Assembly (NCBI GenBank): GCA_016219065.1
Contig: JACRCK010000273.1
Span: 1 to 35,688, forward strand
DNA from: Deltaproteobacteria bacterium
GTDB taxonomy: Bacteria; Desulfobacterota; RBG-13-43-22
DNA length: 35,688 nucleotides
Direction of reading: 5' to 3'
Within the stretch, counting starts at the first letter, position 1, and the number at the start of each line of letters is the position of its first letter. Made by a program: the position numbers and the translations under genes. Shown piece by piece: positions 1 through 35,688 of the stretch. The notes beneath the pieces were generated by a model. The model was not told the origin of the DNA. It saw only the letters and a list, made by a program, of their open reading frames with translations, and made no database searches.

Positions 1-93
1 TCCCCCGGTAACATCAATTATGAGTCAACGTTCCCTTTTTTTAACCCCCTTGGGTAACATTTAATATGATCCAATTCGGGCAGGATATGACAG

Positions 94-122
94 TTGACAG
101 GGTCGCCTTTTCCGTTTATAAC
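94..122 (+). promoter_or_regulatory. Sigma70-type promoter of tRNA-Arg
   Basis: TTGACA at 94-99 and TATAAC at 117-122 are separated by exactly 17 nt. The expected start of transcription falls just upstream of the tRNA at 135. The -35 box is a perfect consensus and the -10 matches five of six positions. No other gene starts nearby, so assignment to the tRNA is straightforward. Confidence 0.75.
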
Positions 123-134
123 TGAAACCCACAC

Positions 135-210
135 GCGCCCATAGCTCAGTGGATAGAGCGCCGGACTACGAATCCGTAGGTCGGGTGTTCGAATCACCCT
201 GGGCGCACCA
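135..210 (+). tRNA. tRNA-Arg (anticodon ACG)
   Basis: A full cloverleaf can be drawn. The acceptor arm GCGCCCA pairs with TGGGCGC, the D-loop region is TAGCTCAGTGGATAGAGC, and the anticodon loop CTACGAA gives anticodon ACG (the wobble A normally becomes inosine, reading CGN arginine codons). The T arm contains GTTCGAATC. The 3' CCA end is encoded in the DNA (208-210). A promoter precedes it and a rho-independent terminator follows, so it is probably a single-gene transcript. Confidence 0.95.
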
Positions 211-220
211 GAAAGATCCA

Positions 221-252
221 GGAGTCAGCCGGTAAAGGCTGGCTCCTTTTTT
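221..252 (+). terminator. Rho-independent terminator after tRNA-Arg
   Basis: The arms GGAGTCAGCC and GGCTGGCTCC form a 10-bp stem with one G-T pair and a 6-nt loop (GGTAAA), followed directly by a T tract (TTTTTTATTTT). It lies 10 nt after the tRNA CCA. Confidence 0.85.
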
Positions 253-263
253 ATTTTAGAGTG

Positions 264-316
264 ATCGGATTGCAATCCTATTAATATTAATTTATAATCG
301 GATCGTAATCCTATTA
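264..316 (+). promoter_or_regulatory. Two phased palindromic repeats (candidate operator) before the ATPase gene
   Basis: The 20-nt words ATCGGATTGCAATCCTATTA (264-283) and ATCGGATCGTAATCCTATTA (297-316) are direct repeats whose starts lie 33 bp apart, about three helical turns. The core of the first, GGATTGCAATCC, is a perfect 12-bp palindrome; the second, GGATCGTAATCC, is an imperfect one. The second copy ends 17 nt before the ATG at 334, over the likely promoter and leader. This arrangement is typical of a dimeric repressor site, but which protein binds is not known. Confidence 0.5.
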
Positions 317-333
317 TTCAGGGGGACGGCGAC

Positions 334-1569
334 ATGCTGGAGGACCTTTTCAGTCTCAGCCAAAATTTTTTAACGATCTATAACCGCCAATATGTCCGAT
401 ACTTCATCAAGACCCATCCGCTTCCGAATCGTTTTTCCATCATAGGGGGCCAACGGGGCGTCGGCAAGACCACGGCCATCATCCAGTTCATATTACGATC
501 CTATCCCGGGGATCTTTTCACCCCCAAAGCCTTATACATTCAAGCGGATCATTTTCTGGTGGCCGGTCAACGGCTCTATGAAATCGCCGAGGAGTTTTAT
601 AACCTGGGCGGCGAATTGATCTGCTTCGATGAAATCCATAAATACGCCGAATGGGCCGGCGAATTAAAAAGCATCCACGATACTTTTCCTAAATTAAAAA
701 TCATCGCCTCCGGAAGTTCGGCCCTGGAGGTCTATCGGGGGAGCCACGATTTGAGCCGCAGGGCGGTTGTTTACCGGATGTTCGGGATGTCTTTGAGGGA
801 ATATATCGAACTGACCACCGGCCTGGAGTTGACGGCCTTTACTTTGGAGGAGGTGGTCAAAAATCATCCCGCCTTGGCCCTGGAAATCACCAAAGCCCTG
901 GAACCGAAAAAAAAGAAAATCCTGGCGCTCTTCCGGGAATATCTGGATTTTGGTTATTATCCCTATTTTTTTGAATATAAAGATAAACGGCTTTTTTATC
1001 TTACTCTGGAGCAGAACATCCGCACCACCCTGGAGGGCGACCTGCTGACCATCTATCCGTCCTTGAGCGGGAATACGATCAAAAAAATAAAAAAACTCCT
1101 GGCTGTGGTCGCCGCGGCGGTCCCCTTTACCCCGGACTTGAAAAAGATAAAGACCCTGCTGGATATCGGCGATGAACGGACGCTGAAGACCTATTTGAAA
1201 TACCTGGAGGACGCCGGCGTCATTCTAACGGTTTCTGCCAAGGACCGGGGCCTCCGGTCTTTGGCTAAACCGGAAAAAATCTATCTCAATAATCCCAATC
1301 TGATCCAGGCTTTGGTCGGATCTTCTTCAATGAACAAAGGAAATATCCGGGAAACATTTTTTTTGAACATGGTCCAAAATTTATACGACGTTACCTTCCC
1401 GGCTAAAGGTGATTTCCAGGTGAGCAATCGCTATATCTTTGAAGTAGGCGGCCCCAAAAAAACGTATGACCAGATCAGGGACCTGCCCGATTCCTACCTG
1501 GCGGTCGATGATCTGGAACGGGGGATAGGGAACCGGATTCCCCTCTGGCTGTTTGGATTTTTGTATTAG
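334..1569 (+). CDS. AAA-type ATPase of the AAA_14/DUF4143 family
   Basis: This is a predicted P-loop ATPase. A Walker A motif (GGQRGVGKTT, about residues 38-47) and a Walker B motif (LICFDEIHKY, about 95-103) are clear. They are followed by a sensor-like ASGSS and a LSRRAVVYRM region typical of AAA_14 proteins. The C-terminal part ends in the YIFEVGGPKKT-type segment that in DUF4143 proteins resembles a nuclease-like fold. The length (411 aa) is normal for this family. The start ATG has GGGGGA about 8 nt upstream. It stands alone, between a terminated tRNA and an exported-protein gene, behind two phased palindromes that may control it. The family is widespread, often multicopy in anaerobes and archaea, and its cellular role is not settled; links to toxin-antitoxin or mobile DNA have been suggested. 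The fold call is firm, the function unknown. Confidence 0.85.
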   Translation: MLEDLFSLSQNFLTIYNRQYVRYFIKTHPLPNRFSIIGGQRGVGKTTAIIQFILRSYPGDLFTPKALYIQADHFLVAGQRLYEIAEEFYNLGGELICFDEIHKYAEWAGELKSIHDTFPKLKIIASGSSALEVYRGSHDLSRRAVVYRMFGMSLREYIELTTGLELTAFTLEEVVKNHPALALEITKALEPKKKKILALFREYLDFGYYPYFFEYKDKRLFYLTLEQNIRTTLEGDLLTIYPSLSGNTIKKIKKLLAVVAAAVPFTPDLKKIKTLLDIGDERTLKTYLKYLEDAGVILTVSAKDRGLRSLAKPEKIYLNNPNLIQALVGSSSMNKGNIRETFFLNMVQNLYDVTFPAKGDFQVSNRYIFEVGGPKKTYDQIRDLPDSYLAVDDLERGIGNRIPLWLFGFLY

Positions 1570-1830
1570 ATATCCCTCCTCGGGGAGCACCCGCAAAACC
1601 TGAAAATCTTCCCCGGCCCCCCTTTTCTAAGTGCGGAGACCGATTCATCCTCTGGCGTAAGGGGATTTTGGGATATCCCAACTTTACCTGAATGATTGAT
1701 TCCCTCAGCCATTTTGCCCTTTTTAAAAATGTTATGACGTGATCATTGGGTCGATGTAAATAATAAAGATCTGACCCTCGACTCTCTCAAGAAACTCCCA
1801 TCCGGGAAAACCGCGGCCCCTCCTCCTCAT

Positions 1831-1857
1831 AAAATTTTTTCGATTCGAAAAAATTTT
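1831..1857. repeat. Perfect 13-bp inverted repeat around one base
   Basis: AAAATTTTTTCGA, then a single T, then TCGAAAAAATTTT. The arms match without error. It ends 182 nt before the next start codon, so it could be a bidirectional terminator or a protein-binding site. The A and T runs make it slippery, so its function is open. Confidence 0.6.
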
Positions 1858-1961
1858 TATTATCTGTTCTTGAAGCGGCGTTGAAAATCCGAATTCGGGA
1901 CTAAATCAGGGATAGAGAAATCGATAACGGTTGCAGATCAGCCTGTTATCAAACAAAATTA

Positions 1962-1989
1962 TTGACTACTAAACAATTCCCACTACACT
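1962..1989 (+). promoter_or_regulatory. Candidate promoter for the exported-protein pair
   Basis: TTGACT (1962-1967), a 16-nt spacer, and TACACT (1984-1989), about 50 nt before the start codon at 2040. The boxes match five and four of six consensus positions. The placement is right for a short leader carrying the AAGGAG ribosome site. Confidence 0.45.
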
Positions 1990-2039
1990 GAGAAATTTGA
2001 CGGCCCAAATGATTACTAGATCAAAGGAGAAGAAATTTC

Positions 2040-2738
2040 ATGAAAAGAATAATCTCTTTTGTTTTTGTGTTGGCAACCGCCCTATTGGTTAATAATATTT
2101 ATCCAAACCTGAGTTTCGGCGCTCCTGTTGGCGATGACATCCCTATTCAGGGCCGCCTAACTGATTCAGGCGGTAATCCCTTGACCGGAACATTTTCAAT
2201 GACCTTTGCACTGTATGATGACCCGGTTGAAGGGAATCTTATGTGTTTAAACACAGATACCGTTACCGTAGTTAATGGGCTGTTTAATACCATGATGGAT
2301 AATTGTACCGTATCGGATATTTCCGGGCTCCAGCTTTATCTCGGCATAAAAGTCGGGTCAGATCCTGAAATGACTCCCCGTCAAAAAATTGGGCAAGTCC
2401 CTTATGCCTCCAGTCTAAGAGCGGGAGCCAGGGGAATGGCCAAGGCTGGGGTTTATGCAAATTGCGGGTGGGCAGGGTCGTCATCGATTGTTAGATCCTT
2501 TAACAACGAAAACTCAGCGGTGGTGACCATAAGTCCCGGAGAAGGGATGGGTACTTGTCGGATTGATTTCGGTTTTAATATATCCCAACGGTACTGGACG
2601 GCCATTCCCCCTATGATAGGCCCCCGATTTGCCACCTGCTATTATGACCCCTCAGACCCGAATGATGTCCTGACCTGCTCAAGAGAAAACGGGAACGGGA
2701 TTCGGGAAAATGGACCGATCATTGTGATAGTTTATTAG
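2040..2738 (+). CDS. Exported protein of unknown function
   Basis: No known function is recognised. The protein starts with a classic signal peptide (MKRIISFVFVLATALLV..., about 27 residues, with FGAP near the likely cleavage site). The mature part opens with the phrase IPIQGRLTDSGGNPLTGTFS and later GQVPYASSLRAG, both common in secreted or surface proteins of Desulfobacterota, where they precede variable C-terminal regions. The remaining ~100 residues are Cys-containing and do not match anything I know. The start is supported by AAAGGAG 7-8 nt upstream. The next gene begins 32 nt after the stop, so the two are probably cotranscribed. Confidence 0.7.
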   Translation: MKRIISFVFVLATALLVNNIYPNLSFGAPVGDDIPIQGRLTDSGGNPLTGTFSMTFALYDDPVEGNLMCLNTDTVTVVNGLFNTMMDNCTVSDISGLQLYLGIKVGSDPEMTPRQKIGQVPYASSLRAGARGMAKAGVYANCGWAGSSSIVRSFNNENSAVVTISPGEGMGTCRIDFGFNISQRYWTAIPPMIGPRFATCYYDPSDPNDVLTCSRENGNGIRENGPIIVIVY

Positions 2739-2770
2739 TCTTGATTCCTGCGTCTGAAGGAGATAAGGGA

Positions 2771-3058
2771 ATGAAATCAACGAAAATTGTCGTTTCATTC
2801 ATAAGCCTTTTCTGTTTTTTATTAATCGCGATTACCGGATATGCGATGACTTCCCCCAATTATAAAATTGACTGGATTTTGCCGCTGACCGGTGCAGGCG
2901 GTGGGGAGACGGGTTCAATCAATTATAAGGTAAATGCCACATTAGGGCAGTCGGTGATCGGGTTACTTCAAAGCGCGAATTATCAGATAGGGTTGGGCTA
3001 TTGGTATAATATCCAGCCAGGACGAACCTATCTTCCTTTAATCCTTTTTCAACAATAA
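2771..3058 (+). CDS. Small exported protein with a YLPLIL C-terminal tail
   Basis: I chose the ATG at 2771 over the TTG at 2741 because AAGGAG sits 8-12 nt upstream and the protein then starts directly with a signal peptide (MKSTKIVVSFISLFCFLLIAITGYA). That gives 95 aa. The mature part is short: a GGGETGSINYKVNATLGQ segment followed by SANYQIGLGYWY, a pair of phrases common in secreted proteins of this phylum and of Chloroflexi. It ends in GRTYLPLILFQQ. The same YLPLI ending occurs on the large beta-propeller protein at 26961-30917. Its role is unknown; it may be a small cell-surface or secreted component acting with the preceding gene. Confidence 0.65.
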   Translation: MKSTKIVVSFISLFCFLLIAITGYAMTSPNYKIDWILPLTGAGGGETGSINYKVNATLGQSVIGLLQSANYQIGLGYWYNIQPGRTYLPLILFQQ

Positions 3059-3164
3059 AACAAATTGCCCAAGTCAAGGACTTGAAGGATTTTATAGATT
3101 GACAGGCCGCCGTCAAGACAAGATAAGTGCCCGGTCCCAAAGGCGGGTTCGTCATCCTTAACTT

Positions 3165-3184
3165 CCTTTGGGAAGTCCCAAAGG
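3165..3184. repeat. Perfect 9-bp hairpin
   Basis: CCTTTGGGA, a 2-nt centre AG, then TCCCAAAGG. It lies about 105 nt after the stop of the small exported protein and has no T tract, so it is not an obvious terminator. A transcript-end structure or a relic are both possible. Confidence 0.4.
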
Positions 3185-3187
3185 GGT

Positions 3188-3615
3188 TTGCCCCCGGACG
3201 GATCCAGATTGGCGATATTCTCGACGTTTCTTTTAAGAAATAGGGTCGGAAAGGAAAGCGATATTCAGTTGAATTCCTTAGCCTTCTATATTGACTGTAA
3301 AATCATCGTTGCGCTAATTATGGAAAATGAACCGCTAAAATTGGATTTCCGCTTGACTCTAAATATGCCAAAAACAAGAAGGAAATTGAAATTGATTTGA
3401 CGAATAAGGAAATTCAATTTTCGCCATAAACAAAACCGTCTAAAGAAATGGAAACTCTGAACGTCTATCGGTTTAGTTTTTCCACCTTTGAAAAAGATCG
3501 GAAAGAGCGGGTGATCTGGAAAATTACCGGACAGGGAAAAAATGAAAAAGGGGAACTGGAAAAGTTGGGTTTCTTGTGGGGGAGTGAAATCAAAAAAATA
3601 GTTTTTATGAAATGA
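3188..3615 (+). pseudogene. Decayed coding stretch ending in a 55-aa ORF
   Basis: The region 3059-3645 has no intact gene but looks formerly coding. A 55-codon ORF runs from ATG 3448 to TGA 3615 (METLNVYRFSFSTF... to ...IKKIVFMK). Just upstream, two other frames give protein-like text: SDIQLNSLAFYIDCKIIVAL, and then SKYAKNKKEIEIDLTNKEIQ in a third frame before a stop. No frame is continuous and no strong ribosome site precedes the 55-aa ORF. The simplest reading is one gene broken by frameshifts. The original product is not recognisable. A short genuine gene at 3448-3615 is the alternative. Confidence 0.3.
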
Positions 3616-3645
3616 TCACCAAAAAATCAAGAGAGGTGGGCGCCG

Positions 3646-4062
3646 ATGAGCCGTAAGATTATGATAATTCCCGCCGTTTTGCTGAACCTTCTGCTGGCGT
3701 TTCAGATCACCCCTGTCCAGGCGCAGGAAGGGAAATATATCAATTATCTGGTCTTGGAAAATAATTCAGTTTATGGGGTGAAGGAAAACAAGGGGGGTAA
3801 AAACATCCCGGTGGAACTGAAAGGAGAAGAAAAAATTCAGGCTATTCTAACAGAATTTGCCATGAAGGACGAAATCACCCTTGGAATGTTAAAACCGGAT
3901 GGCTCGCATAAATATGTCTTAAAAGTCCTTTCTTCCGAGAAGAATACCTCCGTTAAACTGCTGCTCGAATGGTTAAGAGATAAAAGCCCGCTTAATCAAG
4001 AAAAGGCCTCCTATTTACTCAAGCAGTTGGGGTATAATAAAGGGAAGGGAGGAAATCCATGA
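3646..4062 (+). CDS. Small exported protein of unknown function
   Basis: 138 aa with an N-terminal signal peptide (MSRKIMIIPAVLLNLLLAFQ, with a VQAQ-E cleavage-like site near residue 27). The mature part is lysine- and glutamate-rich, with a likely beta N-half (YLVLENNSVYGVKENKGG) and a helical C-half (VKLLLEWLRDKSPLNQEKAS). I recognise no family. The start is backed by GAGAGGTGG 7-8 nt upstream. Its TGA overlaps the next ATG (ATGA, 4059-4062), so it is translationally coupled to the duplicated Cys/HTH protein and the two probably act in one process. Confidence 0.65.
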   Translation: MSRKIMIIPAVLLNLLLAFQITPVQAQEGKYINYLVLENNSVYGVKENKGGKNIPVELKGEEKIQAILTEFAMKDEITLGMLKPDGSHKYVLKVLSSEKNTSVKLLLEWLRDKSPLNQEKASYLLKQLGYNKGKGGNP

Positions 4063-4493
4063 CCCACGAAGACAAAGGCAGTTATGGAAAAAAACGCCCG
4101 CCGGATCTTAAATTGAACCCGGCCATCGCCGAAAGGGTAAAACAGGGGAGCGCTGAGGGAAAGATATCCTGTGCCGCGGCCTTTAAAGTCGCCAGCGAAT
4201 TAAAAGTAGCCCCGGAGGAAGTAAGCGCTACGATAGATTTACTGGAAATACCCATCATTAAGTGCCAGCTCGGACTTTTTGGATATGCTCCCGTTAAAAG
4301 AGCGGTTAAGGCAGCCGAAACCGTATCCCCAGCCCTGGAGGCGGCCATCCGGGAATCCCTGGTTAAGGGGAAATTTCCCTGTGCTTCGGCTTGGGAGATA
4401 GCGCAGAAATTCAAAATAGCTAAAATGGAAGTCTCTTCAGCCTCTGAGGCCTTGAAAATTAAAATCTCTACCTGTCAATTAGAAACTTTTTAA
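4059..4493 (+). CDS. Internally duplicated HTH-like protein with conserved cysteines
   Basis: 144 aa made of two copies of a ~60-residue unit. Copy 1 (about 20-76) contains GKISCAAAFKVASELKVAPEEV and closes with IPIIKCQLGLFGY. Copy 2 (about 88-144) contains GKFPCASAWEIAQKFKIAKMEV and closes with KISTCQLETF. Each unit reads like a small helix-turn-helix, with one Cys before the first helix and one in the CQLG/CQLE tail. Single-unit proteins ending in CQLGLFGY are, as far as I recall, common in anaerobes and archaea, but I know of no assigned function. No signal peptide is present, so it is cytoplasmic although its coupled partner is exported. Cysteine pairing could bind metal or respond to redox; that is inference. 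Confidence 0.65.
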   Translation: MTHEDKGSYGKKRPPDLKLNPAIAERVKQGSAEGKISCAAAFKVASELKVAPEEVSATIDLLEIPIIKCQLGLFGYAPVKRAVKAAETVSPALEAAIRESLVKGKFPCASAWEIAQKFKIAKMEVSSASEALKIKISTCQLETF

Positions 4494-4696
4494 TTGAAAG
4501 ACGTCCTGATTTGATAAGCTTCCCCGGTGTGGATTTGGGTTTGGTTAGGTGATAAAAAGGGGGTCTTGAGGGCCAAACTATCCAAAAGGCTTTCTGGAGG
4601 CACTGTATTTCAAATACTTATATCTTTGTCCGGCCCCTGTTTTTATGCTTCGTAGATGGCCACAGTCGGCCAGAGGGGATAGCGCGAAAAGTAGGA

Positions 4697-5158
4697 TTAC
4701 CCGGTTTTAAAGGCCCACAGCTTGCTGCCCAGGAAATTGCTCAGGGTGGTTACCATAATAGCCAGGAGCTGGGAGAGGACCGCGTGCCAGTGTAAGCCGT
4801 CGATGAAAACCCAGAGCAGGGCCATGTTGACTAGGTAGCCGAAGAGGGTGACCAGAAAATAGCGGAAATACTGGCCCTTGGCTCCGGCCTGCCCGTTTTG
4901 ATGGGATTTGAAGGTCCAATAGCGGTTCCAGATGAAATTATTGGTCATGGCCACCATAAACGAGATGGTGCCGGCCAGGAGATAATGCCAGGACAGGATA
5001 TAGATGGCAGAGGTGTAAACGGCCAGATTCACCAGGACCCCGCTGGAGCCTACCAGGGAGAAACGGAGGAACTGATTGCCGGTGCGCCCGGAGGTGATCA
5101 GGCTTTGTTTGATATAAGCCAGATCGATATGGGAGTAGTTGTCCTTCAACCGCTTCAT
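4697..5158 (-). CDS. GtrA-family membrane protein
   Basis: A 153-aa integral membrane protein with four hydrophobic segments and the GtrA hallmarks FLRFSLVGSSGVLVNLAVY near the first helix and NNFIWNRYWTF after the second. GtrA proteins are proposed flippases for polyprenyl-phosphate-linked sugars used in O-antigen or cell-wall glycan modification. It lies downstream of the polysaccharide operon on the same strand, separated by 247 nt that hold two repeat elements, so it may have its own transcript. No strong ribosome site is visible before the ATG at 5158. The family call is firm, the substrate unknown. Confidence 0.85.
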   Translation of the reverse strand: MKRLKDNYSHIDLAYIKQSLITSGRTGNQFLRFSLVGSSGVLVNLAVYTSAIYILSWHYLLAGTISFMVAMTNNFIWNRYWTFKSHQNGQAGAKGQYFRYFLVTLFGYLVNMALLWVFIDGLHWHAVLSQLLAIMVTTLSNFLGSKLWAFKTG

Positions 5159-5225
5159 GATTGGTTACTGGTTAAAAAACATTTGGGAATTCATTAACAA
5201 TTAAGAATTGAATATTGATTATTAG
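5155..5225 (+). repeat. AT-rich dispersed repeat, copy 1
   Basis: TTGGTTACTGGTTAAAAAAC followed by an ATTAACAATTAAGAATTGAATATTGATTATTAG-like block. An inverted relative lies at 26871-26947 (GGTTACTGGTTTAAAAAACG then GAATTAACAATTATGAATTG on the minus strand). Both copies touch the edge of a coding region. Confidence 0.55.
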
Positions 5226-5269
5226 ATTCTTACGTAGCTTAATCTGCGAATTTGTCTCTAACTAAAGCC

Positions 5270-5343
5270 GGAGTATTGGAGTAATGGAGTGCTAGAGTAA
5301 TGGTCTTAAGCAATACTCCAATACTCCACCACTCCATTACTCC
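5270..5343. repeat. GGAGTAATGGAGT word repeat with 14-bp inverted arms
   Basis: GGAGTAATGGAGTG (5278-5291) is the exact inverse of CACTCCATTACTCC (5330-5343). The flanks are built from the same words in scrambled order (GGAGTATT, CAATACTCC). It lies between the double glycosyltransferase gene and gtrA and may act as a hairpin between two transcripts. Confidence 0.65.
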
Positions 5344-5405
5344 AAATGGAAGTACTTCGGGTCAATAGAAAATTCAAAATATCTTTGGTTAGCCTTTGGG
5401 CTCTT

Positions 5406-7706
5406 TTATAAAAATGGTTCCAACAGGGCCTTCAGGCGGGCGCTGTTGGCCTCCAGGCTGAGGTCTTTCAACCGCTCCTTTTGAGCGGCGACGATTTGGT
5501 CCCGCCAGGGCCGATCCGAGACGACCCGGGCCAGTAATTCGGCGATCTCTTCCCAATTTTTTTGGACGAGGCCGAGGCCGGTGCCGCCCAGGGTCTCGGG
5601 AATGCCGCCGGTCAGGTAGGCCAGGACCGGGAGGCCGAAAAACATGCTTTCCATTAAGGGAACGCAGAAACCCTCATGCTCGCTGAGGCAGAGATAGGCC
5701 TGGGCGCTGGCATAGTAGGTTACCAGTTCCCGGAAGGTGGCAAATCCGGCGAAGCGCACCTGCTCGCCCAGACCCAGGTCCTCGGCCATCTGTTTCAAGG
5801 CCCGTCCGTAGTTGCGCATGCCGCTGTCCGTGCCCACCAGGATCAGGCGGCTGTCCGGGCGGTGCCTTTTTTGAAAGAGGTAGAAGACCCGGATCAGGTC
5901 CTCGATCTTTTTCTGGGGGGCGATGCGGCCCACGTGCAGAATGTTGACCTGTCCGTCGGCCAATTCCTTTTTCAGGCTTTCCTCGGGCGCCCGGTAATAA
6001 TCCTTGAAATCCAGGAAAATCGGCAGCACGCCGGTTTTTTTGAAACCGGCCTGCTCCAGGTCCCGACGGTTGTACTCGGAGACGCCCCAGCCCATTTCAA
6101 AGGCGGGGGCCAGTCGTTTCAATTCTTCGAGTCCCAGGGCGCAGCGCCGCTCCACTTCCGGATTGATACCCCGGAAAAAATGGGGCGGGGTGATGTTGTG
6201 GTAGATCAGGATCTTGCGATCCGGCAGGCGTCGGACGAACTCCGAAACCTCGGAGCCGATGGAAAAATGAAAGAGCAGCACCCGGTTGAAGCCGCTCTCC
6301 TCCCGGTATTCCCAGTAGGGCCGGGCCGCGCCGGCCAGCTTGGGATGCACATGCTGGGCGTAGATTTCCGAATCGAGTCCCCAGGACTTGAGCACCCGCT
6401 GAATGCCCAGCACGTCGTTGCCGATGGCGTCGCCGTAGCTGAAATCGGGAAGGATCTGGTGCAGGGCCGTTGGTTTTGGTGGTGCCATCATAGCCGTCTC
6501 CTGCCCCCTAGGCCGGGCCTCGCCCAGCTCCTCCCAGGTCTGCCGAAAAAGCCCGCTGAATTTTTCGCACACCCGGTCCCAGTGAAAATGATCCAACACA
6601 TATTGCCGTCCGTTGGCCGCCAGCGTCCGGCCCAGGTCCGGCCGGTCGAGGATCTCCCGCAGGCAGCCCTCAAACTCCAGATAGTCGTCAAAAAACAATC
6701 CACCCTGACTGCGGAGGCAATGTTCCACCGTGACCGGACAGTGGGCGTTGACCAGTACCGGGGACCCGCACAGCCAGGCCTCCATGATCACGATGGAAAA
6801 ACTCTCCATCACCGACGGCTGGCAGAAGAGGGCCGCACCGCCGTAGGCGTCGATCTTGTCCGGACGGGGAACGAAGCCGAAATCAAGGATATCCTCGCGC
6901 CGCTCCAGGGGGATGCGGACCGGGAGATTGCCGATCAGGACCAGCCGGAGCGGGGAAGGAAACCGTTTCTTGAACAGAGCGAAATAGTTCATCAGCAGGG
7001 GCGTATTCTTGCCCGCGTCCCGCCGTCCGGCGTACAGCAGGTAAGGATCGGTCAAGGCGTATTTCCGGCGGAACCGCTCGGGGTCCGGCGTGAGGTCCGT
7101 ATCGATCCCCTCGCCGAATAAGAAACACTGCTCCGGCTTCAGCCGGAACCGTTCCTGCCCCAGCGCCATTTCAGCCCCGGTGTGAAAGATATGTCCCCGG
7201 ACCCGCTGGTACCCTTCCTGCAAGAGGGACAGGCGGGCATAGCCCTCGTCGTGGAGACAGGGAATGATAAAGGACCGCTCCGGATGGATCCGGGCCCCGA
7301 AATAGCTGGTGCTGAACAGATAGGGGATAAAGACCAGCAGGTAGTCGGAACCGTGGCGCCGGAGGTGCTGATAGAGGCCGGGGCTGTTGATCATGTGTTC
7401 GAAAAAAAGCTTTTCTTCGTCCCGGCCGAGGGGCTCCTGCTTCATGATCCGCTCGTTCAGGCCTCCGAATAATTCGGCATTGCGCCGGGTCACGGCAAAA
7501 CGCTTGACCGGGACCCCCTCTACCCGGTAATCGCCGGGCCGGTAGTGGTTCAAAGACCAGTCGCCTTCGAAGTCCCGGACGCAGGTGGTCCAGACCTCCA
7601 CGTCGACGCCGCGCTGCCGGAGATTCTCCACCGTTCGACGACATTCGGCCTCGGCCCCGCCGGGGATGTCCTTGCCGTACCAGGGGCAAATGAAGGCGAT
7701 CCTCAT
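5406..7706 (-). CDS. Double-domain family 4 glycosyltransferase
   Basis: 766 aa, twice the usual length of a GT4 enzyme, because two GT-B transferases are fused. Domain 1 (about 1-395) starts with MRIAFICPWYGKDIPGGAEA, has the acceptor-side glycine-rich start, LLYAGRRDAGKN before the nucleotide-sugar domain, and VMESFSIVIMEAWLCGSPVL, the E-x7-E-type donor motif. Domain 2 (about 405-766) begins ALHQILPDFSYGDAIGNDV, has LHVGRIAPQKKIEDLI and the donor motif SEHEGFCVPLMESMFFGLPV. Each probably adds one sugar to a lipid-linked glycan on the cytoplasmic face of the membrane. Neighbours (Wzm, Wzt, methyltransferase, initiating transferase) place it in the same surface polysaccharide pathway. It is separated from the methyltransferase gene by 115 nt carrying a repeat. 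Confidence 0.88.
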   Translation of the reverse strand: MRIAFICPWYGKDIPGGAEAECRRTVENLRQRGVDVEVWTTCVRDFEGDWSLNHYRPGDYRVEGVPVKRFAVTRRNAELFGGLNERIMKQEPLGRDEEKLFFEHMINSPGLYQHLRRHGSDYLLVFIPYLFSTSYFGARIHPERSFIIPCLHDEGYARLSLLQEGYQRVRGHIFHTGAEMALGQERFRLKPEQCFLFGEGIDTDLTPDPERFRRKYALTDPYLLYAGRRDAGKNTPLLMNYFALFKKRFPSPLRLVLIGNLPVRIPLERREDILDFGFVPRPDKIDAYGGAALFCQPSVMESFSIVIMEAWLCGSPVLVNAHCPVTVEHCLRSQGGLFFDDYLEFEGCLREILDRPDLGRTLAANGRQYVLDHFHWDRVCEKFSGLFRQTWEELGEARPRGQETAMMAPPKPTALHQILPDFSYGDAIGNDVLGIQRVLKSWGLDSEIYAQHVHPKLAGAARPYWEYREESGFNRVLLFHFSIGSEVSEFVRRLPDRKILIYHNITPPHFFRGINPEVERRCALGLEELKRLAPAFEMGWGVSEYNRRDLEQAGFKKTGVLPIFLDFKDYYRAPEESLKKELADGQVNILHVGRIAPQKKIEDLIRVFYLFQKRHRPDSRLILVGTDSGMRNYGRALKQMAEDLGLGEQVRFAGFATFRELVTYYASAQAYLCLSEHEGFCVPLMESMFFGLPVLAYLTGGIPETLGGTGLGLVQKNWEEIAELLARVVSDRPWRDQIVAAQKERLKDLSLEANSARLKALLEPFL

Positions 7707-7740
7707 GGCGAGTCACCAAAAGTAGAAAAACGATTCGGCC

Positions 7741-7823
7741 AAATTCGAAACGTTTTTGTTTTGATCATTGGATTTTCGGACATTGATTTTTGTTTCGGAT
7801 TTCGTGCTTCGAATTTCGAATTT
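7741..7823 (-). repeat. TTCGAA-word dispersed repeat, copy A
   Basis: Read on the minus strand it begins AAATTCGAAATTCGAAGCAC and continues with CGAAATCCGAAACAAAAATC and CCGAAAATCC. It is related to the copies at 18668-18727, 34296-34363 and 34401-34481. It fills the gap after the methyltransferase gene and just reaches its stop codon. Confidence 0.65.
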
Positions 7824-9114
7824 ATTTGTACCCAACCACTGCATAATCCTGGTACCCGTACAGCAGGTCGTTCAACTGCCGGACGTCTTCGTTCAGCACC
7901 CGGACGATCTCATCTGCGTAGGACTCGTCGTCCCTTCGGACCATTTCCTTGAGGCGCATCTCCTCGGGATAGGGAGAGACGTAGAGGATGTTCACCCGGC
8001 GAAAGCCGACCATTTCCCAGAGGAAGCGGGCCGCTTCCGGGTGAATCGGGTTCTGGTGGGAGAGGTCCACGTAAAAAGCGCCGCTGAAAGTGGTCAGGCA
8101 TTGGGGGTTGACCGTTTCGGCCAGCAGGACCCCGTCGGGGGCCAGCTTGAGAAAGGCGGTCCGGACCAGCTCCCGCAGGATTTTCGGACCCAGATGCTCG
8201 ATGACCTGGGACAGGAAAATCCCGCCCAGTTCCCCGTCGGCGAGGTTCCTCAGGAACTCCAGGCCGTCGCCCTGAACGACGTCCAGCCCTTTGCCCCGCG
8301 CCCGGTCGACCATCTCCGGGTTCAGTTCCACGCCCCGGGCCGGAATACCAGCCCCTTGCAGCAGTTCCAGAAATTCCCCCCGACCGCAGCCGATATCGAG
8401 CACGGAACCGGCCTGTTGAAAGTGGGCAAGATAAGTCCGCTGTCGGGACTGGATCTCCGTTTCGGCACCCCGGTGGCGGTTTTCAAAAAGCAGGTACTCA
8501 AAGGCCCGCAGGCGGTCTGCGCCGGCTTCCGGGCCGGAGGGAGCCTCAGCGACGGTTCGGGCCGTCCGCCCGGACAGGAGTTCCTCGACGGCGATTTTCT
8601 GGGCGCGGGTTTCCTGGGTCAGATCGGCAATCCGGCCTGCGAACTCCGCCCAGCGCTCCTGGCGGGCCCGTTCCTCCTCGGGTTGCCGGGCCAGTTGTTG
8701 TTCCAGGGCGGTCACCCGGAAGCGGTAATCCGCCACGAGTTGATTCAGCAGTCTAACCGTTTCGGCGTTGAACTCCACCTGGCGTTTCAGCAACATCTGG
8801 GCATAGGGCTCGGTGATCCGCCGGAGGGCCTTTTTAAGTCCGGTGATGAGGCTGCCCAAACGTTTCCGGTGGGAGGCCAGTTCCGGCGGCCGTAGCGTGT
8901 CGAACTGGTAGTTCAATAGGGCCAGATGGTGGCGGATGTCTTCTTCGGGGGTATTGTAGCCCTCGGCCTCGATCTGCAGCACATACCGGTCGATCCGTTC
9001 CAGTTCGTCGGCGCTATATTCGCCGCTCTCTTTTTTAGCGGCAAGGCGGCGGCGGATGTCGGCCATGATCTGCTCTACATCTACGGACGGGGTGGGCGGC
9101 GTGTTGGGTTCCAT
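7822..9114 (-). CDS. SAM-dependent methyltransferase with N-terminal coiled coil
   Basis: 430 aa. The N-terminal half (about 1-215) is charged and helical (VEQIMADIRRRLAAKKESGE, later FRVTALEQQLARQPEEERAR) and probably forms a coiled coil. The C-terminal half is a class I methyltransferase: VLDIGCGRGEFLELL is motif I, GVELNPEMVDRA motif II, and VVQGDGLEFLRNL and ISQ-type SQVIEHLGP follow. Lying in an ABC-transporter polysaccharide operon directly after the Wzt gene, it resembles chain-terminating methyltransferases that cap the glycan and, through a coiled coil, set its length (the WbdD principle). That role is inference from context and architecture; I see no kinase domain. The start ATG has a GGAG-containing leader. 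Confidence 0.8.
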   Translation of the reverse strand: MEPNTPPTPSVDVEQIMADIRRRLAAKKESGEYSADELERIDRYVLQIEAEGYNTPEEDIRHHLALLNYQFDTLRPPELASHRKRLGSLITGLKKALRRITEPYAQMLLKRQVEFNAETVRLLNQLVADYRFRVTALEQQLARQPEEERARQERWAEFAGRIADLTQETRAQKIAVEELLSGRTARTVAEAPSGPEAGADRLRAFEYLLFENRHRGAETEIQSRQRTYLAHFQQAGSVLDIGCGRGEFLELLQGAGIPARGVELNPEMVDRARGKGLDVVQGDGLEFLRNLADGELGGIFLSQVIEHLGPKILRELVRTAFLKLAPDGVLLAETVNPQCLTTFSGAFYVDLSHQNPIHPEAARFLWEMVGFRRVNILYVSPYPEEMRLKEMVRRDDESYADEIVRVLNEDVRQLNDLLYGYQDYAVVGYK

Positions 9115-9138
9115 GGTTTTCCAGTTTTCTCCAGGAGG

Positions 9139-10389
9139 TTATGGCGTAAGCCAGCGATGGGGGAGCCGGCAGATGCCGTTTTCCTGGCGGGGGGACCGGA
9201 CGGCAAAGGAAAAGCAGCGGCTCTGGTAATCGTAGGCATGGCCGTCCCGGGCATGGACGGCCAGATCCAAAAAGTAGGTCCCTTCGATCAGCGGCGGCCC
9301 TTCGAGCTTGAACCCGATCCGGCCCCGGACCCCGAGATCGGGCAGGGTCACCCCGTCCACCTCGGTATTGGTGCCGTAGCAGCAGATCCCGTCGCCGTTG
9401 AATATCCCCACGCCGAAGACGACGTCGCGGGTGGCCTGATGCACCGCGTATTCCATCTCGATCCGAATATTTTCCCCGTCCTGAAAGACATGCCGTTCCT
9501 GGTCCCGGTCATCGAGGATCCGGACCCGAGTAATTTCCAGGTCCCCGTTGCCCCAGCGGTTTTTGGAAAGGAAGCCGGTCGGGGTGGGGCAGGTTCCGCC
9601 CTCGGCCGCCTGTTCGTCCAGAAAACGGGCCTCTTCCCGGCGGGCTACTTCCTGGCGGTAGGCATCGACGACCTGCCGGGGAGGACCCTGGGCCTGGAGA
9701 CAGCCGCCGTCCAGCCAGACGGCCTGTTCGCAGAACCGTTCCACGGTCGGCAGATCGTGGGTGACCAGGACGATGGTTTTTCCGGCCTTCTTGAAGGCGA
9801 TCATCTGGTCGAGGCACTTATGGGAAAAGGATTCGTCCCCCACGGCCAGGACTTCGTCGACCAGCAGGATATCAGGGTCCACGTTGACGGCTACGGAAAA
9901 GCCCAGACGGACATACATGCCCGAGGAATAGGTGCGGACCGGGGCGTCGATGAAGGATTCCAATTCGGCGAAGCGGACGATTCGGTTGAAGCGGGCTTCG
10001 ATCTCCTTCCGGCTCAGCCCCAGTACGGCCCCGTTGATAAAGACATTTTCCCGGCCGGTGAACTCCGGATGAAAACCGGCGCCCAGCTCGATCAGGGAGG
10101 CGACCCGTCCGTCCAGCCGGATGGTCCCCGTGTCGGGTTTGTAGATGCCGGCCAGCAGCTTGAGCAGGGTGCTCTTGCCCGAGCCGTTGCGGCCGATCAC
10201 TCCCAGGCTGATCCCCCGGGGGACTTCCAGGTCGAGATGGGAAAAGACTTCGATCCGTTCGCCGTGGGATTTGGCCAGCAGGGACATGGGCTTCAACAGC
10301 CAGGTCTTGATCGTGGTATGGTTCCCGCGCAACAGGAGCTTCTTGAAGGATTTGGAGACGTCGTGCAGACTGATCGCTGAGGTGGCCAT
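9139..10389 (-). CDS. wzt: Polysaccharide ABC transporter ATP-binding protein (Wzt type)
   Basis: 416 aa. The N-terminal ABC domain (about 1-250) shows Walker A GRNGSGKST, signature YSSGM, Walker B ILLVDEVLAVGD and the H-loop THD. The C-terminal ~150 residues (from about NGDLEITRVRILDDRDQERH) are a beta-rich Wzt_C domain, which in E. coli O8/O9a-type systems binds the finished, capped glycan before export. With the Wzm permease it exports lipid-linked polysaccharide across the inner membrane. The presence of the C-domain suggests end-modified glycan, in agreement with the adjacent methyltransferase. It starts 3 nt after the wzm stop, so the two are one operon. Confidence 0.92.
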   Translation of the reverse strand: MATSAISLHDVSKSFKKLLLRGNHTTIKTWLLKPMSLLAKSHGERIEVFSHLDLEVPRGISLGVIGRNGSGKSTLLKLLAGIYKPDTGTIRLDGRVASLIELGAGFHPEFTGRENVFINGAVLGLSRKEIEARFNRIVRFAELESFIDAPVRTYSSGMYVRLGFSVAVNVDPDILLVDEVLAVGDESFSHKCLDQMIAFKKAGKTIVLVTHDLPTVERFCEQAVWLDGGCLQAQGPPRQVVDAYRQEVARREEARFLDEQAAEGGTCPTPTGFLSKNRWGNGDLEITRVRILDDRDQERHVFQDGENIRIEMEYAVHQATRDVVFGVGIFNGDGICCYGTNTEVDGVTLPDLGVRGRIGFKLEGPPLIEGTYFLDLAVHARDGHAYDYQSRCFSFAVRSPRQENGICRLPHRWLTP

Positions 10390-10392
10390 GGT

Positions 10393-11181
10393 TCAGATCT
10401 TTTCCGCCAGGGTTTCCTTGTAATGTTCGAACAGGGTGATCCCCAGACCCAGGACGACGAGGGCCAGGATAAAAAAGGTGCCTAAGTACAGCAGGTCCGG
10501 GCTCCGCCGATAAAAGAAAATGTCCTGGTAACTCAGGGTGATCAGGGTGGCCGGATTTAAAAGGACCCAGCGGCGGAAGGCCTGCGGCACCTGGGCCAGG
10601 GGATACAGAATGGGGGTCAGGAAAAACCAGAGCGTCACCAGGTTGGAAAGGATGTGCTGGATGTCGCGCAGAAAGACGTTCAAGGTGGCCAGTGCCAGCG
10701 ACAGGCCGGCGATAAAGATCAGGTGGACGGCCACGACCAGCGGCAGCCAGACCAGGGCTGAACCGGGACTAAGGCCCATGGCGGTCAGAAAAATCAGGAG
10801 GACGGGCAGACTCAATAGATAGTTCAGGAGATTGGCCCCGACCTTGACCAAGGGGAGGATCTGCCCCGGGAAGAGCACTTTGGTGATCAGGCTGCCGCCC
10901 GAGGCGATGGCCGTGGTTCCTTCCAACAGGGAAGAGGAAAACCAGATCCAGGGCAGCAGGCCGGTGAACATAAAGCCGGCGTAATGCTCCATTTGAATGC
11001 GGAAGTAAACGCTGAAGACCAGGGCGTAGACCGCCAGCAGCATCAGGGGATTCAGAAAGGTCCAGAGAAATCCCAGGACGGAGCCCCGGTAACGGGCCTT
11101 TAATTCGCGCAGGACCAGGCTGGATACCAATCCCCGGTAACGGTACAATTCCTGAAAATGAGGGCCGATGGTGGATGACAT
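10393..11181 (-). CDS. wzm: Polysaccharide ABC transporter permease (Wzm type)
   Basis: An ABC-2 type permease with six hydrophobic helices and the typical entry LVLRELKARYRGSVLGFLW and NPLMLLAVYALVF, and the conserved region NVFLRDIQHILSNLVTLWFF LTPILYP. I prefer the ATG at 11181 (262 aa, MSSTIGPHFQELYRYRGL), 5 nt after the stop of the upstream gene, over the TTG at 11220 that would overlap that gene by 34 nt; the normal N-terminus of this family starts near FQELYRYR. Forms the membrane channel with Wzt for export of a surface polysaccharide. Confidence 0.9.
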   Translation of the reverse strand: MSSTIGPHFQELYRYRGLVSSLVLRELKARYRGSVLGFLWTFLNPLMLLAVYALVFSVYFRIQMEHYAGFMFTGLLPWIWFSSSLLEGTTAIASGGSLITKVLFPGQILPLVKVGANLLNYLLSLPVLLIFLTAMGLSPGSALVWLPLVVAVHLIFIAGLSLALATLNVFLRDIQHILSNLVTLWFFLTPILYPLAQVPQAFRRWVLLNPATLITLSYQDIFFYRRSPDLLYLGTFFILALVVLGLGITLFEHYKETLAEKI

Positions 11182-11186
11182 GGCGG

Positions 11187-12584
11187 TCAGCAGGCTTCCC
11201 GGCTGAAAAACCCCTTCCAAAGGGTCTTGATCAATATTTTGAGGTCAAACAGCAGGGACCAATTTTCAATATAATACAGATCGCATTCGATCCGCTTTTC
11301 GAGCGAAGTGTTCCCCCGCCAGCCGTTGACCTGGGCCCAACCGGTCATGCCGGCCTTCATCTTATGGCGCAGCATGTAATGGGGGATCTTGTCCTTGAAA
11401 CTGTGGATCAGTTCGGGCCGTTCCGGGCGTGGACCGACCAGGCTCATCTCGCCCTTGAGGACGTTGACCAGTTGCGGCAGTTCGTCCAGGCTGAAACGGC
11501 GGAGAAAACGGCCGACGGGGGTCCGGCGGGGGTCTTCCTTCCGGGCCCAGACCGGGCCGGTCTGTTCTTCGGCGTTGACCACCATGGACCGGAATTTCCA
11601 CATTTCAAATACCCGGCCGTCCAGCCCCATGCGGGTCTGGCGGAAAATCACCGGTCCGGGCGAGGTCAGTTTGATGGCCAGGGCGATGAGGGCCAGCACC
11701 GGCGCCAGGATGATCAGGCAGGCGGCGGCCAGCAGCGTGTCGGCCGCCCCTTTCAAAAACCGGTTCCAACCCACCAGGGGGGACTCCCGCAGGTTGATAA
11801 AGGGGAGCCCTTCGAATTCCTCCAGGCCGCCGCGCAGGGTGATCAGGCGGTACAAGTCGGGTACGATCTTGATGTCCACCAGTTCGTCCCGAATTAAATT
11901 CAGCAGGTCCTCCAGTTTTTGCTGGACGGTCAGGGGCATGGCGAAAATAACCAGGTTGATCTGCTGTTCGCGAATGATCCGGTCGAGGTCTTCATACAAG
12001 CCCTGGACTTCCAACCCTTGGATCCGGGTGCCCACCTTCTGGGGGTTGCGGGTAAGAAAGCCGGTCACGGTGAGTCCTAGTTCCGGATGATCAACGATGG
12101 TCCGGGCCACGTGTTGGGCCAACTCCCGGGCGCCCACGATCAGGACCCGTTCCAGGGCGAAATAACGGCGCTGCAGGGCGATATAATATTTTTTCAAGAA
12201 GAGCCGGGTCAAGGTCAGGGACAGGTAACTCAAGAGGCCGAAATAGAGAAAGACCAGCCGGGAATAATCGGTCCGTTTGAAGAAAAAGGTGACGAAGACC
12301 AGGATCATCAGGCTCACCAGGGTGGCTTTGAACAGGGCGACCCCTTCCTGGGTCCGGTTGAAGAAGCGGGAGTAAATGCCGTTCAAGTAAAAAGTACCGG
12401 CCCAGATCAGCAGGACAAAGGGAAAGAGGACCAGGTATTCGGAGAGGGGCGGAATCCCCTTGGTGACGGGGATGAGCGGTGCGTAAAAACGCAGGTAAAA
12501 CGCGCCGAACCAGCAGGGCGTGAGGACCAGGAGGTCGTTCAGAAATAAAAAGGAGCGAAATACCTGGATGCGTTTATTGAACAT
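11187..12584 (-). CDS. Polyprenyl-phosphate sugar-1-phosphate transferase (WbaP/WcaJ type)
   Basis: 465 aa, the normal length for the family. Several hydrophobic segments in residues 1-130 are followed by a CoA-binding-like domain (VLIVGARELAQHVARTI, about 145-270). A membrane re-entrant helix near 285 precedes the catalytic domain with FRQTRMGLDGRVFEMWKFRSM, SLDELPQLVNVLKGEMSLVGPRP and MTGWAQVNGWRG. It starts glycan synthesis by moving a sugar-phosphate from a UDP-sugar to undecaprenyl phosphate. It heads the glycan part of the operon, 66 nt after dksA. The exact sugar cannot be read from sequence. Confidence 0.92.
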   Translation of the reverse strand: MFNKRIQVFRSFLFLNDLLVLTPCWFGAFYLRFYAPLIPVTKGIPPLSEYLVLFPFVLLIWAGTFYLNGIYSRFFNRTQEGVALFKATLVSLMILVFVTFFFKRTDYSRLVFLYFGLLSYLSLTLTRLFLKKYYIALQRRYFALERVLIVGARELAQHVARTIVDHPELGLTVTGFLTRNPQKVGTRIQGLEVQGLYEDLDRIIREQQINLVIFAMPLTVQQKLEDLLNLIRDELVDIKIVPDLYRLITLRGGLEEFEGLPFINLRESPLVGWNRFLKGAADTLLAAACLIILAPVLALIALAIKLTSPGPVIFRQTRMGLDGRVFEMWKFRSMVVNAEEQTGPVWARKEDPRRTPVGRFLRRFSLDELPQLVNVLKGEMSLVGPRPERPELIHSFKDKIPHYMLRHKMKAGMTGWAQVNGWRGNTSLEKRIECDLYYIENWSLLFDLKILIKTLWKGFFSREAC

Positions 12585-12650
12585 GGGGCAAAGGCCTCGG
12601 GACTGCTGGGATGAAGATGGGATCGGCCCAGGGCCGCTCGGGCGCGACCG

Positions 12651-13013
12651 CTATTCCCCACGGGCTTTTTCCAGGGCTTCCTCCTTTTTTTTGCAATCGA
12701 TACAGAGGGTGGTCACCGGCCGGGCTTTCAACCGCTCCTCGCCGATTTCCTCGCCGCAGGACTCGCAGATCCCGAAACTACCGGTTTCGATCCGTTCCAG
12801 GGCCTCTTCGATCTTCAGGATGAGCTTGCGCTCCCGACCCCGGATACGGAGCATGAAGTTCCGGTCGGATTCCAGGGTGGCCCGGTCCGTAGGGTCCGGA
12901 AAATTTTCCTTGCCGTCGGTCATGCCGGTCACCGTCTTCTGGGCGTCCTGAATCAAGGTTTTTAATTGCTCGTTCAGCAGTTTTCTGAACTGATTCATTT
13001 TTTTGGCGTTCAT
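12651..13013 (-). CDS. dksA: DksA/TraR-family RNA polymerase-binding regulator
   Basis: 120 aa with a helical hairpin followed by a four-cysteine zinc finger (CESCGEEIGEERLKARPVTT, then CIDC). The coiled-coil tip reads FPDPTDRATLE, giving the D-x-x-D-x-A signature that DksA uses at the polymerase secondary channel. It probably works with (p)ppGpp to adjust transcription. AAGGAG lies 8 nt before the ATG. It sits 26 nt after moaC and 66 nt before the glycan operon, so it may be cotranscribed with both. Confidence 0.85.
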   Translation of the reverse strand: MNAKKMNQFRKLLNEQLKTLIQDAQKTVTGMTDGKENFPDPTDRATLESDRNFMLRIRGRERKLILKIEEALERIETGSFGICESCGEEIGEERLKARPVTTLCIDCKKKEEALEKARGE

Positions 13014-13039
13014 AAAGGGTTCTCCTTGGATCCAAATCC

Positions 13040-13567
13040 TTAAGGGCGGATTACCGGGAGTTTTTTTCGGTGGTAAGAGCCGCTCTTTCCGCCCTTTTTA
13101 CGCAGCAAGCCGATGGGTCCGATAATCAGGCCCCGGTCCACCGCCTTGCACATGTCGTAAATCGTCAGGGCGGCGGCGGCAACGGCGGTCAGGGCCTCCA
13201 TTTCCACTCCGGTGCGGTCGCGGGCTTGCACCTGGGCCTGGATTTCAATCCGGGCCGGGTCGTCGGCCGCCTGGAAAATAAGCTCGATTTGGGTCAGTTG
13301 GAGCGGGTGACACAAGGGGATCCAGTCCGGGGTCTTTTTGGCCGCCAGGATGCCGGCCACCTTGGCCACGCCCAACACGTCGCCTTTCTGTAGGGAATTG
13401 GCCCGCACCCGCTCCAATGTTTCGGGTTTCATATAGACCGTTCCCCCGGCCCAGGCCTCCCGGCGGGTTACCCTTTTCGTCCCTACATCCACCATGCGGG
13501 CCCGGCCGGTGGGATCCAGGTGGGTCAGGGTGGGCGGCTCGTCTTTGCGGCTAGTTTTGACCGGCAT
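13040..13567 (-). CDS. moaC: Cyclic pyranopterin monophosphate synthase MoaC
   Basis: 175 aa. The family signatures [50 protein letters not shown] and CKAVDR are all present, including the conserved HP and the D-M-C-K-A segment of the active site. It converts the MoaA product to cyclic pyranopterin monophosphate in molybdenum cofactor synthesis. No other moa gene is in the window. Its start lies inside the end of rpoZ (17-nt overlap), so it depends on the rpoZ transcript. The N-terminal ~12 residues are longer than usual; no clear ribosome site is visible. Confidence 0.93.
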
Positions 13568-13793
13568 CGATCTGCGGGAGTTTCTGTCCCGGAGGCAATG
13601 CGGGTTGGGCCTGTTCCAGCGTCACCTTGCCGGCGGCGATTTCCCTCAGGGCAACCACGATTTCCTTGTTTTTCGACTGCACCAACGGGTGCGCCCCCGA
13701 CCGCATCTGCTTCACCCTTTGAAAAGCCAGTTGGATCAAGGCAAAGCGGTTATCCACTTTTTCCAGGCAATCTTCAACGGTTACTCGAGCCAC
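13551..13793 (-). CDS. rpoZ: RNA polymerase omega subunit
   Basis: 80 aa starting [20 protein letters not shown] and including [20 protein letters not shown], the standard omega sequence. I chose the GTG at 13793 rather than the track's ATG at 13817 because GGAGGGAAAGCCC places a strong ribosome site 7 nt before GTG, and omega proteins normally start (M/V)ARVTVEDC. The track's extra residues MMFEEGKP encode that ribosome site. First gene of the minus-strand run; a promoter lies about 45 nt upstream. Confidence 0.93.
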
Positions 13794-13837
13794 GGGCTTT
13801 CCCTCCTCAAACATCAAGCTAGTAAAATAAACAGGTA

Positions 13838-13866
13838 TTAATAGCAGATTTATTTATTTTTGTAAA
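13838..13866 (-). promoter_or_regulatory. Candidate promoter of the rpoZ-moaC-dksA run
   Basis: On the minus strand TTTACA, a 17-nt spacer and TATTAA. It sits in an A/T-rich block 45 nt before the rpoZ GTG. The -35 matches five and the -10 four of six consensus positions. Confidence 0.5.
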
Positions 13867-13916
13867 TAATAATATTGCAGGGGTTCCCCGAGCTGATTTA
13901 ACTCATGGGTGTAACC

Positions 13917-14045
13917 GATTTTTAAAAAGGACACGGAAAATAGCATAAAACCTATACCAATTGGTCACTTCGATGGAGTTGGAAAAAGCCACGGAAGGTG
14001 AAATCTTCCGCTGGACCAATCCACCTCTTTCCCCCTTTGTAATGG
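13917..14045. repeat. ~130-bp dispersed repeat, copy 1
   Basis: GATTTTTAAAAA...CATAAAACCTATACCAATTG...CGATGGAGTTGGAAAAAGCC...TCTTCCGCTGGACCAAT...CCCCCTTTGTAA. The same blocks in the same order and spacing recur at 35421-35550 at roughly 80 % identity by eye. An internal ATTGGTC...GACCAAT pair is conserved (as GACTAAT in copy 2). It fills most of the rpoZ to tRNA-Thr gap. Confidence 0.7.
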
Positions 14046-14135
14046 GGGGGCGGGGGGGATTTAAAGGATTCCCAACCAGTTGGTGAACTTTTTTCTGAAA
14101 TATTCAGGTTAATTCGGGGAACGGCCAGCGGAGGT

Positions 14136-14164
14136 TTGACAAGCGGGGAAAAATATGGAATAGT
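14136..14164 (+). promoter_or_regulatory. Candidate promoter of tRNA-Thr
   Basis: A perfect TTGACA (14136-14141) with a 17-nt spacer to AATAGT, a weak -10. The tRNA begins 10 nt further on. Placement and the -35 support it; the -10 is poor. Confidence 0.45.
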
Positions 14165-14173
14165 TCCTGGTGA

Positions 14174-14248
14174 GCCGGCGTAGCTCAGGGGTAGAGCAGC
14201 TGATTCGTAATCAGCAGGCCGCGGGTTCGAATCCCATCGCCGGCTCCA
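14174..14248 (+). tRNA. tRNA-Thr (anticodon CGT)
   Basis: Acceptor GCCGGCG pairs with CGCCGGC. The D region is TAGCTCAGGGGTAGAGC, the anticodon stem-loop GCTGA-TTCGTAA-TCAGC gives anticodon CGT, and the T arm is GCGGGTTCGAATCCCAT. The CCA end is encoded. It converges with infA. Confidence 0.95.
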
Positions 14249-14319
14249 GCCGCAAACCCGGGCGGGTCCCTACTAGATCCAGAATTAATTCAATGTGTTT
14301 TGGATTTGGTAGGTCCCGT

Positions 14320-14541
14320 TCAGGCTTTGTGCCGATAGACAATCAGTCCGTGGGAAGGGTCGTAAAGGGAAACACCCACCGTCACTCGGTCCCCGGGCAA
14401 TACCCGCACCTTATAACGCTTCATGGCCCCGCTTAACTTGGCGGTTACCGTGGCGCCGCTTTCCAGAGTGATAATGTAATTCCCCCCGCCGGTGGCCTTG
14501 GTAATAACACCTTCTACTTTTGCCAGGTCGTCTTTTGCCAA
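14320..14541 (-). CDS. infA: Translation initiation factor IF-1
   Basis: 73 aa (usual 71-73) with a single S1/OB-fold: MAKDDLAKVEGVITKATGGG, then NYIITLESGATVTAKLSG, KRYKVRVLPGDRVTVGVSLY and GLIVYRHK. These follow the IF-1 pattern throughout. IF-1 binds the 30S A-site during initiation. It is not next to ribosomal protein genes here; many Desulfobacterota carry more than one infA-like gene, so this could be the accessory copy. Confidence 0.9.
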   Translation of the reverse strand: MAKDDLAKVEGVITKATGGGNYIITLESGATVTAKLSGAMKRYKVRVLPGDRVTVGVSLYDPSHGLIVYRHKA

Positions 14542-14650
14542 AAAAAATCCTTTACTTGATCACAAGTCGATTGTGGTTTAACTTCGCCCGGGCGCTGTTA
14601 AAAACGCCCTTTTTTCCTCTACTTGGGGCTTAAAAAAGAGGTCGCGCGGC

Positions 14651-14992
14651 TTACCAGCGGCCCCGGGGTCCACCCCGGTCGCGGTCACCGGGACCTTTCC
14701 CTTTTCCGCCCGGAGAACCCGAGAATTTCCCGCCGGAACGGGCGTCCTGGGGACGAGCCTTGGAAACCGTCAGGTTGCGTCCCCCATATTCAGAGCCGTT
14801 GAGCTTTTCAATGGCGGCCAGACCTTCCTGCTCGTCGGCCATTTCTACGAACCCAAACCCCTTACTTTGCCCCGAGTAGCGATCCATGATGACCTTGGCC
14901 GAGTCCACCGTGCCGAAAGGGGCAAATAATTCCTTCAAAGTCTGGTCGTTTACCGAGTAAGGGAGACTTCCCACGTACAGTTTTATTCCCAT
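14651..14992 (-). CDS. RRM-type RNA-binding protein with glycine-rich tail
   Basis: 113 aa. One RNA recognition motif with RNP2 LYVGSLPYSV near residue 5 and RNP1 KGFGFVEM near residue 44, followed by a Gly/Arg/Lys-rich tail (FSGSPGGKGKGPGDRDRGG). This is the standard small bacterial RRM protein, thought to bind RNA, often induced by cold. GAGGAG lies about 7 nt before the ATG. Its leader contains a stable hairpin directly after a TATAAT box, which may control its own mRNA. Confidence 0.9.
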   Translation of the reverse strand: MGIKLYVGSLPYSVNDQTLKELFAPFGTVDSAKVIMDRYSGQSKGFGFVEMADEQEGLAAIEKLNGSEYGGRNLTVSKARPQDARSGGKFSGSPGGKGKGPGDRDRGGPRGRW

Positions 14993-15013
14993 GGTAACTC
15001 CTCAAAAAGAATT

Positions 15014-15056
15014 GGCAGGAGTCTGAACTGTCCTGCCGATAATTCCGAGTATTATA
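15014..15056 (-). promoter_or_regulatory. TATAAT box and leader hairpin of the RRM gene
   Basis: On the minus strand, a perfect TATAAT (15056-15051) lacks a good -35. About 13 nt further the arms GGCAGGA and TCCTGCC form a 7-bp stem with a 10-nt loop. It ends about 21 nt before the ATG, just before the GAGGAG site. The hairpin would lie near the 5' end of the mRNA. Confidence 0.5.
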
Positions 15057-15295
15057 GTCTAAATCAATCCTGAAGGCACGTATAATCAACAATCCCGGGG
15101 CAGAAACCTGGCCCCTGGCCTGTTGATAAAACCTATCTGCCTAAAAACATTATATATATTTTTATAAGGGCCCGGAAAAACCTTTAAGTTTTTTCCCATC
15201 CGGACGATAAGAAATATAATCCATTCTAGTATTATTATTTTTCGCGGATCCTTTCCGGGTCAATATAATTTAAAAAAGGGTTCAGGGATATCATC

Positions 15296-15637
15296 ATGGG
15301 CAACATCGTCAATTTGGAGGATTTGAAGGTCTTCGAGTCCGGTATCGTTCTGGCCGAACCGATATTCAACCAGTTCGGTCAGATGCTGCTGCCCCCCGGT
15401 ACGGAACTTCTTCCCCGGCACGTAACGGTATTAAAAACCTGGGGCTGTAAGGCAGTGACCATTAAAGATCAAGATTCCCACCGGATGGAAAAAGAAGAGG
15501 AAGCCAACCCAGAAATGAGGGCTCGGGCCGCTGCCCAAGTTAATTGGCGGTTGAATTGGGAACCGGAAAATTTACTGGAAAAGGAAATTCAACAACTGGC
15601 TGTCCGCCAGGTGCTGCGAAAATTTATCCGTTCATGA
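15296..15637 (+). CDS. Small protein with an N-terminal domain found before HD-GYP/HDOD modules
   Basis: 113 aa. The first ~60 residues (LEDLKVFESGIVLAEPIFNQ, FGQMLLPPGTELLPRHVTVL, KTWGCKAVTI) resemble the small beta-rich domain that in longer proteins precedes HD-GYP or HDOD domains (LKxGMxLAEDVxxxxGxLLLPxGTxL). The C-terminal ~50 residues are charged helix. Its TGA overlaps the ATG of the following HDOD gene (ATGA, 15634-15637), so the two are a split version of a normally related pair and are translationally coupled. Function unknown; probably signalling. Confidence 0.7.
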   Translation: MGNIVNLEDLKVFESGIVLAEPIFNQFGQMLLPPGTELLPRHVTVLKTWGCKAVTIKDQDSHRMEKEEEANPEMRARAAAQVNWRLNWEPENLLEKEIQQLAVRQVLRKFIRS

Positions 15638-16482
15638 CGCTGACCGAGAGAATCATCGGCAATATCCGGGATCTCCCCACGCTGCCCACGGTTTACCTGG
15701 CCCTGTCCGAGGTGATTGCCGACCCCTGCTCAACCGCCGCAGACGTTTCGAGGATCGTTTCCTGCGATCAGGCTTCGTCCGCCCGGGTGCTGCGCTTGGC
15801 CAATTCGGTCCTGTACGGGTTTCCGGGTCAGATCGACACGATTTCCCGGGCGGTGGTGGTTCTGGGTTTCGATGAAGTCCGTAATCTAGTCTTGTCCACC
15901 ACGGTGATGGACCTGTTCTCCAAACAGGATACGGCCTTCAGCTTCCGGCCGGTCGATTTTTGGGCCCATTCCGTGGCGGTAGGAACCGCTACCCGCTTGA
16001 TCGGTCAGGCCTGTCGGATGCCGAATCCGGAGAACTGTTTTGCGGCCGGTGTCCTGCACGACATCGGCAAGCTGGCCTTTTTTGAATTCGCCGAAAAGGA
16101 ATTCAACCGGGCCCTGGACCAGGCCAACAAAGGCCAATTGTCGTTGTACGAAACGGAACAGGAGTTTTTGGGGATGGATCACAGCCGGGGCGGCCACCTG
16201 TTGGTTGAAAAATGGAACCTGCCCCCGGATATCCGCCAGGCCATTCGCTGCCACCACCGCGGGGTAACCGAGGAAGGACCGGATCTGTTGACAGCGGCGG
16301 TGCACATTGCGGATATTCTGGTCCGGGCCCTGGAATTGGGCTTCGGAGGGGACGAGCTTATCCCCCGTCCCAATGCCCAGGCCTGGGATTTGCTGCAGCT
16401 TCCACCCCAATCCCTCTCCCGGATTGCGCCCGATCTCCTGAGTAATTTTCAAGAGGCGGTTGAAATCATGGGTCTGCACTAG
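15634..16482 (+). CDS. HDOD-domain signalling protein
   Basis: 282 aa from the ATG at 15634; the track start at 15544 lies inside the upstream gene. The HDOD domain is plain: LPTLPTVYLALSEVI, VSRIVSCDQASSARVLRLAN, RAVVVLGFDEVRNLVL, and FAAGVLHDIGKLAFFEF, with a later IRCHHR. HDOD proteins are relatives of HD hydrolases that mostly act as protein-interaction modules in chemotaxis, cell-cycle and cyclic-dinucleotide signalling. Here the H-D pair (HDIGK) is retained. It is followed 25 nt later by the hybrid histidine kinase, so they form one signalling operon. Confidence 0.88.
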   Translation: MTLTERIIGNIRDLPTLPTVYLALSEVIADPCSTAADVSRIVSCDQASSARVLRLANSVLYGFPGQIDTISRAVVVLGFDEVRNLVLSTTVMDLFSKQDTAFSFRPVDFWAHSVAVGTATRLIGQACRMPNPENCFAAGVLHDIGKLAFFEFAEKEFNRALDQANKGQLSLYETEQEFLGMDHSRGGHLLVEKWNLPPDIRQAIRCHHRGVTEEGPDLLTAAVHIADILVRALELGFGGDELIPRPNAQAWDLLQLPPQSLSRIAPDLLSNFQEAVEIMGLH

Positions 16483-16507
16483 CCTGACCCGGATAAGGTG
16501 AAACCTC

Positions 16508-18637
16508 ATGGACCGGTTTGAAACCCGAAAATCCGTACCGTCCGACCCCGAAGAGGCATTTTTCGAGGCCCTGTTGCAATACTTCACCTCCCGAGAAGCC
16601 GGGGAGCCTCTGGCCCAGACGATTGCCGACGGATTGGAGGTTTTTCAAGCCCTCGGGGAGACCCGGTCGGTCTCTTTGTATTGGCTGGATTCGGAAACCT
16701 TCGAGTTTCGCTTCGGAGCCTCCCGACCGGAAATGCCGGCCGAAAAAGCCGAGGCGCAATTTCGAAGACTGGTGGAACAAGGAGCGGTGGCCGCCGCGAT
16801 TCATTCGGTTCAGGCAGGCCCGCACGGATATTTCCAGGCCGGCCGGGATGGGGAGGCGCCTTTCTTGCTTTTTCCGCTGATCAACTCCTCCGGACTGTTG
16901 GGCCTGCTGTTATTAGAGCAGGCGGTCCGGCCGGAGGGCCTGCCGCCGGAAGTGTCCACCGGATCGGCCCTGGGCGTGCAACAATTCTCCCGTCTCCTGC
17001 AGAACCGGCTGCTGTCCATGGACCTGGAACAGCAAAAGGGAATTCTGAATCAAAAAATCACCGCCCGGACCCTGGAATTGGAAAAATCAGAGCAAGAGTT
17101 GCGGGCCATCCTGGATTCCATCAACGCCGCGGTGTTGATCGTCGATTCCGTCAATTATCGGATCCTGGAATGCAATAAGACGGCCCTGGACCTCATCGGG
17201 CTCGACAAGACCGAGGTGACCGGGTCCTTTTGCCAGCGCTTCATGTGCGTTCTGGAAAAAGGGCGTTGCCCGGTGCTGGATTTCGGCCAGACCATCCACA
17301 ATACCGAACAGGACCTGGTCATCGGGAACGGCAGTAAAGTCCCCGTCCTGAAGAAGGTGTCCTCCATTTTTTGGCAGGGACGAAAATGTCTGGTCGAAAG
17401 TTTTATCGATATAACCGAGCAAAAGTTTTTGGAAAACCAATTCCATGAGACCCAGAAACTGGAGGCTATCGGCCGATTGGCCGGGGGGGTGGCGCACGAT
17501 TTCAATAACCTGCTGATGGCCATTATGGGGTACAGCGACCTGATGCTGATGAACCTGCCGAAAGCGGAAACAACCCTGTCCAATCAGATCCGGGAGATTA
17601 AAAAAGCGGCGCAGCGGGCTGCCGATCTGACCCAGCAGCTTCTGGAACTCAGCCGCAAGCAGGTGCTGGAGCCCAAAATTCTCGATTTGAACGCCATTAT
17701 CATCGATTTCGAAAAGATCTTGTGGCGACTGCTCGGCGAGGATGTGGAACTGGTGACCATCCTCGATCCGACTCTGGGAAATATCAAGGGGGATCGGGGG
17801 CACCTGGAACAGATCATCATCAATCTGGCCATCAATGCCCGTGAGTCCATGATGTCCTCGGGAGGTAAGCTGATCATCGAAACCAGCTTTGTGGCGATCG
17901 GACAAACCACGCCGCGACGATATCCGCTCATGGCCCCCGGGCCCTATGCCCTGCTGGCGATCAGCGACAACGGTCGGGGGATGGATCCGGAGACCCGTTC
18001 CAAGATTTTTGAACCGTTTTTCACCTTTAAGGAACGACAAAGGCGGCCCGGTTTGGGGTTGTCGACCGTTTACAGTATCGTCAGGCAATCCGGGGGGTAT
18101 ATCTGGGTCTACAGCGAAGTAAACCAGGGGACCACCTTCAAGATCTATTTCCCCCTGGTTGAGGAAAGTTTTCAGGGTCGAGAGGGCGGCTACGGATCCG
18201 GAAAGGTTTTGCCCGGTTCGGAAACCATTTTGTTGGTGGAAGACGAGGACCTGCTGCGCAAACCCATTCGGGAAATTCTGGAAATGAACGGCTATGTCGT
18301 TCTGGAAGCCGGCAACGGAGAAGAAGCCTTCCGACTGGCGGAACAGTACGCCGAGGCCATCGACCTGCTGCTGACCGACGTGGTCATGCCGGGTGTAAAC
18401 GGCCGGGAATTGGCCGAGCAACTCACCTCGCTACGGCCCAATTTGCGGGTGTTGTTCATGTCGGGATATACCAATAATATGGTCGTTCATCATGGCATCC
18501 TCGAAGAGGGCCTGGCCTTCCTGGAAAAACCGTTCACCCCGGAAGCCCTGGCTGTAAAAATCCGGCAGGTTTTACGGGGGGTTCCGTTGAAGACCGGGAA
18601 CGTTTCGAACACGCCCCCCACCCGGTCGCCCCACTAG
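16508..18637 (+). CDS. Hybrid sensor histidine kinase / response regulator with PAS domain
   Basis: 709 aa, no membrane helices. The N-terminal ~165 residues look GAF-like, then a helical linker. A PAS domain (about 195-305) carries three cysteines (CQRFMCVLEKGRCPVLD). The HisKA segment GRLAGGVAHDFNNLLMAIMG has the phospho-accepting H330. The ATPase has N-box QIIINLAINARESMM, G1 DNGRGMDP and G2 GLGLSTVYSIV. A REC domain (about 575-690) has the acidic pair LLVEDED, phospho-acceptor LLTDVVMPG and lysine FLEKPF. It probably senses a soluble cytoplasmic signal. AAGGTG precedes the ATG. It follows the HDOD gene and precedes a REC protein. Confidence 0.93.
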   Translation: MDRFETRKSVPSDPEEAFFEALLQYFTSREAGEPLAQTIADGLEVFQALGETRSVSLYWLDSETFEFRFGASRPEMPAEKAEAQFRRLVEQGAVAAAIHSVQAGPHGYFQAGRDGEAPFLLFPLINSSGLLGLLLLEQAVRPEGLPPEVSTGSALGVQQFSRLLQNRLLSMDLEQQKGILNQKITARTLELEKSEQELRAILDSINAAVLIVDSVNYRILECNKTALDLIGLDKTEVTGSFCQRFMCVLEKGRCPVLDFGQTIHNTEQDLVIGNGSKVPVLKKVSSIFWQGRKCLVESFIDITEQKFLENQFHETQKLEAIGRLAGGVAHDFNNLLMAIMGYSDLMLMNLPKAETTLSNQIREIKKAAQRAADLTQQLLELSRKQVLEPKILDLNAIIIDFEKILWRLLGEDVELVTILDPTLGNIKGDRGHLEQIIINLAINARESMMSSGGKLIIETSFVAIGQTTPRRYPLMAPGPYALLAISDNGRGMDPETRSKIFEPFFTFKERQRRPGLGLSTVYSIVRQSGGYIWVYSEVNQGTTFKIYFPLVEESFQGREGGYGSGKVLPGSETILLVEDEDLLRKPIREILEMNGYVVLEAGNGEEAFRLAEQYAEAIDLLLTDVVMPGVNGRELAEQLTSLRPNLRVLFMSGYTNNMVVHHGILEEGLAFLEKPFTPEALAVKIRQVLRGVPLKTGNVSNTPPTRSPH

Positions 18638-18667
18638 ACCAAGCTGAATCCAGGGTAATTTTTAGCT

Positions 18668-18727
18668 TAAATTCGAAATTCGAAATTCGAAACAAATTCA
18701 AATAACCAAAAGTCAAAAGACCGAAAC
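18668..18727 (+). repeat. TTCGAA-word dispersed repeat, copy B
   Basis: AAATTCGAAATTCGAAATTC followed by GAAACAAATTCAAATAACC and CAAAAGACCGAAAC. It belongs to the same family as the copies at 7741, 34296 and 34401, and lies after the histidine kinase stop. Confidence 0.65.
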
Positions 18728-18771
18728 TTCCTTCCTCCTGCTGGTAGGAAAAGGGAGGTTGAGGCCGTCGG

Positions 18772-18800
18772 TTGACAACCGCCCGCGGCGATGGTATAAA
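18772..18800 (+). promoter_or_regulatory. Sigma70-type promoter of the REC gene
   Basis: TTGACA (18772-18777), exactly 17 nt, TATAAA (18795-18800). A perfect -35 and near-perfect -10, 42 nt before the start codon. This separates the REC gene from the preceding kinase transcript. Confidence 0.75.
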
Positions 18801-18841
18801 TTCTGAAATAAACCATCTCGGGGAATCGGGGTAGTCGTTTT

Positions 18842-19537
18842 ATGACGGAGGCAGCAGGACATACCCGGATCTTGATCGCCGAGGACGATGAAATTCTGGG
18901 AGCGTTGCTCCGGGATTTTCTGCAAAATCCCGAACGGGAGATTACTATCCAAAAAAACGGTCTGGAGGCCATCCGGAGTTTAAAGGACCGGCCTGCCGAC
19001 GTTATCATCGCCGACCTCATGCTGCCGGGCGCCGATGGTCTCAAAGTCCTGAAGGAGGCCAAGGCCCTGCATCCGGGATGTGAGGTGATCATCATTACCG
19101 GATACGCTTCCCTGGATACGGCCATCCAGGCTATTCGCGGGGGAGCCTACGATTACATCCGCAAGCCCTTTAAGCTGGAAGAGCTGGAAGTGGGCGTGAA
19201 AAATGCCAGCGAAAAGATTTCCCTGATTCGGGAAAACCGGCGACTGATGCAGCGCCTCCGGGAGGCCCTGGGTGAAAAGGAGGGCCTGCAGAAGGCCTGG
19301 GACGAATTTCTGAACCAGGCCGAAAGTCCGGGCCCGAAACCGCCGGGGCCGTTTTCCGAAGCCGATCTCAGCATCACGCTGAAACAAATCCCCCCTGATT
19401 TTGATCTCCAGCGTCAGGATTTCAAGGAAAAGGCGCTGCAGATCCTTGATCGCCTGACCAAGCTCAAGAAACAGGACCTGATCGGGGAAGACGAATTTTC
19501 ATCCTTCAAGAAAATCCTGCTGGAAAAAATCAGCTGA
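18842..19537 (+). CDS. Response regulator with SHOCT-like C-terminal tail
   Basis: 231 aa. The REC domain (about 8-125) shows ILIAEDDE, phospho-acceptor VIIADLMLPGADG, ITGYASLDTA and lysine YIRKPF. A helical linker (ENRRLMQRLREALGEKEG) follows, then a proline-rich spacer (GPKPPGPF). The final ~30 residues (ILDRLTKLKKQDLIGEDEFS) read like a SHOCT helical hairpin, normally an oligomerisation or membrane-targeting tail, rather than a DNA-binding domain. It may be the output partner of the neighbouring hybrid kinase. It has its own strong promoter. Confidence 0.85.
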   Translation: MTEAAGHTRILIAEDDEILGALLRDFLQNPEREITIQKNGLEAIRSLKDRPADVIIADLMLPGADGLKVLKEAKALHPGCEVIIITGYASLDTAIQAIRGGAYDYIRKPFKLEELEVGVKNASEKISLIRENRRLMQRLREALGEKEGLQKAWDEFLNQAESPGPKPPGPFSEADLSITLKQIPPDFDLQRQDFKEKALQILDRLTKLKKQDLIGEDEFSSFKKILLEKIS

Positions 19538-19566
19538 CCCTGCGAGCCCCCTTTTAAGGAACAAGC

Positions 19567-20718
19567 ATGCCCCCGTTGCTGATTTATACCGATGAATATC
19601 AACGCTTCGATTACGGCCCCTATCATCCGCTGCAGGTCAAACGCCTCCAGTGGACCGTGACCCTGATGGAGGCATATGGACTGCTGGCCAAAAGAAAAAC
19701 CCGGATGGTGACCACCCGGCAGGCTACGGAAGCGGAAGCGCTGACCTATCATACCTGGGATTACCTGCAGATCTTGAAACAGATCAATTCCGGGTCCAAG
19801 GGCGAGGAGCTGGCCTCCTACGGGATCGGCCCGGGGGATAATCCGGCCTTCCCCGGGGTGTTGGATTGGGGGTTGTTCTGTGCCGGTGGCGCGTTGCAGG
19901 CCGGAGAGTGGGTGGTTTCCGGCCAGGGACCGGTGGCCTTTCATCTGGCCGGAGGGATGCATCACGCCCATAAAAGCAGCGCTGCGGGTTTCTGCTACCT
20001 GAACGATCCCGTCCTGGTCATCCTTTACCTGCGGTCACTGGGCAAGCGGGTGGCCTATATCGATATCGACGCCCATCACGGGGATGGCGTGCAGGAGGCT
20101 TTTTACCACAGCCGGGAGGTGTTGACCATCTCTTTCCACCAGAACGGCCGCACCCTTTTCCCGAGTACGGGATTCGTCAGTGAAATGGGGGCCGGCCCGG
20201 GAACGGGCTACTCGGTGAACGTACCCCTGCATCCCTGGACCGACGACGCGATTTTCAGTTGGGCCTTCGACCAGATCGTACCGTCGCTGCTCCAGGTCTT
20301 CAGGCCCGACGTCATCGTCACCCAACTGGGAGTGGATACTTTTTATAATGATCCCCTGGCCAATCTCAGCTTGACCAGCAAAAGTTTTTGCCACGCCGTA
20401 CGGTTTTTTAAGGGATTGAAAATACCCTGGGTGGCCTTAGGCGGCGGCGGGTACCATCTGGTCAATGTGGCCCGGGCCTGGACTCTGGCCTGGTCGATTA
20501 TGCTGGGCCGGGAGTTGGGACAGGAGAAACTGCCGCCGGATTTCCAGGAACTCATCCGGCCCCTGAACTTTAACGAGGAGTGGCTGCGCGATGAGGATTA
20601 TCAGGAGCAGGAACCCAACTGGCAACGGGCCAATGTGGAGGCGAAGGGGGTAGTCCGGGCCATTCAGGAAGCCATCTTCCCTTTTTTTAACATTTTCGGC
20701 TACGGCCAATGGATGTAG
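19567..20718 (+). CDS. Histone deacetylase / AcuC-family deacetylase
   Basis: 383 aa, as expected for the class. The arginase/deacetylase fold is marked by AFHLAGGMHHAHKSSAAGFC (catalytic His pair near 132-133), YIDIDAHHGDGVQEAFY (zinc Asp and His, 166-174), VTQLGVDTFYNDP (zinc Asp near 257) and GGGGYHLVNVARAW (292 on). All zinc and catalytic residues are present, so it is probably active, removing acetyl groups from lysines (for example on acetyl-CoA synthetase, as AcuC does) or from polyamines. AAGGAA precedes the ATG. No acs or acu gene is nearby. Confidence 0.9.
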   Translation: MPPLLIYTDEYQRFDYGPYHPLQVKRLQWTVTLMEAYGLLAKRKTRMVTTRQATEAEALTYHTWDYLQILKQINSGSKGEELASYGIGPGDNPAFPGVLDWGLFCAGGALQAGEWVVSGQGPVAFHLAGGMHHAHKSSAAGFCYLNDPVLVILYLRSLGKRVAYIDIDAHHGDGVQEAFYHSREVLTISFHQNGRTLFPSTGFVSEMGAGPGTGYSVNVPLHPWTDDAIFSWAFDQIVPSLLQVFRPDVIVTQLGVDTFYNDPLANLSLTSKSFCHAVRFFKGLKIPWVALGGGGYHLVNVARAWTLAWSIMLGRELGQEKLPPDFQELIRPLNFNEEWLRDEDYQEQEPNWQRANVEAKGVVRAIQEAIFPFFNIFGYGQWM

Positions 20719-20720
20719 TT

Positions 20721-20772
20721 CGAAGATAAAGACGAACGTCCAACATCCAACATCGAACGTCCAACATCGAAT
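20721..20772 (+). repeat. CCAACATCGAA-word repeat, copy 1
   Basis: AAAGACGAACGTCCAACAT and CCAACATCGAACGTCCAACATCGAATT-type words. Related copies lie at 21270-21318 (direct) and 21441-21472 (inverted). Confidence 0.65.
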
Positions 20773-20869
20773 TGTGGAATGGTCCACTATCGCCTTCGGC
20801 TGTGCCCTACGACATCTATTTTTCATGTTTCGTGGGCGGCCAGCGCAGGCGGCCAAGGGGGGGTGATCG

Positions 20870-21271
20870 GTGAACAAATCGCTGTTTGATAGGGCCATGT
20901 CCCGTTTTGAATGCCAGGTCTGCGGCACCTGCTGCCAAGGCGAAGGCGGAATTTACCTGAACGAAGAGGAAATAGACCGGATCGCGGATTTTTTAAGCGT
21001 CGACCGGGAGATTTTTTTAGCAAAATATTGCCGGACCCGGAACGGTCGCCGCTACATTCATATCCGGGAAGAAGACGGATACTGCCATTTCGCCGTCGAC
21101 GGCCAATGCACCATCCATCCCGTCAAGCCCACCCCCTGTCGCCAGTGGCCTTTCTTCAAACCCATGCTGACCGATCAAGCCAACTGGGAGGTGGCCCGCC
21201 ATTCCTGCCCGGCCCTGGCCCCCTTTAAAAGTCTGGAGGATTTCCTCAAGGGGATCCGGTCGGGGGACTAA
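20870..21271 (+). CDS. YkgJ-type cysteine-cluster protein
   Basis: 133 aa. The CxxCGxCC start (CQVCGTCCQGEG, near residue 15) and later Cys residues (CHFAVDGQCTIHPVKPTPCR, HSCPAL) form the eight-cysteine pattern of the YkgJ / zinc-or-iron-chelating family. Members are thought to bind an Fe-S cluster or zinc; the biological role is not settled. The start is GTG (20870) with a GGGGGGGTGAT ribosome site. The gene is bracketed by two direct copies of an intergenic word repeat. It stands alone. Confidence 0.88.
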   Translation: MNKSLFDRAMSRFECQVCGTCCQGEGGIYLNEEEIDRIADFLSVDREIFLAKYCRTRNGRRYIHIREEDGYCHFAVDGQCTIHPVKPTPCRQWPFFKPMLTDQANWEVARHSCPALAPFKSLEDFLKGIRSGD

Positions 21272-21318
21272 AAGACGAACATCGAACGTCCAACATCGAA
21301 CATCGAATTAAATACGAA
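21270..21318 (+). repeat. CCAACATCGAA-word repeat, copy 2
   Basis: AAAAGACGAACATCGAACG then TCCAACATCGAACATCGAAT. It overlaps the last base pair or two of the YkgJ-type gene stop and forms a direct repeat with 20721-20772. Confidence 0.65.
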
Positions 21319-21440
21319 GATGCCGTTCGGCATTGGGCGTTGGGCGTTCGGTGGGGACGCCGACCCTACGAAAAACACCAGCAGCTTGTTCATGCCATAG
21401 GCGCTACCCGGCCGTTTGATTCGCCGTTACGTTTTGTGTC

Positions 21441-21472
21441 GTTCATTCGATGTTCGATGTTGGATGTTCAAC
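21441..21472 (-). repeat. CCAACATCGAA-word repeat, inverted copy 3
   Basis: On the plus strand TTCGATGTTCGATGTTGGAT; the inverse gives ATCCAACATCGAACATCGAA. With copy 2 it makes an inverted pair around about 120 nt that also hold the words GGGCGTTGGGCGTTCGG. Confidence 0.65.
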
Positions 21473-21481
21473 GCAGTCCGA

Positions 21482-21510
21482 TTGACCTGATCCCCCTAAG
21501 GGTGTACAAT
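21482..21510 (+). promoter_or_regulatory. Strong promoter giving a probable leaderless MoxR mRNA
   Basis: TTGACC (21482-21487), 17 nt, TACAAT (21505-21510). The start codon ATG is at 21518, so transcription would begin at or within a base or two of the ATG. No ribosome binding site is present, in agreement. Confidence 0.6.
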
Positions 21511-21517
21511 TAAATTC

Positions 21518-22360
21518 ATGGAAACCGTAATCATCGAAGGAGTCACCCTGCATTTATGCCATCCGGACGTCTTCCCCCTGGACTGGGTGGGGCGTTCGGA
21601 CCTGATCGATCAGGTCCTGGCGGCCTGGTTGGTGATCGAGGAAAAGGACCTGCCGCTCAATCCCCGGATCGTAGGCAAGCCGGGGGTGGGGAAGACCACC
21701 CTGGCCTACGCCGCCGCCAAGCGGCTGGAGCGGGAGGTCTATTTTTTTCAGGCCACCATGGACACCCGGCCGGAAGACCTGATCGTCACCCCGGTCATCG
21801 CCGAACAGGGGAAGATCCGCTACATGGCCAGCCCGGTGGTGACGGCCATGCTGAAAGGGGGCGTCCTGATCCTGGACGAAGGCAATCGCATGAGCGAGAA
21901 ATCCTGGGCTTCCCTGGCGCCCTTGCTGGACAATCGCCGCTACGTGGAGTCCATCGTAACGGGCTTGAAAATTCCGGCCCGCAAGGAATTCCGTTTTTGC
22001 GCCACCATGAACGACGACGCCAGCACCTTCGAATTGCCCGAATATATCCATTCCCGCCTGCAGCCTCAGATCTTCATCGACTTCCCGGAACCTGATGAAG
22101 AACGCCTGATTCTGCAGCGCAACCTGCCCTTCGCCCCCAAGGATATACTGGATTATGTGGTGCGTTTCCTGCAATTGGCCCATCAGGCCCACGAACGGTA
22201 CACCGTCCGGGACGGGATCAACATCGCCCGCTACTCCCTGAAGGTGCTGGAAAACAACCGGCTCTTAAGCGGAGCACCCCGCGAGGAGCGGCCGGGCCGG
22301 GCCCTGCGCCTGGCGATCGAGATGATCCTGGGGGATAAAGCGCTCAGGTATTTCTCATGA
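21518..22360 (+). CDS. MoxR-type AAA+ ATPase
   Basis: 280 aa. Walker A GKPGVGKTT (53-61), Walker B GGVLILDEGNRM (about 114-125), sensor 1 FCATMN (near 160-165) and the HSRLQPQIFIDFPEP segment place it in the MoxR/CbbQ (AAA_5) branch, which are chaperone-like ATPases that mature metal enzymes or remodel complexes, normally with a von Willebrand A partner. No such partner is present here. The next gene, 44 nt downstream on the same strand, is a large TraB/PrgY-like protein, and the pair probably forms a unit. It has a near-consensus promoter and no leader. Confidence 0.88.
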   Translation: METVIIEGVTLHLCHPDVFPLDWVGRSDLIDQVLAAWLVIEEKDLPLNPRIVGKPGVGKTTLAYAAAKRLEREVYFFQATMDTRPEDLIVTPVIAEQGKIRYMASPVVTAMLKGGVLILDEGNRMSEKSWASLAPLLDNRRYVESIVTGLKIPARKEFRFCATMNDDASTFELPEYIHSRLQPQIFIDFPEPDEERLILQRNLPFAPKDILDYVVRFLQLAHQAHERYTVRDGINIARYSLKVLENNRLLSGAPREERPGRALRLAIEMILGDKALRYFS

Positions 22361-22365
22361 AAAAA

Positions 22366-22395
22366 CAATAATTAATAACTAATTGTTAATTATTG
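22366..22395. repeat. AT-rich hairpin between the MoxR and TraB-like genes
   Basis: CAATAATTAA (22366-22375) and TTAATTATTG (22386-22395) are exact inverse arms around a 10-nt loop. It fills the gap between the MoxR stop and the next ATG, belongs to the AT-rich word repeats and may dampen or balance translation of the second gene. Confidence 0.55.
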
Positions 22396-22404
22396 ACGAT
22401 AGTC

Positions 22405-24258
22405 ATGGCCCAGAACAACCCCACCGATCCATTTGTTTTCAAGAATATCCACCTCCTGCCCATTCTCCATAACCGCCTGGAATTCGCCTTGGAGGTCCAC
22501 CGGCGCATTCAGCAAATTCGGCCCACGGCCCTGGCGGTGGAACTGCCGCCGACCCTGCAGGAAAAAATAACGGGGGCGGTGGGGCGTCTGCCTTTTCTGT
22601 CCGCCGTGGTTTACCAGGAAAAAAACGGCCGCCATATCTACCTAGTCATCGAACCGGTGGATGGAATCATAGAGGCCCTGCGGCTGGGCAGGGAAGAAAC
22701 GATCCCGGTTTTTTTTATCGACCGGGATACGGAAGGGTATCCCGCCTACCGGGAACCCCTACCGGATCCCTTTGCCGTTACCCAGGTCGGTTATGAGGCC
22801 TATTGCCGGGCCTTCCTGACCGAACGGGGGGGGGAGGTCCCCTCCGCTGAAGACCTGCTCCGGGAACGGACCATGGCCCATCAGGCCCTGGAGTTGGGCC
22901 GCCGTTTCGAACGGGTCCTGGTGGTCTGCGGTCTGGCCCATTTCCCGGGAATAATCAGGCTCCTGAGCGAAGAGCCGGCCCTGCCCTTCGGCCGGCGGCA
23001 ACGGGCCGGAGTCCTCCTGGGCCGACTGCAGGAAAGCTCCAGCCGGGAGATCTTATCCGAAATGCCTTTCCTGCAGCGCCGGTATGAAGAAGAACGGTCC
23101 CGGGCCCGGGAGAACCGGAATTGGGCCGCCTTTTGGAATTTAAACCGGTTGGCGATCCGGGACGAGCTGCTGGAGGAGGCCGTCCGGCGTCAGCAGCAGA
23201 ACAGCCGGGAGCAGGTCCAGGAGCCGGCCCTGGCGGTGCTGAAAAAATTCGCCCGCAATTACGCCTTTATCCAGGGGACCCTGACCCCGGATTTTTACCA
23301 GCTGCTGGTGGCCGCGCGCGGCGCGGTCAATGACAACTTTGCCTATGAGGTCTGGGATCTGGGGTCCCATTACCCCTATCAGGAAACGACCGGCCCCCTT
23401 CCGGAAATCGAGGTAACGGCCCGGGATTTACGAATCAACCAGAAGAAAATCCAGTTTTACCGGCGGTTCCGTTCTTTTCGCCGGCGGCTGGTCCCGGTGC
23501 CGGCCAAGAGAAGGACTACTCCCGCCGAACGGGAGGAGTTCAAAAAAAGGTGGCGGGGCGACTATATCTGCTCCTACCCGCCGGAAGATATTCGGGTGGA
23601 AGGTTTCGGTGATTATCTGAAGAAAAAGGCCCGGGGGGCCTTGTCCCAGGAGCAGATCCGTCTGCTCCCCTTTACCGCCTCCCTGCTGGACGGCCTGGAC
23701 GTCAAGGAAACGCTGCGCCACCTGGTCGAGGATAAAATATACGTCCGGGAGGAAAGGGCCGTCCGCGGCCGGGTTGGTTCCGTGGTCTTTGTTTTCGACG
23801 AGGACGAGCCGGTTTCCGGCCGGCCGCCGCGTTTTCCCTGGAAAATAACCTGGCTGGGGGAACACGATCAGGAATCGGACATGGCCTTTTACGCCACGCC
23901 CGCCGGGGAGGAGGTGGTCGGTCCCGGCATTTCCCGCTGCGAGTACGGGGGTTTTGTCTTGAGCTATCCCCCTTTACGGATGGCGGACATCTGGAAAGAC
24001 CGCTTCTTTGATCCGGCCCGGTCCAAGGCGGAGCGACTGCTCCTGGCCGGCATCGATTACAGCGAAGAGCAGTTGGTGGCCTATGTTGCTTCCCGGCCGC
24101 CCCGTTCCTTCTGCCGGACCTTGGCCTCCAGTCAGGGGAAAAAGATCGTCTATCTGCCCCTGGGACAGTTCTCGCCGGTCCTGTTGACCCGGATCCGCTT
24201 CTTTCATGTGCTGGAAAGCCCGGAATTGAGGAAAACGGCCGATCTCTATATCCGCTGA
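22405..24258 (+). CDS. Large protein with N-terminal TraB/PrgY-like domain, partner of MoxR
   Basis: 617 aa from the ATG at 22405. The track start is the TTG at 22393, which lies in the AT-rich hairpin. The N-terminal ~210 residues resemble the TraB/PrgY/ChaN group: an opening KNIHLLPILHNRLEFALEVH, RPTALAVELPPT, then LLRERTMAHQALELGRR and VLVVCGLAHFPGIIRLL; the last two match the ER...L and GxAH..G signatures. These hold the His and Glu residues that bind metal in the fold. The middle and C-terminal parts (a basic stretch FYRRFRSFRRRLVPVPAKRR, then an acidic beta-rich domain) match no family I know. No signal peptide or membrane helix. With a MoxR ATPase directly before it, it may be its client. 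Fold moderately sure, function unknown. Confidence 0.65.
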   Translation: MAQNNPTDPFVFKNIHLLPILHNRLEFALEVHRRIQQIRPTALAVELPPTLQEKITGAVGRLPFLSAVVYQEKNGRHIYLVIEPVDGIIEALRLGREETIPVFFIDRDTEGYPAYREPLPDPFAVTQVGYEAYCRAFLTERGGEVPSAEDLLRERTMAHQALELGRRFERVLVVCGLAHFPGIIRLLSEEPALPFGRRQRAGVLLGRLQESSSREILSEMPFLQRRYEEERSRARENRNWAAFWNLNRLAIRDELLEEAVRRQQQNSREQVQEPALAVLKKFARNYAFIQGTLTPDFYQLLVAARGAVNDNFAYEVWDLGSHYPYQETTGPLPEIEVTARDLRINQKKIQFYRRFRSFRRRLVPVPAKRRTTPAEREEFKKRWRGDYICSYPPEDIRVEGFGDYLKKKARGALSQEQIRLLPFTASLLDGLDVKETLRHLVEDKIYVREERAVRGRVGSVVFVFDEDEPVSGRPPRFPWKITWLGEHDQESDMAFYATPAGEEVVGPGISRCEYGGFVLSYPPLRMADIWKDRFFDPARSKAERLLLAGIDYSEEQLVAYVASRPPRSFCRTLASSQGKKIVYLPLGQFSPVLLTRIRFFHVLESPELRKTADLYIR

Positions 24259-24761
24259 TTCCGTTGGTAGGATCGGTACAGTAAACGGAAACCGGGAGCG
24301 ACTTTTCGGGTCGGATCGATCAGCAGGGCCTCCACTTCCGCGGGGGTAAAGTACCTCCCCTCCGTGGCTTCCTCCAGATTCAGGTGCAGGGGTCCGTCGA
24401 AAGATCCGGTAAAGAGGGTGACGAACTCCCAACCGGTCTCCGGGCAGGCCGGATGGCGATAGACGGCAGTCAGCTCGGTAGCGATGCCCAGTTCCTCGTC
24501 CAATTCCCGGTGCGCGGCCTCCGACGACGTTTCCCCGGGATTCGGGTGTCCGGCCGCTGAAGAATCCCAATGTTCCGGATACTGGTCTTTGCCGGGGGAT
24601 CTTTTTTGGAGATATAGGTCTCCCCGGGCGTTAAAAATAAACATATGCACCGAGCGATGGCGCAAGTGTTCCCGGTGAATTTCGGATCGTTTTTTGACGC
24701 CGATCACCCGGTTGTCTTCGTCCACCACCTCCAGCGGTTCGTGATTGGAATAAGGGATCAT
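24246..24761 (-). CDS. Nudix hydrolase (YfcD type)
   Basis: 171 aa. A perfect Nudix box, GHPNPGETSSEAAHRELDEE then LG (residues ~71-92), and the N-terminal phrase EVVDEDNRVIGVKKRSEIHR, typical of the YfcD/isopentenyl-diphosphate-isomerase-like branch. It hydrolyses a nucleoside diphosphate-linked substrate that cannot be named. It converges with the TraB-like gene, and the last 13 nt of the two coding regions overlap. Confidence 0.9.
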   Translation of the reverse strand: MIPYSNHEPLEVVDEDNRVIGVKKRSEIHREHLRHRSVHMFIFNARGDLYLQKRSPGKDQYPEHWDSSAAGHPNPGETSSEAAHRELDEELGIATELTAVYRHPACPETGWEFVTLFTGSFDGPLHLNLEEATEGRYFTPAEVEALLIDPTRKVAPGFRLLYRSYQRNQRI

Positions 24762-24830
24762 GTCCGGTCGTCCTTGGTCAGGGGCTAGGCTCCCTATCCG
24801 GAGCTTGCAATTTTATACCAGGTTCTTAAA

Positions 24831-25778
24831 ATGAAGAGAAAGATTTATTTTGCAAGGGAGCGGAGCAGCCGTTTGATCAAGGGCTTATTTATAAAATTTA
24901 TGGTTTTGCTGAGCCTCCTGTCCATGCCCGGGCTGGTTTTTCTTCAAGATGTTTCCGGGGAAATCGACCTGGAGGACCTGGCGAAAAAAAAGGCCCATCA
25001 CCGGGGAAACCCCGGTGGTTTCATCAACCCCTGGCTGGCCGAGGAGGAACCGGGCGGTCTGCTCCGATTTTTGAGGTGGAAGTTTTCGAATAATCCCTAT
25101 GCCGAAGAAAAAAAAGTGCGCCCCCGTTTCACGGTCATCCCCACCAAGGTTCAGGAAATTGAAAATCAGGGAGACTCCATCACCTACCTGGGGCATGCCA
25201 CCCTCTGGATCCGCCTGGCGCAGCAAAATGTAATCACCGACCCGGTCTTTTCCGAGACCATCGCGCTCTTCATCAAAAGACACGCGTCTTTCCCGATCCC
25301 CTTGGCCGGGCTCCCCGAATTCCAGGTCGTCCTCATCTCCCACAGCCATTACGATCACCTGGACCAGGCCAGCATCATCCGCCTGGGGAATAAACCTTTG
25401 TACTTGACCCCCCTGGGATACAAGGATTGGTTTCAGGGCGTGGTCCCCGGGGCCCGGGTCATCGAACTGGACTGGTTCGAATCCTACGCCCATCGGGGGA
25501 TCACGTATCGTTTGCTGCCCGCGCAACATTGGACCAAACGGACCCTTCTGGACACCAACCGGCGGCTCTGGGGGTCCTGGCTGATCGAAGGCCAGGGCCG
25601 CAAGGTCTATTTCGGCGCGGACTCCGGCTATTTCCGGGGCTACAGGGAATTCGGCAAGAAGTTCGGTCCCATCGATGCCGCCTTGCTGCCGGTGGGACTT
25701 TACGAGCCCCGCTGGTTTATGAAGACCCATCATCTGAACCCGGAGGAAGCGATCCGGGCCGCCGGCTTGACCGAATAG
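24831..25778 (+). CDS. Exported metallo-beta-lactamase-fold hydrolase, probably truncated
   Basis: 315 aa. After a positively charged start comes a hydrophobic export segment (about residues 20-45, FIKFMVLLSLLSMPGLVFLQ). The hydrolase domain has ITYLGHATLWIRL, ITDPVF, the metal-binding HSHYDHLD, then a later His (PAQHWT) and an Asp (YFGADSGYF). This is the UlaG / NAPE-phospholipase-D-like branch. The ORF ends AIRAAGLTE at TAG 25778, but 27 in-frame codons follow (EAPLIPHGGTWYFPPRYNRS...) to TAA 25862 and resemble the normal C-terminal IPxHWGTF motif. That suggests a nonsense mutation or decay, so activity is uncertain. Confidence 0.75.
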   Translation: MKRKIYFARERSSRLIKGLFIKFMVLLSLLSMPGLVFLQDVSGEIDLEDLAKKKAHHRGNPGGFINPWLAEEEPGGLLRFLRWKFSNNPYAEEKKVRPRFTVIPTKVQEIENQGDSITYLGHATLWIRLAQQNVITDPVFSETIALFIKRHASFPIPLAGLPEFQVVLISHSHYDHLDQASIIRLGNKPLYLTPLGYKDWFQGVVPGARVIELDWFESYAHRGITYRLLPAQHWTKRTLLDTNRRLWGSWLIEGQGRKVYFGADSGYFRGYREFGKKFGPIDAALLPVGLYEPRWFMKTHHLNPEEAIRAAGLTE

Positions 25779-25929
25779 GAAGCCCCCCTGATCCCGCACG
25801 GGGGCACCTGGTATTTCCCGCCCCGATATAACCGTTCAAGAAAAACGGGAATCTGCCGATAATAAAGCTGAGGCCAACCGCTTATCGTTTTCCTGTTCCG
25901 GCGTGGGAACGATGAAAAATAAACAAAAA

Positions 25930-26210
25930 TTAATAATTAATTATTATGCTTATTGACTTAGCTCAAAATACGTTTAGCTGGTCCCTGAGGTAGAAACCAT
26001 TTGGGAATAAGGCCAAGCCTAGGGTTCCCTCCCCCTTGATCACGCCTCAGGCGTGAGAGGGTTAGGGTGGGGGTGAAGCCGAATTCATCGACGATGCGGG
26101 AATTCACCCACCCCCCAACCCCCGGAGCCTGTCCCGCGGCAGCGCGGGATCGAGGGAGGTGGAGCCTAGTGGTAATTTTATGAGTTAAGTCAATAGGCAT
26201 ATTAATTATT
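25930..26210. mobile_element. MITE-like palindromic element
   Basis: Ends: TATGCTTATTGACTTAGCTC at 25945 and, inverted, TATGCCTATTGACTTAACTC ending at 26201; 19 of 21 terminal bases match. An AT-rich border lies outside both ends. Inside, the two halves are also inverse: CCTAGG...CCCTCC...TTGATC...AGGC...GGGTTAGG...GGGGGTGAA on the left mirrors the right, so the whole element is one imperfect palindrome of about 260-280 nt. It contains no gene, which fits a non-autonomous element. Confidence 0.6.
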
Positions 26211-26229
26211 TGTAGTAAGGAGGCCCCAC

Positions 26230-26580
26230 TTGAGCATCGCTTTCAACTCCGCCTTATCGGCCCTGGGCGCCCTGGGAATCAAGTTCGGGGTGGCGGCCAA
26301 CAATGTGGCCAATATCAATAGCGACGGATTCAAAAAAAGCCGGGCCCACCTGCATGACAATCACCCGGCCGGCGTCACGGTCACGATCAGTAAGCTGGAC
26401 ACGCCGGGCTTCCCTCTCCCGGCGGAAGATGGCAGCCTGGAAAGCCGGGAATCATCCAATGTCACGCTGGAGGAGGAGACGGTCGATCTCCTGGTAACCA
26501 AGCGGGCTTATCTGGCCAACGTCGATACCCTGAAAAGGGAAGAAGAAACCATCGGGAGGATCCTGGATATCCTGGAATAA
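26230..26580 (+). CDS. Orphan mini flagellar rod-type protein (FlgC/FlgG-like)
   Basis: 116 aa, TTG start with AAGGAGG 6-7 nt upstream. The N-terminus ALSALGALGIKFGVAANNVA and NINSDGFKKSRA match the flagellar rod/hook N-terminal signature. The C-terminus SNVTLEEETVDLLVTKRAY and ANVDTLKREEETIGRIL match the Flg_bbr_C signature. The middle domain is nearly absent; FlgC is usually about 135-150 aa. No other flagellar gene is near. It could be a minor axial protein working with a flagellar locus elsewhere, or an unrelated reuse of the helical ends. Confidence 0.8.
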   Translation: MSIAFNSALSALGALGIKFGVAANNVANINSDGFKKSRAHLHDNHPAGVTVTISKLDTPGFPLPAEDGSLESRESSNVTLEEETVDLLVTKRAYLANVDTLKREEETIGRILDILE

Positions 26581-26870
26581 CCCAACCGATTAAAATCCGG
26601 CTCGGGCTTAGCCGGGATCTATCTCCATTGCCCCGCCTTCACCGGCCGCGAACAACTCCCACTACCCGCCACGGTTCCATAATAAACACCCCTGCTCGGC
26701 ACGGACACCCACGAAGCCTGAAAATGCCTGAGGAGTAAGGCCCAAGGTTGAGACCGACTCGGTCTGTGCCCGGGTGAGCTTGGCCAGCTATTGCGTACTA
26801 AACCCTCATGTAACGCCTGCGGCGTCACACCCGCGAAGCATGAAAATAAAGGGCCTGACAAGGTTTAAGG
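26581..26870. other. Non-coding stretch with short direct repeat
   Basis: About 290 nt with no credible gene before the AT-rich repeat. It holds a 21-nt direct repeat: ACACCCACGAAGCCTGAAAA (26705) and ACACCCGCGAAGCATGAAAA (26827). The 80-aa minus ORF across it has no supported start or family. It lies between convergent genes and may be repeat debris. Confidence 0.45.
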
Positions 26871-26947
26871 CTAATAATCGATAATCAATTCATAATTGTT
26901 AATTCTTAACGGACCGGACGTTTTTTAAACCAGTAACCAGCAACAGG
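26871..26947 (-). repeat. AT-rich dispersed repeat, copy 2
   Basis: On the minus strand CTGGTTACTGGTTTAAAAAA, then GAATTAACAATTATGAATTG and ATTATCGATTATTAG. It is the inverted relative of 5155-5225 and lies just past the stop of the propeller gene. Confidence 0.55.
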
Positions 26948-26960
26948 TTTTATTCCCGGA

Positions 26961-29900
26961 CTAAGGCTTCACGATCAAAGGCAGATAGACAATAGATCCG
27001 GAAATGAAATCCTGGGCCACGAAATCGGAAACAAGATTAGTATAGGTCCGGCTGGAGGGTGAAAAGGCGTAGCCGTTGGCAATTGGCGTTACCGTGCCGG
27101 ACCAGCCTTCATTGAAAGCCAATTGAAAATTGCCGCTGCCGTCGGTTACCGTGGTTTCACTGGAACTGGCGTTTAAGGTTACGCCGGCCAGTGCCGAGCC
27201 ATTTCCTTTAATCCGTCCGGAGATGGTGTGAATTGGTACAGAAATAGCCGTGTAATTTTGACCGGTTAACTCGGTGTCCACGAGGCTGTAACTCGACGAG
27301 TTCGGCTCGAAGCGATAGCCGAGCAGGGCCGGTGCGACCGTCCCGGACCAGTCATAACTCAACCGGACGCGGTAGTTGCCGGAGGCGTCGGTTTGCGGAT
27401 TTCCGGGTAAACCGGTGAGACGAACTCCACCCAAGCCGCCGCCGCTGCTTTTTTCAATTTTCCCGTTAAGGTAGATCATCCAAAGGGCGGTAAAGTGCTC
27501 ATTGTCCAAATTGTTTTCTACTGAAGTATAGTTATGAGTCGGCAGATTAAATGTGTAACCGTTTTGGAAGGGTTCTACGGTTACCGGGGTTTCTCCTTTT
27601 TTCACCATAAACTGGTACCGGCCGGTGCCGTCGGTGGTCGTGGTGAAAGGGGGATCGCTGGTAGTGACGATGAGGGTCACTCCCGGTACGGCGGTTCCAT
27701 CACCTTCCCGGACCAGGCCGGAGACCTGAACAGCCGGGTAAGCGGTATAATCTTGAGTCGCCGGTTGGTTCAGGTTATCGTAGGTTGATGAATCCGGGGG
27801 GCCAAGGATATAACCGGTCAAGATCGGTGTCACTTTTCCGGACCAGTTATTGCTAACCTTGGCCATATAGTACCCTTCAAACCCCGGGTCGGATCGGGTC
27901 AGGGGATTTCCGGGGAGACCGGACATCAAGACATTGGGGAGGCCTTGGCCGGTTTTCGTTTTGACGTAACCGGAAACATTAACCTGCCATTCAGCTTGAT
28001 AATCCTGGCCTTCCAGGTCGTTTATTACATTGGTGTAGTCGGTATAAGGATTGACAAAGATATAGCCCGGCTTTCCGGGGGTCACCCTTCCGGACCAGCC
28101 TTCTTTTACGGCCAAGGTGTAACTGCCGTTAATTGAGGCCGTCGATCCGCCGTTGTTGCTAGCTGTTAAAATAACCTCGGGCACGTCCGTCGTTCCCTCC
28201 CAAATTTGGCCTCTTATATACCAGGCCTTATCCCCCCAATAATCGTGACCTGCCAGCTCGCTGGTAACGCTCGTGTACGTGCGCGAACGCGCTCCCGTCC
28301 CCGCGAGATCTTCGGTAAACAAAGTATGGTCATAAACAGGGGTTACGGTGCCGTTCCAACCCGACCTGACCCGGGAGCGGTACGCGCCGCTGGCATCGGT
28401 GTTCTGGGGTTGATCGGTGATCGGGTGCCGGGGCATGCCGTCGAGGACGACAACGTTATTGAAGGGATTGTCGGCCCGGGTTTTAACTTGTCCGGAAATA
28501 TAAACTTTCCAGGTGGCGTTATAATGCTCGGTATAAGTATTGAGCTGTAAATTGGAATAGGTTCTATTCTGTGGGGTGAAACCGTTTTCGTACCCCGCCT
28601 TAGAGGGGGTTATGGTCCCGGACCAATTGGTGGGTTGATAAATCCGGTATTTTCCTTCATTATCCGTAACCGTGGAGATGCCGTTGCTGGCCGTGACCTC
28701 AACCCCCGAGGCAGGTGTTCCAAGTTCATCATCAATGATACGTCCCTCGATGGCTAGCATAATGATCGCGGCGGAGAAATCCTGGACCTCATCCCTGAAG
28801 ATATCCTGATAAGTTTTGAAAGGAGGATTAAAAACGTAATCTCCCAGATTCGGGGTTATCGTCCCGTCCCAACCATCTTCAACTACAAACTGATAGTTCC
28901 CATTGCTGTCGGTTGCGGCAGCGGTCCCGTCGGTAATCGTAACGGTTACTCCACTTTGCGGGTAGCCGCCGATGGTGACCTTTCCGGAAATAGTCCGGTA
29001 GGCCAGTTTGATGACAAAGGTATCATCAAGACCCTGACCATGATAAGATTCTATCGGTGGTAAGCTCCCCCAGAGCCAGTTAGCAGTACTCTTTCCGGTG
29101 ATATAGACGGTTTTATTAACGTCCACCGCAATGCTTTGCCCTAAGTCATTTCCTGCTCCGCCAAGGAAGGTATTCCAGAGGCGCTCCCCCGTATTCTTCA
29201 GTTTGGCGGCAAAGGCGTCGGTGGTCCCCGAGGTAAAGGGCCGTATGGGATCGCCCCAGTCGGCGAGGCTGTACCCGGTTACCAGGATTTCACCATTGCC
29301 GTCCAAGGCGAGGGCTGTGCCGTAGTCATAGCCATCAACCTCATCCCCCGAGCCTAGAAAGGTATGCCATTGCAGGTCTCCACCCAAAGCGGCCAGTTTG
29401 GCTACAAAAACATCACCATTATACGAGTAAGGATGCACCGGGTCCTCGGTCCAGCCCCCATGGCCGTCTCCTATGACATAACAGTATTCTTCGCTGCCGT
29501 CCACCGCGATACCTCTTCCGGAATATTGACTGCCGGAACCCAGAAAAGTATTCCAGACTAGAACCCCCCCGGCGTCAAGTTTGGATAGAAAGGCATCCGT
29601 TCCTACGGAGTGGGGCCGAACCACTTTGGCGCCGCCCCAGGTGTTCTTGCTGGTCCCGACCACGTAGGTATTCCCCGAGTCCGCCACTGCCAGATCCTCA
29701 CCCTCATCCCAATTCCCTTCCCCGTAAGCTCCCAGGAAGGTATACCAATCCAGACTCAAATCCTGAGCGTTCAACCGGGCCACAAAAGCATCGTTAAAAC
29801 CACCGTAACTTTGTTTCGGTTCGGGGGCGTTCTGCCAGGACCCGTCGCCGGTCCCCACCACGAAGACTTTTCCATTCCTTACAGCGATCTTTTTTCCGAA

Positions 29901-30917
29901 ATCCTGTCCGTTGGTGGACCCCAGAAAGGTATGTTTCAACAGTTCACCCGTTTCCGCGGACAGCTTGGCCACGAAGGCATCCATACCTTCCCCGTTCGGA
30001 CCGCTAAAACCGCGAGTCGGATTCATCCCCCAGTTGTGAAAGCTAGTACCGGTTATATAGATATTTCCACTGCCGTCCAGGGCGATCCCATTTCCGTAAT
30101 CCTCTTCGTTCTCTCCACCCGATCCCAGGAAGGTGTTCCAGATTTGGGTCCCTGACGTCCCATCCAATTTGGCGACAAAGGCGTTTTTATTGTCTGAGCC
30201 GGGGAACGGGTTCACCACGTGCCCCCCCCAGTCATATTCGCTGGTTCCGGTAATATATACGTTTCCGTTCTCGCCCACAACGATCCCGTTGGCGAAATCC
30301 GTGTGGGAAGTCCCCAGGAAGGTATTCCAGGTGCCGACCGGATCGATGACCAGCCGGTTGGCCCCTTTCCAGCCCGAAACCGAAAAACCGATTTCCCGAT
30401 CGCTCAACTGCCGGTAGGAAACGGTTACGGATTTGGCGACGCCCTTTGCTTCTTCCCAGGCTACGGGCGGCGCTTCTCTGAATTCTCCGTTTTCGTAACG
30501 GACGACCAGTTCCCCCCGGTGATTGACGTGGACCGGTTGGTTGTAACGGAGGCGGATGGACGCGGGATCACCGCCGGGGTTGACCATATAGGTGCTCTTG
30601 ATGACGCCCTGAGCGGCTCTTTCATAGACCAGGTCGATATTCCGCCACAAGGAGGAATAAAGCACTTTAGGATCAGGCTGGGAAGCTTCCAGCGGTGAGG
30701 CCTTTTCCAGGGTCGGGGTTACCGGCCGGGCGCCGGCAAAGTCGATCGTGACGGCATGGTCTCGAGCCGCCATTACCAGGCGCTCGGGATAAAAACCCAG
30801 AACATGACCGCCGGAGGTCCAATAAGTCGCCGGCCTTTCGGCTCCGCAGACCGGGCCGCCGTGGCCGATCAACAAAGCCGCTGCCAATAGAATGATTTTT
30901 TGCCAGGTTAAAGACAT
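26961..30917 (-). CDS. Secreted beta-propeller (SBBP repeat) and Ig-like repeat protein
   Basis: I place the start at ATG 30917 (1318 aa), where a signal peptide begins (MSLTWQKIILLAAALLIGHG); the track's longer ORF adds 47 residues with no such signal. A propeller-associated N-domain (about 30-190, with WRNIDLVYERAAQGVIKSTY) is followed by seven ~64-residue propeller repeats with WNTFLGSG and GNIYITGTS (about 194-640). Eight ~82-residue Ig-like units with GWSGTVTP, each starting ISGxV-like, follow. Odd and even units differ, implying two-unit duplication. The last residues are SIVYLPLIVKP. A large extracellular or surface adhesion-type protein; substrate unknown. AGGAAAA precedes the ATG. 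Confidence 0.88.
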   Translation of the reverse strand: MSLTWQKIILLAAALLIGHGGPVCGAERPATYWTSGGHVLGFYPERLVMAARDHAVTIDFAGARPVTPTLEKASPLEASQPDPKVLYSSLWRNIDLVYERAAQGVIKSTYMVNPGGDPASIRLRYNQPVHVNHRGELVVRYENGEFREAPPVAWEEAKGVAKSVTVSYRQLSDREIGFSVSGWKGANRLVIDPVGTWNTFLGTSHTDFANGIVVGENGNVYITGTSEYDWGGHVVNPFPGSDNKNAFVAKLDGTSGTQIWNTFLGSGGENEEDYGNGIALDGSGNIYITGTSFHNWGMNPTRGFSGPNGEGMDAFVAKLSAETGELLKHTFLGSTNGQDFGKKIAVRNGKVFVVGTGDGSWQNAPEPKQSYGGFNDAFVARLNAQDLSLDWYTFLGAYGEGNWDEGEDLAVADSGNTYVVGTSKNTWGGAKVVRPHSVGTDAFLSKLDAGGVLVWNTFLGSGSQYSGRGIAVDGSEEYCYVIGDGHGGWTEDPVHPYSYNGDVFVAKLAALGGDLQWHTFLGSGDEVDGYDYGTALALDGNGEILVTGYSLADWGDPIRPFTSGTTDAFAAKLKNTGERLWNTFLGGAGNDLGQSIAVDVNKTVYITGKSTANWLWGSLPPIESYHGQGLDDTFVIKLAYRTISGKVTIGGYPQSGVTVTITDGTAAATDSNGNYQFVVEDGWDGTITPNLGDYVFNPPFKTYQDIFRDEVQDFSAAIIMLAIEGRIIDDELGTPASGVEVTASNGISTVTDNEGKYRIYQPTNWSGTITPSKAGYENGFTPQNRTYSNLQLNTYTEHYNATWKVYISGQVKTRADNPFNNVVVLDGMPRHPITDQPQNTDASGAYRSRVRSGWNGTVTPVYDHTLFTEDLAGTGARSRTYTSVTSELAGHDYWGDKAWYIRGQIWEGTTDVPEVILTASNNGGSTASINGSYTLAVKEGWSGRVTPGKPGYIFVNPYTDYTNVINDLEGQDYQAEWQVNVSGYVKTKTGQGLPNVLMSGLPGNPLTRSDPGFEGYYMAKVSNNWSGKVTPILTGYILGPPDSSTYDNLNQPATQDYTAYPAVQVSGLVREGDGTAVPGVTLIVTTSDPPFTTTTDGTGRYQFMVKKGETPVTVEPFQNGYTFNLPTHNYTSVENNLDNEHFTALWMIYLNGKIEKSSGGGLGGVRLTGLPGNPQTDASGNYRVRLSYDWSGTVAPALLGYRFEPNSSSYSLVDTELTGQNYTAISVPIHTISGRIKGNGSALAGVTLNASSSETTVTDGSGNFQLAFNEGWSGTVTPIANGYAFSPSSRTYTNLVSDFVAQDFISGSIVYLPLIVKP

Positions 30918-31336
30918 ATTCGTTTTCCTAAAGAAAATAATCACCTTTCCGGTTTTTCGGCATTTACTCCCATTTTCTAAAAAGGTAATTAGCAACTTCC
31001 GGGCCAAAGCCCTGGGTCCGCAGCCGGCGGGATGCCAAAAAAAATCCTTTAAAATCAATTGGTTTCCGAAAAGGCCGGCACCGGTCCGGGGAAGGGGAGG
31101 GAGGGTCCTTTTTTAAAGGGGGATTTCGGCCAAAAAATGCTATTAATACAGGAAAAATTGGTACTATAATTTTTTCGACGATGGGGTTATCATAATCGCG
31201 CCGGGGCACCGGTCCGCCATCTCCGGGCGACCACAGGGGGGCGCCCCTACACGTTTTGTGGGGGCCATTTCCATCCTGATGACGACTCCGGCAACCGGGG
31301 GATAATTCTGCTATACGAAGCCGAGGAGCCTGGGAC
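30918..31336. other. Non-coding divergent region
   Basis: About 420 nt between the propeller gene (minus) and korD (plus); the long minus and plus ORFs crossing it are not supported. A TATAAT at 31165-31170 could be a -10 box for korDABC, but no matching -35 is present. The block CGACCACAGGGGGGCGCCCC near 31230 is a GC-rich word that I have seen between genes in similar genomes. Confidence 0.45.
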
Positions 31337-31666
31337 TTGAAAAAAACGAAAGAATCCGGACCCGTTCCGGACGGGAAAGACATCAGCTTCTATCACTCCT
31401 GGTGCAAACGGTGCGGAAACTGCGTGGCTTTCTGCCCCCGCCGGGCCCTGGATACCGACGATTGGGGCTATCCCCACCTGGCCGACGAAGGGCGGTGCAC
31501 CCGCTGCGGGCTGTGCGAGTTGCTTTGCCCGGACCTGGCCATCAGTGTAGGCGAGGGGGAGGCCGGGCCGGGGGAGGAGCTTGCCAGAAAGCCGGTACCG
31601 GCGGAACGGCCCACCCGGAGCCCGGAGCGTCTGGCCCCCCGCGCGGGAGAAGCGGACGATGAATAG
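31337..31666 (+). CDS. korD: 2-oxoacid:ferredoxin oxidoreductase, delta (ferredoxin-like) subunit
   Basis: 109 aa with two 4Fe-4S motifs: CKRCGNCVAFCP and CTRCGLCELLCP. The start is TTG with GAGGAG 8 nt upstream. The first ~75 residues are the ferredoxin-like core; the rest is a Pro/Glu/Arg-rich tail absent from typical delta subunits. It carries electrons from the TPP-containing core to ferredoxin. It opens the korDABC operon; its end overlaps the korA start by 8 nt. Confidence 0.9.
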   Translation: MKKTKESGPVPDGKDISFYHSWCKRCGNCVAFCPRRALDTDDWGYPHLADEGRCTRCGLCELLCPDLAISVGEGEAGPGEELARKPVPAERPTRSPERLAPRAGEADDE

Positions 31667-32141
31667 AAACAAGACCCTGCTCCTGCAAGGCAACGAGGCC
31701 ATGGCCCGGGGGGCCCTGGCGGCGGGCTGTAATTTTTTCGCGGGTTATCCCATAACGCCGGCCAGCGAGATTACCGAGATCATGAGTCGCGAACTGCCCG
31801 TCCGGGGACATCCTTTCATTCAGATGGAAGATGAGATTGCCTCCCTGGGGGCCTGCCTGGGCGCCTCCCTGGCCGGCCGGAAGGTCATGACCGCCACCAG
31901 CGGCCCGGGTTTTTCCCTCATGCAGGAGAACCTGGGGTATGCCTGCATCGCCGAGATACCCGCGGTGATCGCCAACGTCATGCGGGCCGGACCTTCCACC
32001 GGCCTGCCGACCAACGTGGCCCAGGGCGACGTGCAACAGGCCCGCTGGGGGACTCACGGCGACCACCCGGCCATCGTGCTCTGCCCGGCCACCGTGCGTG
32101 AATGTTTTGAACTGACCGTCACCGCCTTCAACCATGCCTAA
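31659..32141 (+). CDS. korA: 2-oxoacid:ferredoxin oxidoreductase alpha subunit, N-terminal part (gene interrupted)
   Basis: 160 residues from ATG 31659 (MNRNKTLLLQGNEAMARGAL) with GGGAGAAG upstream. GYPITPASEITE, MEDEIASLGACLGASLAGRK and TATSGPGFSLMQENLGYA are typical of the alpha subunit's pyruvate-oxidoreductase-like N-domain, in this case for 2-oxoglutarate or branched-chain 2-oxoacids. The frame stops at TAA 32139-32141 after TAFNHA. The same frame continues with RFRMPVILLSDEV, which is how homologues go on (TAFNLAEKYR-PVILL). One base change, GAA to TAA, explains it. With the next ORF it would be 378 aa, a normal length. The gene may be inactive, a sequencing error, or made as two pieces. 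Confidence 0.88.
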   Translation: MNRNKTLLLQGNEAMARGALAAGCNFFAGYPITPASEITEIMSRELPVRGHPFIQMEDEIASLGACLGASLAGRKVMTATSGPGFSLMQENLGYACIAEIPAVIANVMRAGPSTGLPTNVAQGDVQQARWGTHGDHPAIVLCPATVRECFELTVTAFNHA

Positions 32142-32150
32142 CGCTTCCGC

Positions 32151-32795
32151 ATGCCCGTTATTCTCCTGTCCGACGAGGTGGTGGCCCACATGCGCGAAAA
32201 AGTCACCCTGCCCGCTCCGGAAGCGGTGGAGGTTATCGACCGCCGCCAGCCCATCGTGCCCCCGGACTGGTATGTCCCCTATAAAGCCGACGGCAGCCTC
32301 ATCCCCCGGCTGGCCGATCTGGGCCAGGGCTACCGGTACAACGTTACCGGTCTGGTCCATGACGAACGGGGCTTTCCCACCCGCCGGCCGGACGAGGTGG
32401 AGCCTTTCTATGCCCGCCTCTTCGGTAAGCTCAGCCGCCATTTCGCCGCCCTGGAGCAGGTCAAGTCCTTCGCCCTGGAAGACGCCGAAGTGGTGTTCAT
32501 CGCCTACGGCTGCACGGCCCGCGCGGCCATGGCCGCCGTCCGCCTGGGGCGGGAAAAGGGCCTTAAGCTGGGCCTGCTGCAGGTACTCTGCCTCTGGCCT
32601 TTTCCCCGCCGCCCGGTGGAGCAGGCCCTGACCGGCAAGCGTCTGGCCCTGGTACCCGAATTGAATATGGGCCAGCTCAGCCGGGAGGTGAAAAGGGTCA
32701 ACGACGGGCGCACCCGGGTCCTCCGGCACAGCAAGATGAACGGCCTCATGATCACCCCCGAGGAAATCCTCAATCGTCTGCAGGAGGTCTGGTAA
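32151..32795 (+). CDS. korA: 2-oxoacid:ferredoxin oxidoreductase alpha subunit, C-terminal part (gene interrupted)
   Basis: 214 aa in the same frame as the N-terminal part, separated only by TAA and two more codons (RF, R before M). It begins MPVILLSDEVVAHMREKVTL and contains the alpha-subunit second domain (VVFIAYGCTARAAMAAVRLG, GLLQVLCLWPFP, LVPELNMGQL). There is no ribosome site before its ATG; translation after the TAA would need reinitiation 9 nt later. It ends TAATG into korB (1-nt overlap). Confidence 0.88.
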   Translation: MPVILLSDEVVAHMREKVTLPAPEAVEVIDRRQPIVPPDWYVPYKADGSLIPRLADLGQGYRYNVTGLVHDERGFPTRRPDEVEPFYARLFGKLSRHFAALEQVKSFALEDAEVVFIAYGCTARAAMAAVRLGREKGLKLGLLQVLCLWPFPRRPVEQALTGKRLALVPELNMGQLSREVKRVNDGRTRVLRHSKMNGLMITPEEILNRLQEVW

Positions 32796-33643
32796 TGTCT
32801 CCGGTCCATCGCAGCGTCGTGTATGAATGGCTCCGGCACGACAAAAAGTTTCCCCATGTCTGGTGTCCCGGCTGCGGGCTGGGCATCCTGCTCGGATCCC
32901 TGGTCCGGGCCCTGCACTTAAGCGGCCTGGACAAAAACCGGGTGGTCCTGGTCTCGGGCATCGGCTGCTCCGGCCGTCTGCCGGTGTATGTGGATGTGGG
33001 CAGCGTCCATACCACTCACGGGCGGGCCCTCACCTTCGCCACGGGCATCAAGATGGCCAACCCCGAGCTGACCGTGATCACCGTCATGGGCGACGGCGAC
33101 GCCTGCGCCATCGGCGGCAACCATCTGATCCATGCCGCCCGGCGCAACCTGGATCTGACCGCCATCATCGTCAACAATCTCACCTACGGCATGACCGGGG
33201 GCCAATGCAGCCCGACCACTCCGCTGGGGGCCAAGGCCAGCACGGCCCGTTACGGGCACATCGAGCCGGCCTTCGACATCGGCGCCCTGACCGCCACAGC
33301 GGGCGCCGCCTTCGTGGCCCGCAGTACGGTTTATCACGTGACCCAGTTGGACAAGCTGTTGGGTCAGGCCCTGGACAAACGGGGTTTCAGCGTCGTGGAA
33401 GTCCTGAGCCCCTGTCACACCAACTACGGCCGCCAGAACCGGCTGGGCTCGCAGATCGAGATGATGCAGGGGTATAGACAGGACGCCGTCCGGGTGGAGC
33501 GCTGGGAAAAAATGGAGGCGGCGGAAAGGGAAAACCGCTTTCCCATCGGCGTTCTGGTGGACCGGGACCGCGTCACCTTCCTGGAGGCCTACCGCGAAGT
33601 CTGTGACCGGGCCTCCGGAAAGCGTATGGAGGCCGACTCATGA
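32795..33643 (+). CDS. korB: 2-oxoacid:ferredoxin oxidoreductase beta (TPP-binding) subunit
   Basis: 282 aa. FPHVWCPGCGLGILLGSLVR at the start, SGIGCSGRLPVYV, THGRALTFATGIKMANPELT, and the TPP/Mg motif GDGDACAIGGNHLIHAARRN...TAIIVNN. TPP decarboxylates the 2-oxoacid and electrons pass to Fe-S clusters and ferredoxin. AGGAGG precedes the ATG, which overlaps the korA stop by one base (TAATG). Its end overlaps the gamma subunit as ATGA. Confidence 0.93.
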   Translation: MSPVHRSVVYEWLRHDKKFPHVWCPGCGLGILLGSLVRALHLSGLDKNRVVLVSGIGCSGRLPVYVDVGSVHTTHGRALTFATGIKMANPELTVITVMGDGDACAIGGNHLIHAARRNLDLTAIIVNNLTYGMTGGQCSPTTPLGAKASTARYGHIEPAFDIGALTATAGAAFVARSTVYHVTQLDKLLGQALDKRGFSVVEVLSPCHTNYGRQNRLGSQIEMMQGYRQDAVRVERWEKMEAAERENRFPIGVLVDRDRVTFLEAYREVCDRASGKRMEADS

Positions 33644-34287
33644 GCGCCGCCCCCCAGGAACCCGGGATCCGGAAAGACGAGGGGGGGATCCAGAGGCGCC
33701 CGCTGGGCCGGGTCGAAGTGCGGCTGAGCGGTTCCGGCGGGCAGGGGCTCATCCTGGCCGGGCTGGTGCTGGCCGAGGCCGCCGGGCTGTATGATGGCCG
33801 GGAGGTGGCCATGGTCCAATCCTATGGCCCCGAGGCCCGGGGCGGGGCCAGCAAGGCGGAGGTGATCATCAGCGATGCCCCCATCGACTATCCGCTGTGT
33901 AGCCGGGTGGATCTGCTGCTGGCTTTGAATCAGGAGGCGGCGGATGAATACTCCCATGACCTGGCTCCCGGGGCCTGGATCATACTGGACACGGACCTGG
34001 TAGCCAACGCCCCGACCTCGCGGGCCTTTTCCCTGCCCTTCACCGCCGCGGCCCGCGACAAACTCAAGAAACCCATGGTCGCCAACGTGATCGCCCTGGG
34101 AGCCATCAGCACCCTGACCGGAATCGTGAGCCTCAAGGCCCTGGAAAAAGCGCTCCTGGCCCGTGTGCCCGCGGGGACGGAAACCCTGAATAAAAAGGCC
34201 CTGACCCTGGGGGCAAAACTGGGCCGGGATTTAATCGGCAAGGGCCGGCCGGGACCGGTCTGGGAGTTCAGCGCAGCAGACATGTAA
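33640..34287 (+). CDS. korC: 2-oxoacid:ferredoxin oxidoreductase gamma subunit
   Basis: 215 aa. After a ~25-residue extension (MSAAPQEPGIRKDEGGIQRR) comes the normal gamma start VEVRLSGSGGQGLILAGLVL, MVQSYGPEARGGASKAEVII and NVIALGAISTLTGIVSLKAL. It binds CoA-side parts of the complex. It is translationally coupled to korB by the ATGA overlap, and is the last gene of the operon; no clear terminator follows, only word repeats. Confidence 0.92.
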   Translation: MSAAPQEPGIRKDEGGIQRRPLGRVEVRLSGSGGQGLILAGLVLAEAAGLYDGREVAMVQSYGPEARGGASKAEVIISDAPIDYPLCSRVDLLLALNQEAADEYSHDLAPGAWIILDTDLVANAPTSRAFSLPFTAAARDKLKKPMVANVIALGAISTLTGIVSLKALEKALLARVPAGTETLNKKALTLGAKLGRDLIGKGRPGPVWEFSAADM

Positions 34288-34295
34288 TAAAGAAA

Positions 34296-34363
34296 AAATT
34301 CGAAATCCGAAAATCGAAATCCGAAACAAAAAGACAATATTCAAAACTCCAATGACCGAAACG
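34296..34363 (+). repeat. TTCGAA-word dispersed repeat, copy C
   Basis: AAATTCGAAATCCGAAAATC then GAAATCCGAAACAAAAAG and CAATGACCGAAACG. It faces copy D (34401-34481) as an inverted pair, so a large imperfect hairpin could form after korC. Confidence 0.65.
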
Positions 34364-34400
34364 ATTGACCCTTCCGGACCCCCTTGCTGACGGAGGTTGC

Positions 34401-34481
34401 GTTTCGAGACCAAGGTTTTGAATTTCGGATTTTTGTCATTTGAATTTGTTTCGGATTTCGGATTTCGAGTTTCGAATTTAG
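34401..34481 (-). repeat. TTCGAA-word dispersed repeat, copy D
   Basis: On the minus strand TAAATTCGAAACTCGAAATC, then CGAAATCCGAAACAAATTC and AAATGACAAAAATCCGAAA. It is nearly the inverse of copy C, separated by about 40 nt. Confidence 0.65.
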
Positions 34482-34513
34482 CTGAAGATATCTGCTATTT
34501 TAGCTATTTGGTT

Positions 34514-35395
34514 TTATTGGGTTCCAAAGCGTTCGGCCATCCGCTCCCGGCAGGGCATGCAGGCCGCCTGTTTGTCCCGGCGCTCCGCCTCAGTCAGGGG
34601 CAGGCCGATATCCCCTCCCAACAGCCGAAAGAAGCGTTCATCAAAACCCAGAGGCCGCAGGCCCTTTAAGTTCGTGATCTTCCAACCCGGGGCGGCCTGT
34701 TCGAATTGAAAAACCAGCGCATTGAATTCGTTCTGATTCCCCAGCAAAAAATTACGGCGGCTCTGATATAGCGCGGTCAAGCGGACTTTGGCCTGAACTA
34801 GGGCCCGATGTCCCTCGATCCGAATCTCCGGCTCGGAAGCCAGTTCCAGGCGCAGGTCGTCAAATTCCCGGTAGACCCGTTTCAGCAGCTCCTGCAGGAA
34901 ATAGGAATTGAAACCCCAGGAATCTCCGTAAGTGGGGGAAATGAAACGCAGGCTCTGCTGCAGGTCCCGGGTCCGGAGGGCGGCCAGGCCGGCTTCGAAG
35001 GTCAGCCGCAGCAGCGTTTCAGCGGCCAGACCCTGGGGGATCACGGCCTGCCCGTCAATCAACCGGCCGGGTTGCCGGATCAGCAGGTCGTCCGCCTGCA
35101 ACTCCCGGTTGCGGATGACAACCCGCTCTCCATCCGTTTGGATGACCTCGACCGCCATCATTTGGGCGCGCAGGTTTTTCAGGCGGGCCGTCCGGACGGT
35201 CCGGGAGCCGCGATCCAGGACTTTCGGGGAAACCAGCCATAGTCCCTCCCCGGCGGGTTGAATGGTCTCCACTTCCACCGGGATTTCCTTTACCGGAGGG
35301 ATCGGACGGGCCCGGTAAAACCACTGTAAGCCTAAAACCAGCGCCAGCAGCAGGACCACCGCGACCGGCAGAAGGATAAACAACTTCTTTTTCAT
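34514..35395 (-). CDS. Membrane-anchored NTF2-like protein
   Basis: I place the start at ATG 35395 (293 aa, MKKKLFILLPVAVVLLLALV), where a single membrane anchor begins. The track's longer start at 35497 runs into the dispersed repeat and is unlikely. After the anchor comes a ~130-residue variable region, then a likely NTF2/SnoaL-like domain (about 145-265: LRLTFEAGLAALRTRDLQQS, FISPTYGDSWGFNSYFLQEL, and FQFEQAAPGWKITNLKGL). The C-terminal ACMPCRERM holds a CxxC. Probably periplasmic. No function known; the fold is inferred. Confidence 0.75.
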   Translation of the reverse strand: MKKKLFILLPVAVVLLLALVLGLQWFYRARPIPPVKEIPVEVETIQPAGEGLWLVSPKVLDRGSRTVRTARLKNLRAQMMAVEVIQTDGERVVIRNRELQADDLLIRQPGRLIDGQAVIPQGLAAETLLRLTFEAGLAALRTRDLQQSLRFISPTYGDSWGFNSYFLQELLKRVYREFDDLRLELASEPEIRIEGHRALVQAKVRLTALYQSRRNFLLGNQNEFNALVFQFEQAAPGWKITNLKGLRPLGFDERFFRLLGGDIGLPLTEAERRDKQAACMPCRERMAERFGTQ

Positions 35396-35420
35396 GAAAG
35401 TATACTTCATAGTTGCATAC

Positions 35421-35550
35421 GATTTTTTAAAAATAACGCTGGAAATATCATAAAACCTATATGAATTGGTCATTTCTATGGAGTTGGAAAGAACCACGAC
35501 AGGTGATATCTTTCCGCTGGACTAATTTACCCTTCTCCCCCTTTAATAAA
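35421..35550. repeat. ~130-bp dispersed repeat, copy 2
   Basis: GATTTTTTAAAAATAACGC...CATAAAACCTATATGAATTG...CTATGGAGTTGGAAAGAACC...TCTTTCCGCTGGACTAAT...CCCCCTTTAATAA. It has the same order and spacing as 13917-14045. Confidence 0.7.
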
Positions 35551-35610
35551 CTGGAGAGGGGCCACATTTTTTACTGGACACAAGGGAAATGCCCGAGTAA
35601 TATAGGGGGC

Positions 35611-35688
35611 ATGATAACCATATACCATTTGGAGTTTACTGAAGAGCTGATGGCCAAGATCAGTCAGACCATAGGGGAGCAACCCCAA
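35611..35688 (+). CDS. Partial CDS at the window end
   Basis: An ATG at 35611 opens a frame of 26 codons (MITIYHLEFTEELMAKISQT...) without a stop before the window ends. TATAGGGGG lies just upstream as a possible ribosome site. Too short to recognise a family; it could be the start of a mobile-element or an ordinary gene. Confidence 0.4.
   Translation, partial: MITIYHLEFTEELMAKISQTIGEQPQ

Follow-up and report, generated by a model that had tools for sequence, protein, structure and literature searches.

Paired 33-bp-spaced words on the promoter of a solitary PDC-S01-type ATPase gene: a site specific to one gene clade and its likely role in autorepression

Here, we describe two near-identical palindromic words that overlap the promoter of a solitary AAA_14 plus DUF4143-type ATPase gene in a contig of a Deltaproteobacteria bacterium (the window, i.e., the whole stretch of 35,688 nucleotides analysed). 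The layout, its conservation, its specificity for one gene clade and the gene's status as an orphan are shown. We consider it likely that the words are operators of a clade-specific autorepression exerted by the ATPase itself. The binder, the repression and the releasing signal are inferred, and there are no binding data.

The two words comprise 20 bp each, agree in 18 of 20 positions and lie 33 bp apart, start to start (Table 1). The core of word 1, GGATTGCAATCC, is a perfect palindrome, that of word 2, GGATCGTAATCC, an imperfect one. An earlier note had claimed two near-identical words at exactly 33 bp and a perfect first core. Both claims held, while the promoter straddled by the words was absent from that note. 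TTGCAA-17-TATAAT is the best promoter match of the region and near consensus (10 of 12 positions). Word 1 lies over the -35 hexamer, and word 2 runs from the end of the -10 hexamer across the expected start site to just 5' of the ribosome-binding-like site, with the ATG of the ATPase gene following directly. The overlap of the putative operators with promoter elements is thus shown. With up to three mismatches allowed, a degenerate form of the word is present in the window at the operator pair only (a third match is word 1 on the opposite strand), and 0.02 matches per window are expected in shuffled sequence. A homologue profile built without the window assigns 36.4 bits to the operator site and -4.9 to the best position elsewhere in the window. 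The short core GGATTGCAATCC alone was rejected as the signal, as it occurs at 14 places in its own genome with at most one mismatch, which is near random (approximately 11, an estimate).

Table 1. Features of the window around the operator pair and the ATPase gene.
Feature	Position	Strand	Remarks
tRNA-Arg (acg)	135..210	+	neighbour, outside the unit
Terminator-like hairpin	220..247	+	closes upstream tRNA unit
Putative operator 1 (word 1), ATCGGATTGCAATCCTATTA	264..283	+	palindromic core 267-278; over -35; position and word conserved in homologues
-35 hexamer TTGCAA	270..275	+	TTG columns conserved among homologues
-10 hexamer TATAAT	293..298	+	17 bp past -35; conserved among homologues
Putative operator 2 (word 2), ATCGGATCGTAATCCTATTA	297..316	+	core 300-311; end of -10 across expected start site
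Ribosome-binding-like AGGGGGA	320..326	+	from sequence
ATPase gene, AAA_14 + DUF4143-type, 411 aa, PADLOC PDC-S01	334..1569	+	profile matches
AAA+ domain, residues 33-160	430..813	+	Walker A GQRGVGKT, Walker B CFDE
Predicted winged helix, residues 246-318	1069..1287	+	recognition helix 281-293; AlphaFold
C-terminal PD-(D/E)XK-like domain, residues 335-411	1336..1566	+	D360, E370 kept; usual lysine = G372

We retrieved 80 homologues of essentially full length (48-69% identity), mostly from metagenome-assembled genomes labelled Nitrospirae, several deltaproteobacterial groups, Campylobacterota, Elusimicrobia, Bacteroidetes, Aminicenantes, Riflebacteria, Fibrobacteres and others. Their upstream regions exhibit the same layout, TAGTATTGCATTACTA..TATAAT..TAGTNTTNNAATACTA, at equal distance from the start codon, and the clade consensus AATAGTATTGCATTACTAATAA...TATAATAGTATT.aAATACTAT is located approximately 65 nt 5' of the ATG. 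The spacing is fixed at 33 bp across the homologues, and the sequence between the words is free to vary. A lag of 33 is the most frequent best self-repeat distance (45 out of 80 upstream regions). In leave-one-out scoring, 76 out of 77 homologous promoters exceed all of their own shuffles. A search for the paired word in front of other family members, which the earlier note had named as a check, was hence passed for nearly all of the clade.

A sequence-only model made from 38 of the clade's promoters recovers 37 of 42 held-out loci (E <= 0.01). Every match is at the ATPase promoter, and the remainder of the 260 kb gives none. When whole genomes were scanned, the model matched 37 out of 40, mostly at one place each; the extra matches are a second full-length copy of the ATPase, a DUF4143 gene that is only distantly related (25% identity) and has a 33-bp repeat of its own, a relic in which the operators are followed by roughly the first dozen codons, and a single weak match within coding sequence. 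Among 297 genomes of the window's phylum, matches occur in two only, both holding this gene clade: the window's own genome and one where the gene is broken by a deletion and the operators are kept. Ten further genomes of the phylum contain sister ATPases only (34-42% identical) and no model match; several of these sisters have other palindromes, and one has a 33-bp repeat of another word. The site is specific to this gene clade and is carried along with the gene. A random occurrence of the word across the genome would have refuted the earlier reading, and no such scattering was found.

Relics with intact operators are located at L120 (G008:C43:28500-32500) and L009 (G004:C180). They come in two types, the operators with only about the first dozen codons, or the operators with an internally deleted ATPase gene. 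At three loci (L021, L022 and L046), the ATPase is preceded by at least three operator-like words and not by just two. L021 and L022 are 99.8% identical over 3.8 kb, though labelled Elusimicrobia and Deltaproteobacteria; a recent transfer or a binning error may account for this.

The suggestion of a general operator for DUF4143 genes held only in part. There is no single operator for all of them; the word differs by clade, and the layout alone is family-wide. In the window's genome, other DUF4143 genes have their own promoter repeats: two copies of ACCGATATAACGGT spaced by 33 bp, and pairs of AATTATTACCGG and of ATAGAAAATTGTC, each spaced by 32 bp. When 68 distantly related DUF4143 genes from the phylum were compared with 234 control promoters, their repeat score at lag 32 was 7.5 standard errors higher, and strong repeats at lags 31-34 are present in 12 of the 68 versus 3 of the 234 controls (p = 2e-6). 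The repeats of 19 Bacteroidota DUF4143 genes peak at 32 and 22 bp. A stricter layout test, demanding either a palindrome of 12/14 pairs or a strong repeat with a spacing of 21-22 or 32-33 bp, was positive for 28% (own phylum) and 53% (Bacteroidota) of distant DUF4143 genes versus 2% of 264 controls, with 4 out of 115 positives among AT-rich controls; 47-72% of the distant DUF4143 genes show neither repeat nor palindrome by this test. Start codons in the distant sets were set by rule, which could only blur the signal. Another clade, with the word TTGAGTAAATTTACTCAA, is common to the window's phylum and Bacteroidota (42-60% protein identity), and its recognition helix differs from that of the window clade. 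Different words in the same layout, in paralogues and in other clades, are expected if each protein reads its own site. The reading of 33 bp as three helical turns has to be amended: the spacing follows the promoter geometry (-35 to start site), and other clades have 32 and 22 bp.

Within Bacteroidota, the 22-bp group (L232, L237, L247, L249) and the 32-bp group (L240, L242, L244, L245) use unrelated words; here, the phasing of 22 or 32 bp amounts to two or three helical turns.

The window protein matches the PADLOC profile PDC-S01 with E 2.3e-27, and all 76 aligned homologues match PDC-S01 models. AAA_14 is matched with 81.8 bits (cut-off 27), and the Walker residues are invariant in the homologues. 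The DUF4143 profile reaches 22 bits (E 1.5e-4), which is below the Pfam cut-off of 28.1; position and fold order are the same. The AlphaFold model (pLDDT 90.5) starts with an AAA+ domain; a helical stretch and then a winged helix follow, and the C-terminal domain is PD-(D/E)XK-like. Domain names are our reading of predicted secondary structure and motifs. A DNA-binding-type domain is thus a prediction that rests on the modelled winged helix only. Within the recognition helix region, D280, R282, T283, K285 and Y287 are invariant across the 76 homologues; this helix might serve another task, e.g., target binding. The position of the ExK lysine is an invariant glycine (G372) in the window clade versus lysine in 43 of 44 distant members, so that the intact PD-(D/E)XK residue set is not met and nuclease activity is doubtful in this clade. 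An invariant K376 is located four residues past G372 (window 1405-1461, residues 358-376). No solved structure resembles the whole protein, and by sequence there is no meaningful relative among them; the best fold matches, with low TM-scores, are clamp loaders and Orc1/Cdc6 bound to DNA.

How might the pair function? Word 1 lies upstream of the expected transcript, and the pair therefore acts as DNA. As the -35 and the start site are both covered, repression is predicted, although activation cannot be excluded from sequence alone. Any binder has to accompany the gene from phylum to phylum and cannot be the same for different paralogues. Even the most frequent neighbour family is present at no more than 7 of the 80 loci, which leaves the winged helix of the ATPase as the sole candidate seen; a linked regulator was ruled out on the same ground, and the description of this DUF4143-type ATPase as an orphan held. 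Operator divergence tracks protein divergence (rho about 0.6) and spacer divergence does not. The fit to the AAA domain is, however, just as close as that to the winged helix, and domain-specific covariation is thus not decisive.

In the explanation we favour, a dimeric regulator would use the words as its operators, with one site on the -35, the other on the start site and the two facing roughly the same side of the helix. This regulator would most likely be the ATPase itself, binding via its winged-helix domain. Given enough ATPase, possibly in a particular nucleotide or oligomeric state, both sites would be occupied and RNA polymerase blocked, so that a potentially harmful defence-type protein is held low. 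Once binding is lost, e.g., on engaging phage or other nucleic acid, the promoter would be freed. Several inferences of the earlier note are adopted here. Words on one helix face are kept in the weaker form given above; a dimeric regulator on paired sites is retained with cooperativity inferred only; self-control by the ATPase is supported as the best reading and is still inference.

Where two loci are 78-97% identical over the gene (L010-L089), their DNA homology typically sets in at -66, where operator 1 begins, and breaks off with the final base of the stop codon; these are medians over 156 pairs, which are not independent. Gene and operators hence travel together as a 1.3-kb unit. Its sharp bounds may reflect a defined mobile element, or selection that retains only promoter and gene. 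No clean empty site was found among the compared loci. Integration targeted to tRNAs was rejected, as tRNAs are present at only 4 of 60 homologue loci and the window has no second copy of the 3' end of the tRNA-Arg. Phages or plasmids as carriers were likewise rejected: one phage record (36% identity) and 31 plasmids were found, all below 60%, and no relative in IMG/VR. 31 viral contigs match a loose pattern, without the ATPase and with weak scores, and were treated as chance.

In a Sulfuricurvum tRNA-Glu/Lys hotspot (L066 about 4214-4301, compared with L291), only 2 nt separate the end of the ATPase gene from the middle of a broken helix-turn-helix gene, which appears whole in a relative. The left side of this hotspot is not clean, and no target duplication is present.

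Control by a global or stress regulator of the host, encoded elsewhere and binding the pair, is an alternative. Many defence genes are indeed under separate regulators such as BrxR (PMC9122601), and the sites themselves name no binder. Against this, there is approximately one site per genome in 40 genomes and none where the clade is absent (297 genomes), the same word recurs in many phyla that have few regulators in common, paralogues within one genome have different words, and no regulator is linked to the loci. We consider such a regulator unlikely, and a global one was rejected on the site count together with the distinct paralogue words. An action of the words in RNA, as a leader hairpin or attenuator, is suggested by their near-palindromic nature, but is very unlikely given that word 1 sits on the -35, outside the transcript, and that the 33-bp spacing is held with free intervening sequence. 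A chance repeat in an AT-rich leader has nothing but the small size of the feature in its favour. It is refuted by the expectation in shuffled sequence, by the conservation of the words and not of flanks and spacer in homologues, and by the recurrence of the spacing with unrelated words in other clades, and is all but excluded.

The pair could also be mainly the recognised end of a mobile unit that extends from the start of operator 1 through the stop codon, in which case its effect on the promoter, if any, would be secondary. The homology edges, the joining of an ATPase to a nuclease-like domain, the relics that retain operators and the right edge at one hotspot, 2 nt past the stop and inside another gene, speak for this. 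On the other hand, the right end shows no inverted or similar sequence, neither a target duplication nor a clean empty site was found, the words lie exactly on promoter elements in the clade, other clades keep the layout with unrelated words, the catalytic lysine normally found is absent from this clade, and the 156 pairs are not independent. We judge this explanation improbable. A bolder reading combines it with ours: operator pair and ATPase would be a mobile unit complete in itself, bounded on the left by the operator; one protein would repress its own promoter and sense invading nucleic acid by leaving the site, and the same site would be the recognised end when the unit moves. Self-repression, sensing and mobility jointly are unlikely; if true, defence, self-control and mobility would be joined in one gene.

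Autorepression by the ATPase, the reading we prefer, has partial counterparts in known systems. PDC-S01, a phage-defence candidate of PADLOC and an ATPase fused to a PD-(D/E)XK domain, is reported to be the fourth most common defence class in prokaryotes, with about 39,000 detected, and validation is pending for most PDC candidates (PMC12988326). The window clade exhibits the same type of fusion (AAA_14 + DUF4143), but lacks the usual ExK lysine and stays under the DUF4143 cut-off of Pfam. Regulation of DUF4143, COG1373 or PDC-S01 is not reported in the open-access literature searched, which agrees with the earlier note's statement that none is known. AbiEi-type winged-helix antitoxins autoregulate at inverted repeats (cited in PMC9122601), and here, too, a defence-locus protein with a winged helix is proposed to shut off its own promoter from repeated sites; AbiEi, however, is the separate antitoxin of a two-gene pair, whereas one ATPase would be both effector candidate and repressor. 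BrxR-type WYL repressors likewise act on a defence locus from repeats near the promoter (PMC9122601). The CapW-type WYL repressor is counted with BrxR in this respect. Both are separate WYL-domain regulators serving neighbouring systems and are not homologous to the ATPase. Orc1/Cdc6 initiators share the order of AAA+ and DNA-binding winged helix, and 2qby is among the best fold matches, but the TM-score is just 0.32, the ATPase has an extra C-terminal nuclease-like domain, and its sites are at a promoter and not at an origin. This kind of switch is known; a clade-specific, gene-borne switch across a solitary ATPase family is probably new, with the repression itself inferred.

As far as our searches show, the operator pair is the first regulatory clue for PDC-S01. 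It offers a candidate DNA ligand, with binding inferred, and a simple reporter assay for the protein; whatever lifts the repression would be a route to the activator of the system. Tests of PDC-S01 from foreign promoters may mislead, given a switch on its own promoter.

Two further features of the window were observed. A near-perfect palindrome of 27 nt, AAAATTTTTTCGA-N-TCGAAAAAATTTT, is located 3' of the ATPase gene (1831-1857). A surface-polysaccharide cluster unrelated to the operator pair lies on the minus strand (5406-12584) and contains a glycosyltransferase, a methyltransferase, a Wzt-type ABC ATPase and a sugar transferase.

Follow-up and report, generated by a model that had tools for sequence, protein, structure and literature searches.

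Described MoxR systems

To our knowledge, almost everything understood about MoxR ATPases comes from their partner proteins with von Willebrand A (VWA) domains. Seven MoxR subfamilies, namely MRP, APE0892, RavA, CGN, APE2220, PA2707, and YehL, have been described (PMC3893208). The helix-2 insert is the pore-facing element of MoxR proteins. The partners of MoxR rings are remodelled by them, and a NorD finger is gripped in the pore of NorQ; McrB holds McrC in the same way, and McrC is not a VWA protein and provides a solved precedent for the binding of a non-VWA partner to an AAA+ ring by a finger in the pore (PMC13036017). MoxR–vWA ternary conflict systems, with VMAP, iSTAND, FtsH, and beta-propeller, have also been described (PMC7159879). 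In E. coli, yehL-yehM-yehP-yehQ encode a MoxR protein, an uncharacterised protein, a VWA protein, and a SWIM protein, respectively; no function of YehM was found in the literature searched. Likewise, no paper on DUF5682 and no relevant paper on MoxR together with TraB was found in the open-access literature, subscription journals lying outside the search.

Like YehL-YehM-YehP-YehQ, the locus described here has a gene for a MoxR-type ATPase directly preceding that for a protein, hereafter TraBL, whose N-terminus is a TraB-like domain of the DUF5682 type. Unlike that system, it contains no VWA or SWIM gene, the C-terminal two thirds of TraBL are different, and the ATPase is not recognisably a member of the YehL subfamily. 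The NorQ–NorD and CbbQ–CbbO systems, in which a CGN MoxR has a VWA partner, are similar in combining an AAA+ ring with a helix-2 insert and a dedicated large partner, and NorQ and CbbQ give weak profile matches to our ATPase; however, TraBL has no VWA domain, and no known client complex is encoded nearby. McrB–McrC resembles the MoxR–TraBL pair in its make-up of an AAA+ ring and a non-VWA partner, in which the McrC finger in the pore (PMC13036017) would have a putative counterpart in TraBL; unlike MoxR–TraBL, McrBC is an endonuclease complex. The ternary conflict systems also combine MoxR with a large additional protein, while MoxR–TraBL has neither vWA nor variable effectors, and is present in single copy with a conserved sequence.

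The MoxR–TraBL locus

The window, i.e., the whole 35,688-nucleotide stretch of DNA analysed, carries on its plus strand a gene for a MoxR-like AAA+ ATPase of an apparently distinct subfamily (21518–22360, 280 aa) followed, after a gap of 44 bases, by the TraBL gene on the same strand (22405–24258, 617 aa), whose product consists of a TraB/DUF5682-like N-terminus, a helical middle part, and a novel C-terminal domain. Both genes lie where the initial annotation had placed them; all features listed below are on the plus strand. The mechanically predicted open reading frame of TraBL begins with TTG at 22393 (621 aa), and the ATG at 22405 (617 aa) is the likelier start. By hydropathy, neither protein appears to be membrane-bound; a membrane or secreted nature was rejected, no transmembrane-like stretch being present (highest 19-residue Kyte–Doolittle mean 1.55). 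A short AT-rich inverted repeat (aataattaataactaattgttaattatt) is located between the two genes (22366–22397).

AAA_5 and AAA_3 are Pfam families containing MoxR-type proteins, and the ATPase matches them with E-values of 2e-19 (AAA_5, the top match) and 1e-9. It has the AAA+ core of MoxR ATPases, including Walker A (GKPGVGKT, 21674–21697), the Walker B acidic pair DE (21875–21880), sensor 1, and the conserved arginine at the finger position, all of which are intact in the window and invariant among homologues. The helix-2 insert region (RPEDLIVTPVI...GKIRYMASPVVTAM, 21767–21850) was assigned by alignment and by analogy to NorQ (PMC13036017).

Among proteins with solved structures, the profile of this MoxR reaches Midasin, NorQ, and CbbQ, the latter two with only about 27–33 bits. 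No match to RavA or YehL was obtained at E<=10, while other MoxRs were detected near 40 bits, and the hhalign alignment to YehL was weak. In 99 relatives, members of the family score at least 266 bits, versus at most 46 bits for any other MoxR. In these comparisons, the ATPase does not appear to group with YehL or RavA, the two subfamilies compared in this way.

Domain structure of TraBL

The AlphaFold2 model of TraBL, built with 64 homologues, has a mean pLDDT of 88.9 and includes a TraB-like alpha/beta domain (approximately residues 12–190, 22438–22974), modelled mostly with pLDDT above 90. A Foldseek search against viral predicted structures returned a sole significant match, a 220-residue TraB-family protein (E 4.5e-5, probability 1.00); from the target size, the motifs, and the alignment to YehM we infer that this match is located on the N-terminal domain. 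The whole TraBL fold had no match in the PDB, where all E-values were 0.08 or higher, and no sequence relatives of TraBL with solved structures were found. Comparison by hhalign with residues 6–240 of E. coli YehM (E 3.5e-5) covered 198 N-terminal columns only, including the H, E, RE..MA, and GxxH positions. The TraB fold proposed for the N-terminus in the initial annotation is thus borne out by the structure prediction of the 617-aa protein alone.

Proteins of the TraB/PrgY/Tiki type are characterised by two GxxH-like motifs and a glutamate. TraBL resembles them in its N-terminal fold and in these elements, which, on the basis of the alignment of homologues, are P19-x-x-H22 (22459–22470), E46 in AVELP (22540–22542), and G176-x-x-H179 in CGLAH (22930–22941), while R153-E154 of the RE..MA motif (22861–22866) aligns to REafMa of YehM. 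The PxxH/GxxH motif, E46, and the second GxxH occur in most TraBL members and are absent in two clades. In part of one lineage (f56), the first motif is G-x-x-H; L135 and L136 of this lineage have the classical GxxH there, as does YehM, which ties the TraBL family to the canonical TraB/YehM proteins. Unlike TraB/PrgY/Tiki proteins, TraBL has a dispensable site, is fused to a C-terminal domain of no known family, and is tied to a MoxR.

The Pfam family DUF5682 (PF18934) matches the TraBL of the window with 15.2 bits (E 0.007), short of the gathering cut-off of 26; it is weakly matched by 45 of the 64 homologues (best E 9e-8) and is found above the cut-off, at the N-terminus only, in more divergent TraBL members from five genomes of the phylum. 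No match to Pfam TraB was obtained below E 0.017. These DUF5682 matches and the YehM alignment make the suggested relation to DUF5682-type MoxR systems a real one at the N-terminal domain. Full-length homology of TraBL to YehM/DUF5682 fails, only the N-terminal columns being alignable. Judging from sequence comparisons, MoxR–TraBL appears to be a variant of MoxR–DUF5682 systems such as YehL-YehM-YehP-YehQ, with the kinship residing in the TraB domain. One could go further and regard the pair as a diverged YehL-YehM system that has dispensed with the VWA and SWIM genes and performs the same biochemical job, as the N-terminal homology to YehM and DUF5682 and the shared gene order, ATPase and then TraB protein, would suggest; however, the C-terminal halves do not align and the MoxR profile misses YehL, which makes such an equivalence quite improbable.

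Conservation within TraBL is highest in the C-terminal domain (approximately residues 380–617, 23542–24255), which belongs to no known family or fold and contains many invariant polar residues. The most prominent motifs are S390-Y-P-P-E-D395 (23572–23589), where S390, E394, and D395 are invariant in 64/64 homologues, T482-W-x-G-E-H-D-Q-E-S-D-M493 (23848–23883), where most positions are invariant in 64/64, and Y514-G-G516 (23944–23952), invariant in 64/64 in alignment A1. Folded alone, the domain was predicted with a pLDDT of 85 and a pTM of 0.79. No fold match to it was found in the PDB (best E 0.19), and no NCBIfam model rose above noise for the C-terminal 243 residues. The description of about 400 residues as belonging to no known family therefore stood, since Pfam gave only weak N-terminal matches to DUF5682/TraB. 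The C-terminal invariants could represent an enzyme site rather than an interface with MoxR.

Distribution and joint inheritance of the two genes

When 84,980 species genomes were scanned, 109 places were found to encode a TraBL relative. The best 80 of these 109 loci, which were analysed, come from records of Thermodesulfobacteriota/Desulfobacterota, Myxococcota, SAR324, Chlamydiota, and Armatimonadota. In 67 of these 80, the gene for the same MoxR directly precedes that for TraBL in the same orientation, and in 54 of the 67 the two genes are within 50 nt of each other or overlap. In the other 13 loci, MoxR is located 3.6–5.3 kb upstream (2 loci), the contig ends (3 loci), or MoxR is absent locally (8 loci). 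A MoxR elsewhere in the genome or 3.6–5.3 kb upstream was found for 11 of the 13 genomes without an adjacent one. In two draft genomes, G396 and G399, TraBL was present but no MoxR was detected, the TraBL gene of G399 being cut by the contig end. Judged by this recurrent, operon-like same-strand adjacency, the pairing is far beyond chance.

The presence and absence of the two genes in genomes, given here as raw counts with no phylogenetic correction, agree closely. In 99 relatives, TraBL was found in 22 and this MoxR in exactly the same 22. Among 395 genomes of the phylum, this MoxR was present in 64, and all 64 (64/64) also had TraBL, while the only two further genomes with TraBL (G359 and G391) contain truncated or stop-broken remnants and lack this MoxR. 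Both the presence and the absence of the two genes covary inside families f7, f32, f33, and f51, so deep inheritance alone does not account for the pattern. The family is present in single copy per genome.

In about ten genomes, the two genes are unlinked and both are nevertheless kept: they are on separate contigs in G002, G004, G009, G026, G045, and G199, and about 6–10 kb apart in G003, G152, and G361. Such retention strongly indicates that the two genes are functionally coupled regardless of linkage. The search for co-occurrence, as well as the adjacency in most loci, thus upheld the view of the initial annotation that this is a genuine two-gene system, a view that would be at odds with homologues usually lacking a MoxR neighbour. 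Given the near-constant joint inheritance, even when unlinked, MoxR and TraBL very probably make up one undescribed two-part machine without the usual VWA partner. Participation in a shared pathway could be an alternative cause of the co-inheritance.

Gene neighbourhood and the absence of a VWA partner

No third conserved gene recurred at the loci when the neighbours were clustered and 67 neighbouring proteins were compared with Pfam. Candidates for a third partner were rejected, being only lineage-specific or scattered genes, for example, those for PilZ, Usp, and MFS proteins and response regulators. In some Geobacterales (L140, L065), genes for a histidine kinase and a GGDEF response regulator, or for an SNF2 helicase, are located between MoxR and TraBL, which looks like insertion. 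A divergently oriented protoglobin-PsiE gene lies beside the MoxR gene in the Geobacterales loci L140 and L156, and ORFs resembling it, by sequence likeness only, were noted at L153, L157, and L065.

MoxR ATPases normally work with VWA proteins, and the lack of one near this MoxR, noted earlier, was confirmed by a Pfam scan of the flanking genes between 16508 and 25778. No VWA gene was recurrent in the best 80 of the 109 TraBL loci, none was present alongside the unlinked MoxR copies in the stretches read, and a search of the window's genome revealed no CoxE-type VWA. This genome has two VWA_2 matches, one in an unrelated place and the other beside a NorQ-like MoxR (L148, 207–3555; G000:C195), where the NorQ-like MoxR gene is followed by a 788-aa VWA-containing ORF; this locus provides a good internal contrast to MoxR–TraBL. 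A VWA domain hidden in TraBL was considered and rejected, since neither a MIDAS-like DxSxS after a strand nor a VWA fold match was found, and a profile comparison of TraBL with the VWA protein YehP yielded nothing.

Since no VWA gene lies nearby and none of the CoxE type was found in the genome, TraBL could take the place of the VWA protein, serving as an adaptor similar to ViaA, NorD, and CbbO; a third client, encoded elsewhere, would then be remodelled or matured by MoxR, and TraBL itself would not be the target. The well-studied MoxR pairs do act on a separate client, and the scattered neighbours are compatible with an unlinked one; however, a non-systematic search revealed no client gene that shares the phyletic pattern of the pair, and we regard the adaptor role as somewhat unlikely, preferring TraBL as the effector.

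Loss of the predicted TraB metal site

Two separate, well-supported clades of TraBL have lost the predicted metal site. In the first, comprising six f28 genomes (L011, L012, L129–L132), the substitutions are H22P, E46V/T, and H179F/Q, and in the second, comprising two f56 genomes (L137, L138), they are H22D and H179T/S. Close sisters of these members keep the TraB-site residues, and the C-terminal invariants tested are essentially kept in the site-less proteins. The ratio of N-terminal to C-terminal conservation is 0.47 in the site-less f28 clade versus 0.77 in its sisters, indicating a relaxed N-terminus, while the effect is slight in the f56 clade (0.71 versus 0.80). In the MoxR proteins of both clades, the Walker A and Walker B motifs, sensor 1, and the arginine at the finger position are all preserved. 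Judging from these substitutions, the TraB site is dispensable. A more distant pair, L126 (G353:C72:2–3073, 285 and 738 aa), has largely lost the TraB motifs.

These data bear on the proposal of the initial annotation that MoxR loads metal into its TraB-like partner. Insertion of metal into the TraB site, or maturation of this site, by MoxR would have a parallel in NorQ/NorD, which insert iron (PMC13036017), and most TraBL proteins do keep the glutamate together with the two (P/G)xxH motifs. However, since the site has been lost in two clades with MoxR, its ATPase motifs, and the C-terminal invariants of TraBL retained, metal loading of the TraB site cannot be what the pairing is conserved for, and we consider it very improbable as the function of the system. 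Remodelling of TraBL by MoxR is the preferred reading.

Proposed function of the MoxR–TraBL pair

We tentatively propose, with a probability of about 0.4, that the pair is an AAA+ chaperone or remodelling machine, in which the ATPase, a member of an undescribed MoxR subfamily, has an obligate TraB-fold partner in place of a VWA protein; the C-terminal domain of TraBL, with its new fold, would both engage the ring and carry the essential activity, and the TraB site would be a losable accessory. The MoxR-like protein would form an ATP-driven ring, on which TraBL would dock mainly by its strictly conserved C-terminal domain, perhaps by inserting a finger or a terminus into the pore, as NorD and McrC do. 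ATP turnover would then change the conformation of TraBL and thereby control what the C-terminal domain does; in most lineages, MoxR may also control the hydrolase-like TraB domain, located at the opposite end of TraBL. The near-obligate joint inheritance, the operon-like adjacency, the intact ATPase motifs, and the domain identities are observations, and we infer a physical complex, pore engagement, and remodelling, as well as any client or enzymatic activity.

Being widespread, near-obligate, and free of VWA proteins, the MoxR–TraBL system is a clean and minimal setting in which to address the role of DUF5682/TraB proteins alongside MoxR machines, and the same question applies to E. coli YehL-YehM. 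The lineages naturally devoid of the TraB site can tell which part of TraBL the system needs.

A role in anti-phage defence or conflict, related to that of the MoxR–vWA ternary systems, is the least probable reading. Such ternary systems exist (PMC7159879), and a very distant MoxR and TraBL pair (L125, G131:C12:54000–68000; 317 and up to 782 aa), possibly a conflict-type relative, is surrounded by RyR-AAA, ThsB-type TIR, SLOG, and TIR/NB-ARC genes. However, the main family is highly conserved and present in single copy per genome, no variable effectors or defence-gene neighbourhood accompany it, and PADLOC gave no match for TraBL and only generic AAA+ matches for MoxR.

Genomic surroundings in the window

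The genes upstream of the pair (16508–21271) encode a hybrid histidine kinase, a response regulator, a histone-deacetylase-family protein, and a CxxCxxCC zinc/iron-chelating protein, and show no sign of conservation with MoxR–TraBL. Downstream, on the minus strand (26961–31058), a 1365-aa protein with DUF7948, an SBBP propeller, and carboxypeptidase-regulatory repeats is encoded. A dispersed intergenic repeat around TCGAACGTCCAACATCGAA occurs at 20732–20771, 21278–21307, and 21446–21471; exact matches to the 20-mer AACATCGAACRTCCAACATC number 93 across the genome, versus 0 for the reversed control.
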